From NCBI RefSeq assembly GCF_003730195.1, contig NZ_QWGG01000001.1, forward strand, positions 124,001 to 188,000: 64,000 bases of DNA, in the 5' to 3' direction. Below, piece by piece: positions 1-64,000 of this stretch; position 1 is the stretch's first letter; each line of letters begins with the position of its first letter. This stretch comes from Halosimplex salinum (GTDB lineage Archaea > Halobacteriota > Halobacteria > Halobacteriales > Haloarculaceae). Below the pieces are notes generated by a model that had not been told where the DNA came from, did no database searches, and was given only the letters and a program-made list of their open reading frames with translations. The position numbers and the translations under genes are program-made.

Positions 1-108
1 GCCGTCCTCGTCGACGACCACCAGCTCCGCGTCCGCGGGGAGTTCCGATTCGAGTTCGCGGGCGAGTGTCAGTCCGGCGTATCCGGCACCGAAGACGGCG
101 ACGCGCAT
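1..108 (-). CDS. NDH-2-like FAD/NAD(P)-dependent oxidoreductase, N-terminal fragment (runs off the window)
   Basis: Only the first 36 codons are inside the window, starting at the ATG whose complement lies at 106-108. The peptide begins MRVAVFGAGYAGLTLARELE, a beta-alpha-beta dinucleotide-binding fold with GxGxxG, followed by an acidic beta-strand end (VVVDED) typical of the FAD-binding half of type II NADH dehydrogenases and other pyridine nucleotide-disulfide oxidoreductases. The family is clear but the exact enzyme cannot be told from this fragment. It is divergent from the stress-protein gene at 233. Confidence 0.7.
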   Translation of the reverse strand, partial: MRVAVFGAGYAGLTLARELESELPADAELVVVDEDG

Positions 109-232
109 GCCGGAACTGAGGCTCGGACCGAGAAAAGCCCACTGACGGGGAGGACCGAGCCGGCGTGTTCGCGCGTTCCCGAAACCGCGACTCCGCGGAC
201 CCTTGAAATACCGCGCCCGAGAACGATCACTC

Positions 233-1117
233 ATGTACGAGTCGATCCTCGTTCCGACGGACGGCAGCGAACACGCCGAACGAGCGGCCCGTCACGCCAT
301 GGCACTGGCCGAGGCGTTCGACGCGACGGTGCGGGTCCTCGGCGTCGCAGACGTGGACCGGGCGGCCGGCCCGTTCGACGTGGGCGGGGTCGACGAGGCG
401 TTCGTCGAGCGCGTCGAGGCCGAGTGCGAGTCCGCCCTCGACGACACCGCCGCGCTGGCTCCCGAGGGCGTCACGGTCGAGGCGGCGGTCGTCCGGGGCG
501 ACCCTGCCAGAGCGATCGTCGAATACGCGGCCGACCACCCCGTCGACGCCGTCGCGATGGGGACCCGCGGCCAGCGCGGTCTCAGGCGCCTCGTCACCGG
601 GAGCGTCACGCAACACGTCCTCCGGCACGCGACCGTTCCGGTCCTCACTGCACGGAACACGGACGCTCCGCCCGTGACCGACTACGACGACGTGCTGGTT
701 CCCACCGACGGGAGCGAGGCGTCCGGCGCGGCCGTCGACCACGCGGTCGCGGTCGCCGACGCGTTCGACGCGACGGTCCACGTCGTCCACGTGGTCGACA
801 TCGGCGCGGTCGCGACCGGGTCGGCGGCCACACCGCCGACCGCCCGGATCGAGCGCCTGACCGAGGCGGGCGAGGACGCCACCGAATCGATCGCCGAACG
901 CGTCCGCGCGGCCGGGCCGGAGGCGGTGACCGCGGTCGAACCCGGGTTCCCGGCCGCAGAACTGCTCGACTACGTCGACGAGGCGTCGATAGACCTCGTG
1001 ACGATGGGGACCCACGGCCGGAGCGGCCTGGACCGGGTCCTCCTCGGGAGCACGACCGAACGGCTCGTCCGCCGGTCACCCGTTCCCGTGCTGGCCGCCC
1101 GCCCCGACGCGGACTGA
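233..1117 (+). CDS. Tandem-domain universal stress protein (UspA family)
   Basis: A 294-residue cytoplasmic protein made of two Usp domains. Each starts with the family signature (YESILVPTDGSE near residue 2; YDDVLVPTDGSE near 144) and ends with the nucleotide-binding motif G-2x-G-9x-G-S (GTRG...GS, then GTHG...GS), so both domains look able to bind ATP. The start is placed at ATG 233 because the Usp fold begins directly after it; an upstream in-frame start at 203 would add ten basic residues with no family match. It is followed 57 bp later by a close paralogue in the same orientation, probably a recent duplication. Role is inferred: stress or energy-state response. Confidence 0.9.
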   Translation: MYESILVPTDGSEHAERAARHAMALAEAFDATVRVLGVADVDRAAGPFDVGGVDEAFVERVEAECESALDDTAALAPEGVTVEAAVVRGDPARAIVEYAADHPVDAVAMGTRGQRGLRRLVTGSVTQHVLRHATVPVLTARNTDAPPVTDYDDVLVPTDGSEASGAAVDHAVAVADAFDATVHVVHVVDIGAVATGSAATPPTARIERLTEAGEDATESIAERVRAAGPEAVTAVEPGFPAAELLDYVDEASIDLVTMGTHGRSGLDRVLLGSTTERLVRRSPVPVLAARPDAD

Positions 1118-1174
1118 TCCGCGGCGTGGCGCCCCCATCCTGTCGTTGAAACGTTCGGAACCCCAATCCGCAGT

Positions 1175-2089
1175 ATGTACGACCACATCCTCGTCCCGAC
1201 CGACGGGAGCGATACCGCCGAGCTGGCCGCCGGCCACGCGCTCGCGCTGTCCGAGGCGTTCGACGCGACGATTCACGTCCTCGGCGCGGTGGACGTCGAC
1301 GGCGAGGCCGGCCCGTTCGACGCGGGCGGGGTCGACGAGGAGTTCGTCGCGGAGCTGGAGGCCGACGCCGAGGCCGCGGTCGCGTCCGCGGCCGAATCGA
1401 TGGGCGATCGCCCCGTCGAGACCGCCGTCGTCGACGGCGATCCGGCCGAAGCGATCGACGACTACGCCGTCGAGAACGGGGTCGACCTCGTGGTGATGGG
1501 AACTCACGGTCGAACGGGGATCTCGCGGGTGTTGACCGGCAGTACGAGCGCACGGGTCGTCCGAGAATCGCGGGTGCCAGTCGTGACGGTTCGAGCGGTG
1601 AACGGGCCGCCGTCCACCGACTACGACGACGTCTTGATCCCCACCGACGGGAGTCCCGCGGCTGAGGCGGCGGTCGACCACGGACTCTCCGTCGCCGACG
1701 CGTTCGACGCGACGGTCCACGCGGTGTACGTGATCGACGTGAGCGCGCTCGCGGGCGGAACGGGAAGTAGCGTGGCCGGCGCCGGCGGCGGGGGCGACGT
1801 CGCCACGGGCGACCTGCTGGACCCGCTGGTCGAGAGCGGTGAAGACGCGACCGAGCGCGTCGCCGGCCGAGCGCGCGAGGCGGGACTCGACGCGACCACC
1901 GACGTCGTCGAGGGATCACCCGGGTCCGCCCTGCTCGACTACGTCGACGACTCGTCGGTCGACTTCGTGACGATGGGGACCCACGGCCACAGCGGCCTCG
2001 ACAGGGTCCTCCTCGGCAGCACGACCGAGCGGCTGATGCGTCACTCGCCGGTGCCGGTGTTCTCGGTTCGAGCCGACGAGTCGTCGTGA
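1175..2089 (+). CDS. Tandem-domain universal stress protein (UspA family), second copy
   Basis: A 304-residue protein with the same two-domain plan as its upstream neighbour: YDHILVPTDGSD at the N-terminus, YDDVLIPTDGSP in the middle, and G-2x-G-9x-G-S ATP loops in both halves (GTHGRTG...GS and GTHGHSG...GS). The second half carries a glycine-rich insert near residues 195-210 (AGAGGGGDV) that the first paralogue lacks. The short spacing suggests co-transcription or tandem duplication. A T5 stretch about 13 bp after the stop is a plausible terminator. Function beyond stress-related nucleotide binding is not visible. Confidence 0.9.
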   Translation: MYDHILVPTDGSDTAELAAGHALALSEAFDATIHVLGAVDVDGEAGPFDAGGVDEEFVAELEADAEAAVASAAESMGDRPVETAVVDGDPAEAIDDYAVENGVDLVVMGTHGRTGISRVLTGSTSARVVRESRVPVVTVRAVNGPPSTDYDDVLIPTDGSPAAEAAVDHGLSVADAFDATVHAVYVIDVSALAGGTGSSVAGAGGGGDVATGDLLDPLVESGEDATERVAGRAREAGLDATTDVVEGSPGSALLDYVDDSSVDFVTMGTHGHSGLDRVLLGSTTERLMRHSPVPVFSVRADESS

Positions 2090-2101
2090 CGGTCTGAGAG
2101 T

Positions 2102-2109
2102 GTTTTTCG
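2102..2109 (+). terminator. Possible T-run terminator after the usp pair
   Basis: A GTGTTTTTC stretch lies just after the second usp stop and before the convergent decarboxylase gene. Archaeal RNA polymerase often terminates at short T runs, so this is plausible but based on sequence alone. Confidence 0.4.
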
Positions 2110-2127
2110 GGCCTGAAATCCGAGCCT

Positions 2128-3105
2128 TCAGAACAGCGCGTCGCTCTCGTCGAGGATCGTTGCGGGACCGCCGATCTCCCAGACGCGCGTGTCGACGCCG
2201 CAGTCGGCGACGACGCGCTCGACGCGGTCCACGTACTCGGCGGTGGTGTTGACGTAGACGCTGGCGCCCGTGTCGACGGAGAAGTAGACGGGGACGCCCT
2301 CCTCGCGGAGTTCGCGGACGGCGTTGAATATCTCGATGGTGCGGGGCTGCCAGTACACCCAGCCGGCGGGGCCGGTCATCGTCGTCGCCGCGAGCGACAG
2401 GGAGTCGTGTTCGGCGCGCTCGAAGGCGGCGTCGAAGTCGCCCGCGCGGAGTTCGCCGCGCATCTCGGCGATCTGCTCGTGGATGTGGGCCAGTCGCCCC
2501 TCGAACATGTGGCTCTCGGCGGCCTCTCTGTGCGCGGCTTCGGTCTCCTTGTAACTGGGGACCATCCCGGCGACGATACGAACGTCTTCCTCTAACTCGT
2601 CGGCGACGTCGATGCGCTCGGACCGGCAGTCGTGGTCGTCCGCCCCCGTGCGCAGGTGCGAGTAGGCGCCCGTGACGGCGCGAGCGGCCGAGGAGGAGCC
2701 TCGGCGAGCGATGGTCGAGATCTCGGGCCGGGAGAGGTCGAGGCCCGCGGCCTCGGTCAACGCCATCGCGGCGGCGGCGAAGCCGGAGGAGGAGGAGCCG
2801 AACCCGATGTTCGTCGGGAAGGAGTTCTCGGAGACGAAGCGGACGCGGTGGTCGATGCCCGCGCGCTCGCGGACTTCGTCGACGACCGCGCGGACCCGCT
2901 CGGCACCGCGGCCGTCGACGGGTTCGCCGTCGATGCGGTACTCGTCCTCGTCGAGGTCGGGGTCGAACTCGGCGGTGGTCTTCGTGTGGCTCGGCGCGGT
3001 ACAGAGGCTGATGGAGTCGTGATACGGGAGTCGGAGCTCCTCGTCGCGCATCCCGTGGTACTTGACCAGCCCCTGGATCGGGTGGGCCTTCGCGGTCGCC
3101 TTCAT
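2128..3105 (-). CDS. Phosphomevalonate decarboxylase (diphosphomevalonate decarboxylase family, haloarchaeal type)
   Basis: A 325-residue GHMP-fold protein of the mevalonate pathway. The N-terminus (KATAKAHPIQGLVKYHGMRD, then LPYHDSIS) matches the decarboxylase substrate-binding start; residues near 98-112 form the GHMP phosphate loop (NIGFGSSSSGFAAAAM); near 290 lies YFSVDTGASVYV, the third GHMP motif. In Haloferax volcanii the equivalent enzyme was shown to act on mevalonate 5-phosphate, giving isopentenyl phosphate for IPP and archaeal lipids, so that specificity is transferred by homology. The start is ATG at 3105; the longer frame adds a basic low-complexity leader. Convergent with the usp genes. 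Confidence 0.85.
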   Translation of the reverse strand: MKATAKAHPIQGLVKYHGMRDEELRLPYHDSISLCTAPSHTKTTAEFDPDLDEDEYRIDGEPVDGRGAERVRAVVDEVRERAGIDHRVRFVSENSFPTNIGFGSSSSGFAAAAMALTEAAGLDLSRPEISTIARRGSSSAARAVTGAYSHLRTGADDHDCRSERIDVADELEEDVRIVAGMVPSYKETEAAHREAAESHMFEGRLAHIHEQIAEMRGELRAGDFDAAFERAEHDSLSLAATTMTGPAGWVYWQPRTIEIFNAVRELREEGVPVYFSVDTGASVYVNTTAEYVDRVERVVADCGVDTRVWEIGGPATILDESDALF

Positions 3106-3240
3106 ACCCGGGAATCCGCGGGTCCGTACTTTGCTGTTATGGCTCCGGCCTGTCGGACGGTGCGCTGTGTTCGGGCGAGTGTCGCAGTAGCGGCGCCTCG
3201 TGCGTGACAATTATCTGTTGTGCGGGGTGAATCCTCGCCT

Positions 3241-4311
3241 ATGGAGATCGATCTCGACAGCTTCAGTGATCGCGACTGGGAACGCCCGACGGACGAGGAC
3301 CCGATCCGGTTCGCGATGATCGGACTCGGGTGGTGGACGCGCGAGCTATCGATCCCCGCCGTCGAAAACGCCGACTACTGCACGACGACGACCCTAGTCA
3401 GTTCCAGCACGGAGAAGGCCGAGGACGTCGCGGCCGACGTGGAGGGGATCGAGGCGACGCTCACCTACGACGAGTACGCCGACGGCGCGGCGACCGACGC
3501 CTACGACGCGGTGTACGTCTGCACGCCGAACGGACTCCACCGCGAAAACGTCGAATCAGCGGCCGCGCACGACAAGGCGGTCCTCTGTGAGAAGCCCCTC
3601 GAAGCAACCGTCGAGGACGCACGGGCGACCGTCGACGCCTGCCGGGAGACGGACGTGCCGTTGATGGTCGCCTACCGACTCCAGACAGAACCGGTGGCTC
3701 GCCGCGCCCGGGAACTGATCCGGGAGGGCGCCATCGGCGACGTCGTCTCGATACTCGGGCACATGTCGGACCGGATCCTCGACGCAGTCGACGAGACGAG
3801 CTGGCGGTTCGACCCCGACCTCTCCGGCGGGACGACGCTCAACGACATCGGGATCTACCCGCTGAACACGATCCGGTTCATCCTGGAGGAAGAGCCCCAG
3901 GCGGTGTACGCCCGGACGGAGTCCGAACAGCCGGCCTACGAGGGCACCGACGAGCACGCGGCGTTCCAGCTCGAGTTCCCCGATGGGAAACTCGCCTCGT
4001 GTACCGTCACGCACAGCGCGACACTGGCCTCGAGCCTCCGGTTCGTCGGTACCGAGGGTGAACTGAGCATCGAGGGGCTGTTCTTCCCGAACACCCGGAA
4101 GGTGCTCCGGGTATCCGGGCCGGGCATCGAGGGCGAGTACCGGCCGGAACCGGTCGACCAGATGCGCGAGGAGTTCGACTACTTCGCCAACCGCCTCCAG
4201 CACGGTCTCGACCCCGAACCCGACGGCGAACACGGCATGGTCGACATGCGCGTCATCCGCGCCCTCTACGAATCCGCCGAGAGCGGACAGCGCGTCGAAC
4301 TCGATCTGTGA
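3241..4311 (+). CDS. Gfo/Idh/MocA oxidoreductase, D-xylose 1-dehydrogenase-like
   Basis: A 356-residue NAD(P)-dependent sugar oxidoreductase. The Rossmann start is IRFAMIGLGWWTRE, the cofactor/catalytic motif is CEKPLE near residue 120, and the C-terminal half has GGTTLNDIGIYPLNTIRF and DQMREEFDYFANRL. These match haloarchaeal xylose dehydrogenases of the Gfo6 type, which oxidise D-xylose to xylonolactone/xylonate. Substrate is inferred by resemblance only. The start at 3241 gives MEIDLDSFSDRDW, like the family N-terminus. An HpcH-type aldolase at 5477, an enzyme class that cleaves 2-keto-3-deoxy sugar acids, lies nearby and could belong to the same catabolic theme. Confidence 0.8.
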   Translation: MEIDLDSFSDRDWERPTDEDPIRFAMIGLGWWTRELSIPAVENADYCTTTTLVSSSTEKAEDVAADVEGIEATLTYDEYADGAATDAYDAVYVCTPNGLHRENVESAAAHDKAVLCEKPLEATVEDARATVDACRETDVPLMVAYRLQTEPVARRARELIREGAIGDVVSILGHMSDRILDAVDETSWRFDPDLSGGTTLNDIGIYPLNTIRFILEEEPQAVYARTESEQPAYEGTDEHAAFQLEFPDGKLASCTVTHSATLASSLRFVGTEGELSIEGLFFPNTRKVLRVSGPGIEGEYRPEPVDQMREEFDYFANRLQHGLDPEPDGEHGMVDMRVIRALYESAESGQRVELDL

Positions 4312-4333
4312 GCGGAGTAGCGTTGACGGGCTA

Positions 4334-4650
4334 CTAAGCATCCGGCGCCGAAGGCGCCGGTTCCCCGAACTCACGGGGCGCCTCCACGACGGACCCCACC
4401 TGGTCCGGGTCGGAGACGTCCGTCTCGACGAACTGCCCGCGGCCGCCCACGTCCTCGATGGCCTCGTGCGTCGGCGCCGAGACGTCGTCTTCTTTCGGCT
4501 CCTCGCGCATGTCCGCGACGATCACTGTCGCGCCCGCCTCGCCGTAGCGGAGCGCGACCTCGCGGCCGATACCGGAGGTGCCGCCGGTCACGATGACTGT
4601 CTCGCCGGAGAAGTCGGAGCTGGTCGTTCCCGAGGCACGCTCCTCGGCGG
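4334..4650 (-). pseudogene. Remnant of a short-chain dehydrogenase/reductase gene
   Basis: The reverse strand encodes FSGETVIVTGGTSGIGREVA and about 60 further residues up to DVSDPDQVGSVVEA, the first third of a classical SDR: the TGxxxGIG NAD(P) loop, the acidic cofactor-specificity strand (VIVADM) and the D-V strand. The reading then runs into a short unrelated tail and stops before the NAG, S-Y-x3-K and downstream parts. No ATG precedes the SDR start; the frame runs upstream into unrelated residues. I read it as an SDR gene truncated at both ends, not a functional enzyme. Confidence 0.7.
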
Positions 4651-4711
4651 GGCGGCGCTTGGAACTTCGGCTCGCGGCCGCCGATGCCGGGGAACGCCCC
4701 CAGTCAGCCGC

Positions 4712-5284
4712 TCACTCGTCTTTCCACTTGATCGAACAACCCCGGCTCGGTCGGAACTCGTCGTCGATCTCCTCGCCGGCGAGCAGGCGGTCGACGATTG
4801 CCTTCATCTCGCGCTCGCTCGGCTCGTCGTCGGGGTTGGGCGCGTCGTCGAGGCGACCGTGGTAGGCCAGTCGGAACTCGCCGTCCTCGCGCGCGAAGAG
4901 GAACGGGTCGGGCGTGCAGGCCGCGCCGTAGGCGGCGGCGACCTCCTGGCTCTCGTCGCGCAGGTAGGCGTCGTACTGCACCTCCCCGCTCTCGACGTAC
5001 TCGGCCATCTCGTCGAAGGAGTCCTCGGGGTACTCCTCGGCGTCGTTCGGGTTGACACCGACGACCGATAGCTCGCTGTCGTCGTACTCCGCCGCGAGCG
5101 CGTTCAACTCGTCGAACTTCGCCTGCGCGTACGGGCAGTGGTTGCAGGTGAACACGAGCAACAGCGCCTCGCTGTCGGCGAAGTCGTCCAGACCGTGGGT
5201 CTCGCCGTCGACGCCGGGCAGTTCGAACGACGGTGCGGCGTCGCCGCGGTCGAGCGCGTCTTCCTCCGAATCGAGTGCGACCAT
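4712..5284 (-). CDS. Thioredoxin/redoxin family protein (AhpC/TSA-like) with CxxC motif
   Basis: A 190-residue cytoplasmic protein with a thioredoxin fold. Residues 16-30 resemble peroxiredoxin N-termini (AAPSFELPGVDGE), and the active site is FTCNHCPYA with Cys47 and Cys50. Near 127 is a cis-Pro-type loop (ACTPDPFLF), and the C-terminus ends RGCSIKWKDE, a tail seen in this redoxin group. The N-terminal layout is that of TlpA/redoxin disulfide reductases, but no signal peptide is present. It is divergent from the aldolase gene at 5477; the 192-bp space between them contains a four-unit tandem repeat. Confidence 0.8.
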   Translation of the reverse strand: MVALDSEEDALDRGDAAPSFELPGVDGETHGLDDFADSEALLLVFTCNHCPYAQAKFDELNALAAEYDDSELSVVGVNPNDAEEYPEDSFDEMAEYVESGEVQYDAYLRDESQEVAAAYGAACTPDPFLFAREDGEFRLAYHGRLDDAPNPDDEPSEREMKAIVDRLLAGEEIDDEFRPSRGCSIKWKDE

Positions 5285-5325
5285 GACAGTCGAGTGTACG
5301 GAACCCGTCAGAAAGACGTTTCGGG

Positions 5326-5425
5326 TGTCTCGGAGCGGGGGCAGGTGCGCTGTCTCGGACCGGCCGCGCGAGCGCTGTCTCGGACCAGTCTCGCGACCGG
5401 TGTCTCGGACCGGCCTCGCACTGCA
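5326..5425. repeat. Four tandem 25-bp repeats in a divergent promoter region
   Basis: The word TGTCTCGGA begins at 5326, 5351, 5376 and 5401, an exact 25-bp period. Units two to four extend the match to TGTCTCGGACC(G/A)G; the rest of each unit varies but is GC-rich. The array lies between the redoxin gene (start 5284, minus) and the HpcH aldolase (start 5477, plus). It could be a set of regulator-binding sites or a small tandem duplication; the sequence does not say which. Confidence 0.85.
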
Positions 5426-5476
5426 CCGTGGAGTTGCCTGCACCACCCTTACGGACGCGTCGGCCGAACGACCGAT

Positions 5477-6274
5477 ATGGTCGACAGCCATCGCGAGAAC
5501 GCCGTCCGAGACCGAATCGAAGCCGGAGAGGTCGCACTCGGCGTCCTCGACAACACGTACAGCCCGACGCTGATCGAGTTCTACGGGGATCTGGGAGTGG
5601 ACTTCGTCTGGCTCGACTTCGAACACGGCGGGCCGAGCCCCTGGGACGCGACGGCCATGGAGGATCTGCTCCGCGCCGCGGAGGGCACCGGGACGGAACT
5701 CCTCGCCCGGATCCCGACGACCGAACCCGAACTCGTCCGAAAGGCCCTCGACGCGGGCGTCCGGAATCTCTTCCTCTCCCGGGTCACCGGTGTCGAGGAA
5801 GTCGAACGAGCGGCCCGCGCGGCCCGCTTCGAGTACGACGGCGAACCGGGCGATCGCGGGATGGCGAACCCGCGAGCGCGCCGCTGGGGACTGGCCGAGG
5901 ACTACGTCGCGACGGAGGACGAGGAGGTGTTCTTCGGCGTCACCGTCGAGAACCGCGAGGCCGTCGACGCCATCGACGACATCGTCGCGGTCCCGGAACT
6001 GGACTTCGTCTTCGCCGGCCCGCTCGACCTCTCCGTGTCGCTGGGCCACCCCGGCGAGTTCGACCATCCCGACGTGCAGGAGGGGATCGAGACGGTCCGC
6101 TCGGCGGCCGTCGACTCGGACGTGGCGCTGGGCGGCCTCGGCTTCGGGATGGACGACGTGAACGAGAAGGCCGAGAACGGCTACCAGCTCCTCCACGTCG
6201 GGAGCACGACCGGCGCGCTGAAGCCGGCGGTCACCGGCTGGCTCGACGACTTCGAGGGCGACCGGTCGCGGTAG
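5477..6274 (+). CDS. HpcH/HpaI family aldolase
   Basis: A 265-residue class II (metal-dependent) aldolase of the phosphoenolpyruvate/pyruvate TIM-barrel superfamily. Recognisable blocks are VDFVWLDFEHGGPSPWDAT near residues 40-57, LLARIPTTEPELVRKALDAG near 75, a central EEVFFGVTVENREAVDAIDD, and VFAGPLDLSVSLGHPGEFDHP near 180. Family members cleave 2-keto-3-deoxy sugar acids or 4-hydroxy-2-oxo acids to pyruvate plus an aldehyde. The precise substrate is unknown. The ATG at 5477 is chosen because the conserved part starts immediately; the longer open frame upstream covers the repeat array. Confidence 0.85.
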   Translation: MVDSHRENAVRDRIEAGEVALGVLDNTYSPTLIEFYGDLGVDFVWLDFEHGGPSPWDATAMEDLLRAAEGTGTELLARIPTTEPELVRKALDAGVRNLFLSRVTGVEEVERAARAARFEYDGEPGDRGMANPRARRWGLAEDYVATEDEEVFFGVTVENREAVDAIDDIVAVPELDFVFAGPLDLSVSLGHPGEFDHPDVQEGIETVRSAAVDSDVALGGLGFGMDDVNEKAENGYQLLHVGSTTGALKPAVTGWLDDFEGDRSR

Positions 6275-6325
6275 CGCCGAGCGGGCGCGCTCGGACCGCT
6301 CCCGTACCCCGTGCGCCGCGGTTAC

Positions 6326-6670
6326 TCAGTCCGAGCGGGAGCGACAGGCGTCGTCGAACACCGCGGCCGCCTCCAGGATGGTGCTGTCCGCGTGGACGTG
6401 GTACCGCGTCTCCTCGCCGGTCGGTGACTCGCCGTCGCCGCCGGCCTGGGACAGCAGTCCGAGGTCGGCGCACTCCTCGAGCAGACCGTTCAGGTACAGC
6501 GTCTTGAGCGGGACGCCGGCGCGGTCGGCGATCTCGGAGCGCGTGTACGTCTCGTCGGCGTCGAGGTCGAGCAGTGCGTCGATGAGTCGCGCTGCGCCGT
6601 CGCGATCCGCGACGAACGCCCAGCCGCCGTCGGGCGCGTCGTCGCCGCCCGACGGGTCGGTATCGAGCAT
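6326..6670 (-). CDS. Small winged-helix transcriptional regulator, haloarchaeal type
   Basis: A 114-residue acidic protein. Residues about 28-75 form a helix-turn-helix (ETYTRSEIADRAGVPLKTLYLNGLLEECADLGLL) followed by a wing-like stretch ending EETRYHVHADSTILEA. This layout is common in small haloarchaeal ArsR/MarR-like regulators. The start is ATG 6670. It stands alone, convergent with the aldolase gene and divergent from the Lrp-type gene at 6822, which it might control; its target is not visible. Confidence 0.65.
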   Translation of the reverse strand: MLDTDPSGGDDAPDGGWAFVADRDGAARLIDALLDLDADETYTRSEIADRAGVPLKTLYLNGLLEECADLGLLSQAGGDGESPTGEETRYHVHADSTILEAAAVFDDACRSRSD

Positions 6671-6821
6671 ATCCGCGGTGTATGGCCGAGCGTCGCATAA
6701 AGCCGCCTGTTCCGGCAGCGTTCGACAGTCGCCGGGCTGGCGGGCGTTCCCGGGCGCGTGGTGTGCCACGAGGTGACGGCATGGAGAAACCCTTTTGTCC
6801 GCAGTGGGCCGGTAGGTAGGT

Positions 6822-7310
6822 ATGAGCGACCGCGAGGAGATACTGGCGTTGCTCCGCGAGAACGCGCGGTACTCGACCGAGGACCTGGCCCGACAGACCG
6901 ACCTCAGCGAGAGCGAGGTCGAAGCCGCCGTCGAGGCTCTCGAGAGCGAGGGCGTGATCAAGGGCTACCAGGCCGTCGTCGACTGGGACAAGGTCGAACC
7001 CGAGCGCGTGCGCGCGGCCGTCGAGTTGAACGTGACGCTCGACCGCGAGACGGGCTACGACGACATCGCCGAGCGCCTCGCGAAGTTCCCCGAGGTACAG
7101 GGACTGCGCCTCGTCAGCGGCGACTACGACTTCGCCATGGAGGTCGAGGGCGACTCGATGAGCCAGGTGTCGCGGTTCATCAGCGAGAAGGTGGCGCCCG
7201 TCCCCGAGATCACCCAGACGGTGACCCACTACATCATGGAGAGCTACAAGGAGCGCGGCGTCGAGTTCGGGGACGGCCACGACGACGACCGCCTGTCGAT
7301 CTCGCCATGA
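6822..7310 (+). CDS. Lrp/AsnC family transcriptional regulator
   Basis: A 162-residue regulator. Residues 3-55 are the winged-helix DNA-binding domain (ILALLRENARYSTEDLARQTDLSESEVEAAVEALESEGVIKGY); residues 65-145 are the RAM ligand-binding domain (VRAAVELNV..., LVSGDYDFAMEVEG, VTHYIMESYKERG). The stop overlaps the start of the next gene by ATGA, so it is translationally coupled to a PLP aminotransferase. A role in amino-acid-responsive control, including of its partner, is a reasonable inference for this family. Confidence 0.9.
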   Translation: MSDREEILALLRENARYSTEDLARQTDLSESEVEAAVEALESEGVIKGYQAVVDWDKVEPERVRAAVELNVTLDRETGYDDIAERLAKFPEVQGLRLVSGDYDFAMEVEGDSMSQVSRFISEKVAPVPEITQTVTHYIMESYKERGVEFGDGHDDDRLSISP

Positions 7311-8452
7311 CGTTCGAGCCGATCGACCGCGTCGCGTCGGTGCCGCCCTCGGGCATCCGCAAGTTCTTCGAACTCGCCGAGGAGTACGACGACATCATCT
7401 CGCTGGGGGTCGGTGAACCCGACTTCGCCCCGCCGTGGGCCGCCCGCGACGCCGCCATCGCCTCGCTGGAGCGAGGACAGACCTCCTACACCGCCAACCG
7501 CGGGATGCGCGAACTCCGCGAGCAGATCGCCGTGGACGCTCGCGAGCGCTACGGACTGGACTACGACGCGGACGAGGAGATACTCGTCACCTCGGGCGCG
7601 AGCGAGGCGGTCGACCTGGCCTTCCGGGCGTTCCTCGACCACGGCGACTCGGTCGCCATCGCCCAGCCGTGTTACGTCTCCTACGTCCCCGGTGCGCGCT
7701 TCACCGGGGCCGAGGTGGTCGACGTGCCGACCCGCGCGGCGGACGAGTTCAAACTCACCCGCGAGGTGCTGGAGTCGTCGGGCGCCGCCGACGCGGAGGT
7801 GCTCGTCATGTGTTACCCGAACAACCCGACCGGCGCGACGATGACTCGCGAGGAACTCGAACCGGTCGCCGAGTTCGCCCGCGAGCACGACCTCCTCGTC
7901 TTCTCCGACGAGATCTACTCCGAACTCAGCTACGAACACGACCACGCCTCGATCGCGACGCTCCCGGGCATGCGCGAGCGGACGGTCGTGTTCAACGGCT
8001 TCTCGAAGGCCTACGCGATGACCGGCCTGCGACTCGGGTACGCGCTCGCGCCGCCCGAGGCGACCGAGGCGATGAACCGCATCCACCAGTACACGATGCT
8101 CTCGGCGCCGACCACGGCCCAGTACGCGGCGGTCGAGGCGCTGGACACCTGCGACGACGACGTCCGGGAGATGCGCGCGCAGTACGACCGCCGCCGGAAC
8201 TTCGTCCTCTCTCGATTCGAGGAGATGGGGATCGACTGCTTCCCGGCGGCCGGCGCCTTCTACGCGTTCCCGGAGTGCCCGTGGGACGACAGCGACGAGT
8301 TCGCCGAGGCGCTGCTCGAGGAGGAACGCGTCGCGGTGGTCCCGGGAGACGTCTTCGGTGCTGGCGGCGAGGGACATCTCCGCGTCTCCTACGCGACCAG
8401 TCTGAGCGATCTGAAGACGGCGATGGCGCGCATCGAATCGTTTATCAGTTGA
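7307..8452 (+). CDS. PLP-dependent class I/II aminotransferase
   Basis: A 381-residue fold-type I aminotransferase. Landmarks are ISLGVGEPDF near residue 30, YPNNPTGA near 170, FSDEIYSELSY near 200, and the PLP-lysine motif NGFSKAYAMTGLRLGY near 230; the C-terminal arginine region is GHLRVSYATS. It transfers amino groups to 2-oxo acids; the amino-acid specificity (aspartate, aromatic or other) cannot be read safely. The ATG overlaps the Lrp stop, forming a two-gene unit. A second aminotransferase with the same PLP motif lies at 35007-36158. Confidence 0.9.
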   Translation: MTFEPIDRVASVPPSGIRKFFELAEEYDDIISLGVGEPDFAPPWAARDAAIASLERGQTSYTANRGMRELREQIAVDARERYGLDYDADEEILVTSGASEAVDLAFRAFLDHGDSVAIAQPCYVSYVPGARFTGAEVVDVPTRAADEFKLTREVLESSGAADAEVLVMCYPNNPTGATMTREELEPVAEFAREHDLLVFSDEIYSELSYEHDHASIATLPGMRERTVVFNGFSKAYAMTGLRLGYALAPPEATEAMNRIHQYTMLSAPTTAQYAAVEALDTCDDDVREMRAQYDRRRNFVLSRFEEMGIDCFPAAGAFYAFPECPWDDSDEFAEALLEEERVAVVPGDVFGAGGEGHLRVSYATSLSDLKTAMARIESFIS

Positions 8453-8587
8453 CAACTGGGCGCGAGGCTCGCGCGTGGTCACCGGTTATGGACTCCCTAC
8501 CGCCGCTCGTTGCGCAGTACGGGTAGATTATCGTTCGCCGCGTTCGGGGCGTAAAGCTTTTTCTGCCTTACCGGTAGTTAGCCTGTA

Positions 8588-11110
8588 ATGGCAATTGATG
8601 GCACGGGGGGCAACGAGTCTGACCAGGTCGGATCGGGGGCGGACCGCTTCTCAGGGGGCGGCGCGACCGTGGGTGAGTACACGTGGAACGATCTGCGTCG
8701 GGACGTGCACACGGGCGGTCGCTTCGACCGGAGCGAGTACCTCGGGTTCGACCCGCTGGACGTCGAGGACCGGCTCGAATCGGGAGCGAGCGCGGCCAAG
8801 ACACTCGATCAGGTGTGGGGAGACCGGATCGAGGCCGAGCGCTCGATCGTCGTCAAGGACCGCTACACCTGGGAGCACTTCAAACAGGAGTACTACTACG
8901 ACGAGGACGGCGAGATCCCGCGGGACAGCAACGGCGACCAGATACCGTTCGACCGCGAGGAGTACCTCGGGTTCGACCCGGACGAGACGGAGGACCGACT
9001 GGGCGAGGCCGGGAGCGCGGCCGACCGCCTCGCGGCCATCGTCGACGAGCGGACGGTCGACGTCAATCCCGACCTCGACGAGGACGCCTTCTTCTCGACG
9101 GTCGACGGGCACACGACCGTCGTCAACCGCTACGACCTGGAGAAGGCGGTGCCGATCGAGAAGAAGGCTCACTTCACCGAGGTAGAGCGCTACTGGGTGA
9201 ACAAGCCCTACGCCTGCATCGTCATCTTCCACTCGCGGAAGGAGAACGAGAAGAAGTACTACGCCATCGAGCCCTACGAGAACGACATCGAGGTCCAGCT
9301 GGCCGAGTTCCTCTCCGGGAAGCTCAGGTCGGCGATCAAGTACTCGGACGACGACGTGGTCGTCGAGGGGTCGGAGGCCGACCGGGCCAACGTCATCCAG
9401 CGCGAGACCGAGCGCCTGCTCGAACGCTACGACCTCTACCAGCCGGGCCAGCAGGAGAACCTCGGGATGATGGACCAGCTCAAGGGGGCGCTGGGCATGG
9501 ATCTCGAAGTCGAGGTCGAAGGGGGCCAGCTCGACGGGATCGCGGCGCGACCGGAGGACGAAGTCGTCGAAGACGACCCGCGGGACCTCAGCGAGTACCA
9601 GGTCGAGAAGCTCCTCTACCGGTTGAAACGCGACTTCGTCGGCTACGCGCGGATCGACCCGGTCAAACACGACATCAACGTGGAGGACATCTCCTGTGAC
9701 GGGTACCACTCGCGGGTGTTCGTCTACCACTCCGAGTACGAGAACATCATCACCAACGTCACGCACGGCGAGCAGGAGCTCGACGATTTCGTCGTCAAGC
9801 TCGCCCAGCGCTCGGGGAAAGGCATCTCCAAGCGCCAACCGCAGGTCGACGCCACGCTCCCGGACGGGTCGCGGTCGCAGTTGACCCTCGGGCGCGAGGT
9901 GTCCGACCACGGGACCAACTACACCATCCGTCAGTTCAAGGACGTGCCGTTCACGCCGGTCGACCTCATCAACTGGAACACGTTCTCGCTCGACGAGATG
10001 GCGTTCCTCTGGCTGTGCATCGAGAACAACAAGTCGATGATCTTCGCGGGCGGTACGGCGTCCGGGAAGACCACGTCGCTGAACGCCGTCTCGCTGTTCA
10101 TCCCGAGTAACGCGAAGATCGTCTCCATCGAGGACACGCGCGAGGTCGAACTGCCCCAGCGGAACTGGGTCGCCAGCGTCACCCGCCCCTCCTTCGGCGA
10201 GGACGACAAGGGCGACATCGACGAGTTCGACCTGCTGGAGGCCGCACTGCGCCAGCGCCCCGACTACATCGTGATGGGCGAGGTGCGTGGTGAGGAGGGT
10301 CGTGACCTCTTCCAGGTGATGTCGACCGGGCACACGGCCTACTCGACGTTCCACGCCGACACGGTCGGCGAGGTCATCAAGCGGTTCACGACCGAGCCGA
10401 TCAACGTCTCGAAGACGCTGTTCACGGCGCTCGACCTCGTGTCGATCCAGACCCAGACGCGGGTCAACGGCAACAAGGTCCGCCGGAACAAGAACCTCAC
10501 CGAGATCAACGAGTACTCCGCGGAACACGACGAGATCAACGTCCGCGACGTGTACGAGTGGCAGGCCGAGACCGACGAGTACCTCCAGATGGGCAACTCC
10601 AACACGCTGGAGGAGCTCAAGTTCGACCGCGGGTGGAAACAGGAGCGACTCGACGAGGAGCTGTTCAAGCGCAAGGCCGTCCTCGCATACCTCATCGAAC
10701 AGAACCTCAACACCTACACGGAGGTCGCGGCGACGGTCCAGGCGTTCATCAACGACCCCGACACGATCATCGCCCTCATCGCGGAGGGGAAACTCGAGCG
10801 CTCGCTCGAGGACCTCCGGGAGATGGAGTCCGTCAAGATCAACATCGACCCCGACAAGGAGGAGATGGTGCCGCGGCCGGACCCGCCCGCGGAGATGCTC
10901 GACGAGGCGCGGGACATCCTGGAGAACGCGGAGCCGCTCTTCCAGCAGTTCCGCGAGAAAGAGACCTCGGACATCGTCAGCGCGCTCACGGGCGTCGAGG
11001 AACAGGACGATATCGCGCCCCTCGAGAGTCCGCAGGAGGACGAAGAGGACGAGGAGATCGACTTCAGCGAGTTCGTGCCGGCGGCCGGTGCGGAGGCTGA
11101 CGAGGCATGA
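8588..11110 (+). CDS. pilB3: Type IV pilus assembly ATPase PilB3 (archaeal TadA/FlaI superfamily)
   Basis: An 840-residue cytoplasmic secretion ATPase that powers pilus assembly with its membrane partner PilC3. The Walker A motif is GGTASGKTTS near residue 490, an Asp box follows (SIEDTREVELPQ), and Walker B with glutamate is YIVMGEVRGEEGRD near 560; HTAYSTFHAD is the His box. The N-terminal 160 residues hold two copies of a module, about 31-80 and 93-155, both with FDRxEYLGFDP and EDRL. The C-terminus is strongly acidic. It overlaps pilC3 by ATGA. The symbol follows Haloferax usage, where pilB3-pilC3 drive adhesion pili. Confidence 0.9.
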   Translation: MAIDGTGGNESDQVGSGADRFSGGGATVGEYTWNDLRRDVHTGGRFDRSEYLGFDPLDVEDRLESGASAAKTLDQVWGDRIEAERSIVVKDRYTWEHFKQEYYYDEDGEIPRDSNGDQIPFDREEYLGFDPDETEDRLGEAGSAADRLAAIVDERTVDVNPDLDEDAFFSTVDGHTTVVNRYDLEKAVPIEKKAHFTEVERYWVNKPYACIVIFHSRKENEKKYYAIEPYENDIEVQLAEFLSGKLRSAIKYSDDDVVVEGSEADRANVIQRETERLLERYDLYQPGQQENLGMMDQLKGALGMDLEVEVEGGQLDGIAARPEDEVVEDDPRDLSEYQVEKLLYRLKRDFVGYARIDPVKHDINVEDISCDGYHSRVFVYHSEYENIITNVTHGEQELDDFVVKLAQRSGKGISKRQPQVDATLPDGSRSQLTLGREVSDHGTNYTIRQFKDVPFTPVDLINWNTFSLDEMAFLWLCIENNKSMIFAGGTASGKTTSLNAVSLFIPSNAKIVSIEDTREVELPQRNWVASVTRPSFGEDDKGDIDEFDLLEAALRQRPDYIVMGEVRGEEGRDLFQVMSTGHTAYSTFHADTVGEVIKRFTTEPINVSKTLFTALDLVSIQTQTRVNGNKVRRNKNLTEINEYSAEHDEINVRDVYEWQAETDEYLQMGNSNTLEELKFDRGWKQERLDEELFKRKAVLAYLIEQNLNTYTEVAATVQAFINDPDTIIALIAEGKLERSLEDLREMESVKINIDPDKEEMVPRPDPPAEMLDEARDILENAEPLFQQFREKETSDIVSALTGVEEQDDIAPLESPQEDEEDEEIDFSEFVPAAGAEADEA

Positions 11111-13209
11111 GCCTCGGGCGCGAATCCCGGCAGATCGGCGGCGCGAACAGCGTCGGCGACACGTTCTACCCCCTGTACCAGACGCTGTTCGACGAGGAGG
11201 GCGACTTCGTCTCGGGCATCGACGACAAGCTCTCCGCGGCGCGGATGGACGACAACGTCGAGATGTACATCTCCCGGGCGCTCGCGGTCGGCACCGTCGC
11301 CGGCCTGACGCTCTGGCTGCTGGGGATGTTGCTCGGCTACCTGATCCTCCAGATGCTCGGGATCACCGACCCGCAGTTCCTCGGCATCCGCCTGCCCGAG
11401 TCGGTCAAACCGATCGTCTCGATGCTGAAGATCCCGGTCATCGTCTTCGTGTCCGGGCTCGTGTTCGGCGCCATCGGCTTCGGCGTCGGCTTCGGCTCGC
11501 TCGTGTCGATCCCCTACTTCCGTGCGAACGCTCGCGAACGCGAGATCAACGTGCTGCTCTCCGATTCTATCGCCTTCATGTACGCCCTCTCCGTGGGCGG
11601 GCTGAACCAGCTCGAGATTCTCCAGGCGATGGCTCAGGCCGACGACACCTACGGCGAGGTCGCGAAGGAGTTCCAGTCGCTCGTCCTGGAGACGGAGTAC
11701 TTCGACACCGACTACCGGACCGCCATCCGAAACCAGGCGATGGAGACGCCGAGCGACGAGCTCAGCCAGTTCCTGACGGACATGCTCTCTATCGTCGACT
11801 CCGGCGGTGACATGACCTCCTTCCTGGAAGACCAGAAGGACAAGCACATGCGGACCGCCCAGCAGGAGCAGAAGAAGATGCTGGACACGCTGGAGCTGTT
11901 CGGCGAGATGTACATGACCCTCTCGCTGTTCCCGCTCCTCCTCATCATCATCCTCGTGATCATGAGCATGATGTCCTCGGGGTCGAAGATGGACATGATG
12001 ATGGGGACGGTGTACGGCCTCATCCCGCTGACCGGGGTCGGCTTCCTCGTGCTCACGTCGACGGTCACGCAGGACTCCATCGGGGACGGCTACCTCCGCC
12101 CCTCCCGGAGCGACGAGGAGACCTACTCCGAGGCCGACGACGGACTGCTGAGTCTCGGCCTCGTCGAGGGATACACCGGCACGTACGGCGTCTTCGACCG
12201 CATCAAGAACCGCGAAGGGACGTACCGCGCGATGCAGATACTCAGGCGTCCGCACATCTTCTTCCGCGACAACCCGCTGTACGTGCTCGGGGTCACCGTC
12301 CCGATCACTATCGCCACGTTCGCGGTCGTCATCATCTTCCACATGGCGCCGATGAGCATCCCCGAACTGGTCGTGCCGCGGGGCGGGGACATCCCGGAGA
12401 ACATGGGGACGCCGGCCAAACGCTGGAAATACCCCGTCATCACGGGGACGTTCATCTGGGTGTACATCCCGCTGTACCTCAACCTCCTCCCGGTCGCGTT
12501 CTTCTACGAGTGGAACCTCCGGACCCGGCGCAGCGTCGTCGGCAACCTCTCGGAGAACCTCCGCAAACTCGCCAGCGCCAACGACACCGGGATGACCCTC
12601 CTCGAGTCGATCCGTGTCGTCGCCGACACCTCGTCGGGCCGGATGGCCGACGAGCTAGAGACGATGCACGCGAAGGTCAACTACGGGACCAGCCTCAAGA
12701 ACGCGCTCAGAGAGTTCAACAACCGGTATCACATCCCACGTCTCGCCCGGACGGTCAAGCTGATAAGCGAGTCCCAGGAGGCCTCCAGCCAGATCCAGGA
12801 CGTGCTCTCGACGGCCGCGCAGGCCTCGGAGAACCAGGACGACATCGAACTGGAACGCAAGTCGCGGACGCGGATGCAGATGGTCATCATCATCATGACC
12901 TACCTCACGCTGCTGGGCGTGATGGCCCTGCTGAAGATCAAGTTCCTCAACGTCATGTCCGACCTCGCCACGCAGACCGGCGGGGGCGGTGGCGGCGCCG
13001 GGGGGCAGGCTCCCGGCGGGAGCTTCAGCGGCGTCAACACGCAGATGCTCTCTGTCCTCTTCTTCCACGCCGTCGTCCTGCAGGCGTTGCTCTCCTCGTT
13101 CATCGCGGGGTACATCCGAGACGTGAGCCTGCTGGCGGGAATGAAGTTCGCCGTCATCCTCCCGACCATCGCGCTCGTCGTCTGGTACGTCGTCACGCTG
13201 ATGTCCTGA
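11107..13209 (+). CDS. pilC3: Type IV pilus assembly membrane protein PilC3 (TadC/T2SF family)
   Basis: A 700-residue integral membrane protein, the platform partner of PilB3. Several hydrophobic stretches are visible near residues 58-85, 105-135, 275-320, 400-420, 445-465, 600-620 and 650-700. Two cytoplasmic T2SF-type segments share the pattern of helical 'LSVGGLNQLEILQAMAQ...' and 'LRKLASANDTGMTLLESIRVV', each with conserved glycines. The C-terminal region includes a glycine-rich periplasm-facing loop (GGGGGGAGG). The start ATG overlaps the pilB3 stop, so the two are translated as a coupled pair. Confidence 0.88.
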   Translation: MSLGRESRQIGGANSVGDTFYPLYQTLFDEEGDFVSGIDDKLSAARMDDNVEMYISRALAVGTVAGLTLWLLGMLLGYLILQMLGITDPQFLGIRLPESVKPIVSMLKIPVIVFVSGLVFGAIGFGVGFGSLVSIPYFRANAREREINVLLSDSIAFMYALSVGGLNQLEILQAMAQADDTYGEVAKEFQSLVLETEYFDTDYRTAIRNQAMETPSDELSQFLTDMLSIVDSGGDMTSFLEDQKDKHMRTAQQEQKKMLDTLELFGEMYMTLSLFPLLLIIILVIMSMMSSGSKMDMMMGTVYGLIPLTGVGFLVLTSTVTQDSIGDGYLRPSRSDEETYSEADDGLLSLGLVEGYTGTYGVFDRIKNREGTYRAMQILRRPHIFFRDNPLYVLGVTVPITIATFAVVIIFHMAPMSIPELVVPRGGDIPENMGTPAKRWKYPVITGTFIWVYIPLYLNLLPVAFFYEWNLRTRRSVVGNLSENLRKLASANDTGMTLLESIRVVADTSSGRMADELETMHAKVNYGTSLKNALREFNNRYHIPRLARTVKLISESQEASSQIQDVLSTAAQASENQDDIELERKSRTRMQMVIIIMTYLTLLGVMALLKIKFLNVMSDLATQTGGGGGGAGGQAPGGSFSGVNTQMLSVLFFHAVVLQALLSSFIAGYIRDVSLLAGMKFAVILPTIALVVWYVVTLMS

Positions 13210-13299
13210 CGCGGACCGGAGCTCGACCACCGCTCGGCCGGCGTTCCGGCCGGCACACTCCTGCAGTCACCTCATGTTGCCGACGACCCAACCGTGGCT

Positions 13300-13542
13300 A
13301 TGGATGCTCCGAACGCGCTCCAGTCCGCCGCGGACGAGAACGACGACATCGCGATAACGCGTCGCGACCACGACGAGAGGACGATAATCGTCGTCGACTT
13401 CGGCAGGGGCGTCGACGCGCAACTCGACGTGGTCGGTGACGTCGCCATCGTCGTCGCCGGCGACCGGCAGTTCGAGTTCGACGTTCCCGACGACGTGACC
13501 GACCTCTCGGTCAACGACGGGATGCTCCAGATCACGTCCTGA
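13300..13542 (+). CDS. Small conserved haloarchaeal protein, function unknown
   Basis: An 80-residue acidic protein (ITRRDHDERTIIVVDFGRGV, then VVGDVAIVVAGDRQFEFDVP and VNDGMLQI). The alternating beta pattern resembles small Hsp20-like beta-sandwich proteins widespread in haloarchaea, but there are no catalytic motifs. The ATG at 13300 is preferred; a GTG two codons upstream is also possible. It lies 90 bp after pilC3 in the same direction but with no coupling, so a link to pili is not supported. Confidence 0.6.
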   Translation: MDAPNALQSAADENDDIAITRRDHDERTIIVVDFGRGVDAQLDVVGDVAIVVAGDRQFEFDVPDDVTDLSVNDGMLQITS

Positions 13543-13612
13543 GTCGGTCCGCCCCCGCCCCGCTCCTGCCGTTCACTCCCCTCTCTCGTCTTCGGTTCCG
13601 CCGGAGTCGCTA

Positions 13613-14572
13613 TCACCGGGAGTCGCCATCACCGGGAGACGGCGTCCTCCCGTCGAGGCTATCGGTCGGCGTCGCGGTCCCTCCCTCGTCCGGTGTCTCC
13701 GTTGTGCCATCGGCTGTGGGCGTCTCCGTGGAGCCGTCGGCGGTGGAGGTCCCCTGTCCGGCGGGTTCCGGCGTCGAGCGCTGCGGGACCTCCCCGGTCC
13801 AGTGGGGGACGACCGGTGAGGAGTCACCGACCAGGCTGTAGTCGTAGCGGAACGTGACGTGCGAGCGCTCGCCACTGGTGTGGCGGTCGTAGTCGACGGC
13901 GAGCGAGCGGACGAATCCGTCGGGAGTCACGTACGCCGTCGCGCTGAAGTTGGTGATCGCGACCCTGTCGCCGGCGAGCGGCTCCGGGATCGGTCCCTCC
14001 GCGGCGTAGAGCCTGAAGAAGGTCTGGCCGCCCCGTTCGACCAGCGTCACGTCGAACTCTGGGCCGTCGAGAAACCGGCCGATAGCCTCGTCGGCGAACG
14101 CGTAGTCCGTGTGGTCGCCGGGGGCCTGCAGGAGTTCGTAACGGGTGTCGTTGCCCGCCACGGACCGCAGGAATCCGCCCGTCCCGTTGACGTACAGCGT
14201 CGTGTTCGAGTCGGGGCCGGGGCTGGTCTGTTCGACGAGGAACGTCTCGTTCCCGACGACGGCGCGGCGGACGAACTCCTCGTCGGTGAGGCCGTCGGCG
14301 CCGGTGTCGTACCTGACGCTCCAGGTGTACGACCGGTTCTCGAGGAACGAGCGGTGCGCCCGCGAGAGCGCTGTCGCGTCAACCTGTCCGTCCGCTCGCA
14401 CGCCCGGCGGGAGCGGCGGGACGACGGTCCTGTCCGACGCTGTCTCGCTGTCGGTGACCGGGACCGGCGTGACGGTGTCGGGCTGCTCCGGCGGCCCGCC
14501 GGCTCCGAACGGCACGGCGCTACACCCCGCCACGACAACGAACAGTGCGACCACGGCCACCCTCCGGTGCAT
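13613..14572 (-). CDS. Predicted secreted lipoprotein, function unknown
   Basis: A 319-residue exported protein. The N-terminus MHRRVAVVALFVVVAGCSAV is a signal peptide with lipobox VAGC, placing it on the outer face of the membrane. The body is rich in N-linked glycosylation sequons (NRS, NET, NGT, NDT, NFS) and beta-strand patterns such as YTWSVRYDTGADG and TFRYDYSLVG. The last 60 residues are a low-complexity Thr/Glu/Pro/Gly tail. Its start is fixed by the lipoprotein signal at ATG 14572. It is divergent from the small gene at 14661. No enzymatic motif is visible. Confidence 0.75.
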   Translation of the reverse strand: MHRRVAVVALFVVVAGCSAVPFGAGGPPEQPDTVTPVPVTDSETASDRTVVPPLPPGVRADGQVDATALSRAHRSFLENRSYTWSVRYDTGADGLTDEEFVRRAVVGNETFLVEQTSPGPDSNTTLYVNGTGGFLRSVAGNDTRYELLQAPGDHTDYAFADEAIGRFLDGPEFDVTLVERGGQTFFRLYAAEGPIPEPLAGDRVAITNFSATAYVTPDGFVRSLAVDYDRHTSGERSHVTFRYDYSLVGDSSPVVPHWTGEVPQRSTPEPAGQGTSTADGSTETPTADGTTETPDEGGTATPTDSLDGRTPSPGDGDSR

Positions 14573-14660
14573 CACCCTGCGTAGGGGCCCGAGCGACAAT
14601 ACGGCTTCGACGGGCGAATACGTGGACTCAAGTCGGTGGCTTCCATGGAACCGACGAACC

Positions 14661-14909
14661 ATGGAGAGCGACCCGGACCTGCGAGTGTACAGGCGGTCGC
14701 GCGACCGCTACGTGCTGTGGTCGACGCGCGTCGCCGACGCGCTCCTCGACGACGTGAGTCGCGAGGAACTCGTCGAGTGGTACCTGCACAAACGACCGGA
14801 CGGCACGCGCGCCGAAATCGAAGCGCTCGTCGACGCCGCCGACGAACGCGCCGCGACCGACGCCACGGAGACCTACGAGGAGTCGCCGGACTGGCTCGCC
14901 GGGAACTGA
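14661..14909 (+). CDS. Small acidic protein, function unknown
   Basis: An 82-residue, mostly helical protein (RVYRRSRDRYVLWSTRVADALLD, then SREELVEWYLHKRPDGTRAE) with an acidic tail ending ESPDWLAGN. Codon use and composition match its neighbours, which supports a real gene; the longer open frame upstream is antisense to the lipoprotein gene. It starts 88 bp from the divergent lipoprotein start. No known domain is recognised. Confidence 0.6.
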   Translation: MESDPDLRVYRRSRDRYVLWSTRVADALLDDVSREELVEWYLHKRPDGTRAEIEALVDAADERAATDATETYEESPDWLAGN

Positions 14910-14995
14910 CCCGCGAGGGTCGCGGACGCTCGCGCGATTCGCGGACCGAAACTGGCCCCCGGCGCGGGACCTGCGCGTGACGGCGTGACGACCGA

Positions 14996-16174
14996 CTACT
15001 CGGAGCCGACCCCCGTCTCGACCACGGCGTCGTCTGTGTTCGGGTCGGCGTTGCCGCCCTCCCAGTCGAGGGTATCGTCGCGGCTGCGCGCGTCGTGCGT
15101 CTCCGCCCCGTCGAACCGCAGGAGCGTCAGCGACACGTCGAACTCGGCCCGACCGGCGTCCCGCAGGGCGAACACGTTGTTCGACGACATCCCGTACTCC
15201 CAGTTCTTGAAGAACAGGTGGGCGTCCGCGGTGAGCTGTCCCTCCGCCCAGCTGGGGGACTCGACCGCGGTGTTCCACGCCAGCAGGTGGACGGCCTCCG
15301 CGTTTGCCAGCGCCGGATGGCCGACTCCGTCTCGCTCGTGTTGCTGGACGTCGATCGATATCGAGTCGAACGCGAGCGTGTTGTCCGGGTCCGCGCCGCG
15401 GACGGCGTCGACTATCACCGAGTCCTGGCCGTAATTTTCGGCGTGGATCTCCTCGTCTTCGCCGCCGACGCCCCACTCGTACGCGTTCTCCGCCCTGCCG
15501 CCATCGGCGACGGTGAGCGCGTCGTCCGCACCCCGGACCAGCAGGTAGTGGACGTCGAGTTCGTAGTCGACTCCCTCTTCGGAACACTCCGGCGTCTCGC
15601 AGGCGGCCTTGAACGACCCGTCGACGGTGAACGACGCGGTCTCGCGGTCGTCCGACACGTCGAGATCACCGAGGGTCAGGTCGAAGTGGATTAGTTTGTC
15701 GGCGTCGGCCTGCGCGCTCACGTCGAACCCGTTGAGGACGACCTCGACGGTCTCGTCGCCGTCGACCGGTCCGTCCAGCCGGTGGTGAACGTCCATCTCG
15801 AAGGGGATCCGCGACGCCTCCGACCCGTCGATGGGGACGGTGACGGTCCCGGCCTCGAAGCGGACGCCCGGTGTGTGGACGACGGTGTAGAACTCCTCGA
15901 ACTGAGCCGTGTCCGACCCGGTCCCCGACGCGGCGGCGTGTCCGACGGCCCAGCCGGCCGCTCGCTGTCGCACGTAGCTCCCGAACCGGTTGAGCCGGTG
16001 GTTGTACTCCCAGCGGTGGTCGAATCCGCGCCAGATCGCCCCGGTCACCCGCGACCCGCCGAGCAGTGCCCGGAGCGAGTACGGCTCCGTTGCCCCGTGC
16101 CTCTCGGCGACCGACCGGATCCCGTCCGCGGGATCGCCGGCCGACAGGTCACGACGAACGCTCACGTGAGTCAT
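14996..16174 (-). CDS. Protein of unknown function paired with an SGNH hydrolase gene
   Basis: A 392-residue acidic protein with no signal peptide or membrane segment. The first 80 residues are basic and helical (YNHRLNRFGSYVRQRAAGWAVGHAA); the rest is beta-rich (VTVPIDGSEASRIPFEMDVHH, VEVVLNGFDVSAQ, VDYELDVHYLLVRG) and includes two close cysteines in the context ACETPECSEEG. I do not recognise the family. It lies 82 bp downstream of the SGNH hydrolase in the same direction, and both proteins contain an 'LNG[FV]xV' beta-strand pattern, so they may work together. An inverted repeat sits directly before its ATG. Confidence 0.65.
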   Translation of the reverse strand: MTHVSVRRDLSAGDPADGIRSVAERHGATEPYSLRALLGGSRVTGAIWRGFDHRWEYNHRLNRFGSYVRQRAAGWAVGHAAASGTGSDTAQFEEFYTVVHTPGVRFEAGTVTVPIDGSEASRIPFEMDVHHRLDGPVDGDETVEVVLNGFDVSAQADADKLIHFDLTLGDLDVSDDRETASFTVDGSFKAACETPECSEEGVDYELDVHYLLVRGADDALTVADGGRAENAYEWGVGGEDEEIHAENYGQDSVIVDAVRGADPDNTLAFDSISIDVQQHERDGVGHPALANAEAVHLLAWNTAVESPSWAEGQLTADAHLFFKNWEYGMSSNNVFALRDAGRAEFDVSLTLLRFDGAETHDARSRDDTLDWEGGNADPNTDDAVVETGVGSE

Positions 16175-16195
16175 ACGTTGGTGTCACTCCAACGT
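16175..16195. promoter_or_regulatory. Inverted repeat abutting the start codon of the 14996-16174 gene
   Basis: ACGTTGG (16175-16181) and CCAACGT (16189-16195) form a perfect 7-bp inverted repeat with a 7-nt loop, ending one base before the start codon. It could be an operator or an RNA hairpin affecting initiation. Confidence 0.5.
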
Positions 16196-16256
16196 CATAT
16201 GAATCCTCGGGACAGTTCGGTACGTTCCGAGCGCGGCGGAACGGCGAGAACGCGTC

Positions 16257-17894
16257 TCAGGACGCGGGGTAGTCGAACGACTGGCTGTCGTCGCCGTCGA
16301 GGGAGAACGACGCCGACTCGACGACCCGGACCCCGTTGAGGAACAGTTCGAACGATTCGATCTTCCACCACTGGCTGTTGAAGAACCCGGCGAAGTCCCC
16401 CTGATCCTGTTCGAGGACGGTCCGGTCGATCTCCCAGAGGCGAAGCGGGTCCCGCTCGGTCCGGTCGGTGTCGAGCAGGGGGTCTATCGCGAAGGTGTCT
16501 ATCTCACCGGTGCCGAAGTTGGCGTGGTTGAACAGTCGCTGCCCGAACGTGTCGTCGAGCGTCCGCTCTAGGTCGCCCAGGTCGAGCACGACGGACGCGT
16601 TCTGGTTCCCGGCGTCGGTGGCGTCGCTCGTTTCGACGACGACTCTGACGCTGTCGACGACGGTCTGGTCGAGACAGGTGCGGAGGCCGGCCGAGGGATC
16701 GAGCAGGTCGTCGACGCCGGCGTACCGCTCCATCGCGTCTCGGACGCTCGTCGGCCCGGACTCGTCGGCGGCGAGTTTTTCGGTGGTCTCGCGGAGCGAG
16801 CGCGACCCGGTCGACTCGGCGTGGCGCTCGGACATGGCCCGCGCTATCGCCGCCGCGCCGTCGGCGTTGGGGTGGAACGTCGCCGCGATCGGACACTTCA
16901 TCGTTCCGTCGTGTATCGGCGGTCCCCGCATCGCTTCACAGACGGCTTTCCGGTCGGACTCGACCGCGTCGTCGCCCGTCGACCCCGCCGGCCACACCCA
17001 CGGGTCGTCCGCGTTCGCCGCGTTCTCGCGGTCGAAGTTCGGCGACGCGAACAGCACGGTCGACCCCGGTTCGGCGGCGTTCGCCTCCGAGACGGCCTTG
17101 CGTAGGTAGTGCGTCGACTGCTGGTAGAAGTACTCCATGTTCGCCGCGGCCCGCTGCTGGGCCACCTCCGCGGTGCCGTACAGCGCACCGGTCACTGCCG
17201 CCGTCCCGGCCGACACGCCGAACACCACGCCGAGTCCCGCGGCCATCGCGGCGTCCGAGAGGACGTCGGTTCCCTCCGGTCCCGTGCTCATGATCAGGTG
17301 ATAGCCCGTCACGACGACTGTCGCCTCGGGGAACGACTCGCGGACGTCTTCGAGGAACGGTTTCGTCCACTGGTAGCAGTACTCCCGGACCGCAGTCTCC
17401 GTCCTGTCGGGGTTCTGCAACGGGTTTCCGATCGTCCCGCCGCCGATGTCGTTGATGCCGGCAGTGACGACGACCACGTCGACCGTGTCGTCGGGATCGT
17501 ACGCTCGGCGGGTCTCCAGACTCGACGGCCGCTCCTCGTCAGTGTAGTCCGCGGGGAGTCGCTCCAGTTGGTCTTCGAGCGAGAACGCGCCCGCGGGGAA
17601 CTCGTGACGCCCTCGCCGGGTCGTCCCGGCGAGTTTCCCGGCGTCCGCCAACCGGAGCGTCACGTCGTCCCTGTCGGTGTCGAAGACCGCGCCGGAGTGG
17701 GCTTTGAACGCCGCCCTCGATAACTCCCCGTTACCACCGGATATCCGTTCGTGAAACCGCGTCGCGAACTTCTCCTCGTGGGGGAGCCCTTGCCCCCACG
17801 CCACGGAGTCGCCGAGGACGACTGTCGTCGGTTCCCCGCCGTCGGTCAGGGCCACCCCGTCGGGAGCCGCGTCCGTGTCCCGATCTGTTCCCAT
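16257..17894 (-). CDS. SGNH/GDSL-family hydrolase with C-terminal PLAT-like beta domain
   Basis: A 545-residue protein. The SGNH hydrolase blocks are in order: block I VVLGDSVAWGQGLPH near residues 25-39 (nucleophile Ser), block III VTAGINDIGGG near 142 (oxyanion Gly/Asn), and block V TFHPNADGAAA near 340 (catalytic His, with the usual preceding Asp not obvious). From about 410 onward a beta-rich domain (VRVVVETSDATDAGNQNASVVLDLG, FGTGEIDTFAI) resembles PLAT/LH2 lipid-binding domains; this is an inference. No signal peptide is seen, although hydrophobic residues near 190-215 (AAMAAGLGVVFGVSAGTAAVTGALYG) could associate with the membrane. The substrate is probably an ester. Confidence 0.75.
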   Translation of the reverse strand: MGTDRDTDAAPDGVALTDGGEPTTVVLGDSVAWGQGLPHEEKFATRFHERISGGNGELSRAAFKAHSGAVFDTDRDDVTLRLADAGKLAGTTRRGRHEFPAGAFSLEDQLERLPADYTDEERPSSLETRRAYDPDDTVDVVVVTAGINDIGGGTIGNPLQNPDRTETAVREYCYQWTKPFLEDVRESFPEATVVVTGYHLIMSTGPEGTDVLSDAAMAAGLGVVFGVSAGTAAVTGALYGTAEVAQQRAAANMEYFYQQSTHYLRKAVSEANAAEPGSTVLFASPNFDRENAANADDPWVWPAGSTGDDAVESDRKAVCEAMRGPPIHDGTMKCPIAATFHPNADGAAAIARAMSERHAESTGSRSLRETTEKLAADESGPTSVRDAMERYAGVDDLLDPSAGLRTCLDQTVVDSVRVVVETSDATDAGNQNASVVLDLGDLERTLDDTFGQRLFNHANFGTGEIDTFAIDPLLDTDRTERDPLRLWEIDRTVLEQDQGDFAGFFNSQWWKIESFELFLNGVRVVESASFSLDGDDSQSFDYPAS

Positions 17895-17954
17895 GACACA
17901 CACCTCGGAACGCCGACGTATCAACCTATCGCAACGTCGGTCGGCTCGGGGCGA

Positions 17955-18407
17955 TCACCCGCCCTGGACGTGTTCGTTTCGCACGTCCCGCAGCACTTCG
18001 CGGGCGTGCCCTTCCGGGTCGGCCAGGTCGGGGTCGTACACCGCCGTCACTTCGCCGTCTGCGAGGACGAAGGTGCGTCGCGTGGTGCGGCCGTCGCTGG
18101 TGTCGAGGCCGAACGCCTCGGCGACCTCGCCGTCGGGGTCGGCCAGCAGGTCGAAGACGATGCCTTCCTCCTCGGCGAAGTCGGCGTGGGTCTCCACGTC
18201 GTCCATCGAGACGCCGTAGACGGTGATCCCGCCCTCGCGGAACTGCGGGAGGGCGCTCTGGAAGTCGTTGGCCTCGACGGTACAGCCGCCGGTGAAGTCT
18301 TTCGGGTAGAAGTAAACCACCGTCGGCTCCGAGAAGTCGGGGGTGACGGTGTCGCCGTACTGGTTCTGCGCGCTGATCTCCGGTGCGGGGTCGCCTGCTT
18401 CGAGCAT
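17955..18407 (-). CDS. bcp: Peroxiredoxin of the Bcp/PrxQ type, single-cysteine
   Basis: A 150-residue thiol peroxidase that reduces hydrogen peroxide and organic hydroperoxides. The peroxidatic site is YFYPKDFTGGCTVEANDF with Cys42; the usual TPGCT is FTGGCT here. The protein has no second cysteine, so it must be a 1-Cys form relying on an external thiol. Later blocks (ITVYGVSMDD, FDLLADPDGEVAEAFG, TFVLADGEV) are standard. It stands alone upstream of the tRNA-Ala region. Confidence 0.85.
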   Translation of the reverse strand: MLEAGDPAPEISAQNQYGDTVTPDFSEPTVVYFYPKDFTGGCTVEANDFQSALPQFREGGITVYGVSMDDVETHADFAEEEGIVFDLLADPDGEVAEAFGLDTSDGRTTRRTFVLADGEVTAVYDPDLADPEGHAREVLRDVRNEHVQGG

Positions 18408-18477
18408 ACCGGCGGGTTAGTTTCTGTGGCGAAAGGAGTTGGGGTGGGGGCAGACAGTGAACGCGGCCTGTGACTTC

Positions 18478-18502
18478 CAGGGTTCGAATCCCGGCTCGAA
18501 CA
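18478..18502 (+). other. tRNA T-arm/3'-end-like fragment
   Basis: The stretch GGGTTCGAATCCC followed by GGCTCGAACA looks like a tRNA T-arm and acceptor 3' strand (G53 T T C R A N Y C61 pattern). No matching acceptor 5' strand, D-arm or paired anticodon stem is found upstream, so it is not a full tRNA. It may be a leftover 3' end such as those created when integrating elements use a tRNA gene as attachment site. Confidence 0.5.
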
Positions 18503-18524
18503 GCACTACGGCCCGGCTCACGAA

Positions 18525-18552
18525 GGCGAGCACACGCGAAGCGGTGCTCGCC
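18525..18552. terminator. Perfect 9-bp hairpin downstream of tRNA-Ala
   Basis: GGCGAGCAC (18525-18533) pairs perfectly with GTGCTCGCC (18544-18552) around a 10-nt loop. It lies about 24 bp beyond the 3' end of the minus-strand tRNA-Ala and could help terminate or process that transcript. Confidence 0.45.
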
Positions 18553-18575
18553 GAGAAGTTCGCCGGAGAAGATAG

Positions 18576-18647
18576 TGGACTCGCCGGGATTTGAACCCGG
18601 GGCCTTCCCCGTGCCAGGGGGATGATCTACCACTGATCTACGAGCCC
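18576..18647 (-). tRNA. tRNA-Ala (anticodon GGC)
   Basis: A 72-nt tRNA on the minus strand. The acceptor strands GGGCTCG and CGAGTCC pair with G3:U70, the identity element of tRNA-Ala, followed by discriminator A. The anticodon arm is TCCCC-CTGGCAC-GGGGA, giving anticodon GGC (reads GCC). The T-arm is CCGGGTTCAAATCCCGG and the D-arm contains GTGGTA. No intron is seen and CCA is not encoded. A TATA-like box lies about 27-36 bp upstream. Confidence 0.95.
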
Positions 18648-18673
18648 GCACGCAAATTCAGGTAGCCGGGGAC

Positions 18674-18683
18674 ATTTCATAAA
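18674..18683 (-). promoter_or_regulatory. TATA box of tRNA-Ala
   Basis: Read on the minus strand the sequence is TTTATGAAAT, 27-36 bp upstream of the tRNA 5' end. Spacing and composition fit an archaeal TBP site. Confidence 0.6.
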
Positions 18684-18778
18684 CCCATCGAAGCGAAGAA
18701 AGGCGCGTCAGCGAGTACCACGCCGAATGTCAGTCGACCGACGGTGCGAATATCAAACGCTGTAATCTCGGACCAACG

Positions 18779-18787
18779 GATATAAGG
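18779..18787 (+). promoter_or_regulatory. TATA box of the pilin-like operon
   Basis: GATATAAGG lies in an otherwise GC-rich stretch 88 bp before the first pilin-like ORF. A start about 25 bp downstream would give a leader near 65 nt. Confidence 0.6.
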
Positions 18788-18874
18788 GGGTACGTCGTTG
18801 CTCGGGGCAAGGCACGGTCGGGGCGCCGTCAGGGGGACCACGGGCGGCGTCGACGGCCACCGTCAGAACATACG

Positions 18875-19468
18875 ATGCAAGGGAACGGACCGGGAATCGG
18901 GTCCGCGGGGGACGCGGACCGACGCACGGCGAGTCGTGAGCGACGCGGTCAGACCACGCTGGATTTCGCCATCGGGATGAGTATCTTCCTGCTGGCGTTG
19001 ACGTTCGTCCTCGCGTTCGTCCCGGGGATGCTGGAGCCGTTCTCGGGCGGCGCGCAGACGGAGACACCGGCGGTCAACCGCGTCGCGGACGACCTGACGC
19101 AAGGGACGCTGAGCGACGCGAGTACGCCGTACGTGCTCGACGGAGAGTGTACGGCAGAGCTGTTCACCACGGGTGTGCCGGCAGCCTGTCAGTACGACGG
19201 GACGACGCTCGCCGACAGAGTGGGGATACGCGACTACGCGCCGGTGAACGTCACGATACGAGGCGACCTCGACGACTCGGGTGAAGATAGCGTGCTCTGC
19301 TGGGACGCAAGCGCGTCGCCGCCGACGCTCGTCGAGAAGTCGGGCGGTTGCGGGACGGTGCTCTCGGGCGGATCGAAGCCCTCCGGGGGCGGCGGGAAGA
19401 CGGTCAGCGCACAGCGGGTCGCGCTGCTCGACGGGGAGGACGTGACCGTGGAGGTGGTGATGTGGTGA
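18875..19468 (+). CDS. Pilin-like membrane-anchored protein 1 of six
   Basis: A 197-residue protein. After a basic N-terminus comes RRGQTTLDFAIG followed by a strongly hydrophobic helix (residues about 36-52), the layout of an archaeal class III prepilin signal cut between G and Q by PibD. The extracellular part has four cysteines (GEC, AAC, LCW, GGC) that could form disulfides and one NVT sequon. It is the first gene of a run of six similar proteins with overlapping starts, likely minor pilins or pilus accessory proteins for PilB3/PilC3. Confidence 0.7.
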   Translation: MQGNGPGIGSAGDADRRTASRERRGQTTLDFAIGMSIFLLALTFVLAFVPGMLEPFSGGAQTETPAVNRVADDLTQGTLSDASTPYVLDGECTAELFTTGVPAACQYDGTTLADRVGIRDYAPVNVTIRGDLDDSGEDSVLCWDASASPPTLVEKSGGCGTVLSGGSKPSGGGGKTVSAQRVALLDGEDVTVEVVMW

Positions 19469-20121
19469 GCGCTCGTCGCCCGCCGCGCGGGCGGTCGGGT
19501 GAAGGAGACACTCAGCGACCCGCCGGAGCGGCGACTGACCGGGGGCAAGCGCACACGCTGGAGGGAGTGGTCGCGGGGCTCATTCTGCTGTCCGCGGTCG
19601 TGTTCGCGCTGGAGATGACGGCGGTGACGCCGCTGTCGGCGAGTACGTCGAGCCAGCACATCGAGAACCAGCAGGAATCGACTGCCCGGGGGGTCCTCGC
19701 GAGCGCGGCGGAGACGGGCGCACTGGAGCGGGCGCTGCTCTCGTGGAACGCCTCGAGCGAGCAGTTCTACAACACGAGCAGACTGGGCTACTTCACGAGC
19801 GACGCGCCACCGAACGAGTTCGGACGGATGCTGAACCGGTCGTTCAATCGCGGCGGTGTGGCGTACAACGTCTACCTCCGGTACCAGGGCGCCGGCGGGG
19901 CCCCGGACACCCGACAGTACGTCTACCAGGGTCGGCCGAGCGACAACTCGGTCCAGGCGACGTGGACGCTCGCGCTCGCCGAGAACGACGAGATCCACGA
20001 CTACGAGGAGGCCCCGACCGGGACGGAGATCAGCGACGAACCGACGTTCTTCGCGCCGCCGGCGTCCGACTCGTCGGTGTACAACGTGGTCCGCGTGGAG
20101 GTGGTCGTGTGGCGGATCTGA
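19465..20121 (+). CDS. Pilin-like membrane-anchored protein 2
   Basis: A 218-residue protein starting at a GTG that overlaps the previous stop (GTGA). The N-terminus is basic, then DRGQAHTLEGVVAGLILLSA forms a prepilin-type cleavage site and hydrophobic helix. The outer domain carries several sequons (NAS, NTS, NRS) and a C-terminal hydrophobic strand VVRVEVVVWRI, a pattern shared with gene 1 (VTVEVVMW). The overlap indicates translational coupling in a single operon. Confidence 0.7.
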   Translation: MSARRPPRGRSGEGDTQRPAGAATDRGQAHTLEGVVAGLILLSAVVFALEMTAVTPLSASTSSQHIENQQESTARGVLASAAETGALERALLSWNASSEQFYNTSRLGYFTSDAPPNEFGRMLNRSFNRGGVAYNVYLRYQGAGGAPDTRQYVYQGRPSDNSVQATWTLALAENDEIHDYEEAPTGTEISDEPTFFAPPASDSSVYNVVRVEVVVWRI

Positions 20122-21056
20122 GGCCGTTCGGGCACGGTGACGCTCGCGGCGACCGCCGCGCGGGCGGTCCGGGGCGGTCGGACCGGGCGCAGATCATCCT
20201 CGTCGGCGCGTTCGCGCTGGCGGTGGTGTTCGTCGCGCTGGCGCTGGTGATGAACGCGGCCATCTACACGGAGAACCTCGCGACGCGCAGCGAGACGGCG
20301 GGGACGGCGGACGCCCACGCCTTCCAGCGGGCGACGTCGACGACCGCCGAGGACGCGTTCCGGTACGCCCACGAGGTCAACGACAGCGACCACGCCGGTC
20401 TCGAGAAGAACGTCACGCAGGCGATGACGGCCTACTACAACGTGACGCGGACCCAGCAGGCCACGAACGGCCGGCTGACGGACGTGACCGTCTCGTCGAC
20501 GACTCGCGGGACGAATATCTCGGACGACTCCGGCGACTTCCAGAGCGAGTTCGACGACGACGACTGGACGCTAGCGAACGGCGTCTCGGACACCCGCCGG
20601 TTCCGGGTGGACGTGGACAACTGGAACGGGCCGGTCGACGAGGAGTTCCGCGTCGTCGCGGGGGACGTGACGAACTGGTATCTCAACGTCTCCTACGACG
20701 GGACCGACTACGAGATCGGCGTCAACGACTCGGGCGTCTACGACACGTGTGCCACGACGGGGACGGCGGCCATCTCCATCGACTTCTCCGACGGGACGGT
20801 CAACGGGAGTCCGTGCTCGGCGCTGGACCTGCACGAGGTGTCCGGCTCCTACGACCTGCAGTTCGAGAACGGGTCGGTCGCCTCCGGCGAGTACTCGGTG
20901 ATAGTCGACGCCGAGGAGAGCTACGGGTCGGCCGACTCCGACGACCCGACGACCGAGGACGTGCTCTACTCGATGGAGGTCGACCTGGCGTACTGGACGC
21001 CGGAACTGCGCTACGAGTCGACGATTCGGGTCGCCCCGGGTGAGTACGATGGGTAG
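20109..21056 (+). CDS. Pilin-like membrane-anchored protein 3
   Basis: A 315-residue protein. The GTG at 20109 overlaps the previous gene by 13 bp and is preferred over the much longer open frame, which would be antisense-like filler. Residues about 24-52 (SDRAQIILVGAFALAVVFVALALVMNAAIY) form the prepilin-like site and hydrophobic anchor. The ectodomain is acidic, has many NxT/S sequons and two cysteines (DTC, SPC), and ends in a beta pattern (YESTIRVAPGEYDG). Likely a surface or pilus-associated protein. Confidence 0.68.
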   Translation: MADLRPFGHGDARGDRRAGGPGRSDRAQIILVGAFALAVVFVALALVMNAAIYTENLATRSETAGTADAHAFQRATSTTAEDAFRYAHEVNDSDHAGLEKNVTQAMTAYYNVTRTQQATNGRLTDVTVSSTTRGTNISDDSGDFQSEFDDDDWTLANGVSDTRRFRVDVDNWNGPVDEEFRVVAGDVTNWYLNVSYDGTDYEIGVNDSGVYDTCATTGTAAISIDFSDGTVNGSPCSALDLHEVSGSYDLQFENGSVASGEYSVIVDAEESYGSADSDDPTTEDVLYSMEVDLAYWTPELRYESTIRVAPGEYDG

Positions 21057-21573
21057 CCCGCCGCCGCGCCGTCGCGGACGGGAGACCTCGTCCGGCGGAG
21101 GGGCCCTCACCGTGACCGGGGACCTCGGCGGTGCCGTTCGGGGGCAGTCGACCGCCCTCGAATACACGCTCTCGCTGGCGGTCGCCTCGCTCGTGATCAC
21201 CGGCCTCCTGATGGCCGCGGGTGACTTCGTGACAGACCAGCGACGGGACGTCGTCAGGACGGAACTGGGCGTGGTCGGGGAGCAACTGGCCGGGGAGGTC
21301 AGCGCTGCCGACAGGCTCGTCCGGGCGGGCGAACCCACTGGCCGGTTCTCGGCCAACGCGTCGCTTCCATCGACGGTCGCCGGGGCGGGGTACAACATCG
21401 AGATCGGGAACGCGGGCTCGAGCGAGTGGCTGAACCTCTCGGCGTCCGATCCCGACGTGTCGGTCGAGATCCGACTGGAGACGGAGACGGACCTGAAGAC
21501 CGACAGGATCCAGGGCGGCCGGGTTTCGGTCGTCTACGACCCGAGCGCGAACCGTCTGGAGGTGCGCGGATGA
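21049..21573 (+). CDS. Pilin-like membrane-anchored protein 4
   Basis: A 174-residue protein overlapping gene 3 by 8 bp. Residues about 30-58 hold AVRGQSTALEYTLSLAVASLVITGLLMAAG, again RG/Q followed by a hydrophobic helix. The remaining part is a short beta-rich domain with DPDVSVEIRLETE and VSVVYDPSANRLEV. Its stop overlaps the next ATG. Confidence 0.68.
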   Translation: MGSPPPRRRGRETSSGGGALTVTGDLGGAVRGQSTALEYTLSLAVASLVITGLLMAAGDFVTDQRRDVVRTELGVVGEQLAGEVSAADRLVRAGEPTGRFSANASLPSTVAGAGYNIEIGNAGSSEWLNLSASDPDVSVEIRLETETDLKTDRIQGGRVSVVYDPSANRLEVRG

Positions 21574-22370
21574 GAGACCACAGTCCGGTGGGCGCGCCGC
21601 GCGGGTCCGGCGACTCCTCGGCGGAGCGCGCGGTCAGCGACCTGATCGGGTTCGTGCTGGTCTTCTCGCTGATCGCGGCGGTCGTCGCGGTCGTCTCGCT
21701 GGCAGGACTCAGTTCGCTCGAGGGGGCTCGCGACGCCCAGCAGACGAACAACGCGGAGCGGGCGATGGAGGTGCTCTCCGACAACATGGCGGACGTGACC
21801 GAGCGAGGTGCGCCGAGTCGCGCGACGGAGATCAGCCTCGCGGACGCGTCGCTGTACATGGACGACCCGACGCTGATCGAGGTCAGTGACCCCGACAACG
21901 GCGATCCCTCCTTCATGACCACGCGCGTGTTCAAGGTCCGTCCGATCGTCTACCGGGACCAGGGCGCCGAACTGGTGTACGCCAACGGCGCGGTGTTCCG
22001 CGTCGAAGACGACGGCGGAGTCGTCCTCAGGTCCTGGGAGCCGGTGCTCGACGAGGACCGGACGATGATCCCGATCATCAACACCGCCTCCTCGACAAGC
22101 GGCCCCCAGTCGATCAAGAGCTCGACGGTGCTGGTGCGCGCGAACGCCTACCAGCGCGTCGTGCCGCTGGCCGACGATACGGGCGTCTACGACGACGTCT
22201 GGATCAACGTCACCTCTCCCCGGCGGGACCTCTGGAAGCGGATGCTCGAGGCCGACGACGACCTCGAGTGCTCGACGGCCGGCCCCGAACGCATCGAGTG
22301 CGAACTCCAGTACACGCCCGACCGGATCTACGTCGTCGACACCCGGATCTCGGTCGCACTCAAACCCTGA
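21570..22370 (+). CDS. Pilin-like membrane-anchored protein 5
   Basis: A 266-residue protein with the N-terminal motif SSAERAVSDLIGFVLVFSLIAAVVAVVSLAGL, close to the archaeal pilin consensus (RAVSxxIGxxL). The outer domain contains FKVRPIVYRDQGAELVYANGAVFR and a pair of cysteines near the C-terminus (ECSTAGPERIECE). It is clearly related to the sixth gene, although longer N-terminal sequence precedes the motif. It starts by ATGA overlap with gene 4. Confidence 0.7.
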   Translation: MRDHSPVGAPRGSGDSSAERAVSDLIGFVLVFSLIAAVVAVVSLAGLSSLEGARDAQQTNNAERAMEVLSDNMADVTERGAPSRATEISLADASLYMDDPTLIEVSDPDNGDPSFMTTRVFKVRPIVYRDQGAELVYANGAVFRVEDDGGVVLRSWEPVLDEDRTMIPIINTASSTSGPQSIKSSTVLVRANAYQRVVPLADDTGVYDDVWINVTSPRRDLWKRMLEADDDLECSTAGPERIECELQYTPDRIYVVDTRISVALKP

Positions 22371-22558
22371 CACCATGATGGCTCGACTCACACCCGCACG
22401 ACCCCTCGTCTCCGACGTTATCGCACGTGGTATCGGCCGACGGAATGCACGAGCGCGCCGAAATCGGCGTCTCGGAACCAGCTGTCCGGTTCCGTTCCTG
22501 GAACTGATAAACGGAGGTGCCGGTTTATTCGGTGTGAGGGCGAAGGGGGTGACGAGCG

Positions 22559-23950
22559 ATGAGTGAGGAACGCGGCGTGAGTAGCGTGCTGGGGATCGTG
22601 TTGCTGTTCGCGATCGTCGTCGGCGGGACGGCTGTCGTCGTGAGCGTCGGAGCGACGGCGCTGGACGACACGCGCGGACAGCTCGACACGGGGCGGGCGG
22701 AGAAGGCGCTGACGCAGTTCGACTCGCGGAGCGCGATGGTCGCGCTGGGCGGGACGAGCAGACAGGGCGTCCAGTTGACGGCCCGTGGCAGCGACGGGTA
22801 CTCGGTCGACGATTCGCGGGGCTGGATGAACGTCTCCTACACCGACACGGTCGACGACGAGACGGAGACGGTGGTCAACGTCACGCTCGGGTCGGTCCTC
22901 TACGAGAACGGCGAGGAGGCGATCGCCTACCAGGGCGGTGGCGTCTGGAAGCGGACCGAATCGGGGGCGACGATGCTCTCGCCGCCGGAGTTTCACTTCC
23001 GGTCGGCGACGCTGACACTGCCGATCATCACCGTGGGCGGCGGGCCGACGCTCGGCTCCTCGGCGACGGTCGAGAAGGGCGCTCCGATGTCTATCGAGTA
23101 TCCGAACCGGAAGTCGAACGCCGAGTTCGTCAATCCGCTGGAGAACGGGCGCGTCAACGTCACCGTCCACAGCGAGTACTACGCGGCGTGGGGGCGCTAC
23201 TTCGAACAGCGAACGAGCGGGAACGTGACGTTCGACGACGCGAACGAGACGGCCCGTATCGAACTGGTCGTCCCGTTCAACGAGGACTTCGACGACGTGG
23301 TGGCGACGACGGCGCAGGCGGGCGTCACCGTCAACGGGAACGACCCGAAGCCGTCGCCCCACGAGACGGGCGTGGCCTACCCGCTCGCGGACACCCGGAT
23401 CGAGGACAAGATCGACTTCTGTGAGAACGACCCGTCGAACTGTGACACGAGCACGGCGCTCACCAGCATCGGGACGGACGGCGTCTACTACGTCGACGGG
23501 GACTACAGCGGCGGTCTCGACGTGAACACCAACGACGGCAACGTCACCATCGTCGTCGACGGGCAGTTCGAACCCACGTCCGTCTCGGTCGACGGTCCGA
23601 ACTCGACGCAGGTGCTCGTCCGGGACGACGTGGCGATCAGTGATACGCTCGACGGGAGCTACTCGCCCGGGCAGTTCTCTATCGTCATGCACTCCAGCGG
23701 GGAGTTCGACATGAACGGGAACTCGAAGCTGTCGGCGTTCGTCTACGCGCCGGGGTCGACGTGTGACCTGAACGGGAACGCCTACATCGTCGGCGGCATC
23801 GTCTGCGATACCATCGACATCAACGGCAACCCCAACGACTTCACGTACGACAACTCCGTCGAGGACGTCGACCTCCAGCTCGACGGCGACATCACGAAAC
23901 TCACCTACCTCCACGTGACTGTCAACCCGATAAACGTCACCAGTCGGTGA
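22559..23950 (+). CDS. Pilin-like membrane-anchored protein 6 (large)
   Basis: A 463-residue protein with an N-terminus of archaeal pilin type, MSEERGVSSVLGIVLLFAIVVGGTAVVVS, in which ERG/VSS fits PibD cleavage. The ectodomain includes sequons (NVS, NVT, NET, NST) and a C-terminal repetitive right-handed-beta-type stretch (FDMNGNSKLSAFVYAPGSTCDLNGNAYIVGGIVCDTIDINGN) that looks like a polymer-forming or beta-helix region. It is separated from gene 5 by 188 bp, which may contain its own promoter (AT-rich GATAAACGG / TTTATTCGG). Confidence 0.7.
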   Translation: MSEERGVSSVLGIVLLFAIVVGGTAVVVSVGATALDDTRGQLDTGRAEKALTQFDSRSAMVALGGTSRQGVQLTARGSDGYSVDDSRGWMNVSYTDTVDDETETVVNVTLGSVLYENGEEAIAYQGGGVWKRTESGATMLSPPEFHFRSATLTLPIITVGGGPTLGSSATVEKGAPMSIEYPNRKSNAEFVNPLENGRVNVTVHSEYYAAWGRYFEQRTSGNVTFDDANETARIELVVPFNEDFDDVVATTAQAGVTVNGNDPKPSPHETGVAYPLADTRIEDKIDFCENDPSNCDTSTALTSIGTDGVYYVDGDYSGGLDVNTNDGNVTIVVDGQFEPTSVSVDGPNSTQVLVRDDVAISDTLDGSYSPGQFSIVMHSSGEFDMNGNSKLSAFVYAPGSTCDLNGNAYIVGGIVCDTIDINGNPNDFTYDNSVEDVDLQLDGDITKLTYLHVTVNPINVTSR

Positions 23951-24020
23951 CGGCGGGGTAACGCGGCCGCGGGGCCCCGTCCTGCCGGCGCCGCGTCGGC
24001 GGCTCGGACGATGGAAACTG

Positions 24021-24236
24021 TTTAGTGTGCCAGACGGCACTCTCCGGTGGGAACGCACGACCGCAAATCTGACTCGTCGCGCGATTGCGCGCTCGCGGTT
24101 TCACCGCTCGCGCAATTCGAGGCCTCTTTCGATGCCTCGCGCGACTCGGGATTGCGGCCGTGTTCGCGCCGATCTGCGGGTGCGCATCGCGCACCCCGCC
24201 ACGGCGCACACACGCACTGCGCGGTCTCACGACCGC
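24021..24236 (+). promoter_or_regulatory. Promoter and hairpin-rich leader of the rpsO operon
   Basis: A weak TATA-like TTTAGTG starts at 24021. Downstream of it are three hairpins: ATTGCGC/GCGCAAT (24084-24090 with 24110-24116) enclosing GCGGT/ACCGC (24095-24099, 24103-24107); GGGTGCGC/GCGCACCC (24178-24185, 24189-24196); and GCGGTC/GACCGC (24221-24226, 24231-24236). A leader of some 220 nt is unusual in haloarchaea, where many mRNAs are leaderless, and could mediate ribosomal-protein feedback; that is inference. Confidence 0.45.
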
Positions 24237-24269
24237 CGACTAGCGGTCCTCGCGTTCCAACTCAGAGAC

Positions 24270-24734
24270 ATGGCACGAATGCACACACGCCGTCGCGGCT
24301 CGTCCGGTTCGGACAAGCCGGCGGCAGACGAACCCCCGGAGTGGAGTGACGTAGACGAATCGGAGATCGAGGCTCGCGTCGTCGAGCTGGCCGAACAGGG
24401 CCACAGCCCGAGCCAGATCGGCCTGAAGCTCCGCGACGAAGGCGTCAACGGGACGCCCGTCCCGGACGTCTCGCTGGCCACCGGCAAGAAGGTCACCGAG
24501 ATCCTAGAAGAGAACGACGCCGACCCCGAGCTGCCCGAGGACCTCCACAGCCTCCTCGAGCGGGCCGTCCGTCTGCACGAGCACATGGACGAGAACCCGA
24601 CCGACCACCAGAACAAGCGCGCGCTCCAGAACACCGAGTCGAAGATCCGCCGCCTCGCCGACTACTACCGCGGCGACGAGATCGACGAGGAGTTCACCTA
24701 CAGCGCCGACACCGCGGCCGAACTCCTCGAATAG
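24270..24734 (+). CDS. rps15: 30S ribosomal protein S15
   Basis: A 154-residue archaeal S15 (uS15), longer than bacterial S15 by the usual N-terminal extension. It begins MARMHTRRRGSSGSDKP, continues with the archaeal PPEWSDVDESEIEARVVELAEQGHSPSQIGLKLRDE, and the RNA-binding C-terminal core is DHQNKRALQNTESKIRRLADYYR. It binds the central domain of 16S rRNA. First gene of the rps15-recJ-like-pcc1-rps3ae operon; its stop abuts the next ATG with no gap. Confidence 0.95.
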   Translation: MARMHTRRRGSSGSDKPAADEPPEWSDVDESEIEARVVELAEQGHSPSQIGLKLRDEGVNGTPVPDVSLATGKKVTEILEENDADPELPEDLHSLLERAVRLHEHMDENPTDHQNKRALQNTESKIRRLADYYRGDEIDEEFTYSADTAAELLE

Positions 24735-25886
24735 ATGTCCGCCACCGCCCGCTCCGAGGACGCCCCCGCCGCCGGCGAGGTCGCCGGCCGGCTCCGCGAC
24801 GCCGGCTTCGTCCGGTTCGTCGGGGCCGCCACCGGCGACGCGCTGGCCGCCAGCGGCGTCCTCGCGCGGGCGCTGGCCGACCACGACCGACTGTTCCAGG
24901 TCAGTCTCGCGACGCTCCCGGTCGACGCGGAGCGCTCGACCGAGGCCGACCTGACCGTCGCCGTCGGCCGTACCGACCCCACGGCCGACTGTTCGCTGTC
25001 CGGCGGCGCGGAACCCGCGAGCGAGACGGCGTTCGCCGTCGCGCGGGAACTCGGGACCGAGCCCGACCCTGCACTCGCACTCGCCGGCGTGCTCGCCGAC
25101 GGGCGCGCGGCCGGGAGTTCGGTCGCCGACGCCGTCGCGGACGCCGGCATCGACCGCCGTCTCGGCGTGGCCGTCCCGACGACCGACCTCGTCGACGGCC
25201 TCGCTCACTCGACGCTCGTCCACGGCCCGTTCTCGGGCGACACCGGGGCAGTCGCGGACGCGCTCGCGACGCTCGGGTTCGACGCGACCGACGACGGCGT
25301 CGACGCGTCCGAACTCGACGAGCAGGGTCGGCGGCGCGTCGCGTCGCTGGTCTCACTCGCCGTCGCCGGCGACGACGCGTGTCCGGCCCGAGGTGGCGAC
25401 GCGGTCGAACGGATCCTCCGCCCGTACGCGGGCGGCCCGTTCGAAACCGTCGGCGGGTACGCGGACGTGCTCGACGCGGTGGCCCGGGAGGAGCCCGGTA
25501 CCGGCGTCGCGCTCGCTCTCGGTCACGACGTGCGGGCCGCCGCGCTCGACGCGTGGCGCTCGCACGCACAGCGCGCTCACGACGCCGTCGCGGACGCGAC
25601 GACGGGCCGGTACGACGGCCTGTTCGTCGCGCGCGCGGAGACGGAGGACGCGCCCGTCGGGACGATGGCGCGGCTCGTCCACGCCTACCGCTCGCCCGAG
25701 CCCGTGACGCTCGCCGTCACGGACGGCGCGGCGGTCGCAGTGGCCGACGAGCGCGAACTCGGACCGATCGTGACGTCGGCCGCCGAGAGCGTCGACGGCA
25801 CCGCCGCGACGACGCGGACCGGCGGACGGGTGCGCTTCGACGTCGAGACGGGCGCGTTCATCACCGCGTTCAGGGAGGCAGTATGA
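24735..25886 (+). CDS. RecJ-family (DHH superfamily) protein, probably catalytically inactive; RecJ3-like
   Basis: A 383-residue protein that haloarchaeal annotation places in the RecJ family by position and overall pattern. Residues 24-50 (VRFVGAATGDALAASGVLARAL) align with RecJ motif I, but the H-x-D-x-D metal ligands are replaced by ATGDALA. No DHH triplet and no GGGH-like DHHA1 motif are found, in contrast to the intact DHH protein at 30686. This resembles eukaryotic Cdc45, an inactive RecJ that binds GINS and MCM. The gene sits between ribosomal and KEOPS genes with zero spacing to rps15 and an ATGA overlap with pcc1. Family assignment is moderate. Confidence 0.6.
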   Translation: MSATARSEDAPAAGEVAGRLRDAGFVRFVGAATGDALAASGVLARALADHDRLFQVSLATLPVDAERSTEADLTVAVGRTDPTADCSLSGGAEPASETAFAVARELGTEPDPALALAGVLADGRAAGSSVADAVADAGIDRRLGVAVPTTDLVDGLAHSTLVHGPFSGDTGAVADALATLGFDATDDGVDASELDEQGRRRVASLVSLAVAGDDACPARGGDAVERILRPYAGGPFETVGGYADVLDAVAREEPGTGVALALGHDVRAAALDAWRSHAQRAHDAVADATTGRYDGLFVARAETEDAPVGTMARLVHAYRSPEPVTLAVTDGAAVAVADERELGPIVTSAAESVDGTAATTRTGGRVRFDVETGAFITAFREAV

Positions 25887-26155
25887 GACGAGCGACGATC
25901 ACGACGACCCACGGTGACGAGGACGAGGCCGCCCGCGTCGCGGCGGCGCTCGCCCCAGACAACACCGCGGAGATGGCGACGCGCGTCGACGGCGACGCGG
26001 TCGTGACGACGGTCGATCGGAAGACGACGAACGGACTGCGGTCGACGGTCGACGACTACGTGGTCAACTGCCGGGTCGCGGACCGACTCGGCGGCGACGA
26101 GGAGCGGAGTACAGCGCGGACAGACGACACACCAGACACAGACACCAACACATGA
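25883..26155 (+). CDS. pcc1: KEOPS complex subunit Pcc1
   Basis: A 90-residue protein. The core RRATITTTHGDEDEAARVAAALAPDN, VDGDAVVTTVDRKTTNGLRSTVDDYVVNCRVADRL matches Pcc1, the dimerising subunit of the KEOPS/EKC complex that makes t6A37 on ANN-decoding tRNAs. The C-terminal 20 residues are an acidic-Thr tail. It overlaps the preceding stop and the following rps3ae start by ATGA, so the four genes form one coupled unit. Confidence 0.85.
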   Translation: MRRATITTTHGDEDEAARVAAALAPDNTAEMATRVDGDAVVTTVDRKTTNGLRSTVDDYVVNCRVADRLGGDEERSTARTDDTPDTDTNT

Positions 26156-26802
26156 GCGAACGATCAGTTTCACGGCAGAAGCAAGAGAAGCGGTGGTACA
26201 CACTGATGGCTCCCGAGCAGTTCGACCGGGAGGAACTCGGTGAGACCCCCGCGGACGAACCGGACAAGGTGCTCGGCCGCACCATCGAGACCACGCTGGG
26301 CGACCTGCGCAACGACGCCAGCGAGAACAACACCAAGCTGACCTTCAAGGTCAACGAGGTCGCGTCGGACTCGGCGTACACCGAGTTCGTCAAACACGAG
26401 CTGACGCGGGACTACCTGCGCTCGCTCGTCCGCCGCGGCTCCTCGAAGATCCAGGCGTACATCACCGTCCTCACCACGGACGACTACCGCGTCCAGATCC
26501 AGCCCGTCGCGCTCACGACCAAGAGCGCCGACGAGAGCCAGGAGAAGGCCATCCGCCGCACGATGATCGACATCGTCGAGGAGAGCGCACAGGACCGCAC
26601 CTACGCCGACCTCGTGGACAGCGTCGTCGAGGGGCGACTCTCCTCGGCCATCTACAACGAGGCCAAGACCATCTACCCGCTGCGCCGCGTGGAGATCCAG
26701 AAGCTGACCCTCGAGGCTCGCCCCGAGGAAGTCGCCGCCGAAGAGGAGACCAGCGTCGACGTCGACGAAGACGAAGTCGCCGTCGACGAGACCGCCGACT
26801 GA
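26152..26802 (+). CDS. rps3ae: 30S ribosomal protein S3Ae (eS1)
   Basis: A 216-residue archaeal/eukaryotic-type small-subunit protein. Recognisable parts are RQKQEKRWYTLMAPEQFDREELGETPADEPDKVLGRTIETTLGDL, TFKVNEVASDSAYTEFVKHELTRDYLRSLVRRGSSKI, and KTIYPLRRVEIQKLTLEARPEE; the C-terminus is an acidic haloarchaeal tail. It is the last gene of the operon, followed by a T-rich stretch. Confidence 0.95.
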   Translation: MSERSVSRQKQEKRWYTLMAPEQFDREELGETPADEPDKVLGRTIETTLGDLRNDASENNTKLTFKVNEVASDSAYTEFVKHELTRDYLRSLVRRGSSKIQAYITVLTTDDYRVQIQPVALTTKSADESQEKAIRRTMIDIVEESAQDRTYADLVDSVVEGRLSSAIYNEAKTIYPLRRVEIQKLTLEARPEEVAAEEETSVDVDEDEVAVDETAD

Positions 26803-26810
26803 CGACGCGG

Positions 26811-26830
26811 GACTTTTCGATTTCTTTCGC
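26811..26830 (+). terminator. T-rich terminator after rps3ae
   Basis: The stretch CTTTTCGATTTCTTTC directly follows the rps3ae stop and precedes the convergent halocyanin gene, fitting an archaeal T-rich terminator. Confidence 0.5.
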
Positions 26831-26875
26831 ACGCGACCGTAAAAGGTGGACAGCGCCGCGAGCACCGGCTCTCGA

Positions 26876-27313
26876 CTACGAGTCGGTCTCGGCGTCCTCG
26901 GTGACGACGACCGACCCGACCATCCCGCCCGTTTCGTGCGGCACGCAGAAGTAGTCGTGAATACCCGGCGTCTCGAACGTGTGCTCGTAGGTGTCGTCCT
27001 GGTAGAGCGCGCCCTCGTTGCCGTCGAGCCAGCCGCTCTCGGCGGCGGACTGGCCGTCGAACTCGCCGGTCGCCCAGTAGTCGGCCCCGTCCGGGATGGC
27101 GTCCTCGTAGGCGGTGACAGTGTGGGCGTGGCTGCTCGTGTTCTTCCAGACGACGGTCGTCCCGACCGGGACCTCGACCGAGGCGGGGTCGAACTTCCGC
27201 GCGGTCATGCCGATGTCGTGGTCGCCGGTGTCGCCGCTACTCTCGCCACAGCCAGCCAGTCCGACCGCGACGGCGACGCTTCCCGCGGTCCCGAGGAACG
27301 CCCGTCTGTTCAT
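26876..27313 (-). CDS. Halocyanin, type I blue copper lipoprotein
   Basis: A 145-residue electron carrier attached to the outer face of the membrane. MNRRAFLGTAGSVAVAVGLAGC is a Tat-type signal with lipobox and lipidated Cys22. The cupredoxin core has the four copper ligands His64 (SHAHT), Cys123, His126 (FCVPH) and Met131 (GGMVG). Halocyanins shuttle electrons to or from membrane oxidases. The ATG at 27313 is fixed by the signal peptide. It is convergent with the ribosomal operon and stands alone. Confidence 0.92.
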   Translation of the reverse strand: MNRRAFLGTAGSVAVAVGLAGCGESSGDTGDHDIGMTARKFDPASVEVPVGTTVVWKNTSSHAHTVTAYEDAIPDGADYWATGEFDGQSAAESGWLDGNEGALYQDDTYEHTFETPGIHDYFCVPHETGGMVGSVVVTEDAETDS

Positions 27314-27624
27314 ATTCGGGGATCGGGACTCGGAGCAAATAGAGGACTCGATATCCGCCGGCCGGGACCCGAGTTCCTCTCCGCTCCGTAGCTGTCGAAC
27401 GGTGGAACCGTCGTCCAGTCCGCGGCCGAGACCGATCGGGACGAGACGCTCGCCCGACCGGTCGGCGACCAGCACCGCTCCGTACGCGAAGACCGGCGAC
27501 CCGTCCCGGATCGACACCGCATAGGGGGCTATCGAGACGCGGGCGCCGACGGGACCACTCGTCCGGGTCGGACGGGGGACCGTGAATGGAAACGCCTTTG
27601 CCCCAAAGAGTCGCATTTCGGGGT

Positions 27625-28914
27625 ATGAGCAACGGGGACGACGAAGCGGCCGACGAGGACGCCGCGACCGAGGAAGCAGCGGACGCCGGCGACGCCGAGG
27701 AGTCGACGGAACTGTCGGCGGACACGCTCGACCAGCGCCTCGACGACGCCGGGGCCGACCTCGAGGCCGCCGAGACAGAGGCCGACCTCGACGACGTCGA
27801 GGAGGACCTCAACGAGATCGAGGCCGACCTCGAGGCCGCCGACCTGCCTGAACCTGACGAGGACGACGAGGACGCCGAGGACCCGGCGGCGGAACTCGAA
27901 GACCGCATCGCCGACCTCCGCGACCAGCTGGAAGACCAGCGCGGCCCCTACGCCGAGGACGTCGTCACGGTCCTCGAAGGAGCCGAATCGACCGTCGCGG
28001 ACACGCGCTGGACCGAGGACGGTCGCCCCGACGTGGTGACCGCCGTCCAGTCGTATCTGGGAACGCTCGCCGACGAGCTCGACACCGAGATCTCCCCGGA
28101 GAGCGACGAGACGGACGACCTGGCCGACGCGCTCGACCAGGCCGCGCAGGTCGTCGAGGGGAGCACCCTCGACCCCGACGAGGACGCAGAGACCATCGCG
28201 ACCCTCCTCGAAGACGCCGAAGCGCTCGAGGACGACCTCGAGGCCGCCGAGGAGTGGGACGACCTGACTGTCCGCGAACAGCTCGACGCCGAGGGGTTCT
28301 ACGACGTGCTGGAGTCCGAGAACCGCAAGGACTTCCCCGCGGAGTGGAACGCGGTGAAGATCTACGAAAAGATGGGCGAGGTCGACCCCATCGTGAAGGC
28401 CCTGGAGACGTTCGACTCCGACTTCATGGAGGAGAACATCCTCGACGCGCTCTGGCGGATGGGGTCCGACGAGGCGTTCGACGCCGTCCACCAGCGTGCA
28501 CAGAAGCGTAACAAGCGCCCGGTCGAGATCCTCGGGAAGATGGGCGACGAGCGCGGCGCGGAGACGCTCCACGACTTCATCGACGGCGACGGCGACGCCG
28601 CGCTCCAGAAGGCCACCCTGCGCTCGCTCGGCGAGATCGGCAGCGAGGAGTCGGTCCAGCCCGTCGCGAACCGACTCGACGCGGACAACTACGAGATCCG
28701 GAGCGCGGCCGCCCGCTCGCTCGGTCTGCTCGGCGACACCCGCGCCATCGAACCGCTCTCGGACGTGCTGGAGAACGACGAGGCGAACGAAGTGCGAGCG
28801 AGCGCCGCGTGGGCGCTCAACCAGATCGGCACCGAGCGCGCGCTCGACGTCCTCGAAGACTACACCGACGACCGCGCCTACATCGTCCAGTCCGAAGCCG
28901 AGAAAGCAGTTTAG
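27625..28914 (+). CDS. HEAT-repeat protein with acidic coiled-coil N-terminus
   Basis: A 429-residue soluble protein. Residues 1-200 are extremely acidic and helical with repeated 'DLEAAE/DLDDVEEDLNEIEADLEAAD' heptad-like units, a probable coiled coil. Residues about 240-429 are HEAT repeats, best seen in LGEIGSEESVQPVANRLDADNYEIRSAAARSLGLLGDTRAIEPLSDVL and EVRASAAWALNQIGTERALDVLEDY. Such proteins serve as scaffolds; the partner is unknown. ATG 27625 is used since the upstream extension would be antisense to noncoding sequence. A T5 run follows the stop. Confidence 0.8.
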   Translation: MSNGDDEAADEDAATEEAADAGDAEESTELSADTLDQRLDDAGADLEAAETEADLDDVEEDLNEIEADLEAADLPEPDEDDEDAEDPAAELEDRIADLRDQLEDQRGPYAEDVVTVLEGAESTVADTRWTEDGRPDVVTAVQSYLGTLADELDTEISPESDETDDLADALDQAAQVVEGSTLDPDEDAETIATLLEDAEALEDDLEAAEEWDDLTVREQLDAEGFYDVLESENRKDFPAEWNAVKIYEKMGEVDPIVKALETFDSDFMEENILDALWRMGSDEAFDAVHQRAQKRNKRPVEILGKMGDERGAETLHDFIDGDGDAALQKATLRSLGEIGSEESVQPVANRLDADNYEIRSAAARSLGLLGDTRAIEPLSDVLENDEANEVRASAAWALNQIGTERALDVLEDYTDDRAYIVQSEAEKAV

Positions 28915-28983
28915 AGGAGTCGACGGCGGTTTTTCGCGGCACCGCGCGTAACTTTATATCGGAGAGCCGGACCAGCCACTCGC

Positions 28984-30669
28984 GTGTCCAGAGTGGCGTG
29001 GCTCGCGGTGGTCTGTCTGCTCGTCGCCGGAGCCGCGGGTTCCGCCGTCCCCGCAGTCGGTTCGCTGGCGGGGGCTGGTCAGCCACCCGTTACCGAACCG
29101 ACCGATGCGATCCAGTCTTCCCAGCCCTCCCTCCCCGAGATCGCGGCCGTCTATCCGAACCCCGTCGCCGACGGCGACCGCGGGGAGTTCGTCGTCCTCG
29201 ACGCGCCGAACGGGACCGCGCTCGGCGAGTACCGTCTCGAAGACGACGATACGGGGCTCTCGCTGCCGAACCGGACGGTCGGCGGCCGCGTCGCGGTCAC
29301 GGCCGCGCCGTCAGCAGTCCGGAACCTCACCGACCTCCCGGTCCTCGACGCAAACGGCTCGATCGCGCTCGCGAACGGCGGTGACCGGATTCACCTGTCC
29401 CGCGGGAACGAGACCGTCGCGACGGCTCGCTACCGTGACGCGCCCGAAGGGAAGATCGGTCGCTTCGACGACCGCGGCGCAATCACGTGGGATCCGCTCG
29501 GGGAGACGGAGCGGCCGGTGGTCACCGCGACCGGCGGCGAGGTCGAGGCGTTCACGCTCCCGGACGCGCCCGCCCTCCCGGTCGAGACGATCCGCGACGC
29601 GGACAGCCGGATCCTGCTCGCAGGGTACACGTTCAGCTCTGAACGGGTCGCTCGGGAACTCGAACGCGCCGCCGACCGCGGCGTCGAGGTGCGTGTCCTC
29701 CTCGACGGCCAGCCAGTCGACGGAGTCAGCGACCGACAGGCCCGCGTGCTCGACTCGCTGGTCGATGCCGGCGTCACGGTCGAACTCCTCGGCGGTCCGC
29801 ACGGTCGCTACGCCTTCCACCACGCGAAATACGCCGTCGTCGACGACCGCGCGGTCGTGCTGACGGAGAACTGGAAGCCCGCGGGGACGGGCGGCCGTGC
29901 GAGCCGAGGCTGGGGCGTCGTCGTCTCACAGCCGGAGATCGTCCGCGGACTCGCCGACACCTTCCGCGCGGACGCTGAGTGGCGGGCGGCCCGCCCATGG
30001 TCGCAGGTTCGGCGGGGCCGCTCGTTCGAGCCGTCCGACGCCGCGAACGGGTCCTATCCGAGTCGACGGACCCCCGAGACGGTCCCCGTCGACCGAACGC
30101 GGCTGTTCGTCGCTCCCGACAACGCCGGGGAAGCGGTCACGGCCGCGCTCGACGACGCCGACGAATCGATCGACGTGATCCAGATGTCTATCGACGGCCC
30201 GGACCAGCGATTCCTCCGTGCGACGCTCAGAGCTGCCCGCCGCGGCGTCGACGTCCGGGTCCTGCTGAGTAGCGCCTGGTACGTCGAGGAGGAGAACCGT
30301 CGACTCGTCGACCACCTCCGCGAAGTCGCCGACCGCGAGGACCTGTCGCTGTCGGCGAAGCTGGCCGACCCCCGGGGCGAGTTCGAGAAGATCCACGCGA
30401 AGGGCGTGGTCGTCGACGGCGACCAGGTGCTCCTCGGGAGTCTCAACTGGAACGGCGAGTCCATTCGGGAGAACCGCGAGGTCGTCCTCTCGCTGGAGGG
30501 CGACGCGGTGGGGACGTACTACCGCGACGCCTTCGAGGCCGACTGGAGCGACGGATCGGCGCGCTCCCTGCCAGTCGGCATCTCGGCCGGGGTCGTCGGC
30601 TGTCTCCTGCTCGCGGTGCTGGTCGCTCGCCGGATCGAGTTCGGTGAGAACGTGGGCGTCGAAGGGTAA
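28984..30669 (+). CDS. Exported phospholipase D-like protein with N-terminal lamin-tail-like domain
   Basis: A 561-residue surface protein starting at GTG 28984 with a signal peptide (VAWLAVVCLLVAGAAGSAVPAVG). Residues about 50-150 resemble a lamin-tail domain (VYPNPVADGDRGEFVVLDAPNG). Two HKD phosphodiesterase motifs follow: HHAKYAVVDDRAVVLTENW near residue 279 and IHAKGVVVDGDQVLLGSLNW near 470, so a complete PLD active site is present. A single transmembrane helix near 528-548 (VGISAGVVGCLLLAVLVA) ends in a short basic tail. Substrate may be phospholipid or extracellular nucleic acid; unknown. Confidence 0.82.
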   Translation: MSRVAWLAVVCLLVAGAAGSAVPAVGSLAGAGQPPVTEPTDAIQSSQPSLPEIAAVYPNPVADGDRGEFVVLDAPNGTALGEYRLEDDDTGLSLPNRTVGGRVAVTAAPSAVRNLTDLPVLDANGSIALANGGDRIHLSRGNETVATARYRDAPEGKIGRFDDRGAITWDPLGETERPVVTATGGEVEAFTLPDAPALPVETIRDADSRILLAGYTFSSERVARELERAADRGVEVRVLLDGQPVDGVSDRQARVLDSLVDAGVTVELLGGPHGRYAFHHAKYAVVDDRAVVLTENWKPAGTGGRASRGWGVVVSQPEIVRGLADTFRADAEWRAARPWSQVRRGRSFEPSDAANGSYPSRRTPETVPVDRTRLFVAPDNAGEAVTAALDDADESIDVIQMSIDGPDQRFLRATLRAARRGVDVRVLLSSAWYVEEENRRLVDHLREVADREDLSLSAKLADPRGEFEKIHAKGVVVDGDQVLLGSLNWNGESIRENREVVLSLEGDAVGTYYRDAFEADWSDGSARSLPVGISAGVVGCLLLAVLVARRIEFGENVGVEG

Positions 30670-30685
30670 GTCGTGCGTTTCGTCG

Positions 30686-32596
30686 TCAGTCCTCGACGAA
30701 CGCGGCGGAACTACCGAGCTCCTCGTCGATCTCGGCGTCGGCCATCTTCTCGACGAGGGCGTCGATGACGGTCTCGCGCATGCCGCGGACGAACTTGATC
30801 GACCCGACGACGAGGTGGCCGCCGCCGCTGACGCCGCCGCCGTGGACCTCGTCTTTCAGCTCTTCGACCATGTTCGGGATGTCCAGGCGGACGCCGTCCG
30901 ACCGGAGGACGGCGAAGTCGGGCCCGTAGCCGATGGTGATCACGGGGTCGCCGGTCTCGGCGACCTTGTTGTCGTGGATCTTGCCTGTGGTCTTGCCCGG
31001 CGCGGGGTAGGTGAAACGGTGGGCGTGGTTCTCGACGTCGATGCGGTAGAGGTGGGCGTCGTTGTCGAGGCGCTCGTGATCGACGTGTGGCATCGCGGCG
31101 TCGAGCTGTCGCTCCACGTCTCGCTCGGCGCTGGTCGCGAGGAAGTCGACGAGTTCGCGGTGGCGGGCCTCGTCGTCGCAGTCGACGTTGAGCGCGTCGG
31201 TGATGAGCTGGCCGCCGTCGTCGTACTTGAGCCAGAAGGTGGCGTAGTCGAGCGCCTCGCCCACGTCGCGCAGTTCGGACTCGTCGTAGCCCTTCTCGTT
31301 TGCGAGCGCGAGGTAGTCGTCCATCGCGTCGGCCTCCGAGCGGTCCGAGAGGCCCGCGACGGCCGGGACGTGGCGCAGTTCGTCGGTGATGTCCGGGTCG
31401 ATCATCCGCGCGAGTTCGACGCACATCATGCCCGTCGTGATGCGGTAGTCCTCGTCGTGGAGGTAGGGGTTGACGTGCTCGTCGAGGAGGTCCTCGACGG
31501 CGTCGGGGTCGGGGTGGTGGTGGTCGACGACGACGATGGGCACGTCGTAGTGCGCGAGGTTGCGGTAGGCGGGCGTGTCCTCCTCGGTCGACCCGTTGTC
31601 GAGCATCAGGAGGAGCGGGAGGCGCTGTCCGTGGCGCTTGCGGTCCTCCAGCGCGAAGTTCAGGTCGCGGGTTACGTCCTCCATCTCGTAGTACGGCGCC
31701 TTGCTCGGCAGGCGCTTGAGGAGGTGCTGGGCGGCGTCGGGGTCCTCGTAGGTGTCCTCGATGAACCGCTCCAGCGCGACCTGCATCGGGACGCTCGCGC
31801 AGATGCCGTCACCGTCGGCGTGGTGACGCATCCGGATCGGGCGCCCTTCCAGCACGGTGCGCCGGAGCCGGCGAGCGACCGCTCGCAGGTCGTCGTGGAG
31901 TTTCTCGAAGGCGTCCCACTCGACGAGCGGGTCGGGGTCGTGGGGCTCGGCGAGGTCGTCGAGGTCGTCGGCCTGTTCCTCGCGGAGCGTCGCCGCGTCC
32001 TCCCCTTCGAGGACGGTGAGGTCGTCGATCTCGACCTGGATACTGCCCTCTCGGGTCTCGACGTAGCCGTCGACGCGGACTACGTCGTCGAGCTGCACGT
32101 CCTCGTAGGCACGCACGCCCGCCTCCTCGAAGGCGGTGCAGGGCGCGATGCCGGTGGCGTCGCGGACCTGGAACACGGTCGGGCCGCCGGTCTGTTTTAT
32201 CTGGACGACGACGCCCTCCAGCGTGATCGACTCGCCGACCGAGTCGCCGAGGTCGGCGACGGGGTGGCTGTCGCGCGCGATCGTTTCGAGCGTGTACTCG
32301 GGGACGTCGACCTCGTTGAAGGCGAGGTCGCCGTTCTCGCGCACTTCTTCGAGTTCGACGACGAGTTCGTCGCCGACCTCGTAGCTACCCAGTAGATTCG
32401 ACCCGTGGATGAGGCCGGACACGTCCTCGGAGAGGTCGACGAAGACGCCGTACTCGACGACGCCGTTGACCTCCGCGAGATACAGGTCGCCCTCCGAGAC
32501 GTACTCGAAGTCACAGTTCGCAGCGAGGTCGTAGACGGTGGTCCCACCGTCGGGGACCGCGACGCCGGAATTCCCGGCGTCAGGTACAGGAGTCAT
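30686..32596 (-). CDS. DHH-family phosphoesterase/exonuclease with S1 and OB domains (RecJ2-like)
   Basis: A 636-residue protein. Residues about 35-95 are an S1 RNA-binding domain (SEGDLYLAEVNGVVEYGVFVDL, GLIHGSNLLGSYEVGDEL), 115-190 an OB-fold (ITLEGVVVQIKQTGGPTVFQVRDATG), and the rest the catalytic part: motif I RHHADGDGICA, motif III VVVDHHHPDPD and C-terminal GGGH in VSGGGHLVVGS, all intact. Such proteins degrade 5' ends of single-stranded DNA or RNA. The start ATG at 32596 lies about 25 bp after a TATA-like GCTTAAACTG, suggesting a leaderless mRNA. In Haloferax volcanii the corresponding gene also lies near a JAMM gene. Confidence 0.88.
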   Translation of the reverse strand: MTPVPDAGNSGVAVPDGGTTVYDLAANCDFEYVSEGDLYLAEVNGVVEYGVFVDLSEDVSGLIHGSNLLGSYEVGDELVVELEEVRENGDLAFNEVDVPEYTLETIARDSHPVADLGDSVGESITLEGVVVQIKQTGGPTVFQVRDATGIAPCTAFEEAGVRAYEDVQLDDVVRVDGYVETREGSIQVEIDDLTVLEGEDAATLREEQADDLDDLAEPHDPDPLVEWDAFEKLHDDLRAVARRLRRTVLEGRPIRMRHHADGDGICASVPMQVALERFIEDTYEDPDAAQHLLKRLPSKAPYYEMEDVTRDLNFALEDRKRHGQRLPLLLMLDNGSTEEDTPAYRNLAHYDVPIVVVDHHHPDPDAVEDLLDEHVNPYLHDEDYRITTGMMCVELARMIDPDITDELRHVPAVAGLSDRSEADAMDDYLALANEKGYDESELRDVGEALDYATFWLKYDDGGQLITDALNVDCDDEARHRELVDFLATSAERDVERQLDAAMPHVDHERLDNDAHLYRIDVENHAHRFTYPAPGKTTGKIHDNKVAETGDPVITIGYGPDFAVLRSDGVRLDIPNMVEELKDEVHGGGVSGGGHLVVGSIKFVRGMRETVIDALVEKMADAEIDEELGSSAAFVED

Positions 32597-32620
32597 ATGA
32601 TCCCGATACCGCTCCGACCG

Positions 32621-32630
32621 CAGTTTAAGC
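32621..32630 (-). promoter_or_regulatory. TATA box of the DHH/RecJ2-like gene
   Basis: On the minus strand GCTTAAACTG lies about 25-34 bp before the ATG at 32596, so the transcript is probably leaderless. The structured repeat begins about 18 bp further upstream. Confidence 0.55.
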
Positions 32631-32647
32631 TTCGGAAACTCGCTCGA

Positions 32648-32777
32648 CCATCTTTTTCCCGGCCGGGTGTCCTCGCGCCTTCGGCGCTGCGGGCACCCGG
32701 CCGGCAAAAACATGGGTGAAAAAGGCGCGGCCTCACTCCGTTCGGCCGCGTGAATCGCGCTCACTGCGTTCGCGCGA
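32648..32777 (+). repeat. Three-hairpin structured repeat, left copy
   Basis: The element begins CCATCTTTTTCCCGG and forms hairpin 1 with CCGGCCGGGTG (32659-32669) and CACCCGGCCGG (32694-32704). A 20-nt linker at 32705-32724 (CAAAAACATGGGTGAAAAAG) follows. Hairpin 2 is CGCGGCC/GGCCGCG (32726-32732, 32744-32750) and hairpin 3 TCGCGC/GCGCGA (32755-32760, 32772-32777). The A5 and T5 flanks of hairpin 1 can also pair, broken by two mismatches. An inverted copy lies at 33329-33442. Confidence 0.85.
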
Positions 32778-32852
32778 ATGCTACGTACAATTTGCGTCTC
32801 TTGCAATGTAGTCCTTCCTGGACATTCAGTTGATGGTAAAATCGCTATTAAT

Positions 32853-32859
32853 ATCACCT
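32853..32859 (+). promoter_or_regulatory. TATA box of the island ORF
   Basis: ATTAATA within GCTATTAATATCACC lies 23-29 bp upstream of the ATG at 32882, the spacing expected for a leaderless haloarchaeal transcript. Confidence 0.5.
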
Positions 32860-32881
32860 GTACTGAAATTAGATACTGGTC

Positions 32882-33208
32882 ATGATGCGAGTAGACCGTC
32901 CGATAGGTGAGACTGAACGCCTCGTCAAGGATGCGATGCGTGCCGCCGGTATCGCGGATCGGAAGATCGGACGCGACGCCCGCGGACGGATTGAGGGCGT
33001 GAAGACGGCGATCTCGGTGACCGGAATCGTCCTGGCTGACATTGCGACACTGCCCGAACGGAATGACAGCTGCCACGTCTGCATCGTCGGTCGGTACAAT
33101 TCGCGGTCACAGATCCCTTCTCTGCTGGGACGACAGTCACCGAAGATAACCGAGGAAGTGAGATCGACCCTACGCGGGAAAGCCGGAAACGATCTTACAG
33201 TTCTGTAA
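32882..33208 (+). CDS. Small protein encoded in an AT-richer island, function unknown
   Basis: A 108-residue ORF (MMRVDRPIGETERLVKDAMR, IEGVKTAISVTGIVLADIA, CHVCIVGRYNSRSQIP). It is less acidic than the neighbours and lies in a stretch that is visibly richer in A and T, between two inverted copies of a structured repeat. A TATA-like box sits 23-29 bp before the ATG, matching a leaderless transcript. There is a CHVC pair but no known domain. It may be a gene of a small mobile element or a degraded fragment; an antisense ORF of similar length exists but has no promoter of this quality. Confidence 0.4.
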   Translation: MMRVDRPIGETERLVKDAMRAAGIADRKIGRDARGRIEGVKTAISVTGIVLADIATLPERNDSCHVCIVGRYNSRSQIPSLLGRQSPKITEEVRSTLRGKAGNDLTVL

Positions 33209-33328
33209 TGTTGGGGCTGGTAGACTGTCCGCCGCTCTCAAGCCCTTCAGAGACCGTCGTTGCTAGAACTGTCTGTGCGAGATGTATCCTCTGCGCTCAA
33301 CGATAGGTGCTTCACCTGTATTGAGCAT

Positions 33329-33442
33329 CCGCGCGAGCGAAGCGAGCGCGGTTCACCGGACGCGACCGAAGGGAGCGTCCGGCTTTTTCACCCATGTTTT
33401 TGCCGGAGGGGTCGCTACGCGACCCCTCCGGGAAAAAGATGG
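33329..33442 (-). repeat. Three-hairpin structured repeat, right (inverted) copy
   Basis: Read on the minus strand this copy has the same order as the left one: CCATCTTTTTCCCGG; hairpin 1 of 13 bp with a 3-nt loop (33403-33415 with 33419-33431); the identical 20-nt linker (33383-33402); hairpin 2 of 8 bp (33356-33363 with 33375-33382); and hairpin 3 (33329-33334 with 33346-33351). All three stems differ in sequence from the left copy yet remain complementary. Confidence 0.85.
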
Positions 33443-33452
33443 TTTGGAAAGG

Positions 33453-33461
33453 CTTGTTATG
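33453..33461 (+). promoter_or_regulatory. TATA-like box of the JAMM-ribL pair
   Basis: CTTGTTATG lies 22-30 bp upstream of the JAMM gene ATG, suggesting a leaderless transcript whose promoter directly follows the right copy of the structured repeat. Confidence 0.45.
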
Positions 33462-33482
33462 CGCGCTGCCCGAGGCAGTGAC

Positions 33483-34016
33483 ATGGGACTGTTCCGTTCG
33501 GGCGAGGTGGTCGGCATCGCCGAAGGGGCGCTGGAGTTCGCGCTCGAAGCGTCGGAGGACGCTCACCCGGACGAGTACATGGGCTTCCTGCGCGGCGAGG
33601 ACGCCCGCAAGTTCGACCTCGACTACGAGGGCACGGTCCTCACCGACATCCTCGTCATCCCGGGGACCGAGTCGAACCCGGTGAGCGCCACAGTCGACTC
33701 CAGCATGATCCCCAACAGCTCGCGGGCCGCCGGCTCGATCCACTCTCACCCCAACGGCGTCCTCCGACCCAGCGACGCCGACCTCCAGACGTTCGGCAAG
33801 GGGAAGGTCCACGTCATCATCGGGGCTCCTTACGGCAAGACCGACTGGCAGGCCTTCGACCGCAAGGGCAACCCCGTCGACCTGCCGGTGCTCGACATCG
33901 AGATGCCCGAAGACGAGTTCTTCGACTTCACGCAAGACGACATCGACGACGAGCTCCTCGACGAGGGCGTCGACCGCCGTGCCGACGGCACCGGTGACGA
34001 GTGGGGACAGCGATGA
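33483..34016 (+). CDS. JAMM/Mov34-domain metalloprotease (archaeal desampylase-like)
   Basis: A 177-residue zinc isopeptidase-type protein. The JAMM signature is [16 protein letters not shown] (H-x-H-P...S-x2-D) near residues 83-98, and the upstream catalytic glutamate is probably in [10 protein letters not shown] near 32. Archaeal members remove ubiquitin-like SAMP modifiers or act on sulfur-carrier proteins; which applies here is unknown. H. volcanii has two, and the one beside a recJ and a ribL gene (HvJAMM2, from memory) would correspond. The stop overlaps the next ATG (ATGA). Confidence 0.87.
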
Positions 34017-34492
34017 CCGGCGGGAACGCGGATGCGGACAGGATCCGTTCTGACACCGACGAGACCGACGTCGTCGTCGCCCAGGGAACGTTCGACGTCC
34101 TCCACCCGGGGCATCTCCACTACCTCCGCGACGCGAAGGCGATGGGCGACTCACTCGTGGTGATCGTCGCCCGTACGGAGAACGTGACGCACAAGGCATC
34201 GCCGGTGATCGCCGGTCCCCAGCGTCGTGAGATGGTCGCCGGCCTCGACCCCGTGGACGAGGCGCGACTGGGCCACCCCGACGACATCTTCACGCCCATC
34301 GAGGAACTCGACCCCGCCGTCATCGCGCTGGGCTACGACCAGCATCACGACGCCGACGGCATCCGAAGTGCGCTCGACGAGCGCGGCATCGACTGCGAGG
34401 TCCGCCGCGCGACCGCCTACGACCCCGACTACGACGACGCTCTGCTCTCCTCCGGCGCCATCGTCGACCGCATCCTCGAAGAGCGCGGGTAG
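34013..34492 (+). CDS. ribL: FAD synthase (FMN adenylyltransferase, archaeal RibL)
   Basis: A 159-residue nucleotidyltransferase that makes FAD from FMN and ATP. It has the HxGH motif in [28 protein letters not shown], then [33 protein letters not shown], and [10 protein letters not shown]. The length and architecture match archaeal RibL; glycerol-3-phosphate cytidylyltransferases look similar but usually lack this tail. Coupled by ATGA to the JAMM gene. Another riboflavin gene, ribH, is 1.7 kb away on the opposite strand. Confidence 0.85.
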
Positions 34493-35006
34493 TCTGCGGG
34501 TCTCTCGTTACTCCGGCCCGTAGAGACCGCCCGGCACCAGAGCGCCTGCCTTTCCCCGGGTCGCGCGGCCGTCGCTCTCGCTCCGGCACGCGCTCCCGGC
34601 CATTCTAAGTTGGCGCGCGCTGTCGCGAGTCTCGTCTCGCGACAGCATCGTGCGAGGGATGAGCATCGCAGGCCGCAGGCCGAGAAGCGCAATCGGTTGG
34701 GGAGGCATGTGGCTGTCTGCGGTGCCGTGCGGGGCGGTGTGATCGCGGTCCTGGTGGACTGAAAGGGCGAGGCGCGCTCGCGTTTCTGTTAGTCGCCTGA
34801 GCGGGCACTATCCGCGCGAGTGCAGTGCGATGCTGTTATTCGAGCGCGGATATCCCGCTTCAGCGACCGCGAGCGCGTCGAGGGCTTTCAACGCTCTCCG
34901 TTCCTGCGGTCACTCCAACTCGAAGCGAGCGGGCCGAAGGTTTCCATCGCTTGCTGTCGACTACCGGGCAAGCAGAAAGAGACCGAGAGTCGAGCGACAG
35001 AACAGA
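34493..35006. other. Intergenic stretch with an 11-bp hairpin, no gene recognised
   Basis: This 514-bp region between ribL and the aminotransferase has no ORF with a haloarchaeal amino-acid profile. It contains a perfect hairpin GCTGTCGCGAG/CTCGCGACAGC (34619-34629 with 34636-34646, 6-nt loop). I see no rRNA, tRNA, RNase P or SRP RNA signature. A small RNA cannot be ruled out. Confidence 0.5.
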
Positions 35007-36158
35007 TTACAAGAGGTCGTGTTCGGCGAGGCGCTCGACGCCCTCGCGGAGGCGGTCCTCGCTGTTGGCGTAGGCGAGTCGGACCCAGCCCGGAGTCCCG
35101 AAGGCGCTCCCGGGGACCGTGGCGACGTGGGCGGTCTCGATGGCCTCCTCGGCCCAGGCGACGTCGTCGTCAGCGACCGGCAGCATGAGGTAGAACGCGC
35201 CCTCGGGCGTCGGAACGTCCTTGCCGTGCTCGGCGAAGAGGTCGACGAGCATGTCGCGGCGGTCCTCGAAGGCCGAGCGCATCTCCTCGACGGCCTCGTC
35301 GGTGTTCTCCAGTGCTTCGACGCCGGCGTGCTGGACGAAGTTGACGGCGCAAGTGACGGAGTGGCCGTGGATCTTGCCGGCCTGGTCGACGATATCCTCG
35401 TCGGCGGCGTAGTAACCGAGCCGCCAGCCCGTCATCGCGTAGGCCTTCGAGAAGCCGTTGAGGGTGATGGTCCTGTCTTCCATGCCCTCCAGCGAGCCGA
35501 TGCTCGTCGGCTCGACGCCGTCGTAGGTGATCTCCTTGTAGATCTCGTCGGAGATCACGGTCACGTCGTGTTCGACGGCGATGTCGCGGACGCCCTCCAG
35601 CGCTTCGTCGGAGTAGACGGCGCCGTGTGGGTTGCCCGGCGAGTTGACGACGAGGATCTCGGTGTCGTCCGAGACGGCCTCGGCCAGGTCGTCGAGCGCG
35701 GGCTCGAGCTGGAAGTCGTACTGCGCGGTGTCGACGCGGGTGAGGGACCCGTCGGCGACTTTCACCATCGCCTCGTAGGAGACCCACGCCGGGTCGATCA
35801 GGGCGACCTCGTCGCCGTCGTCGACGAGCGTCTGGACGACCTCGAAGAGGCCCTGCTTGCCGCCGGGGGTGACGACGATGTTCTCAGTGTCGTACTGTTC
35901 CAGTCCGTCGGCGTGGAGCTTGTCGACGATGGCCGACTTGAGGGCGGGGATGCCGTTCGAGGGGGTGTAGCCGGTGTGGCCGGCGTCGAGGGCGTCCTTG
36001 GCGGCCTGTTTGACGTTCTCGGGGGTGTCGAAGTCGACGATGTCGCCGACGGAGAGGTCGACGACGTCGACGCCCTCGGCCTCGAGTTCGGACGCCTTGT
36101 TGCTGATAGCGACTGTTGCGCTCGGTTCGATCCGTTCGACGCGTGCTGCGAAGTCCAT
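35007..36158 (-). CDS. PLP-dependent aminotransferase, aspartate-aminotransferase-like
   Basis: A 383-residue fold-type I aminotransferase beginning MDFAARVERIEPSATVAISNKASELEAEG, the N-terminus of the archaeal aspartate-aminotransferase group. Landmarks are VVDLSVGDIVDFDTP, GYTPSNGIPALKSA, VVNSPGNPHGAVYS, VISDEIYKEITYDG and the PLP-lysine motif NGFSKAYAMTGWRLGYYAA. Usual haloarchaeal function is amino-group exchange between aspartate/glutamate and oxo acids, with some aromatic activity possible. It lies 24 bp downstream of ribH and may be co-transcribed with it. Confidence 0.88.
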   Translation of the reverse strand: MDFAARVERIEPSATVAISNKASELEAEGVDVVDLSVGDIVDFDTPENVKQAAKDALDAGHTGYTPSNGIPALKSAIVDKLHADGLEQYDTENIVVTPGGKQGLFEVVQTLVDDGDEVALIDPAWVSYEAMVKVADGSLTRVDTAQYDFQLEPALDDLAEAVSDDTEILVVNSPGNPHGAVYSDEALEGVRDIAVEHDVTVISDEIYKEITYDGVEPTSIGSLEGMEDRTITLNGFSKAYAMTGWRLGYYAADEDIVDQAGKIHGHSVTCAVNFVQHAGVEALENTDEAVEEMRSAFEDRRDMLVDLFAEHGKDVPTPEGAFYLMLPVADDDVAWAEEAIETAHVATVPGSAFGTPGWVRLAYANSEDRLREGVERLAEHDLL

Positions 36159-36182
36159 GATTGTGTCGTGAGTTGTGTGCGG

Positions 36183-36593
36183 TCAGGGCAGTTCTTCGAC
36201 GAGGTCGACGGCGCTGTCGACGACCGTCCCCCCGTAGTCGGTGCGGGCCGTCGCCTCGGCCGTGCTCATGCCGGGGCCGATGACGCCGAAGGCGACCGGC
36301 GTGTCGCGGTCGAGGCTCACGTCTGTCAGCCCCTGCGCGGCGGCGTCGGCGATGACTTGGTCGTGGTCGGTGTCCCCCTCGACGATAGCGCCGAGGACGG
36401 CGACGGCGTCGATCTCCTCGCGGCGGGCCAGTCGGTCGGCGGCCAGCGGCGTGTCGTAGGAACCGGGCACCTCGACGGTCGCGACGACCTCCGCGTCGCG
36501 CTCGGCGGCGGCATCGCGAGCCGCGGCCTCCATCCCGTCGATGACCGACCCCTCCTTGTCGAACTGGGCGATCACCAGACCGAGCTGTACCAT
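36183..36593 (-). CDS. ribH: 6,7-dimethyl-8-ribityllumazine synthase
   Basis: A 136-residue enzyme for the penultimate step of riboflavin synthesis, condensing 5-amino-6-ribitylaminouracil with 3,4-dihydroxy-2-butanone 4-phosphate. Key parts are VEVPGSYDTPLAADRLA (substrate loop), AVAVLGAIVEGDTDHDQVIADAA (G-A-x-x-x-G-x-T-x-H with the catalytic His) and TPVAFGVIGPGMSTAEA. The start at 36593 gives MVQLGLVIAQFD; the longer frame adds sequence without a match. It is transcribed toward the aminotransferase. Confidence 0.92.
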   Translation of the reverse strand: MVQLGLVIAQFDKEGSVIDGMEAAARDAAAERDAEVVATVEVPGSYDTPLAADRLARREEIDAVAVLGAIVEGDTDHDQVIADAAAQGLTDVSLDRDTPVAFGVIGPGMSTAEATARTDYGGTVVDSAVDLVEELP

Positions 36594-36792
36594 ACCTGCG
36601 GCCAAGCCAGCACGGGTAAAAGAACTACCGAACCCGCCCCGGAACGCCCCGATCGATCCCGGGCGGTCGTCCCCGCGAGCGCCCGCTTCGCACCCGGAAC
36701 CGCGACACAGCGGCGACGCTCCCTTTCGGTGTTTCAAACGGTTGTTTTTCCAACCAGTAGGGCTCTAACCCGGCCGCCCGTCGTCGGGATCG

Positions 36793-38529
36793 ATGGCAAC
36801 CGCGGACGACAGATCCCGGCCGATGGACACAGCACGCGACCGTCTGGAGCGGTACGGACTCGACCGAGTCCACACGGCCGTCGTCGCGACCGTCCTCGTC
36901 GGATTCGTCGCCCGGTTCTACGAACTGGGTGCCCGGACCGCCCACTGGGACGAGGGGCGCGTGGCGTACTGGGTGGTCGACTACGCCGAGACGGGGACCG
37001 TCAGGTATCGGCCCGGGATCCACGGCCCGTTCTTCCAGCACGTCAACGAGGTCGTCTTCGGCGCTCTCGGTGCGACGGACTTCAGCATGCGAGTGATCGT
37101 CGCCGTCGTCACCGGGTTCTTCCCGCTGGTCGCGCTCTGTTTCCGCGACCGACTGCGGGACGTCGAGGTCGTCGCGCTCGCGGGACTGCTCGCGTTCACG
37201 CCCGTCGTGCTCTACTACTCCCGGTTCATGCGCGGCGACCCGCTGGTGGCGGCGTTCATGGTGACCGCCTTCGCGCTGTTCGTCCGCACTGTCGACACCG
37301 GACGGCGGCGCTACTTCTACGCGGGCGTCGCGTTCACCGCGCTCGGATTCACCGTCAAGGAGAACGCCCTCCTCTACCTGCTGACGTGGGTCGGCGCGGC
37401 GGGACTCCTGCTCGACCATCGACTGTTCCGCGCGGCCGACAGTGACTCGGACCCGGCGGCGGTCGCGGTCGGGTACGTCCGGCGTGTGCTCGCGACGGCC
37501 CGGCGCCACGTCGACGCGCTCCTGCTCGGTGTCGCGGAGTTCCTCGCCGTGATCGTCTTCTTCTACGCGCCGCGCGGGCGGACCGGCGAGGGACCCGGAC
37601 TGGGCGCCGCCCTCGCCGACCCGACGCTCCTGCCCGCGACGGTCCGAGTCGCCACGGTCGGGTCGGCCCGGAAGCTCTGGGGACACTGGGTCGCCGGCAG
37701 CGGGCAGGACCACCCCTATCTCCCGTATCTCGCCGACTTTCTCGTGACGCTCCGCCACGGCGCGCTCGCCGTCTGCCTGCTCGCCGTCGTCGGGTTCGTC
37801 GCCGACCGCTACCGGGACGGAGGGCCCTCTGACCTCGTCTCGTTCGCCGCCTACTGGGGGTTCGTCTCCGTGCTGGGCTACCCGCTCGTCACGGACATCA
37901 AAGCGCCGTGGGCGACCCTCCACGCCGTCGTGCCGCTGGCGATCCCAGCGGCGGTCGGTGTCGGCCTGTTCGTTCGCTGGGGACGCGACGCCGTCGCCGA
38001 CGACGACGCGGTCAGCGCGGCCGTCGCGATGCTCGTCCTCCTCGCAGTCGCCGGGCAGGTCGTCGTCGCCGGCGTCGGCGGGGTGTACCAGTCGCCCCCG
38101 CCCGACGAGAACGAACTCGTCCAGTACGCCCAGCCGGCCGGGGACGTGCAGTCGGTCATGCGGACGCTCGACGAGGCGGCGGCCGGTCACGAAGGCACCG
38201 ACGTGGTCCTCTACGGCGACTACTTCGTGACCGACCCGAACGCGACGGGGCCCCTCCGGCCCGCGTGCTCGCCGTGGACGAACGTCCTCCCGCTGCCGTG
38301 GTACTTCGAGCGGGCCGACGCGGACGTGGCCTGCGCCGGGTCGCCCGACCAGTTCGTGCGGACGGTCGAACAGTCCCGGCCGCCCGTCGTCGTCGCCAGA
38401 CCGATAGACGAATCGCGGTTCTCGACCGTGCTCTCGGGCTACGAGTCCCGGACGCACCTGATGCGGGGCTGGGATACGGAGGTCGACTTCTACGTGCGCG
38501 AGGAGTACACGAACGGCTCCGCCGGGTGA
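36793..38529 (+). CDS. Flippase activity-associated membrane protein Agl23-like
   Basis: A 578-residue integral membrane protein with about ten hydrophobic segments and a soluble C-terminal domain. The first loop carries ARTAHWDEGRVAYWVVDYAETGTVRYRPGIHGPFFQ, with the acidic DE pair and the GxHGP element of this GT-C-like family. Later marks are YYSRFMRGDPLVAAFM and GFTVKENALLYLLTWV. In archaea the family accompanies lipid-linked glycan flippases of protein N-glycosylation. The name is by motif resemblance. No other glycosylation gene is adjacent; purK follows 63 bp downstream. Confidence 0.75.
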   Translation: MATADDRSRPMDTARDRLERYGLDRVHTAVVATVLVGFVARFYELGARTAHWDEGRVAYWVVDYAETGTVRYRPGIHGPFFQHVNEVVFGALGATDFSMRVIVAVVTGFFPLVALCFRDRLRDVEVVALAGLLAFTPVVLYYSRFMRGDPLVAAFMVTAFALFVRTVDTGRRRYFYAGVAFTALGFTVKENALLYLLTWVGAAGLLLDHRLFRAADSDSDPAAVAVGYVRRVLATARRHVDALLLGVAEFLAVIVFFYAPRGRTGEGPGLGAALADPTLLPATVRVATVGSARKLWGHWVAGSGQDHPYLPYLADFLVTLRHGALAVCLLAVVGFVADRYRDGGPSDLVSFAAYWGFVSVLGYPLVTDIKAPWATLHAVVPLAIPAAVGVGLFVRWGRDAVADDDAVSAAVAMLVLLAVAGQVVVAGVGGVYQSPPPDENELVQYAQPAGDVQSVMRTLDEAAAGHEGTDVVLYGDYFVTDPNATGPLRPACSPWTNVLPLPWYFERADADVACAGSPDQFVRTVEQSRPPVVVARPIDESRFSTVLSGYESRTHLMRGWDTEVDFYVREEYTNGSAG

Positions 38530-38592
38530 CGACCGGTCTCGGATCGGGTCAGACAGACACGCTTATTCCCCGCGCTCGGCAACCCGGCGGTA

Positions 38593-39804
38593 ATGACACT
38601 CTCATCGCCGGGTCTCACCCTCGGCGTCGTCGGCGGCGGACAGCTCGGCCGGATGCTCGCCGAGGCGGCCGCGCCGCTGGGCGTCGAGGTCGTCGTCACC
38701 GATCCGACGCCCGACCCGCCGGCCGCACCGGTCACTCGCGACCAGATCGTCGGCGACTTCGACGACCCCGAGACGGTGCGCGAACTCGCGGAGCGCTCCG
38801 ACGTCCTCACCTTCGAGATCGAACTCGCCGACCCCGCGTTGCTCGAACGGGTGTCCGAGGAGACGGACACGCCGGTCCACCCGGACCCCGAGACACTCCG
38901 GATCATCGAGGACAAACTCGTCCAGAAGCGCCGCCTCGCCGACGCCGGCGTCCCCGTCCCCGAGTTCCGGCAGGTCGACTCCGCCGACGAACTGCGCGAC
39001 GCGCTCGACGAACTCGGCTACCCGGCCATGCTCAAAGCCCGCAAGGGCGGGTACGACGGCCGCGGGAACGTCCCCGTGGAGTCACCCGACGAGGTGGAGG
39101 ACGCCTTCGCCGAGATCGTCGACGCCGCGCAGGGCGGGAGCCAGGCGGACCCGTCCGGCGTCGCCATGGTCGAGGAGTTCGTGGACTACGAGCGCGAACT
39201 CGCTGTGATGGGCTGTAACGGGAGCGCCCTCACCGAGGACGGGGGCCACGAACGCGACACGTTCCCCGTCACCGAGACGATCCACGAGGAAGAGATCCTC
39301 CGCGAGACCGTCTCGCCGGCACGAGCGGAGGAATCGGTCCGCGAGCGTGCCCGGACGGTGGCGCTCGACGTCCTCGACGTGATGGAGGGCCGCGGCGTCT
39401 TCGGGATCGAGTTCTTCCAGGGGCCCGACGACGAGATCCTGCTGAACGAGATCGCCCCGCGGCCGCACAACTCCGGGCACTGGACCATCGAGGGGTGTCA
39501 CACCTCCCAGTTCGAGCAGCACGTCCGCGCCGTGACGGGCCGGCCGCTGGGACCGACCGACCGGCGCGCGCCGACGGTGTCCGCGAACATCCTCGGCGAC
39601 GTGGACGAGCGACAGGACGCCGTGCTCTCCGGGGAGGACGAGGTGTTCGAGACGCCGCGCGCGCACCTCCACTGGTACGGCAAACACGAGGTGTACCCGC
39701 TGCGGAAGATGGGCCACGTGACCCACGTCGGGAGGGGCGACGCGGACCGCGAGGAACTGCTCGCCGAGGTGCGCGAACTGCGCGACGGACTGACGTTCCG
39801 GTAG
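38593..39804 (+). CDS. purK: 5-(carboxyamino)imidazole ribonucleotide synthase PurK
   Basis: A 403-residue ATP-grasp enzyme of purine biosynthesis that carboxylates AIR to N5-CAIR using ATP and bicarbonate. The N-terminal domain is LGVVGGGQLGRMLAEAAAPLG; the ATP-grasp core shows DKLVQKRRLADAGVPVPEF, PAMLKARKGGYDGRGN, VEEFVDYERELAV, and the metal-binding end FGIEFFQGPDDEILLNEIAPRPHNSGH. It lies 49 bp before purE, the next enzyme in the pathway, and the two very likely form an operon. Upstream AT-rich ACACGCTTATTCCCC may be its promoter. Confidence 0.93.
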   Translation: MTLSSPGLTLGVVGGGQLGRMLAEAAAPLGVEVVVTDPTPDPPAAPVTRDQIVGDFDDPETVRELAERSDVLTFEIELADPALLERVSEETDTPVHPDPETLRIIEDKLVQKRRLADAGVPVPEFRQVDSADELRDALDELGYPAMLKARKGGYDGRGNVPVESPDEVEDAFAEIVDAAQGGSQADPSGVAMVEEFVDYERELAVMGCNGSALTEDGGHERDTFPVTETIHEEEILRETVSPARAEESVRERARTVALDVLDVMEGRGVFGIEFFQGPDDEILLNEIAPRPHNSGHWTIEGCHTSQFEQHVRAVTGRPLGPTDRRAPTVSANILGDVDERQDAVLSGEDEVFETPRAHLHWYGKHEVYPLRKMGHVTHVGRGDADREELLAEVRELRDGLTFR

Positions 39805-39853
39805 CCGCCTCGAACCGCACACGCTTACGGTCTCCCCCCGCGCACACCCGCCC

Positions 39854-40507
39854 ATGACCGCCGACTCCGTCCAGTCGATCATCGACCAGCTACACGAACA
39901 GGCCGAGATGGACCTGCCCAGCGAGGAGACGCCCGACGTGGGCATCGTCATGGGGTCGGACTCGGACCTGCCGACGATGGCCGGCGGGAAGGGCAAGCGC
40001 CCGGGCGCCTACGCCGCCCTCGCGGACGAACTCGGCTTCGACGAGCAGACTGACTACGAGGACGCCCCCGAGAGCCGGTTCACCTTCGAGACGTTCGTCG
40101 TCTCGGCCCACCGGACGCCGGATCTCATGTACGCCTACGCCGAGACGGCCGAGGCCCGGGGACTCGACGTGATCATCGCCGGCGCGGGCGGGAAATCGGC
40201 AGACCTGCCGAACATGACCGCCTCCATCGCGTACCCGCTCCCGGTCGTCGGCGTCCCCGTGCAGGAGAAGTCCGTCGACTCCGTTATCGGGATGCCACAG
40301 GGCGCGCCCATCACCGCAGTCGACGCAGGGAAGTCGTTCAACGCAGCCCTGACGGCGGCACAGATCCTCTCGCGTCAGCACCCGGAGATCCGCGAGCGCC
40401 TCGTCGACTACCATCAGGAACTGCAGGAGGAGGTCGGGAAGGTCTCGCGGGACCTGCACGAACTCGGGACGCCCGGATTCAAAGAGCAGTACTGGGACGA
40501 GGAGTAG
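39854..40507 (+). CDS. purE: N5-carboxyaminoimidazole ribonucleotide mutase PurE
   Basis: A 217-residue enzyme converting N5-CAIR to CAIR. Motifs are VGIVMGSDSDLPTM near residue 32, VVSAHRTPDLMYAYAETA near 80, and IIAGAGGKSADLPNMTASIAYPLPVVGVPV near 112. Compared with bacterial PurE it has about 28 extra N-terminal residues and an insert of roughly 25 residues between GSDSD and SAHRTP (GGKGKRPGAYAAL...). The mobile glycine loop is AGGKSADLPNM. Organisation with purK supports the assignment. The following methyltransferase is convergent. Confidence 0.93.
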   Translation: MTADSVQSIIDQLHEQAEMDLPSEETPDVGIVMGSDSDLPTMAGGKGKRPGAYAALADELGFDEQTDYEDAPESRFTFETFVVSAHRTPDLMYAYAETAEARGLDVIIAGAGGKSADLPNMTASIAYPLPVVGVPVQEKSVDSVIGMPQGAPITAVDAGKSFNAALTAAQILSRQHPEIRERLVDYHQELQEEVGKVSRDLHELGTPGFKEQYWDEE

Positions 40508-40526
40508 CCGCGACCTTCACCGTCGC

Positions 40527-41324
40527 TCACGCCAGCTTTCGCCCCGAGATCACGCGCACTTCCTCGTCCTGTTCGAATGGACCGCCGAGTTCGTCGAGTC
40601 GCTCTCGGAGATCGGCCTCGAAGTCGTCTTTCTCGTCGCCGAAAGTCGCCGGCGAGCAGAAGGACAGCGAGAACACGTAGCCGACGACTTCGTCGACGGT
40701 CCACTCGCGGGTCGACTCGAACGTGGCGACTTCGACGGCTTCGAACCCGTGGTCGGCGATCAGTTCGTCGTAGGGGTTCTCGTACGGTTCGGTCCGCTGA
40801 CCGGTCCGCTCGGGCAGGTCGTCGAGGTAGTCTGCGGCGAGGTCGTACACCTCGTCCTGCCACGCGCGACGCCCGCTCGTGAGCCACTCCGTGTCGCCGA
40901 AGACGGCGACGCCGCCGCCCGGTTCTGTGAGTTCGCGGATCCGGTCGAGCGTCGGTCCGCGGTCCATCCAGTGGAACGAGCGACCCATCGTCGTCACCGT
41001 GAACGGGCCCAGTTCCTCGCCGACCGCTCCGCGCAGGTCGGCGTCGGAACCGACCGTCCACTCGACGTTCTCCCGGTCGGCGGCGCGAGCCTGCCCGCGC
41101 GCCCCGTCGATCATCCGCGAGTTGGGGTCCATGCCGACCGCGGTTCCGACGTGCGCGGCGAGCGGAATCGTGATCTGGCCGGCGCCACAGCCGAGGTCGA
41201 GCGCGCGCGAGTCGTCGTCGAGGTCGAACCGGTCGACGAGGTGGGCTATCGGCCGGTCGCCGTATCGGGGCCGGTACTGGGCGTAGTACGTCTCGGCGCT
41301 TGCGAACGGACTGTCGGAGGACAT
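40527..41324 (-). CDS. Class I SAM-dependent methyltransferase
   Basis: A 265-residue Rossmann-fold methyltransferase. Motif I is SRALDLGCGAGQITIPLAAHVG near residues 38-58; an acidic motif II (VGMDPNSRMI) and motif III-like VTTMGRSFHWMDR follow. This YfaB/UbiE-like pattern with 'SFHWMD' is common in small-molecule methyltransferases, but the substrate is unknown. It is divergent from nuoA, sharing a 230-bp intergenic region, and convergent with purE. Confidence 0.82.
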   Translation of the reverse strand: MSSDSPFASAETYYAQYRPRYGDRPIAHLVDRFDLDDDSRALDLGCGAGQITIPLAAHVGTAVGMDPNSRMIDGARGQARAADRENVEWTVGSDADLRGAVGEELGPFTVTTMGRSFHWMDRGPTLDRIRELTEPGGGVAVFGDTEWLTSGRRAWQDEVYDLAADYLDDLPERTGQRTEPYENPYDELIADHGFEAVEVATFESTREWTVDEVVGYVFSLSFCSPATFGDEKDDFEADLRERLDELGGPFEQDEEVRVISGRKLA

Positions 41325-41513
41325 GAACGTGCTCGACTACGACCGAAACGGCGGCGGGACAAAGAGCGTGTCGGTGGAACTGCCGCACGGGCCGTATGTT
41401 CGCCGGTGCGGCTGTCACGCGGCGATACTCGCGGTCGAACGGGTTCGGGTAGACCCGGATTACCCGTCGGCCGGAAATCGCAGGCCGAGAGGCGCCGAGG
41501 ACAACAATCAACC

Positions 41514-41522
41514 CTTATATGG
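41514..41522 (+). promoter_or_regulatory. TATA box of the nuo operon
   Basis: CTTATATGG lies 33-41 bp before the nuoA ATG at 41555, in a locally AT-rich stretch. This implies a short leader of about 10 nt. Confidence 0.6.
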
Positions 41523-41554
41523 CACCACCCCAAACCGTCGAACGATAGAGAGTC

Positions 41555-41962
41555 ATGAGTAACCCATGGATAGCCATCGGGGCGCTCGCGCTGGTCGCGC
41601 TGGCGATCCCGCTCAGTATGATGGCGGTATCGTCGCTGTTGCGGCCGAGCGTGCCGGAACAGGGGAAACGCGCCGTCTACGAGAGCGGCGAGGTCCCGAC
41701 GGGCGACACGCGCATCAAGTTCAACATTCAGTACTACATGGTCGCGCTGCTGTTCGTCGTCTTCGACATCGAGACCGTCCTCATCTTCCCGTGGACGGTC
41801 ATCTACCAGGACGCCGTGGCGAACGTCGGGCTCGCGGAGGCGCTCGTTCCGATGCTCGCGTTCATCGGCATCCTCGTCATCGGGCTCGGCTGGGCGTGGC
41901 GTAACGGCGCGGTCAAATGGGTCCGCAGCCCGCGGGCTCAAGCACAGCGGGTCGAACAGTAA
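41555..41962 (+). CDS. nuoA: NADH dehydrogenase-like complex subunit A
   Basis: A 135-residue membrane subunit of complex I-like respiratory enzyme (NDH/Fpo type). It has three transmembrane helices and the conserved loop EQGKRAVYESGEVPTGDTRIKFNIQYYMVALLFVVFDIETVLIFPW, containing the acidic residues at the quinone-site entrance. First gene of nuoA-B-CD-H-I, followed by nuoB 2 bp after its stop. Confidence 0.93.
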   Translation: MSNPWIAIGALALVALAIPLSMMAVSSLLRPSVPEQGKRAVYESGEVPTGDTRIKFNIQYYMVALLFVVFDIETVLIFPWTVIYQDAVANVGLAEALVPMLAFIGILVIGLGWAWRNGAVKWVRSPRAQAQRVEQ

Positions 41963-41964
41963 TC

Positions 41965-42666
41965 ATGAGTAGCGACAACACACGCACGACCAAGCACGGA
42001 GCAGAAATCGAATCCACCCAGGAGGCACGGCTGGGCGAGGGCGTCGACAGCCGCTTCAACTCGACGCTGCGGGAGGCGTTCGGCTCGACCCCGTTCATCC
42101 TCACGAAGTTCGACCAGTTCATGAACTGGGTGCGGGGCTCGTCGATGTTCATGCTGCAGTTCGGGATCGCCTGTTGCAGCATCGAGATGATCCACACCTA
42201 CGCGATCAAACACGATCTGGATCGTTTCGGTGCGGGCGTCCCGCGCGCCTCGCCGCGCCAGGCCGACGTGATCATCGTCCCGGGGACCATCGTCTCGAAG
42301 TTCGCCCCGCGGATGAAGCGCGTCTACGACCAGATGCCCGAGCCCAAGTTCGTCGTCTCCATGGGTTCGTGCACCATCTCCGGCGGCCCGTTCCAGGAGG
42401 GCTACAACGTCGTCAAGGGCGCGGAGGAGGTCATCCCGGTCGACATCCACGTCCCGGGCTGTCCGCCTCGCCCCGAGGCGCTCATCTACGGCGTCGCCAA
42501 GCTCCAGGAGCGAATCGCCAACGGCGAGTCCGCGCCGGTGACGGTCAAGCCGTACGAACTGGAGCAGTTCGGCGACCTCGAACAGGACGAACTCGTGGAC
42601 AAACTCGCCGACCAGATCGACGAAGAGGACCTGGTCATGCGGTACAACTGGAGTGACTCGCCATGA
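41965..42666 (+). CDS. nuoB: NADH dehydrogenase-like complex subunit B
   Basis: A 233-residue peripheral subunit carrying the terminal N2 [4Fe-4S] cluster. Ligands are visible in GIACCSIEM (adjacent cysteines), [12 protein letters not shown] and [13 protein letters not shown]. The N-terminal 50 residues are an acidic haloarchaeal extension. The ATG follows nuoA by 2 bp and its stop overlaps nuoCD by ATGA. Confidence 0.95.
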
Positions 42667-44348
42667 GTTTAGAGGAACCCGACGACCCGCTCGCGACGCG
42701 CGACGTGGGCGTCACCGAGGAGGGCGTCGACTACGACGCGCTCGCCGACCTGCTCGGCGACACGGTCATCGACCGCGAGAGCCACGTCAACGCGGAGGGA
42801 TTCGTCGTGCGACCCGACGAGGTGCAGGACGCCCTGTTCGCGCTGCGCGACGAGGCGGGCTTCGACCACTGCGCGTGCGTGACCGCACAGGACTACGACG
42901 ACCGCTACGAGTCTATCTACCATCTCCGCAAGTACGACGACCCCACGCAGGAAGTGTCGGTCGTCGTCCCCTCGCCGAAGTCCGATCCGGTCAGCCAGAC
43001 CGCGGAGCCCGTGTACCGCACGGCCGACTGGCACGAGCGCGAGGCGTACGACCTGGTCGGTATCGACTACGAGGGGCACCCGGACATGCGGCGGATCCTC
43101 CTGCCCGAGACCTGGCAGGGCCACCCGCTCTCCCAGGACTTCAGCGGCGAGGAGCCGCAGGTCGTCACCCTCCGCGAGCACGCCAACCCGCTCGCGGACG
43201 ACAAGCGCTCCGAGGACGACCCGGACACGATGTTCATCAACATCGGTCCGCACCACCCGGCGACCCACGGCGTGCTCCACGTCGAGACGGTGCTCGACGG
43301 CGAGCAGATCGCCCACGTCGAGCCCGACATCGGCTACCTGCACCGCTGCGAGGAGCAGATGTGCCAGCAGGGCACCTACCGCCACCAGATCATGCCCTAC
43401 CCCGACCGGTGGGACTACGTCTCGGCCGGCATCCTCAACGAGTGGGCGTACGCCCGCGCGGCGGAGGACCTGGCCGACATCGAGGTGCCCGAGTACGCGC
43501 AGGTCATCCGAACGATGTCCGCGGAGATGTCCCGCATCGCGGCGCACATGCTCGCGCTGGGGACGTTCGCGCTGGACGTGTTCGGTGACTTCACCGCGGT
43601 CTTCCAGTACGCGTTCCGCGACCGCGAGGTCGTCCAGGACCTCCTCGAGGACCTGACCGGCCAGCGACTGATGTTCAACTACCTCCGGCTGGGCGGCGTG
43701 GCGTGGGACCTGCCCGAGCCCCGCGAGGAGTTCTTCGAGAAGACGCGGGACTTCCTCGACGACATGCCGGAGAAGCTCAAGGAGTACCACAACCTCGTCA
43801 CCTCGAACGAGATCTTCCAGATGCGCTGCGTCGACACGGGCATCCTGCCGCCGGAAGAGGCCAAGCAGTACGGCGCGACGGGGCCGGTCGCCCGCGGGTC
43901 GGGCATCGACTACGACCTGCGCCGCGACGACCCGTACGGCTACTACTCCGAACTCGACTGGGACGTCGTCACGGAGGACGGCTGCGACAACTACGCGCGC
44001 GTCCTCTGCCGGATGCAGGAAGTCGAGCAGTCGGCCCGCATCATCGAGCAGTGTGTCGACCTGCTCGAGGACTGGCCGGAAGACGAGCGCGACATCCAGG
44101 CGAACGTGCCCCGCACGCTCCGCCCGGACCCCGACACGGAGATCTACCGCGCGGTCGAGGCCGCCAAGGGCGAACTCGGCATCTACATCCGCTCGGACGG
44201 CACCGACAAGCCCGCGCGCTTCAAGATCCGGAGCCCGTGCTTCTCGAACCTGCAGACCCTGCCGGTCATGTCCGAGGGCGAGTTCGTCCCCGACATGATC
44301 GCCTCGCTCGGTAGCCTCGACATCGTCCTCGGGGAGGTGGATCGGTGA
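42663..44348 (+). CDS. nuoCD: Fused NADH dehydrogenase-like complex subunits C and D
   Basis: A 561-residue fusion. Residues 1-175 are NuoC ([49 protein letters not shown]); from about 185 on it is NuoD ([53 protein letters not shown], and the C-terminal [27 protein letters not shown]). NuoD forms the quinone-binding cavity with NuoB. Fusion of C and D is normal in haloarchaea. Its stop overlaps the nuoH start region. Confidence 0.95.
44333..44339 (+). promoter_or_regulatory. Shine-Dalgarno site deciding the nuoH start
   Basis: GGAGGTG lies 8 nt before ATG 44348 and 5 nt before GTG 44345. The usual spacing favours the ATG, though a GTGA overlap start is not excluded. Confidence 0.6.
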
Positions 44349-45421
44349 TGATACCGCTCCAGTCGAACTCGGAGACGCCGTTCCCGTCGATCATCGCGGA
44401 CCTGCTCGGACTCGACGCGAGCGAACCCGCGGTCCTGATCGTCCTCTCGGTCGTCGCTGCCGGCGTGATCGCGACGGTCCTGCTCACGATGACTGCGGTG
44501 CTCGGCATCTGGGGCAAGCGGAAGATCACCGCGGCGTTCACGGACCGAATCGCCGTCAACCGACACGGCCCGTACGGACTGTTGATCATCCCGGCGGACG
44601 CAGTCCGACTCCTCTCGAAGGAGCTCATCGTCCCGTCGGAAGTCGACCGCCCGGCGTGGGACCTGGCGCCGCTGATCATCGCCAGCTCGGCCCTGCTCGG
44701 GTTCGCGGTCATCCCGTTCGGACACGGTCTCCAGCTGGCCGACCCGGAGATCGGACTGGCGTACGTGTTCGCGGTCGCGTCGATCGCGTCGCTGGGCCTG
44801 CTGATGGCCGGCTACGCGTCGAACAACAAGTTCTCGTTCCTCGGCGGGCTCCGCGCGGTCGCGCAGAACCTCGCCTACGAGATTCCGCTGGTCATCACGG
44901 GCGCGTCGGTCGTCATCTTCGCCGGCTCGCTCCGCATGTCGACCATCGTCGAGGTGCAACAGCAGACGCTCGTCAGTCTCGGCGGGATCGCGATCCCGTC
45001 GTGGTTCGCGTTCGTCAACCCGTTCGCGTTCGCGCTGTTCCTGATCGCGAACCTCGCGGAGGTCGGGCGCAACCCGTTCGACATCCCCGAGGCGCCGACG
45101 GAGATCGTCGCCGGGTACCAGACGGAGTACTCCTCCGTCTACTTCGTGCTCATCTACCTCGGCGAGTTCATCCACATCTTCCTCGGGGGCGCGATCATCG
45201 CGACGATCTTCCTCGGCGGCGCGTCGGGGCCGGTCCTGCCCGGGGTCGTCTGGTTCTTCATCAAGATGATCTCGGTGTACCTGTTCACGCAGTGGGCCCG
45301 CTCGGCGGTCCCCCGCGTGCGCGTCGACCAGCTCATCCAGATCGGGTGGAAGGGCATGCTCGTCCTCTCGTTCGCGAATCTGGTGCTGACCGCGGTCATC
45401 GTCGGGGTGGCCGCCGCATGA
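44348..45421 (+). CDS. nuoH: NADH dehydrogenase-like complex subunit H
   Basis: A 357-residue membrane subunit with about eight transmembrane helices that forms part of the quinone chamber. Conserved loops include NRHGPYGLLIIPADAVRLLSKE, and the acidic motif EVGRNPFDIPEAPTEIVAGYQTEYSSVYFVLIYLGEF. The ATG at 44348 is chosen from its Shine-Dalgarno spacing; a GTG one codon upstream also exists. The stop overlaps a 17-codon micro-ORF. Confidence 0.93.
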   Translation: MIPLQSNSETPFPSIIADLLGLDASEPAVLIVLSVVAAGVIATVLLTMTAVLGIWGKRKITAAFTDRIAVNRHGPYGLLIIPADAVRLLSKELIVPSEVDRPAWDLAPLIIASSALLGFAVIPFGHGLQLADPEIGLAYVFAVASIASLGLLMAGYASNNKFSFLGGLRAVAQNLAYEIPLVITGASVVIFAGSLRMSTIVEVQQQTLVSLGGIAIPSWFAFVNPFAFALFLIANLAEVGRNPFDIPEAPTEIVAGYQTEYSSVYFVLIYLGEFIHIFLGGAIIATIFLGGASGPVLPGVVWFFIKMISVYLFTQWARSAVPRVRVDQLIQIGWKGMLVLSFANLVLTAVIVGVAAA

Positions 45422-45471
45422 CCCCGACTCCAGCCTCGACGCTCCCGACAGTCGGAGGTGACTCCCAATGA
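45418..45471 (+). CDS. 17-residue micro-ORF bridging nuoH and nuoI
   Basis: The ORF MTPTPASTLPTVGGDSQ starts by ATGA overlap with the nuoH stop and ends by ATGA overlap with the nuoI start. It would let ribosomes move continuously from nuoH to nuoI. Its own peptide is probably unimportant; conservation of the overlaps would show whether it is a coupling device. An excellent Shine-Dalgarno sequence for nuoI lies within it. Confidence 0.5.
   Translation: MTPTPASTLPTVGGDSQ
45454..45461 (+). promoter_or_regulatory. Strong Shine-Dalgarno site for nuoI
   Basis: GGAGGTGA is fully complementary to the archaeal 16S rRNA 3' end and lies 6 nt before the nuoI ATG at 45468, inside the micro-ORF. Confidence 0.75.
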
Positions 45472-45929
45472 TAGGCATCCTCAAATCGATGGCAACGACG
45501 ATGAAACACGCCCTCGACGGCGAGACGTTCACCGTCGAGTACCCCGAGACGGAACCCGAGGTCAGCCCCCGGTTCCGCGGCGTCCACAAGTTCAGCCAGG
45601 AGCGGTGCATCTGGTGCCGGCAGTGCGAGAACGTCTGCCCGAACAACACCATCCAGATCGTCACCGACGACCAGCGCAACGGCGAGCAGTACAACCTCCA
45701 CATCGGCCAGTGCATCTACTGCCGACTCTGCGAGGAGGTCTGCCCCGTCGACGCCATCCTGCTGACCCAGAACTTCGAGTGGACCGCCGACACGAAAGAC
45801 GAGTTCGTCCTCGACAAGGAACAGCTCAAGAACGTCCCCTGGTACAAGGACATCGACCCGCTGGAGTCCCGAGAACCGGACCGCGGTGCGTGGATCGGCG
45901 AGGGCGAAGGCGAACTGGACTACCAGTAG
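45468..45929 (+). CDS. nuoI: NADH dehydrogenase-like complex subunit I
   Basis: A 153-residue subunit with two [4Fe-4S] clusters, ligated by CIWCRQCENVCP and CIYCRLCEEVCP. It passes electrons toward NuoB. In other haloarchaea the membrane subunits nuoJ, K, L, M and N follow directly, but here the operon ends: a T6 run and a hairpin-rich repeat come next. The remaining subunits must be elsewhere in the genome if the complex is functional. Confidence 0.94.
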   Translation: MIGILKSMATTMKHALDGETFTVEYPETEPEVSPRFRGVHKFSQERCIWCRQCENVCPNNTIQIVTDDQRNGEQYNLHIGQCIYCRLCEEVCPVDAILLTQNFEWTADTKDEFVLDKEQLKNVPWYKDIDPLESREPDRGAWIGEGEGELDYQ

Positions 45930-45938
45930 GAGAGCCTA

Positions 45939-45945
45939 TTTTTTC
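45939..45945 (+). terminator. T-run terminator after nuoI
   Basis: A TATTTTTTCG stretch starting about 9 bp after the nuoI stop is a typical archaeal terminator. Confidence 0.55.
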
Positions 45946-45970
45946 GTCCGCCGAGCGCCGTTGGCGCGAG

Positions 45971-46072
45971 GCGGTTCACCGCGACCGAACGCAGTGAGGG
46001 AGCGGCTTTTTCGCCACCGAAAGACTCACTTTGCTCGTCTTTCGAGCCTCGTCTCGCTTCGCTCGACGAGAC
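45971..46072. repeat. Hairpin array related to the 32.6/33.4 kb element
   Basis: The plus strand shares GCGGTTCACC, CGACCGAA, GGGAGCG and GGCTTTTTC with the right copy of the three-hairpin repeat, in the same order. Hairpins are CCGC/GCGG (45979-45982, 46002-46005), a perfect 8-bp CGAAAGAC/GTCTTTCG (46018-46025, 46037-46044) and CTCGTC/GACGAG (46048-46053, 46065-46070). The linker after GGCTTTTTC diverges, so it is a relative, not an exact copy. Confidence 0.65.
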
Positions 46073-46187
46073 CACGTTATTGCGGAGTGGTTCGTCGGAC
46101 GATTCGCGCCTAGATCATGAACATTTATTATAATTGCTCGCATCCAGACGGATAGATTCACGATGTCAGGGACGACGCTCGTAGTAG
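46073..46187. other. AT-rich intergenic stretch
   Basis: Between the hairpin array and the headless ORF lies an AT-rich patch (ATTTATTATAATTG near 46122) that could serve as a promoter on either strand. No gene is recognised. Confidence 0.35.
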
Positions 46188-46451
46188 CAGTACGTTGATT
46201 TTCCGTCCAGACAGCGTCGTCCAGCTCGCCGAACGCCCGACATCACGATCCACACGAGCACACACGCGGCCCCCGAGACCCGACACGCATCGCCAGCGGA
46301 GACCACGGACGAAACCGACGTCGAAGCGGACTCGACCGACGAACCGGCACCGATAGCGCCGTTCGACGCGCACGACGCGGCAGCGACCTTCGGCGACCGG
46401 ACCGACCGACTCCCCAACACCGTCGACGCCGAGAACAAGTACCTGGGCTGA
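46188..46451 (+). pseudogene. Headless ORF fragment of 87 codons
   Basis: An open frame from 46188 to the stop at 46449-46451 has haloarchaeal composition (DETDVEADSTDEPAPIAPFD, then DRLPNTVDAENKYLG) but no ATG, GTG or TTG start, and two TAG codons lie directly upstream. It looks like the C-terminal part of a lost gene or a frameshifted remnant. The family is not recognised. Confidence 0.35.
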
Positions 46452-46470
46452 GCCGAGCGGTTCGCTCCTC

Positions 46471-46794
46471 TCAGCCGTCTTCGAACTCGAAGAGACGCCG
46501 CAGTTCGAGTTCGATCCGGTCGACGAACTCCCGGAGGACGGCGTCGAACGTCTCGTCGTCGACGGGAACCGGCCCTGCGCGTTCACGCGGATTCTCCGGG
46601 AGTTCGACCCGGAACTGGCCGTTGCCCTCGTAGAACGGCTCACTCCCGTCGAGCACCTGGCGGTCGATCGCCTTCAGGAGCGTCGAGTCGTACCGCCCGT
46701 GGAAGTGCTGGTAGGCGTTCCTGTAGGCGGTCTGGAGTTCGTCCATGTAGTGGACGTACTTGTCCTCGAACTTCTCCGGGTCGAAAGCCGTCAT
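46471..46794 (-). CDS. Small conserved haloarchaeal protein, function unknown
   Basis: A 107-residue helical protein (MTAFDPEKFEDKYVHYMDELQTAYRNAYQ, then DSTLLKAIDRQVLDGSEPFYEGNGQFRVELPENP). I recall similar proteins in many haloarchaeal genomes annotated only as a domain of unknown function (DUF5783-like). No catalytic motif or membrane segment is visible. The ATG at 46794 is preferred; the longer frame is antisense-like. It follows the NodB-like gene by 53 bp in the same direction. Confidence 0.7.
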   Translation of the reverse strand: MTAFDPEKFEDKYVHYMDELQTAYRNAYQHFHGRYDSTLLKAIDRQVLDGSEPFYEGNGQFRVELPENPRERAGPVPVDDETFDAVLREFVDRIELELRRLFEFEDG

Positions 46795-46847
46795 CGCCCG
46801 GCGATACGGTCGCGCGAGTGTAAACGACTTCGTTCGGTGAGGGCCGT

Positions 46848-48404
46848 TCAGCAGGGGTAGATCTGGACGTTCGTGACGTCGAGTTCGGCGGCTTTCGTCC
46901 AGATGTCGAGTTCCCACTTGGTCTTCCCTTGAGCCTCCCCGGTGTCGGTGCGCGGGACGCCGACGGGACAGTACACCGTCTCCCAGGACCGGTTCACCCT
47001 GAAGCTGGTCTCGACTCGGGGGAAGTCCTCGAAGGAGTCGACTCGGACCGTCACGTCGTTGCCGCCGAGCGGTGCGCGCGCGTCGAACTGGACCATCATC
47101 GTCGTGAAGTGCGGGTTCAACTGGATGTCCCGCGTCCGCAGCCCGCCGAAGACTTCGTCGCCGAACTCGTTTCCGATCGTCCAGTGGGGGTCCGTCCCGG
47201 AGTTCTCGACGACGGGTTCGTTCCCGAACGGGAGCCAGAAACTGTCCTCGAAGCGGTCGAACTTCGGCTCGGACTCCTGGACGATGTCGCCTTCCGGGAG
47301 CGACCACGGGATGAGGAGCCCGCCGGTGGAGGAGGCGACGTGCAGGTCGCCCGCGTCTCGCTTGTCGGCGATGTAGTCGAACACCTCGTCGAGGCGCGAC
47401 CAGTCGTCGACCTTGTGGCTGTGGAAGAACAGCCGCAGGCGGTCTTTCGGCCGCTTGGTCAACCGGTCTATCATCTCCTTCACCTCGTCCGCCGTCGCCT
47501 GGTCGCTCCGCTCGATGATGGCCGAGCTCTGTCCGTGTTTGCCGATCGTCGCCGTCGCGGGGTAGTGGGGCGACCCGGTCGCCCAGCCGTGGCCCGACGC
47601 GGCGAACAGCGAGCGAATCGCGTAGAACTGCGGGTCGTCGAGTTCGCCCATGTTGAGCCCGCGGCCCTGTCTCGGCTGGAGGTGAGCGACTGGGAATCCC
47701 AGCTCCTCGAGGCCGCGCTTTTGCTGGAGGGCGATCCGGAGCAGGTCGTCCATGGACTCGACGCCGTCGCTCCCACCGCCGGGCTCGGTCAGCCGACCGC
47801 CTTCGTCGGAGTTGCCGCTTCCGGTGTACAGGCCGACCTCACAGCCGTGTAACAGCATCTCCTTGAGCTGGTCGGTCGAGAGGAGCTGGTCGGCATTTTC
47901 CTTTCGGAGCCGCGCCGGAGTCGCGCCCATCATCCAGGGGAACCCCCGGTCGCGCATTCGCGGATAGAGGTCTTCGTACTCCTCGATGTGGCTGCCCTCG
48001 CTGTGGATCATGACCACCGGCGTGTCGCGACTGGGATACGTGGCGACGTGCGAGGGCATCTCCATCGGCCAGCTCGGTGGCGCCGGATTCGAGATGCGGC
48101 CGGCGCCGTTTTCGTCGAGCGTGCGTCCGTGGATGAACCCCTGGGTCGACCGGACCTGGTCGGCCTGGAACGTCTCCGCGTCCCGTGTCGCCGCGTTCCA
48201 GGAGTCGCCGTCACCGTCGTACACGGCACCCGTGTCCGTCGCGATGAACGTGGCCGCCTCGTGGGGGGTGTACGTCTGGAGGTTCGCTTCGGCGTCTCGC
48301 ACGACGAGTCGCTCCTCGATCGTCCGCATGTCGGGCGAGTGCGTCCAGTCCGTATCGCCCGGTTCGTACCTGTTGAGTTCGTGGTTCGGTGTGTGTTCGA
48401 CCAT
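46848..48404 (-). CDS. NodB/polysaccharide-deacetylase-like protein with viral-type N-terminus and C-terminal beta domain
   Basis: A 518-residue protein without signal peptide. Residues about 25-100 (IEERLVVRDAEANLQTYTPHEAATFIATDTGAVYDGDGD) resemble N-terminal caps of haloarchaeal and haloviral tail or surface enzymes. Residues about 120-370 look like a NodB fold (PVVMIHSEGSHIEEYEDLYPRMRDRGFPWMM, LRLFFHSHKVDDWSRLDEVFDYIADKRDAGDLHVAS), but the TFDDG and HxxxH motifs are not intact: motif I reads HSEGSH. The last 130 residues are beta-rich. A sugar-processing or sugar-binding role is inferred. It lies 6 bp after a small exported-type partner. Confidence 0.55.
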   Translation of the reverse strand: MVEHTPNHELNRYEPGDTDWTHSPDMRTIEERLVVRDAEANLQTYTPHEAATFIATDTGAVYDGDGDSWNAATRDAETFQADQVRSTQGFIHGRTLDENGAGRISNPAPPSWPMEMPSHVATYPSRDTPVVMIHSEGSHIEEYEDLYPRMRDRGFPWMMGATPARLRKENADQLLSTDQLKEMLLHGCEVGLYTGSGNSDEGGRLTEPGGGSDGVESMDDLLRIALQQKRGLEELGFPVAHLQPRQGRGLNMGELDDPQFYAIRSLFAASGHGWATGSPHYPATATIGKHGQSSAIIERSDQATADEVKEMIDRLTKRPKDRLRLFFHSHKVDDWSRLDEVFDYIADKRDAGDLHVASSTGGLLIPWSLPEGDIVQESEPKFDRFEDSFWLPFGNEPVVENSGTDPHWTIGNEFGDEVFGGLRTRDIQLNPHFTTMMVQFDARAPLGGNDVTVRVDSFEDFPRVETSFRVNRSWETVYCPVGVPRTDTGEAQGKTKWELDIWTKAAELDVTNVQIYPC

Positions 48405-48410
48405 GCCGAG

Positions 48411-48695
48411 TCACTCCGCTGGGCTACCGTACGCCGCGACGCCGTAGCCGGCGCCGCCGCTCGTTCGACCGCCTTCGCTCGTCTCGGGGTCCGACATCTC
48501 GTCGGAGAGTACGGGGCCCGTGAGCAACCTCGACGAGGACGAACCGGACCGCGCCCCGGTGGACGGGACGGCCCCGTACCCGACCGTGAACCGCTGCCCG
48601 TCGCGCTCCGCATCGGTTTCGGGAACTCGCTGCCCCGTCGCACCGACCGATACCCCGACCGATACTCTGACCAATTGTCGTCGTGTTAGTTGCAC
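48411..48695 (-). CDS. Small exported-type protein with Gly/Tyr tail, partner of the NodB-like gene
   Basis: A 94-residue protein starting at GTG 48695: VQLTRRQLVRVSVGVSVGATG is a short Tat-like leader (twin Arg in TRRQL). The rest is Ser/Gly-rich and ends GGAGYGVAAYGSPAE. No fold is recognised. It lies 6 bp before the NodB-like gene and is probably the first gene of the unit. A TATA-like box (TTAACTATTA on the minus strand) sits about 35-44 bp upstream, so the mRNA leader is very short. Confidence 0.55.
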   Translation of the reverse strand: MQLTRRQLVRVSVGVSVGATGQRVPETDAERDGQRFTVGYGAVPSTGARSGSSSSRLLTGPVLSDEMSDPETSEGGRTSGGAGYGVAAYGSPAE

Positions 48696-48704
48696 GATCT
48701 GAAT

Positions 48705-48740
48705 CCACAGCGATCCAACGTTCCTGTGGTAATAGTTAAC
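48705..48740 (-). promoter_or_regulatory. Promoter with inverted repeat before the 48411-48695 gene
   Basis: On the minus strand the TATA-like GTTAACTATTACC (48728-48740) is followed by CCACAG...CTGTGG (48705-48710, 48724-48729), an inverted repeat that overlaps the region where transcription should start. This placement would suit a repressor operator. Confidence 0.45.
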
Positions 48741-48907
48741 ATCAGCATTCGTGCCGCGTAGACGGCGTCTAACGTCGGTCGGTCAGTTCTTCGGTGGGTC
48801 GGCGGGAAGCGGGCTTCGGCGTCGGAACCGGCGCGTTCGAGGGGGCGCGAGTGAACGGAAGAAAGCGAACTCGCCGTCGAAATCGGCGACCGACGGCGAG
48901 TAGTGGC

Positions 48908-50911
48908 TCAGTCGCCGTGGACCTGGTCGCGGATCTCTTCGGGGACGCTCGGGTCACGCAGGGTAGTGGTGTCGCCGAGTTCGTCGCCGTTGGAGATGTT
49001 CTCGAGGAGGCGGCGCATGATCTTCCCGGAGCGGGTCTTCGGGAGGTCGTCGACGAAGACGACGCGGGCCGGGCGAGCGAACTTCCCGATCTCGTCTTCG
49101 ACGGCTTCGACGATGCGGTCGCGGACCTCCTCCTGGCTGGCGTCGATGCCCTCGCGGACGACGACGTACACGTCCGGGACTTCGCCCTTCTCGTCGTGGT
49201 CGCGAGCGGCGACGGCGGCTTCGGCGACGTCCGCCACTTCGGAGACGGCGGATTCGAGTTCCATGGTCCCGAGACGGTGCCCGGCGACGTTCATCACGTC
49301 GTCGAGGCGGCCGAGGACGCGGAAGTAGCCGTCCTCCTCGTGGACGGCGCCGTCGCCGGCCTTGTACACCCAGTCGTCGGGGTCGGAGCTGTCGGTCTCG
49401 GAGAAGTCCTGCCAGTACTCCTCGATGAAGCGCTCGTCGTCGCCGTACACCGTCTGGAGCATGCCGGGCCAGGGGTTCTCGATGACGAGGTTGCCGGCCT
49501 TGCCGCTGGCGGGCTCCATCGGGTCGCCGCTGTCGTCGTAGAGCGCCGGCTGGATGCCCGGTGCGGGCAGGCCCGCGGACCCGGGCTTCATGTCCTTGAG
49601 CGCGGGGAGGTTCGTGATGAGGTGGCCGCCGGTCTCGGTCTGCCACCACGTGTCGACGATGACGGCGCTCTCGTCGCCGATGTGTTTGTAGTACCAGAGC
49701 CAGGCCTCGGGCTGGATGGGTTCGCCGACCGTCGTCATGTGGCGGAAGTCGAAGTCGTAGTCCTCGATGTACTCGGCGCCCCACTTCATGAACATGCGGA
49801 CGGCGGTGGGAGAGGTGTGGAAGATGTCCACGTCGTAGCGCTCCGCGATCTCCCAGATGCGGCCCTTGTGGGGGTGGTCCGGCGTGTCCTCGTACATCAC
49901 CGAGGTCGTGCCCAGCGAGAGCGGGCCGTAGACGATGTAGGAGTGACCGGTGATCCACCCGATGTCCGCGGCACACCAGTAGGTGTCCTCGGGCTTGATG
50001 TCGAGGACGTACTTCGAGGTGGCGGTGACGTAGGAGAGGTAGCCGCCGGTGCGGTGCTGACACCCCTTGGGCTGGCCGGTCGTGCCGGAGGTGTACATCA
50101 GGAAGAGCGGGTCCTCGGCGTCCCGGGAGACGGGGTCGACGCGGGCGCGCTCGTTGTTGGCGAGCAGTTCGTCGGCGAGGACGTACGGGTCGTCGCTGCC
50201 GATCTCGACGTCCTCGTGGAGTTCGTCGTGGCGAGTCCACAGGACGACGGTGTCCACGTCCGACTCGGCGAGTTCGAGCGCCTCGTCGCACTTCTCCTTG
50301 TGGTTGAGGAACTCGCCGCGGCGGTAGTAACCGTCGCAGGTGACGACGACGTCGGAGTCGGCGTCGTCGATGCGGTCGGCCAGTGCCTGCGCGGAGAAGC
50401 CGGCGAACACCTCGGAGTGCGGTGCGCCGATGCGAGCGCAGGCCAGCATCGTCACCGGGAGCGCGGGGAGCATCGGGAGGTGACACGTGACGACGTCGTC
50501 CTCCTCGACGCCCACGTCCTGCAGCGATGCCGCGGTGGCGTTGACGCGGTTGTACAGCTCCTGATAGGTGATGGTCTCGCGTTCCTCGGCGTCCGTCCCC
50601 TCCCAGATGAACGCCGCCTGGTTCTTGCGCTCCTCCAGGTGGCGGTCGATGCAGTTGTAGGAGGCGTTGAGCTGTCCGCCGGAGAACCACTCGTAGAACG
50701 GCGGGTTGCTGTCGTCCAGTACTTCGTCCCAGTGTTCGTCCCACTCGAGGAGTTCGGCGTACTCCTCGAAGGCCTCGGGGTAGTTCTCGTCGAACCGGTC
50801 GTAGATCTCCGGGTCGCTTACGTTGGCCTGGCCGACGAACTCGGTGGGCGGACGGAAGTAGTCCTGTTCGGTCATCCGCGATTCGAGTTGCGTGTCTGGC
50901 TCCTCTGACAT
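48908..50911 (-). CDS. acs: Acetyl-CoA synthetase (AMP-forming)
   Basis: A 667-residue adenylate-forming ligase converting acetate, ATP and CoA to acetyl-CoA. Motifs are LFLMYTSGTTGQPKGCQH (P-loop with Lys), DTYWCAADIGWITGHSYIVYGPL, VDTWWQTETGGH, YRVLGR-type hinge (YFRVLGRLDDVMNVAGHRLGTMELES) and the C-terminal PKTRSGKIMRR, whose Lys is the conserved catalytic and acetylation site. ATG 50911 is chosen; a longer frame upstream would cross the promoter. A TATA-like GCTTAAGAG lies at 50995-51003. Downstream in the same direction of a Bat-type regulator. Confidence 0.92.
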   Translation of the reverse strand: MSEEPDTQLESRMTEQDYFRPPTEFVGQANVSDPEIYDRFDENYPEAFEEYAELLEWDEHWDEVLDDSNPPFYEWFSGGQLNASYNCIDRHLEERKNQAAFIWEGTDAEERETITYQELYNRVNATAASLQDVGVEEDDVVTCHLPMLPALPVTMLACARIGAPHSEVFAGFSAQALADRIDDADSDVVVTCDGYYRRGEFLNHKEKCDEALELAESDVDTVVLWTRHDELHEDVEIGSDDPYVLADELLANNERARVDPVSRDAEDPLFLMYTSGTTGQPKGCQHRTGGYLSYVTATSKYVLDIKPEDTYWCAADIGWITGHSYIVYGPLSLGTTSVMYEDTPDHPHKGRIWEIAERYDVDIFHTSPTAVRMFMKWGAEYIEDYDFDFRHMTTVGEPIQPEAWLWYYKHIGDESAVIVDTWWQTETGGHLITNLPALKDMKPGSAGLPAPGIQPALYDDSGDPMEPASGKAGNLVIENPWPGMLQTVYGDDERFIEEYWQDFSETDSSDPDDWVYKAGDGAVHEEDGYFRVLGRLDDVMNVAGHRLGTMELESAVSEVADVAEAAVAARDHDEKGEVPDVYVVVREGIDASQEEVRDRIVEAVEDEIGKFARPARVVFVDDLPKTRSGKIMRRLLENISNGDELGDTTTLRDPSVPEEIRDQVHGD

Positions 50912-50994
50912 GGTTATCGCCCCCGCGCTGTCGGCCGCGTCGGGCGGTGGCTGTCTCTCGGTGACATGGTTCGTCCCGTATATCACCAACGAGA

Positions 50995-51003
50995 CTCTTA
51001 AGC
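50995..51003 (-). promoter_or_regulatory. TATA-like box of acs
   Basis: GCTTAAGAG on the minus strand lies 84-92 bp before the acs ATG, giving a leader near 60 nt. Confidence 0.45.
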
Positions 51004-51044
51004 GACCCGTCTAACTATCTTTCGCGACGATTCCGACGGGTGCC

Positions 51045-51069
51045 GTCCGACCGATCCCGCGGGTCGGAC
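51045..51069. terminator. Hairpin between the Bat-type gene and acs
   Basis: GTCCGACC (51045-51052) and GGTCGGAC (51062-51069) form a perfect 8-bp stem with a 9-nt loop about 35 bp after the regulator stop. It may end the regulator transcript. Confidence 0.45.
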
Positions 51070-51103
51070 CCGGGGGACTCCCCTCGTATCGAGAGGGTGT
51101 CGG

Positions 51104-53242
51104 TCACTCGTCGTCGAAGAAGGCGGTCAGCAGTTTCTGCTGGGCCTTCCGGAGGTGGTTGTGGAGGGTCGGCGAGGAGACGCCGATGGAGTCGGCGAGT
51201 TCCTCGGCGGTGCTCCCGCGGGGCCACTCGAAGTAGCCGGCGAGGTAGGCCGCGCGGAGGACCGACTGCTGTTTCGAGGTGAGGTCGTCCTCGAGCGAGC
51301 GGCGGAAGCCGTCGGTCGTCTGGACCGGCCGCTCGACCTCCTGTTTCGAGAGGAGCGCCGAGCCCTGGAACGGCGACTGGAAGCCGTTGAACACGGCGCG
51401 CACGTCGGTCTCGGTCGTGAACTCGGCGGTGATGCGCTGGGCGCCGTCCTCGACGAGGAACTCGACGACGTGTCCGCCCAGTTCGGTGAGCGTGGTCGCC
51501 GGTTCCTCGCCGTCGACGACGAACTCGACGAGGTAGCTCTCGTCGTAGTCGCGGATCAACCTGGCGTTCTCGATGCTGTCCACGTCGGCGGCGAACTCGA
51601 CGGCTTCCTCGGGCGAGGTCCCGCGCATCGTCACGAAGTACAGGAGCGACCCCCCTTCGCCGGGGACGATCCCCTGGAGTTCGAACGAGGCGCCGAGGTG
51701 CTCGCTGGCGGTGACGAAGAAGGCGCGCTCGCTCTCGACGCGGAACTCCAGTTCGATGACGCTGTCGGCGAGCAGGAGGTTCTTGCGCTTGATGTCGGTG
51801 ATCGCCTGTCCGATCTGCCAGCCGAGCGTGGCGAGCAGGCGTCGCTCGTCGGGACCGAACGCGTCGTCCCCGGTGGTCCCGAGCGCGAGGAGACCGTGGG
51901 TCGTGTCACCGTAGGTCAGCGGGACGATCGCGATAGACGGGTCGGGCGGCTGCTCGCCGTTCTCGGCCGCCAGCGACGGCGGACGGAGTTCGCGGGTGCC
52001 GTTCCCGAGCACGCGGACGGCGTCGGGTCGGCCGCTCCGGGCGGTTCGAAGGTCGTCGTCCTCGGTCGTCGCCTCCGCGAGCGCCTCGGCGACGGACTCG
52101 TCGACGCCGGCCCAGGCCGTCGAGACGACGCCGCGGTCGCCGGTAGTCGACCCCATCCACGCGAACGAGTAGGCGTCGGTCGCGGCGAGGCGGTCGCAGA
52201 TCCGGACCCCGACCTCGGTGCGTTTCGAGGCGGTCCCGAGCACGTCCGTTGCCACACCGAGCGCCTCGATAGCGCCGGTCACTCGCGGGAGCGTCCGCGG
52301 CCGGTCGGTCGGCTCCGTCGACTCGTCACCGTCGGGTTCGACGAACGCGGCGACGTGAGCGCTCCCGTCTGCCAGCGGTGCGGCGACCTGGACCGCGTCG
52401 ACCCGGTCGCCGTCGCGGCCGACGAGGCGCACCCGAGTGGCGCCGTCGACGTCGTCGAGCGCTCCCCCGTCGTCCGCCGCGTAGAGGCGCTCGACCGGCG
52501 TTCCGGTGAGGTCGCCGTTCGGATAGCCCGTCAGATTCGTGAGTCGGTCGTTGGCGTACTCGACCGTGCCGTCGCCGTCGGTGACGAGGACCCCGAGGTC
52601 CGCCGTCGCGAGCGCGCGGCCCAGCGCCGCCGGGTCCCACTCCGCGCCCGGTCCGGGGAGGCCCGCCCGTTCGAGCTCGCCGAGGACGGCGTCCACGTCC
52701 ACCGGGTCGAGGTGTCGACAGAGGCTCTCGAGACCGGCCCACGGGCCGACGGCGAGCACGACCCGCGGGTCGACGTCCTCGTCGTGGACGAGGCGGCGCG
52801 CGTAGTAGCGACAGAGGTCCGCCGAGGAGACGTCCGCGAGGGTCTCGTCGCCCGTCACCGACGCGGCGCGGTCCGCGACTTCCGACAGTAACATCTGGAT
52901 CCGCCGCGGCGTCACGTCGACGAGGCGGTCCGAGTCGGCGACCCCCTGCTCGTTGACGTAGCGCCTGACGGCCGCCCGGACCGACGACGGGACGTACGCC
53001 TCCCGCGTCGGTTCGCCGTCGTCGTCCGTGACAGACAGGCGGTGGTGGGTCCCGTTCTCCGTCGAGCGAGCGACGAAGTCCGACGGCCTGACGCGCGCTA
53101 TCTCGGGCGGCCGGAGCCCCACCTCCCCACAGAGCCGGACGACCAGCGCCTCCCTGTAGGTCGCCGCCGACTGCCGCAACTGGTCGTACGCCTCGTCCCC
53201 GAGGCCGTCAGCGTGGGCCCCACCCACTCCTGTCCCTTGCAT
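51104..53242 (-). CDS. Bat-type (bacterio-opsin activator) regulator with PAS, GAF and HTH_10 domains and degenerate integrase-like N-terminus
   Basis: A 712-residue haloarchaeal regulator. Residues about 20-185 resemble a tyrosine-recombinase catalytic domain (LVVRLCGEVGLRPPEIARVRPSDF, then YVPSSVRAAVRRYV, RRIQMLLSEVADRA, DLCRYYARRLVHDEDVDP) but the His-x-x-Arg and Tyr pattern is not intact, so it is likely a non-catalytic fold. A PAS domain (ADLGVLVTDGDGTVEYANDRLTNLTGYP) spans 205-300, a GAF domain 330-500, the Bat-specific middle domain 500-640, and the HTH_10 DNA-binding domain ends the protein (LTSKQQSVLRAAYLAGYFEWPRGSTAEELADSIGVSSPTLHNHLRKAQQKLL). It lies between two acs-type genes. Confidence 0.8.
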   Translation of the reverse strand: MQGTGVGGAHADGLGDEAYDQLRQSAATYREALVVRLCGEVGLRPPEIARVRPSDFVARSTENGTHHRLSVTDDDGEPTREAYVPSSVRAAVRRYVNEQGVADSDRLVDVTPRRIQMLLSEVADRAASVTGDETLADVSSADLCRYYARRLVHDEDVDPRVVLAVGPWAGLESLCRHLDPVDVDAVLGELERAGLPGPGAEWDPAALGRALATADLGVLVTDGDGTVEYANDRLTNLTGYPNGDLTGTPVERLYAADDGGALDDVDGATRVRLVGRDGDRVDAVQVAAPLADGSAHVAAFVEPDGDESTEPTDRPRTLPRVTGAIEALGVATDVLGTASKRTEVGVRICDRLAATDAYSFAWMGSTTGDRGVVSTAWAGVDESVAEALAEATTEDDDLRTARSGRPDAVRVLGNGTRELRPPSLAAENGEQPPDPSIAIVPLTYGDTTHGLLALGTTGDDAFGPDERRLLATLGWQIGQAITDIKRKNLLLADSVIELEFRVESERAFFVTASEHLGASFELQGIVPGEGGSLLYFVTMRGTSPEEAVEFAADVDSIENARLIRDYDESYLVEFVVDGEEPATTLTELGGHVVEFLVEDGAQRITAEFTTETDVRAVFNGFQSPFQGSALLSKQEVERPVQTTDGFRRSLEDDLTSKQQSVLRAAYLAGYFEWPRGSTAEELADSIGVSSPTLHNHLRKAQQKLLTAFFDDE

Positions 53243-53454
53243 CTGCGGATCGTTTCGGGTATTCGGGTAGAACGAAATAAATCGTTCGGCCGTACGCCTG
53301 CATTTACAGGCCGCTCCCACTCTGAAAGCTACCGGGTATCGACAGGTCGGTTCGCGCGACGACTACGCGTTTCGTGAAGTCACAATCGGCGAAACGCGGG
53401 CGTGCGACGCTCCGGCCCGGTCGGCGGCGTGGCCGCTGCGTCGGCCCGGCGACC

Positions 53455-55374
<1,920 letters not shown>

Positions 55375-55613
55375 CCTGTAGGATTCGCGCGGGCATCGAC
55401 ATAAATGATCCGCGCCGCTCGACCACCCGGCGGCGTCGTCCCGCCGACACGCGATCGGTCCCCTCGACGGGACGCGGGGCCGCGACAGTCACTCGAACGA
55501 TATCGCCACTCCGTCGGCCCGGAGTCGGGTACTCGCCAGGAACGGCAGATCGACCCATACGACCCCTCTCGGACCCCGGATTCGTTATCCGAATCGATAA
55601 TTCGCGGCGTGGG

Positions 55614-55635
55614 TTTTTATACAACATTGATGTTG
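55614..55635 (+). promoter_or_regulatory. TATA box and inverted repeat of the transducer gene
   Basis: TTTTTATAC (55614-55622) lies 25-33 bp before the ATG at 55647, giving a leaderless transcript. CAACAT (55622-55627) and ATGTTG (55630-55635) form an inverted repeat between the TATA box and the transcription start, an ideal repressor position. Confidence 0.6.
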
Positions 55636-55646
55636 AATCGCGTACG

Positions 55647-57602
55647 ATGACACAGCACACACCCGAAGCGGTACTCCGCCGGCTCCGAAAGCGAGTCGGC
55701 GGCGGGCCGCCGGCCGAACCAGACGGCGGGGTGGTAGTCGACGATGCGAGCGGGTCGCTCATCGAGCGGTACGACCCCGACCTCGACGCCCTCGAATCGG
55801 TGTACGGCGGCACCGAAGCGGCCGCGGTCGGCGACCGACACGTCCGCGACCCGTTCTCGCTCGGCGACGACGCGCTCGGCGACCTGGTCGCGGAGTACCG
55901 GGCGGCGGGGATCGGCGCGCGGGAGTTCGCCGCGTCCCAGCGGGTCGTCTCGGACGCGCTCGTCGACGCGGTGTTCGACCGTCTCCGCGACGAACTCGAC
56001 GCCGCGGCGCACGACGCGCTCGACGACGCTCGGGGTGACCTCCGCGACGGCCTTCGGAGTGCGAACGACGTGTTCACGGCGGGTGCGGCGGCCTACGACG
56101 CGAGCGAGACCACGGAGACGACGGAGCAGGTCAGCAGCGACGCTGCCGCCGCCGGCGACAGTCGCGAGGGGCTGAGAAGCGACGCGCTGGACTACCACGA
56201 CGTGCTCCACCACATCGGGACGCCGCTGTTCGTGCTCGGCCCCGGCGGAGACATCCTCACGTGGAACGCGCAGCTAGAGGCGCTGACCGGCGTCTCCGAG
56301 CCTGACGCGATGGAGATGGAGATGGCGAGTATGGCCTTCTACCCGGACGGCCGGCGAGGGAAGACGCTCGCGGACAAAGTGATCGATGCGCCCGAGCGGA
56401 CCGACGAAGAGTACGACGTACCGAGAGTCGAGGACGCCTCGTTCACGCTGTACCGGGACACGAGCGTGATGCAGGACCAGCACGGCGAGGACGTCCACAT
56501 CTCGTTCTCCGCCGCCCCGATCTACGACGACGACGGCGAACTGGTCGGGGTCGTCGAGATGGTGCAGGACCGGACGTCGGACGTCCTCCGCCACGAGCAG
56601 ACGGCGAGTCTCGTCACCGAACTGGAGGAGACGATGCGCGCCATCCAGTCGGGTGACCTCAAGGCCCGGGCGTCGTTCGACAACGAGGACGGTCACGTCG
56701 ACGAGTCGCTGCTGAACGTCGTCGGCGAACTCAACGAGATGGCCGGGACGCTGGAGCGACTCATCCAGCAGGTCGAGGGGAACGCGGGCGAACTGGCGGC
56801 CGCGACCGACGAGTCCGCCGACGCGGCAGTCGACATCGAGGGCTCGGTCGTCGAGCAAAACGAGATCCTCGCCGAAGCGGCCGAGGACATCCAGAACGTC
56901 AGCGCGACGATGGAGGAGATCGCCGCCACCTCGAACGAGGTCAGCGCCGCGGCCGGTCGGGCGAAGTCCGCCGTCGACGAGGGAGCGACCGCGAGCGAGG
57001 AGGCACAGGCGGTCACGGACGAACTGACGGACACGAGCGACGAGCTCGTGAACAGCGTCACCGGCCTCGAAGAGCGCATGGACGAGGTCAGCGAGATCAT
57101 CGAGATCATCGCCGACGTGGCCGAGCAGACGAACATGCTCGCGCTGAACGCGAACATCGAGGCGGCCCGCGCCGGCGAGTCCGGCGAGGGCTTCGCCGTC
57201 GTCGCCGACGAGGTCAAGACGCTCGCCACGGAGACCAGCGAGTACGCGGACCGCATCTCCCGGTCGGTCACCGAGATCCAGGAGCAGGCGACCGACACCG
57301 TCGACACGGTCGAGGCGTCCAACCGACAGATCCAGCGCGCCGAGGAGGAGATCTCCGAGGCGCTCGACGCCCTCGACGACATCGCCGACGCGGTCGACGA
57401 GACCGCCAGCGGCATCGAGGAGGTCGCCGACGCCAACGACAGCCAGGCCGACGCCATCGAGGGCGTCACGACGACCATCGAGGACGCCCGCGAACACGCC
57501 GAGGACGCGGAGGCGGCCGCCCGCCGGATCGTCGAGACGACCGAATCGCAGACCCAGTCGGTCACGGACCTCGTCGAGAGCGTCGAACAGCTCCACAACT
57601 AG
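55647..57602 (+). CDS. Soluble methyl-accepting chemotaxis transducer with PAS domain
   Basis: A 651-residue cytoplasmic transducer with no transmembrane segment. Residues 1-160 are an uncharacterised helical domain ([39 protein letters not shown]); 180-310 is a PAS domain ([33 protein letters not shown] ... [28 protein letters not shown]). A HAMP-like linker follows, then the signalling coiled coil with the hairpin tip [44 protein letters not shown] near 485-528, which contacts CheA and CheW. The stimulus is unknown. No che genes are adjacent. Confidence 0.88.
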
Positions 57603-57737
57603 CCGAGCGGCGTCGCGCTGGCGTCTCCGTTCTCTGTACCTTTCGTCCGGGCCATCACCGCACGACCGTTCAGACACACCGCTGACGCTCTCGGGACGTG
57701 TGAAACAGAAGAAAACGTCGTCCCGTCCGCGGGACGC

Positions 57738-58424
57738 TCAGTCGTACAGTTCGGCGGCGCGCTCGCCGAGCGGACCGGGGCTGGTCCGGCCGGTCACGGC
57801 GTCGAGCAGGTCGCCGTCCTCGAAGAAGACGACCGCGGGCGCGGCGTTGACCTTGTGTTCGCGGCAGAAGTCCGGGCACTGCTCGCCGTCGAGGCCGCCC
57901 ACGGCGGCGTCCGCGGGGAGCGCGGACAGTATCTCGTCCAGTTCCTCCTTCATGCCCTCACAGGGCGCACAGCCGCGTTTCCACACCGTCACCACCGCCC
58001 GGTCGTGGTCGGCGAGGAACTCCGCGTAGCTGTCGTCGTCGAGCTCCGTCACCGCTCCGGGCACCGGCGAGTCCGGCCCGACCTCGGCGACGATGTTGGC
58101 CATCTGCGCCAGCTCCTCGACGCCGTAGCCGTCGAGCCGTGCGGACAGCGTCAGGTACGTCGCGAACTCCTCCCGGGTGACCTGGAGGCGGTCGACCCGC
58201 TCGGCGGCCGCCTCCGGGGAGGGGAGGTCGAACGCGTCGGCGACCGAGCGGTGGAACTCCGCCTCGTCCACGTCGAGGTACGTGTCGTAGTAGATGTGGC
58301 GTGACTGTTCGAAGTCGTCGCTCGTGGTTATCTCGTCGGTCGCTTCGTCGTGGTCGAGGACGCCCTCGTCGACGAGGGCGTCGATGTGTGCGTCGACCGT
58401 CGGTTCGTCCATAGTTCGTGACAT
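57738..58424 (-). CDS. Thioredoxin-domain protein with helical N-terminal region
   Basis: A 228-residue protein. Residues 1-130 are acidic and helical without a recognised domain; residues about 135-225 are a thioredoxin fold with the active site VTVWKRGCAPCEGMKEEL (CAPC) and cis-Pro loop KVNAAPAVVFFEDG. Start codons at 58424 and 58412 are both possible. It begins 6 bp after the livF-type stop, so it may be the last gene of the transporter operon, an uncommon combination. Confidence 0.75.
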   Translation of the reverse strand: MSRTMDEPTVDAHIDALVDEGVLDHDEATDEITTSDDFEQSRHIYYDTYLDVDEAEFHRSVADAFDLPSPEAAAERVDRLQVTREEFATYLTLSARLDGYGVEELAQMANIVAEVGPDSPVPGAVTELDDDSYAEFLADHDRAVVTVWKRGCAPCEGMKEELDEILSALPADAAVGGLDGEQCPDFCREHKVNAAPAVVFFEDGDLLDAVTGRTSPGPLGERAAELYD

Positions 58425-58430
58425 TGTAGA

Positions 58431-59170
<740 letters not shown>

Positions 59171-59174
<4 letters not shown>

Positions 59175-59932
59175 AGCTCGACACCTCCCAGATACGCCTC
59201 CTGCACGCTCGGATCGCCCTGGACCTCGTCGGGCGGCCCCTCCGCGATGATACTGCCGCGGTTGAGGACGGCGATGCGGTCGGAGACGCTGAAGACGATC
59301 TCCATGTCGTGTTCGACCAGCAGGATGGTCAGGTCCATCTCTTCCTGGAGGTCCTCGATCAGTTCGACCGTCGACTGGGTCTCCTCCGGGGACATGCCGG
59401 CGGTCGGCTCGTCCATCAGGAGGAGCGCCGGTTCGCTCGCCAGCGCGATGCCGATCTCGAGCCGGCGTTTGTCCCCGTAGGGGAGGTCGGCCGCGGTCGT
59501 GTCCTTCTGCGAGCGCAGGCCGACGGCCTCCAGGGTGTCCAGGGTGCGCTGCTGGACCGCCGGGTAGCTGCTCCGGTGTTTCAGGAAGTTGAACCGGAAC
59601 GAGCCGTGTTCGGCGCCGAACGAGGCGATGTTGGCGTTCTCCTCGACGGTGAGTTCCGGGAAGATCGAGGCCGTCTGGAACGACTTCCCGATGCCTCGCT
59701 GGACCACCTCGTGGGGTTCGAGGTCGGTTATCGGGTCGCCCTCGAAGAAGATCTCGCCCTCCGTCTCTTCGAGCATCCGCGTGATCAGGTTGATCAGCGT
59801 GGACTTGCCGGCGCCGTTGGGACCGATGAGCGAGACCAGTTCGCCCTCCTCGATGGTGAGGTTCACGTGGTCGGTCGCGACGAGGCCCCCGAACTCCTTG
59901 ACGAGGTCGCGGGTCTCGAGGATCGCGGTCAT
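59171..59932 (-). CDS. livG: Branched-chain amino acid-type ABC transporter ATPase LivG
   Basis: A 253-residue ABC ATPase. Walker A is SLIGPNGAGKSTLINLI, the Q-loop SFQTASIFPELTVEENAN, the signature region DLPYGDKRRLEIGIALA (degenerate LSGGQ as usual in LivG) and Walker B ALLLMDEPTAGMSPEET. Its start overlaps the livM stop by ATGA and its stop overlaps the livF start. Confidence 0.92.
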
Positions 59933-61059
59933 CGCTCGTCACCTCCGATGGCGTCGGCGACTCTGTCGCGGAGCCAGTCGACCCGGCCCCAGATGCCGTG
60001 GGGCATCGTGGCGACGACGGCGATGAAGACGATGCCGAGGATCATGTGCCAGAACTCGCCAATCACGGGCATCCCGCTGACGATGTTGGCGACGTACATG
60101 TAGAGCCCGGCACCGAAGACGGGGCCGAACAGCGACCCGACGCCCCCGAGAACGGTGATGACGACGATGTCGCCGCTGACCGTCCAGTTGAGGGTGTTCT
60201 CGATCGGGACGAACGAGCGCTGGATGACGTAGAGGCTCCCCGCGAGGCCTGCGAACGCCCCCGAGAGGATGAACGCCATCAGCTTGTAGCGCCAGACGTT
60301 CAGTCCGACGAACTCGGCGCGCTGTTCGTTCTCGCGGATCGCCCGCAGGACGGCGCCGTAGGGCGAGTTGAGGATGCGATAGCCGACCACGACGGAGAGG
60401 ATCATCGCGGCGCCGACGAACACGTACATCCACGAGTCGACGAACGCCTCCGGGACGAACGGGACGGCCCGGCCGAGGTCGACGACGCCGAAGAGCGACC
60501 CGACCTGGACGCCGGTGAACCCGTTCTCGCCGCCGGTGATGTCGCCGAGCGGCGACAGGAAGATGTAGTAGATCATCTGTCCGAACGCAAGCGTGAGGAT
60601 GGCGAAGTAGATCCCGCCGCGGCGCAGGGAGATCCAGCCGATGATCCACGCCATCAGGACCGCCGTGAGCGTCCCGACGAGTATCATCGCGAGCGGGCTC
60701 CCGGTCACGTTCGCGCTGAAGATGCCCGCGGCGTACGCCGAGGTCCCCCAGAAGATCGCGTGCCCGAAGGACAGCAGGCCGGTGAAGCCCAGCAGGAGGT
60801 CGTAGCCCAGCGCGAAGATGCCCCAGATGAGCGTCAGCGTGAGCAGGTTGTGGTACCAGCTGTACTCGCTGGGGAGGCCCAGCTGGGTCGGGAGCGTCAC
60901 CAGCACGAACGGAGCGAGCGCGACGCCCAGGATCGTGAGGGCCGCGACGGTCGACTCGTTGTCGTGGATCTGACGCCACCGTTCGTACAGGGTGGGCGAC
61001 TCGTCGACGGGTTCGGAGTCCGCCTCGGTCTCCGCGGCCGAGCCGACTTCGTCGCTCAT
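59929..61059 (-). CDS. livM: Branched-chain amino acid-type ABC transporter permease LivM
   Basis: A 376-residue permease with about nine transmembrane helices. After an acidic N-terminal 30 residues come the helices, the family segment LLGFTGLLSFGHAIFWGTSAYAAG and IRENEQRAEFVGLNVWRYKLMAFILSGAFAGLAGSLYVIQ. The C-terminus is acidic-basic (VDWLRDRVADAIGGDER). Coupled by ATGA to livH and livG. Confidence 0.9.
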   Translation of the reverse strand: MSDEVGSAAETEADSEPVDESPTLYERWRQIHDNESTVAALTILGVALAPFVLVTLPTQLGLPSEYSWYHNLLTLTLIWGIFALGYDLLLGFTGLLSFGHAIFWGTSAYAAGIFSANVTGSPLAMILVGTLTAVLMAWIIGWISLRRGGIYFAILTLAFGQMIYYIFLSPLGDITGGENGFTGVQVGSLFGVVDLGRAVPFVPEAFVDSWMYVFVGAAMILSVVVGYRILNSPYGAVLRAIRENEQRAEFVGLNVWRYKLMAFILSGAFAGLAGSLYVIQRSFVPIENTLNWTVSGDIVVITVLGGVGSLFGPVFGAGLYMYVANIVSGMPVIGEFWHMILGIVFIAVVATMPHGIWGRVDWLRDRVADAIGGDER

Positions 61060-62045
61060 GCCGTCACCTCCTCGGAGCCGAGCAGTCCCTGTGGTCGCGT
61101 CAACAGGACGACGACCGCGAGCGCGTAGATACCGACCTGCGCCCAGGGAGTGAAGTTGATCGAGAGGCTGCCAAGCGAGACGGTCCCCAGCGAGATGAGC
61201 GTCACCTGTACCATCCCGATGAGCGTCCCGCCGAGCACCGCACCGCGGATGGAACCGACGCCACCGATGACGACGGTCAGGAAGGCGGGGACGAGGATGG
61301 TCATCCCGATCTCGGGGTTGATGTTCGAGAGGGGCGCGCCGACCACGCCCGCGACGCCGGCGAGTCCGGCGCCGATCCCGAACATCACGAGGTACGGTCG
61401 AGTGATGCGTATCCCGAGCAGTCGGACCATCTCCGGGTCACGAGTGCCGGCCTTGACGACGAGGCCGAAGTCGGTGTACTCGACGATGGCGTACACGGCG
61501 ATGACGAGCGTGGCCGTGATCGCGATCACCCACACGCGCCAGACGTCGATCGTCACGGCCGAGAGCGGGACGCCGACCGGCCCCGAGAACGGGATGCCGC
61601 CGGCGATCTCGCTCGGGATGTCGTACGTGTAGCTCCGCGGGCCGATCAGCGCGTGGATCAGCTCCTGGACGACGATCGCGAGGCCGAAGGTGACCAGGAT
61701 CTGGTCGGTGTCCGGGCGGTCGTAGAACGGGCGAGCCACGAATCGCTCCATCGCGAGTCCCACCACGAACACGATGGGGGGCACGATCACGAGCGCGGCG
61801 ATGAAGCCCCAGCCGAGGCCGAGCGTCGGGAACCCCCACTCGGCGAGCTGTCCGTTCGCGATCGATATCTGCTGGGTGATCAACAGGCCGATGTAGGCGC
61901 CGACCACGTAGAGGGCGCCGTGGGCGAAGTTGACGAACTTCAGCGTCCCCAGGATGATCGAGAGCCCGATGGCCAGCAAGACGTAGATCGCGCCGGTCTG
62001 GAGGCCGTTGACGAGCAGGACGACGAGCTCTCCGACGAGGCTCAC
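61056..62045 (-). CDS. livH: Branched-chain amino acid-type ABC transporter permease LivH
   Basis: A 329-residue permease with about eight transmembrane helices. Family segments are LVNGLQTGAIYVLLAIGLSIILGTLKFVNFAHGALYVVGAYIG and GLGAGLAGVAGVVGAPLSNINPEIGMTILVPAFLTVVIGGVGSIRGA-type text near the C-terminus. First gene of the livH-M-G-F unit; two TATA-like sites lie upstream at 62116-62127 and 62141-62150, so it has its own promoter separate from livJ. Confidence 0.9.
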   Translation of the reverse strand: MSLVGELVVLLVNGLQTGAIYVLLAIGLSIILGTLKFVNFAHGALYVVGAYIGLLITQQISIANGQLAEWGFPTLGLGWGFIAALVIVPPIVFVVGLAMERFVARPFYDRPDTDQILVTFGLAIVVQELIHALIGPRSYTYDIPSEIAGGIPFSGPVGVPLSAVTIDVWRVWVIAITATLVIAVYAIVEYTDFGLVVKAGTRDPEMVRLLGIRITRPYLVMFGIGAGLAGVAGVVGAPLSNINPEIGMTILVPAFLTVVIGGVGSIRGAVLGGTLIGMVQVTLISLGTVSLGSLSINFTPWAQVGIYALAVVVLLTRPQGLLGSEEVTA

Positions 62046-62115
62046 GCTCGTCTCACCTCGATCGGCCGGGGCTGGTCGGCGGTGCAGTCCATAGTCTGGG
62101 TGTGAATGCCATTCA

Positions 62116-62150
62116 TGATATTTTATCGTCGGGGAATCACGTATATAATT
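62116..62150 (-). promoter_or_regulatory. Promoter region of livHMGF with two TATA-like boxes
   Basis: On the minus strand AATTATATAC (62141-62150) and GATAAAATATC (62117-62127) are both good TATA candidates before livH, giving possible leaders of about 70 and 47 nt. Two starts would allow alternate control. Confidence 0.5.
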
Positions 62151-62176
62151 GTAAGGGGTGGAGAGAGTCGGCGTCG

Positions 62177-63568
62177 TTACTCGTCGCCGTACTCGCCGAG
62201 TTCACACTCCGCAGCGGGGCCTTCGTCGCAGCCGTAGCCCACGTCGTCGCGCGAGGTGATGTCGACGATCTCGAAGAAGTTGCCGCCTTCCTGCTCCGAC
62301 TCGGGGAGACCGCGGACGACGGGGATCGCACGCTGTGCCTGGTGGTCACAGGCGCGCATCGTCTCCTCGCCCATGCCGATGTTGTCGTAGTCGTAGTCCT
62401 CGAGTTCGCGGATCACTTCGGGCGGGTAGAACGTGCCCGCTCGCTCGGCGGCGGCCGCGTACTGGAGCGTCTGCGCGTATGCGAGCTGGGCCGGGCCGGA
62501 CGGACTGCGGCCGTCGTACTCCTCGCCGAACACCTCGGCGAACTGGTTCGACGGCTCGTTGTCGATCTGGGAGTCCCACGCGATGGTCCCGTAGATGCCG
62601 TCGATGGCTCCGCTCGCGGCCTCGGCCATCGGGCGGTTGTACAGCGGCATCACGATCTCCATGTCCTCGTCGATGCCGGCGTCGACGGCGTCCGTGAGGG
62701 AGTTCGCGCCGTCCAGGCCGTAGTGGTTGAGGAAGAGGACGTCCGCCCCGGAGCTCTGGGCCTCCGAGAGGTACGACGAGAAGTCGCTGGTGTCGAGCGG
62801 CGTCGCGACGCTGTCGACCTCGTTCCAGCCCGCCTCCTCGAAGAACTGCTTCATCGACGCCTGCTGGGTCTGCCCCCACGAGTAGTCGGCGTACAGCTGG
62901 TAGAAGTCCAGGTCGTCGCCGTACTCCTCGGTGACGACGGGCGTGAGCGCCTGCCCGGTCATGTAGGCGTTGAACATCTCCCGGAAGCTGTAGCGCACGC
63001 AGTCCTTCCCGGTGGTGTCGTTGGAGTGGGTCAGACAGCACATGAACAGGACCTTCTCGCGCTGTGCGACGCCCTGCTGTGCGATGGCGACTGCGCTCGA
63101 GGAGCCGCCGGAGAACATGATCACGTCGTCGCGCTGGACCATCCGCGAGGCCGACTCGTCCGCCGCGGAGGCGTCGGTCGCCGTGTCGCCCTCCACGAAG
63201 TCGATCTCGTAGTCGAGGACGCCCTCACCCGAGAGGTCCTCGAACTCGTCGACCCATCCGCCCCCGTTGTTGAGGTGCTCGACGGCGAGTTCGTAGGCTC
63301 GCAGCTCGTCCTCGCCCTCCGAGGAGTAGGGACCGGACTTCGGGACGTTGAAGCCGAACGTGGCAGTGTCTCCGTCGATCGGGTAGTTGCCCAGCGCGGG
63401 GTAGTCGTCCCCGCCGTCGCCGCCACCGCCGCCGCCGTCGCCGTCACCGTCACCGTCTCCGTCGCCACCTTCGCTACAGCCCGCCAGTCCGACCAGGCCG
63501 ACGGTTCCAGCCGCACCCGCGTTTTTCAGTAGCCCACGCCGCGAAACGGATTTGCCATCGTGTGACAT
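62177..63568 (-). CDS. livJ: Branched-chain amino acid-type ABC transporter substrate-binding lipoprotein
   Basis: A 463-residue periplasmic-type binding protein (LivJ/urea/amide family). The N-terminus SRRGLLKNAGAAGTVGLVGLAGC is a Tat signal with lipobox, followed by an acidic Gly/Asp linker. The binding fold includes TFGFNVPKSGPYSSEGEDELRAYELAVEHLN, MFSGGSSSAVAIAQQGV, and DLDFYQLYADYSWGQTQQASMKQFFEEAGW. The start is ATG 63568; a TATA-like box with a palindrome lies 25-48 bp upstream, giving a nearly leaderless transcript. It precedes livHMGF by 131 bp and provides the solute. Confidence 0.92.
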   Translation of the reverse strand: MSHDGKSVSRRGLLKNAGAAGTVGLVGLAGCSEGGDGDGDGDGDGGGGGGDGGDDYPALGNYPIDGDTATFGFNVPKSGPYSSEGEDELRAYELAVEHLNNGGGWVDEFEDLSGEGVLDYEIDFVEGDTATDASAADESASRMVQRDDVIMFSGGSSSAVAIAQQGVAQREKVLFMCCLTHSNDTTGKDCVRYSFREMFNAYMTGQALTPVVTEEYGDDLDFYQLYADYSWGQTQQASMKQFFEEAGWNEVDSVATPLDTSDFSSYLSEAQSSGADVLFLNHYGLDGANSLTDAVDAGIDEDMEIVMPLYNRPMAEAASGAIDGIYGTIAWDSQIDNEPSNQFAEVFGEEYDGRSPSGPAQLAYAQTLQYAAAAERAGTFYPPEVIRELEDYDYDNIGMGEETMRACDHQAQRAIPVVRGLPESEQEGGNFFEIVDITSRDDVGYGCDEGPAAECELGEYGDE

Positions 63569-63592
63569 ACCCAGACACCTGACGACCACCAT

Positions 63593-63615
63593 CATAATAG
63601 TTGTGCATAATTATG
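63593..63615 (-). promoter_or_regulatory. livJ promoter with palindrome
   Basis: On the minus strand CTATTATGA (63593-63601) is a TATA-like box 25-33 bp before ATG 63568. The perfect palindrome CATAATTATG (63606-63615) lies directly upstream, where activators or BRE-blocking repressors bind. Confidence 0.5.
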
Positions 63616-63782
63616 GAAAATGATAGTGACACACCCGTCGAATCGCCCGTCCGTGGCGAGTTAGTGCCTTCGTGGGAACCACTCGCCGGACGGGGAGAAG
63701 CCCGAGGGCCGGTGGTCCGGGTCGTCTCGCGGGGCGCACGTCGCGGAGACGGACGCGCCGAAGCGGGCGTCTCCGGCCGGAC

Positions 63783-64000
63783 TCACCCAGTCATGCCGAT
63801 CCGCTCCTCGTAGGACCCGTAGTGGCGCTCGAACAGCGCCATGATCTCGCCCATCGTCGCGTACGCCTTGACCGCGTCGACGATGTACGGCATCACGTTC
63901 TCGTCGGTCTCGATCGCCTCGTCGAGCGCCGCGAGCGTCTCCTCGACCGCGTCGTCGTCGCGCTCGGCTTTCACGTCCTCCAGCCGGGAGAGCTGGGTCC
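63783..64000 (-). CDS. Methylmalonyl-CoA mutase large (catalytic) subunit, C-terminal end (partial)
   Basis: The last 72 residues are in the window: TQLSRLEDVKAERDDDAVEETLAALDEAIETDENVMPYIVDAVKAYATMGEIMALFERHYGSYEERIGMTG. This matches the end of the catalytic domain of archaeal methylmalonyl-CoA mutase, the cobalamin-dependent enzyme interconverting succinyl-CoA and (R)-methylmalonyl-CoA; in archaea the B12-binding part is a separate gene. The N-terminal part is outside the window. It is transcribed toward livJ; the 214 bp between holds only promoter elements. Confidence 0.85.
   Translation of the reverse strand, partial: TQLSRLEDVKAERDDDAVEETLAALDEAIETDENVMPYIVDAVKAYATMGEIMALFERHYGSYEERIGMTG

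What the first reader, a model, noticed from the sequence alone, without database searches (positions are those of the whole stretch)
32648..33442. Island bounded by inverted copies of a covarying three-hairpin element
Two inverted elements (32648-32777 and 33329-33442) share an identical 20-nt linker and A5/T5 flanks, but all three hairpin stems differ in sequence while staying complementary. That is covariation, so pairing and not sequence is selected. Between them is an AT-richer 0.55 kb with a TATA box and a leaderless-type 108-residue ORF. Each element abuts the promoter of a divergent gene (RecJ2-like and JAMM). It could be a small mobile unit with structured ends, a REP-like family, or a shared promoter-upstream DNA structure.
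Basis: seen in the sequence. Interest (0 to 1): 0.78.

Follow-up and report, generated by a model that had tools for sequence, protein, structure and literature searches.

The report
Dispersed archaeal hairpin caps on genes

Summary
32648-32777(+) and 33329-33442(-) are two of roughly 65-70 copies in this Halosimplex genome. The family recurs in 83 of 394 sampled Halobacteria, mainly Haloarculaceae, and in none of 312 sampled genomes elsewhere in the phylum. Core: CCAYCTTTTTC-hp1-CAAAAACRTGGGYGAAAAAG-hp2(-GTGAACC-hp3). Stems covary strongly. The core never lies inside a predicted gene. Its 5' end points at the neighbouring gene and starts within 5 nt of a stop codon, at some tRNA 3' ends, or just outside a divergent promoter. 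Orthologous sites often keep an element, but stems at one site resemble each other hardly more than random family members do. The inverted pair is not a mobile unit: each copy caps its own promoter, and the DNA between them differs in every Halosimplex examined. Best reading: a bidirectional terminator/insulator repeat. T5C, a 95%-efficient Haloferax terminator, occurs on both strands; the inward strand carries two U5 tracts within 18 nt. Stems are overwritten by copying among family members. Function and spreading machinery are inferred; Y1 transposases do not track the family.

The parts
32648..32777 (+). Element copy 1 (three hairpins), 5' end facing the HAN nuclease promoter
   Evidence: (CM hit 125.6 bits)
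32648..32715 (+). hp1 of copy 1 (CCAT-C-TTTTT-C stem; branched top)
32652..32658 (+). CTTTTTC (T5C) reading away from the gene
   Evidence: sequence; motif from PMC7237163
32705..32724 (+). Conserved linker; its complement carries CTTTTTC-ACCCATG-TTTTTG, i.e. T5C plus a second T5 reading toward the gene
32725..32751 (+). hp2 of copy 1
32755..32777 (+). hp3 of copy 1
33329..33442 (-). Element copy 2, 5' end facing the JAMM promoter
   Evidence: (120.7 bits)
33392..33442 (-). hp1 of copy 2 (simple stem class)
33383..33402 (-). Conserved linker of copy 2
33355..33383 (-). hp2 of copy 2
33329..33351 (-). hp3 of copy 2
30686..32596 (-). Hef-associated nuclease (HAN) gene; TATA/BRE-like stretch about 32623-32639, element begins 51 nt upstream of the start
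33483..34016 (+). JAMM (Prok-JAB) gene; BRE/TATA-like stretch about 33445-33460, element begins 40 nt upstream of the start
32793..33293 (+). Variable cargo block with the 108-aa ORF (32882-33208); not part of the element

Best explanation
A dispersed, modular structured repeat that caps transcription units. SHOWN: the copy number; the conserved architecture CCAYC-T5C-hp1-A5-linker-A5-hp2(-hp3); strong covariation; outward orientation; placement directly after stop codons or some tRNA 3' ends, or just outside divergent promoters; persistence of many sites across Halosimplex with stems of little shared ancestry. INFERRED: it works as a bidirectional transcription terminator/insulator. Reading out of a gene, RNA polymerase meets CTTTTTC a few bases after the stop codon and releases the mRNA. 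Reading in from the other side it meets hp2 followed by UUUUUCACCCAUGUUUUU, two U5 tracts, and stops before it can run antisense into the gene or through its promoter. In the window the two copies would shield the HAN and JAMM promoters from the variable DNA between them. INFERRED: the family spreads by an unidentified ssDNA- or recombination-based route and stems are overwritten by copying between copies, so linkers and pairing persist while stem sequence does not.
For: Placement: within 5 nt of a stop in 24/33 (Halosimplex) and 14/30 (other genera) against 0.9 expected; 25/33 divergent-start copies at 20-60 nt; none inside predicted genes. tRNA 3' ends at L012 and L108 by ARAGORN; L074 and L096 by tRNA-like flanks, with unclear ARAGORN boundaries. 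T5C terminated 95% of transcripts in a Haloferax volcanii reporter, with TC and termination at C in the intergenic motif (PMC7237163); T5C explains why C5 and C11 stay C.C mismatches inside hp1 (91/94 and 77/94). aCPSF1 needs two U-tracts of at least 4 U for efficient binding (PMC8716108); the inward strand has two U5 tracts in 18 nt, nearly invariant. T5 within 20 nt of ordinary stops is rare, 2.2%. Covariation. Stem turnover: orthologous sites 0.60, same-genome other sites 0.62, random 0.56. Shared modules: one 35-nt hp1 at five places in four species.
Against: No transcript data were available, and termination was measured in Haloferax and Methanococcus, not here. The generic terminator scan found none at 32500-33600 (its loop limit is 8 and hp2 loops are larger). 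Right-hand genes are not consistently oriented toward the element (Halosimplex 28 toward, 36 away; other genera 38 toward, 15 away), so incoming transcription is not demonstrated. Mobility machinery was not found. Sites without the element exist for many genes (34/88 stop-type, 28/44 promoter-type ortholog sites lack the core), so it is dispensable there.
Confidence: 0.5

Rival explanations
1. Selfish REP/BIME/BOX-like mobile DNA that inserts by a hairpin-recognising single-strand mechanism at preferred targets (TWCTAA|A and promoter edges), with no host function; structure is kept because the enzyme needs hairpins.
For: Strong target signature: aromatic last residue (mostly TAC/TTC) in 29/47 against 57/675 background, TAA stop 29/47 against 14%, and the aromatic C-terminus is generally conserved in element-free families, so it predates the element. 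A at -1 in about 80% of both site classes. Lineage-specific copies such as L011, L041, L044. Few single-sided changes (5 against 130 double) suit DNA hairpins.
Against: Y1_Tnp (PF01797) is absent from G005, G009, G012 and G020, which carry copies. No transposase was evident between the paired copies at HAN-JAMM. Stem sequences are not conserved as in a recently amplified element. The T5C motifs on both strands are not explained.
Confidence: 0.3
2. Covariation is mutational: quasi-palindrome correction by template switching keeps arms complementary without selection for a structure.
For: Changes are almost always double-sided; loops also vary.
Against: Stem classes differ in length and branching between orthologous sites, and identical modules recur at unrelated loci and species, which needs copying between loci. 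Degenerate copies that lost pairing exist. The single-stranded linker is conserved too.
Confidence: 0.1
3. A structured mRNA 3'-UTR or small RNA element acting post-transcriptionally (stability, processing).
For: Stop-adjacent copies would be in 3' UTRs; the fold is very stable.
Against: Promoter-adjacent copies point away from the gene and would not be in its transcript; no Rfam family matched; wobble pairs are under-used relative to shuffles.
Confidence: 0.08

Closest known systems
SPRITE repeats of Streptococcus pneumoniae (PMC3049150)
   Same: Dispersed terminator-like repeat enriched near gene 3' ends
   Different: SPRITE is an AT-rich terminator-like repeat in a bacterium; this is GC-rich, has two or more hairpins, archaeal T5C on both strands, also caps promoters, and its stems are replaced between species
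BOX elements of S. pneumoniae (PMC3049150)
   Same: Modular structured intergenic repeats with variable internal modules
   Different: BOX has terminal inverted repeats and target duplications, and its modules are sequence-defined; here linkers are conserved and stems are not
REP/BIME with RAYT (PMC3733652, PMC2817692)
   Same: Extragenic, palindromic, dispersed, mosaic
   Different: No GTAG/CGTC tag at the hairpin foot; no association with Y1 transposases; fixed orientation to the neighbouring gene
PATEs of Haloquadratum walsbyi (PMC3119063)
   Same: Haloarchaeal transposase-free elements with palindromes
   Different: PATE palindromes are sequence-related to IS605 ends; these are gene-edge elements with non-conserved stems
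Archaeal T5C / U-tract terminators (PMC7237163, PMC8716108)
   Same: Identical T5C motif and paired U-tracts
   Different: Ordinary haloarchaeal terminators are T-stretches, not dispersed covarying multi-hairpin repeats

Membership tests
REP/BIME (RAYT-associated) | GTAG or CGTC tag next to the palindrome | tested here: not met
   Conserved columns of A1 and A3 are CCA..TTTTT and CAAAAAC.TGGG.GAAAAA; no GTAG/CGTC tag
REP/BIME (RAYT-associated) | Y1 (TnpA_REP) transposase in genomes with the repeat | tested here: not met
   PF01797 absent from G005, G009, G012, G020, all with copies; present in G010 and G015, which have no exact match
PATE / IS605 ends | Sequence-conserved near-terminal palindromes | tested here: not met
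   98 distinct hp1 sequences in 106 copies; stems at one site hardly related between species
MITE / BOX | Terminal inverted repeats with target-site duplication | tested here: inconclusive
   Empty sites are diverged; no duplication seen
SPRITE-like mobile terminator | Dispersed, terminator motif, enriched at gene 3' ends | tested here: met
   T5C on both strands. This is a functional analogy, not sequence kinship; mobility was not shown
Archaeal U-tract terminator | T5C motif close downstream of the stop codon | tested here: met
   CTTTTTC or a close variant in nearly all copies, usually within 5 nt of the stop at stop-type sites in Halosimplex
Archaeal U-tract terminator | Termination activity in vivo | not testable with these tools
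   No transcriptome available
Bacterial-type intrinsic terminator | GC stem, loop 3-8, then T-run | tested here: not met
Rfam-described RNA | Match above gathering score | tested here: not met
   Only a tRNA and the S15 leader in the window

The most novel reading that the evidence does not exclude
A new class of archaeal genome element: a bidirectional transcription insulator that marks the borders of individual transcription units (after stop codons and tRNAs, and outside promoters), is held at fixed sites over genus-level time, yet has its palindromic stems repeatedly replaced as modules by copying among family members, so that structure is inherited by site while stem sequence is not.
Probability: 0.35. 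Interest if true: 0.82.

Novelty: new variant of a known kind. Interest (0 to 1): 0.66.

Why it matters
Dispersed structured repeats are well known in bacteria (REP, BOX, SPRITE) but poorly described in archaea. This family has an unusually clean natural covariation record, a sharp positional rule, and a testable function as border terminators in genomes where terminators are hard to predict. It is also a system for asking how palindromes are rewritten while staying palindromic.

Tried and rejected
(1) Composite mobile island bounded by the pair: rejected. (2) RAYT/Y1 transposition as the current driver: no association. (3) Known RNA family: none. (4) Elements as synteny breakpoints: by hand count the gene to the right is still adjacent in about 40 of 100 site-species comparisons against 59 of 95 ordinary gaps, not controlled for gap length and with some false negatives, so not claimed. 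(5) Insulation from incoming transcription tested by the orientation of the right-hand gene: no consistent overall bias. (6) Element donating the TWC-TAA gene ending: rejected, element-free families mostly have the same aromatic C-terminus. (7) Element as a promoter using TWCTAA as TATA: spacing differs between site classes. (9) Literature: haloarchaeal repeat searches found PATEs only; the library lacks most subscription papers, so prior description cannot be excluded.

Full report
Observation. Each folds into three hairpins, far more stable than shuffles as RNA and as DNA.

Family. The linker has 50 matches (up to 3 mismatches) in this 5.07-Mb genome and none for the reversed control. A covariance model from 31 copies gives 110 hits at E<=0.01, many of them antisense shadows; I estimate about 65-70 true copies. 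All seven other sampled genomes of the genus carry 21-41 exact pattern matches. Contig lengths and record titles identify three of them as Halosimplex pelagicum, H. aquaticum and H. carlsbadense, so the window is Halosimplex. Across Halobacteria 83 of 394 genomes have exact matches, mostly in the window's own family, sporadically in others; among 312 sampled genomes elsewhere in the phylum there are none, and the reversed control gives two hits.

Anatomy. The shared core is CCAYCTTTTTC - hp1 - CAAAAACRTGGGYGAAAAAG - hp2; hp3 after GTGAACC is usual in Halosimplex and often missing elsewhere. On A1, 94.7% of pair cells are standard pairs (shuffled 77.9%, slid 41-50%), with 130 double-sided and only 5 single-sided changes. 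Position 4, its partner, and the Y of GGGYGA covary three ways: T-A-T in 82 copies, C-G-C in 7, few mixtures. Two C.C mismatches flanking the T5.A5 pairs are conserved (91/94 and 77/94), so the 5' arm is constrained as sequence too. A sister subfamily has CCCACTTTTT...CAAAAACTTGGGGAAAAAG at the same kind of site. Extra hairpins are inserted in some copies.

Placement. No core copy lies in a predicted gene. When the left gene runs toward the element, the element starts within 5 nt of its stop in 24/33 (Halosimplex) and 14/30 (other genera), where uniform placement predicts 0.9. When the left gene is divergent, 25/33 copies in Halosimplex lie 20-60 nt upstream of its start, and the flank logo shows TATA- and BRE-like stretches next to the element. 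Copies also begin just after tRNA 3' ends: L012 and L108 are clear by ARAGORN; in L074 and L096 the flank is tRNA-like but the ARAGORN boundaries are unclear. Adjacent genes end in TAC or TTC followed by TAA far more often than background (aromatic last residue 29/47 against 57/675; TAA 29/47 against 14%). Element-free families mostly have the same aromatic C-terminus, so it was there first. Gene calls here are from a simple codon-usage caller of my own.

Evolution. At 24 sites compared across six Halosimplex genomes, 54 of 88 stop-type and 16 of 44 promoter-type ortholog sites carry the core, at the same few nucleotides, while flanking gene ends are mostly 85-98% identical. Yet hp1 at the same site in different species is 60% identical in its first 10 nt, compared with 62% for other sites in the same genome and 56% for random pairs (pairs are not independent). 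Identical hp1 modules recur at unrelated loci and in different species. Decayed copies occur. So sites persist and stems are replaced; selection on pairing, copying among copies, or both are needed.

The window locus. HAN-JAMM lacks detectable elements in the other genera examined apart from one decayed-looking and one intact copy in close relatives (G014, G023); where the gene pair was resolved elsewhere the gap was mostly 94-218 nt, with one of about 1.2 kb. In Halosimplex the JAMM-side copy is present in most species and decayed in G006; the HAN-side copy is intact in several and decayed in one. Whatever lies between differs in every species: ORF108 here, a 735-aa protein with PAS-like sequence in G005, other ORFs elsewhere. 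ORF108 occurs at unrelated places in G004 and G007 in a block of about 500 nt with no element in the 3.3-kb stretches examined. The pair is therefore two promoter caps around a variable site, not a transposon.

Mechanism. In Haloferax volcanii a T stretch is the intergenic termination motif, with a conserved TC and termination at C, and T5C gave 95% termination in a reporter; hairpins can contribute (PMC7237163). In Methanococcus aCPSF1 binds two U-tracts of at least 4 U (PMC8716108). The element carries TCTTTTTC reading out of the gene and, on the other strand, hp2 followed by CTTTTTCACCCATGTTTTTG reading in. This accounts for the conserved mismatching C residues, the second invariant A5, the fixed orientation and both site classes. 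T5 within 20 nt of ordinary stops is rare here (2.2%).

Known systems. It works most like pneumococcal SPRITE and BOX repeats (PMC3049150). It fails tests for RAYT-type REPs (no tag, no Y1 association) and for PATEs (stems not conserved). Target duplication could not be resolved. No earlier description was found, in a library that lacks many journals.

Noticed in passing
L001, L016, L029, L245, L247, L305, L332, L336: One or two extra 11-nt units CCATCTAGTTT / CCATCTCGTTA stand directly before CCATCTTTTT in several copies.
   Followed up: no
all copies; e.g. 32652-32658 and 32718-32724: CTTTTTC can pair imperfectly with CAAAAAC (two C.C mismatches) or perfectly with GAAAAAG in the linker, so two alternative folds are possible.
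   Followed up: no
L096 about 7461-7753: An intact tRNA-Arg is followed about 220 nt later by what looks like a partial copy of a tRNA 3' end that abuts an element, resembling an integration scar.
   Followed up: no
24046-24163: S15-Halobacteria ribosomal protein leader (RF03143) above gathering score.
   Followed up: no
L035, L036, L165-L167, L222, L320: Extra hairpin module CGTCAGAGC...GCTCTGACG inserted after GTGAAAACA between linker and hp2 in several species.
   Followed up: partly
L223, L262, L315, L336: Other hairpin cassettes nested inside hp1 of some copies.
   Followed up: no
32882-33208: ORF108: accessory gene with 86-92% identical homologs in two other Halosimplex at different loci; no Pfam, PHROGs or NCBIfam match.
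   Followed up: partly
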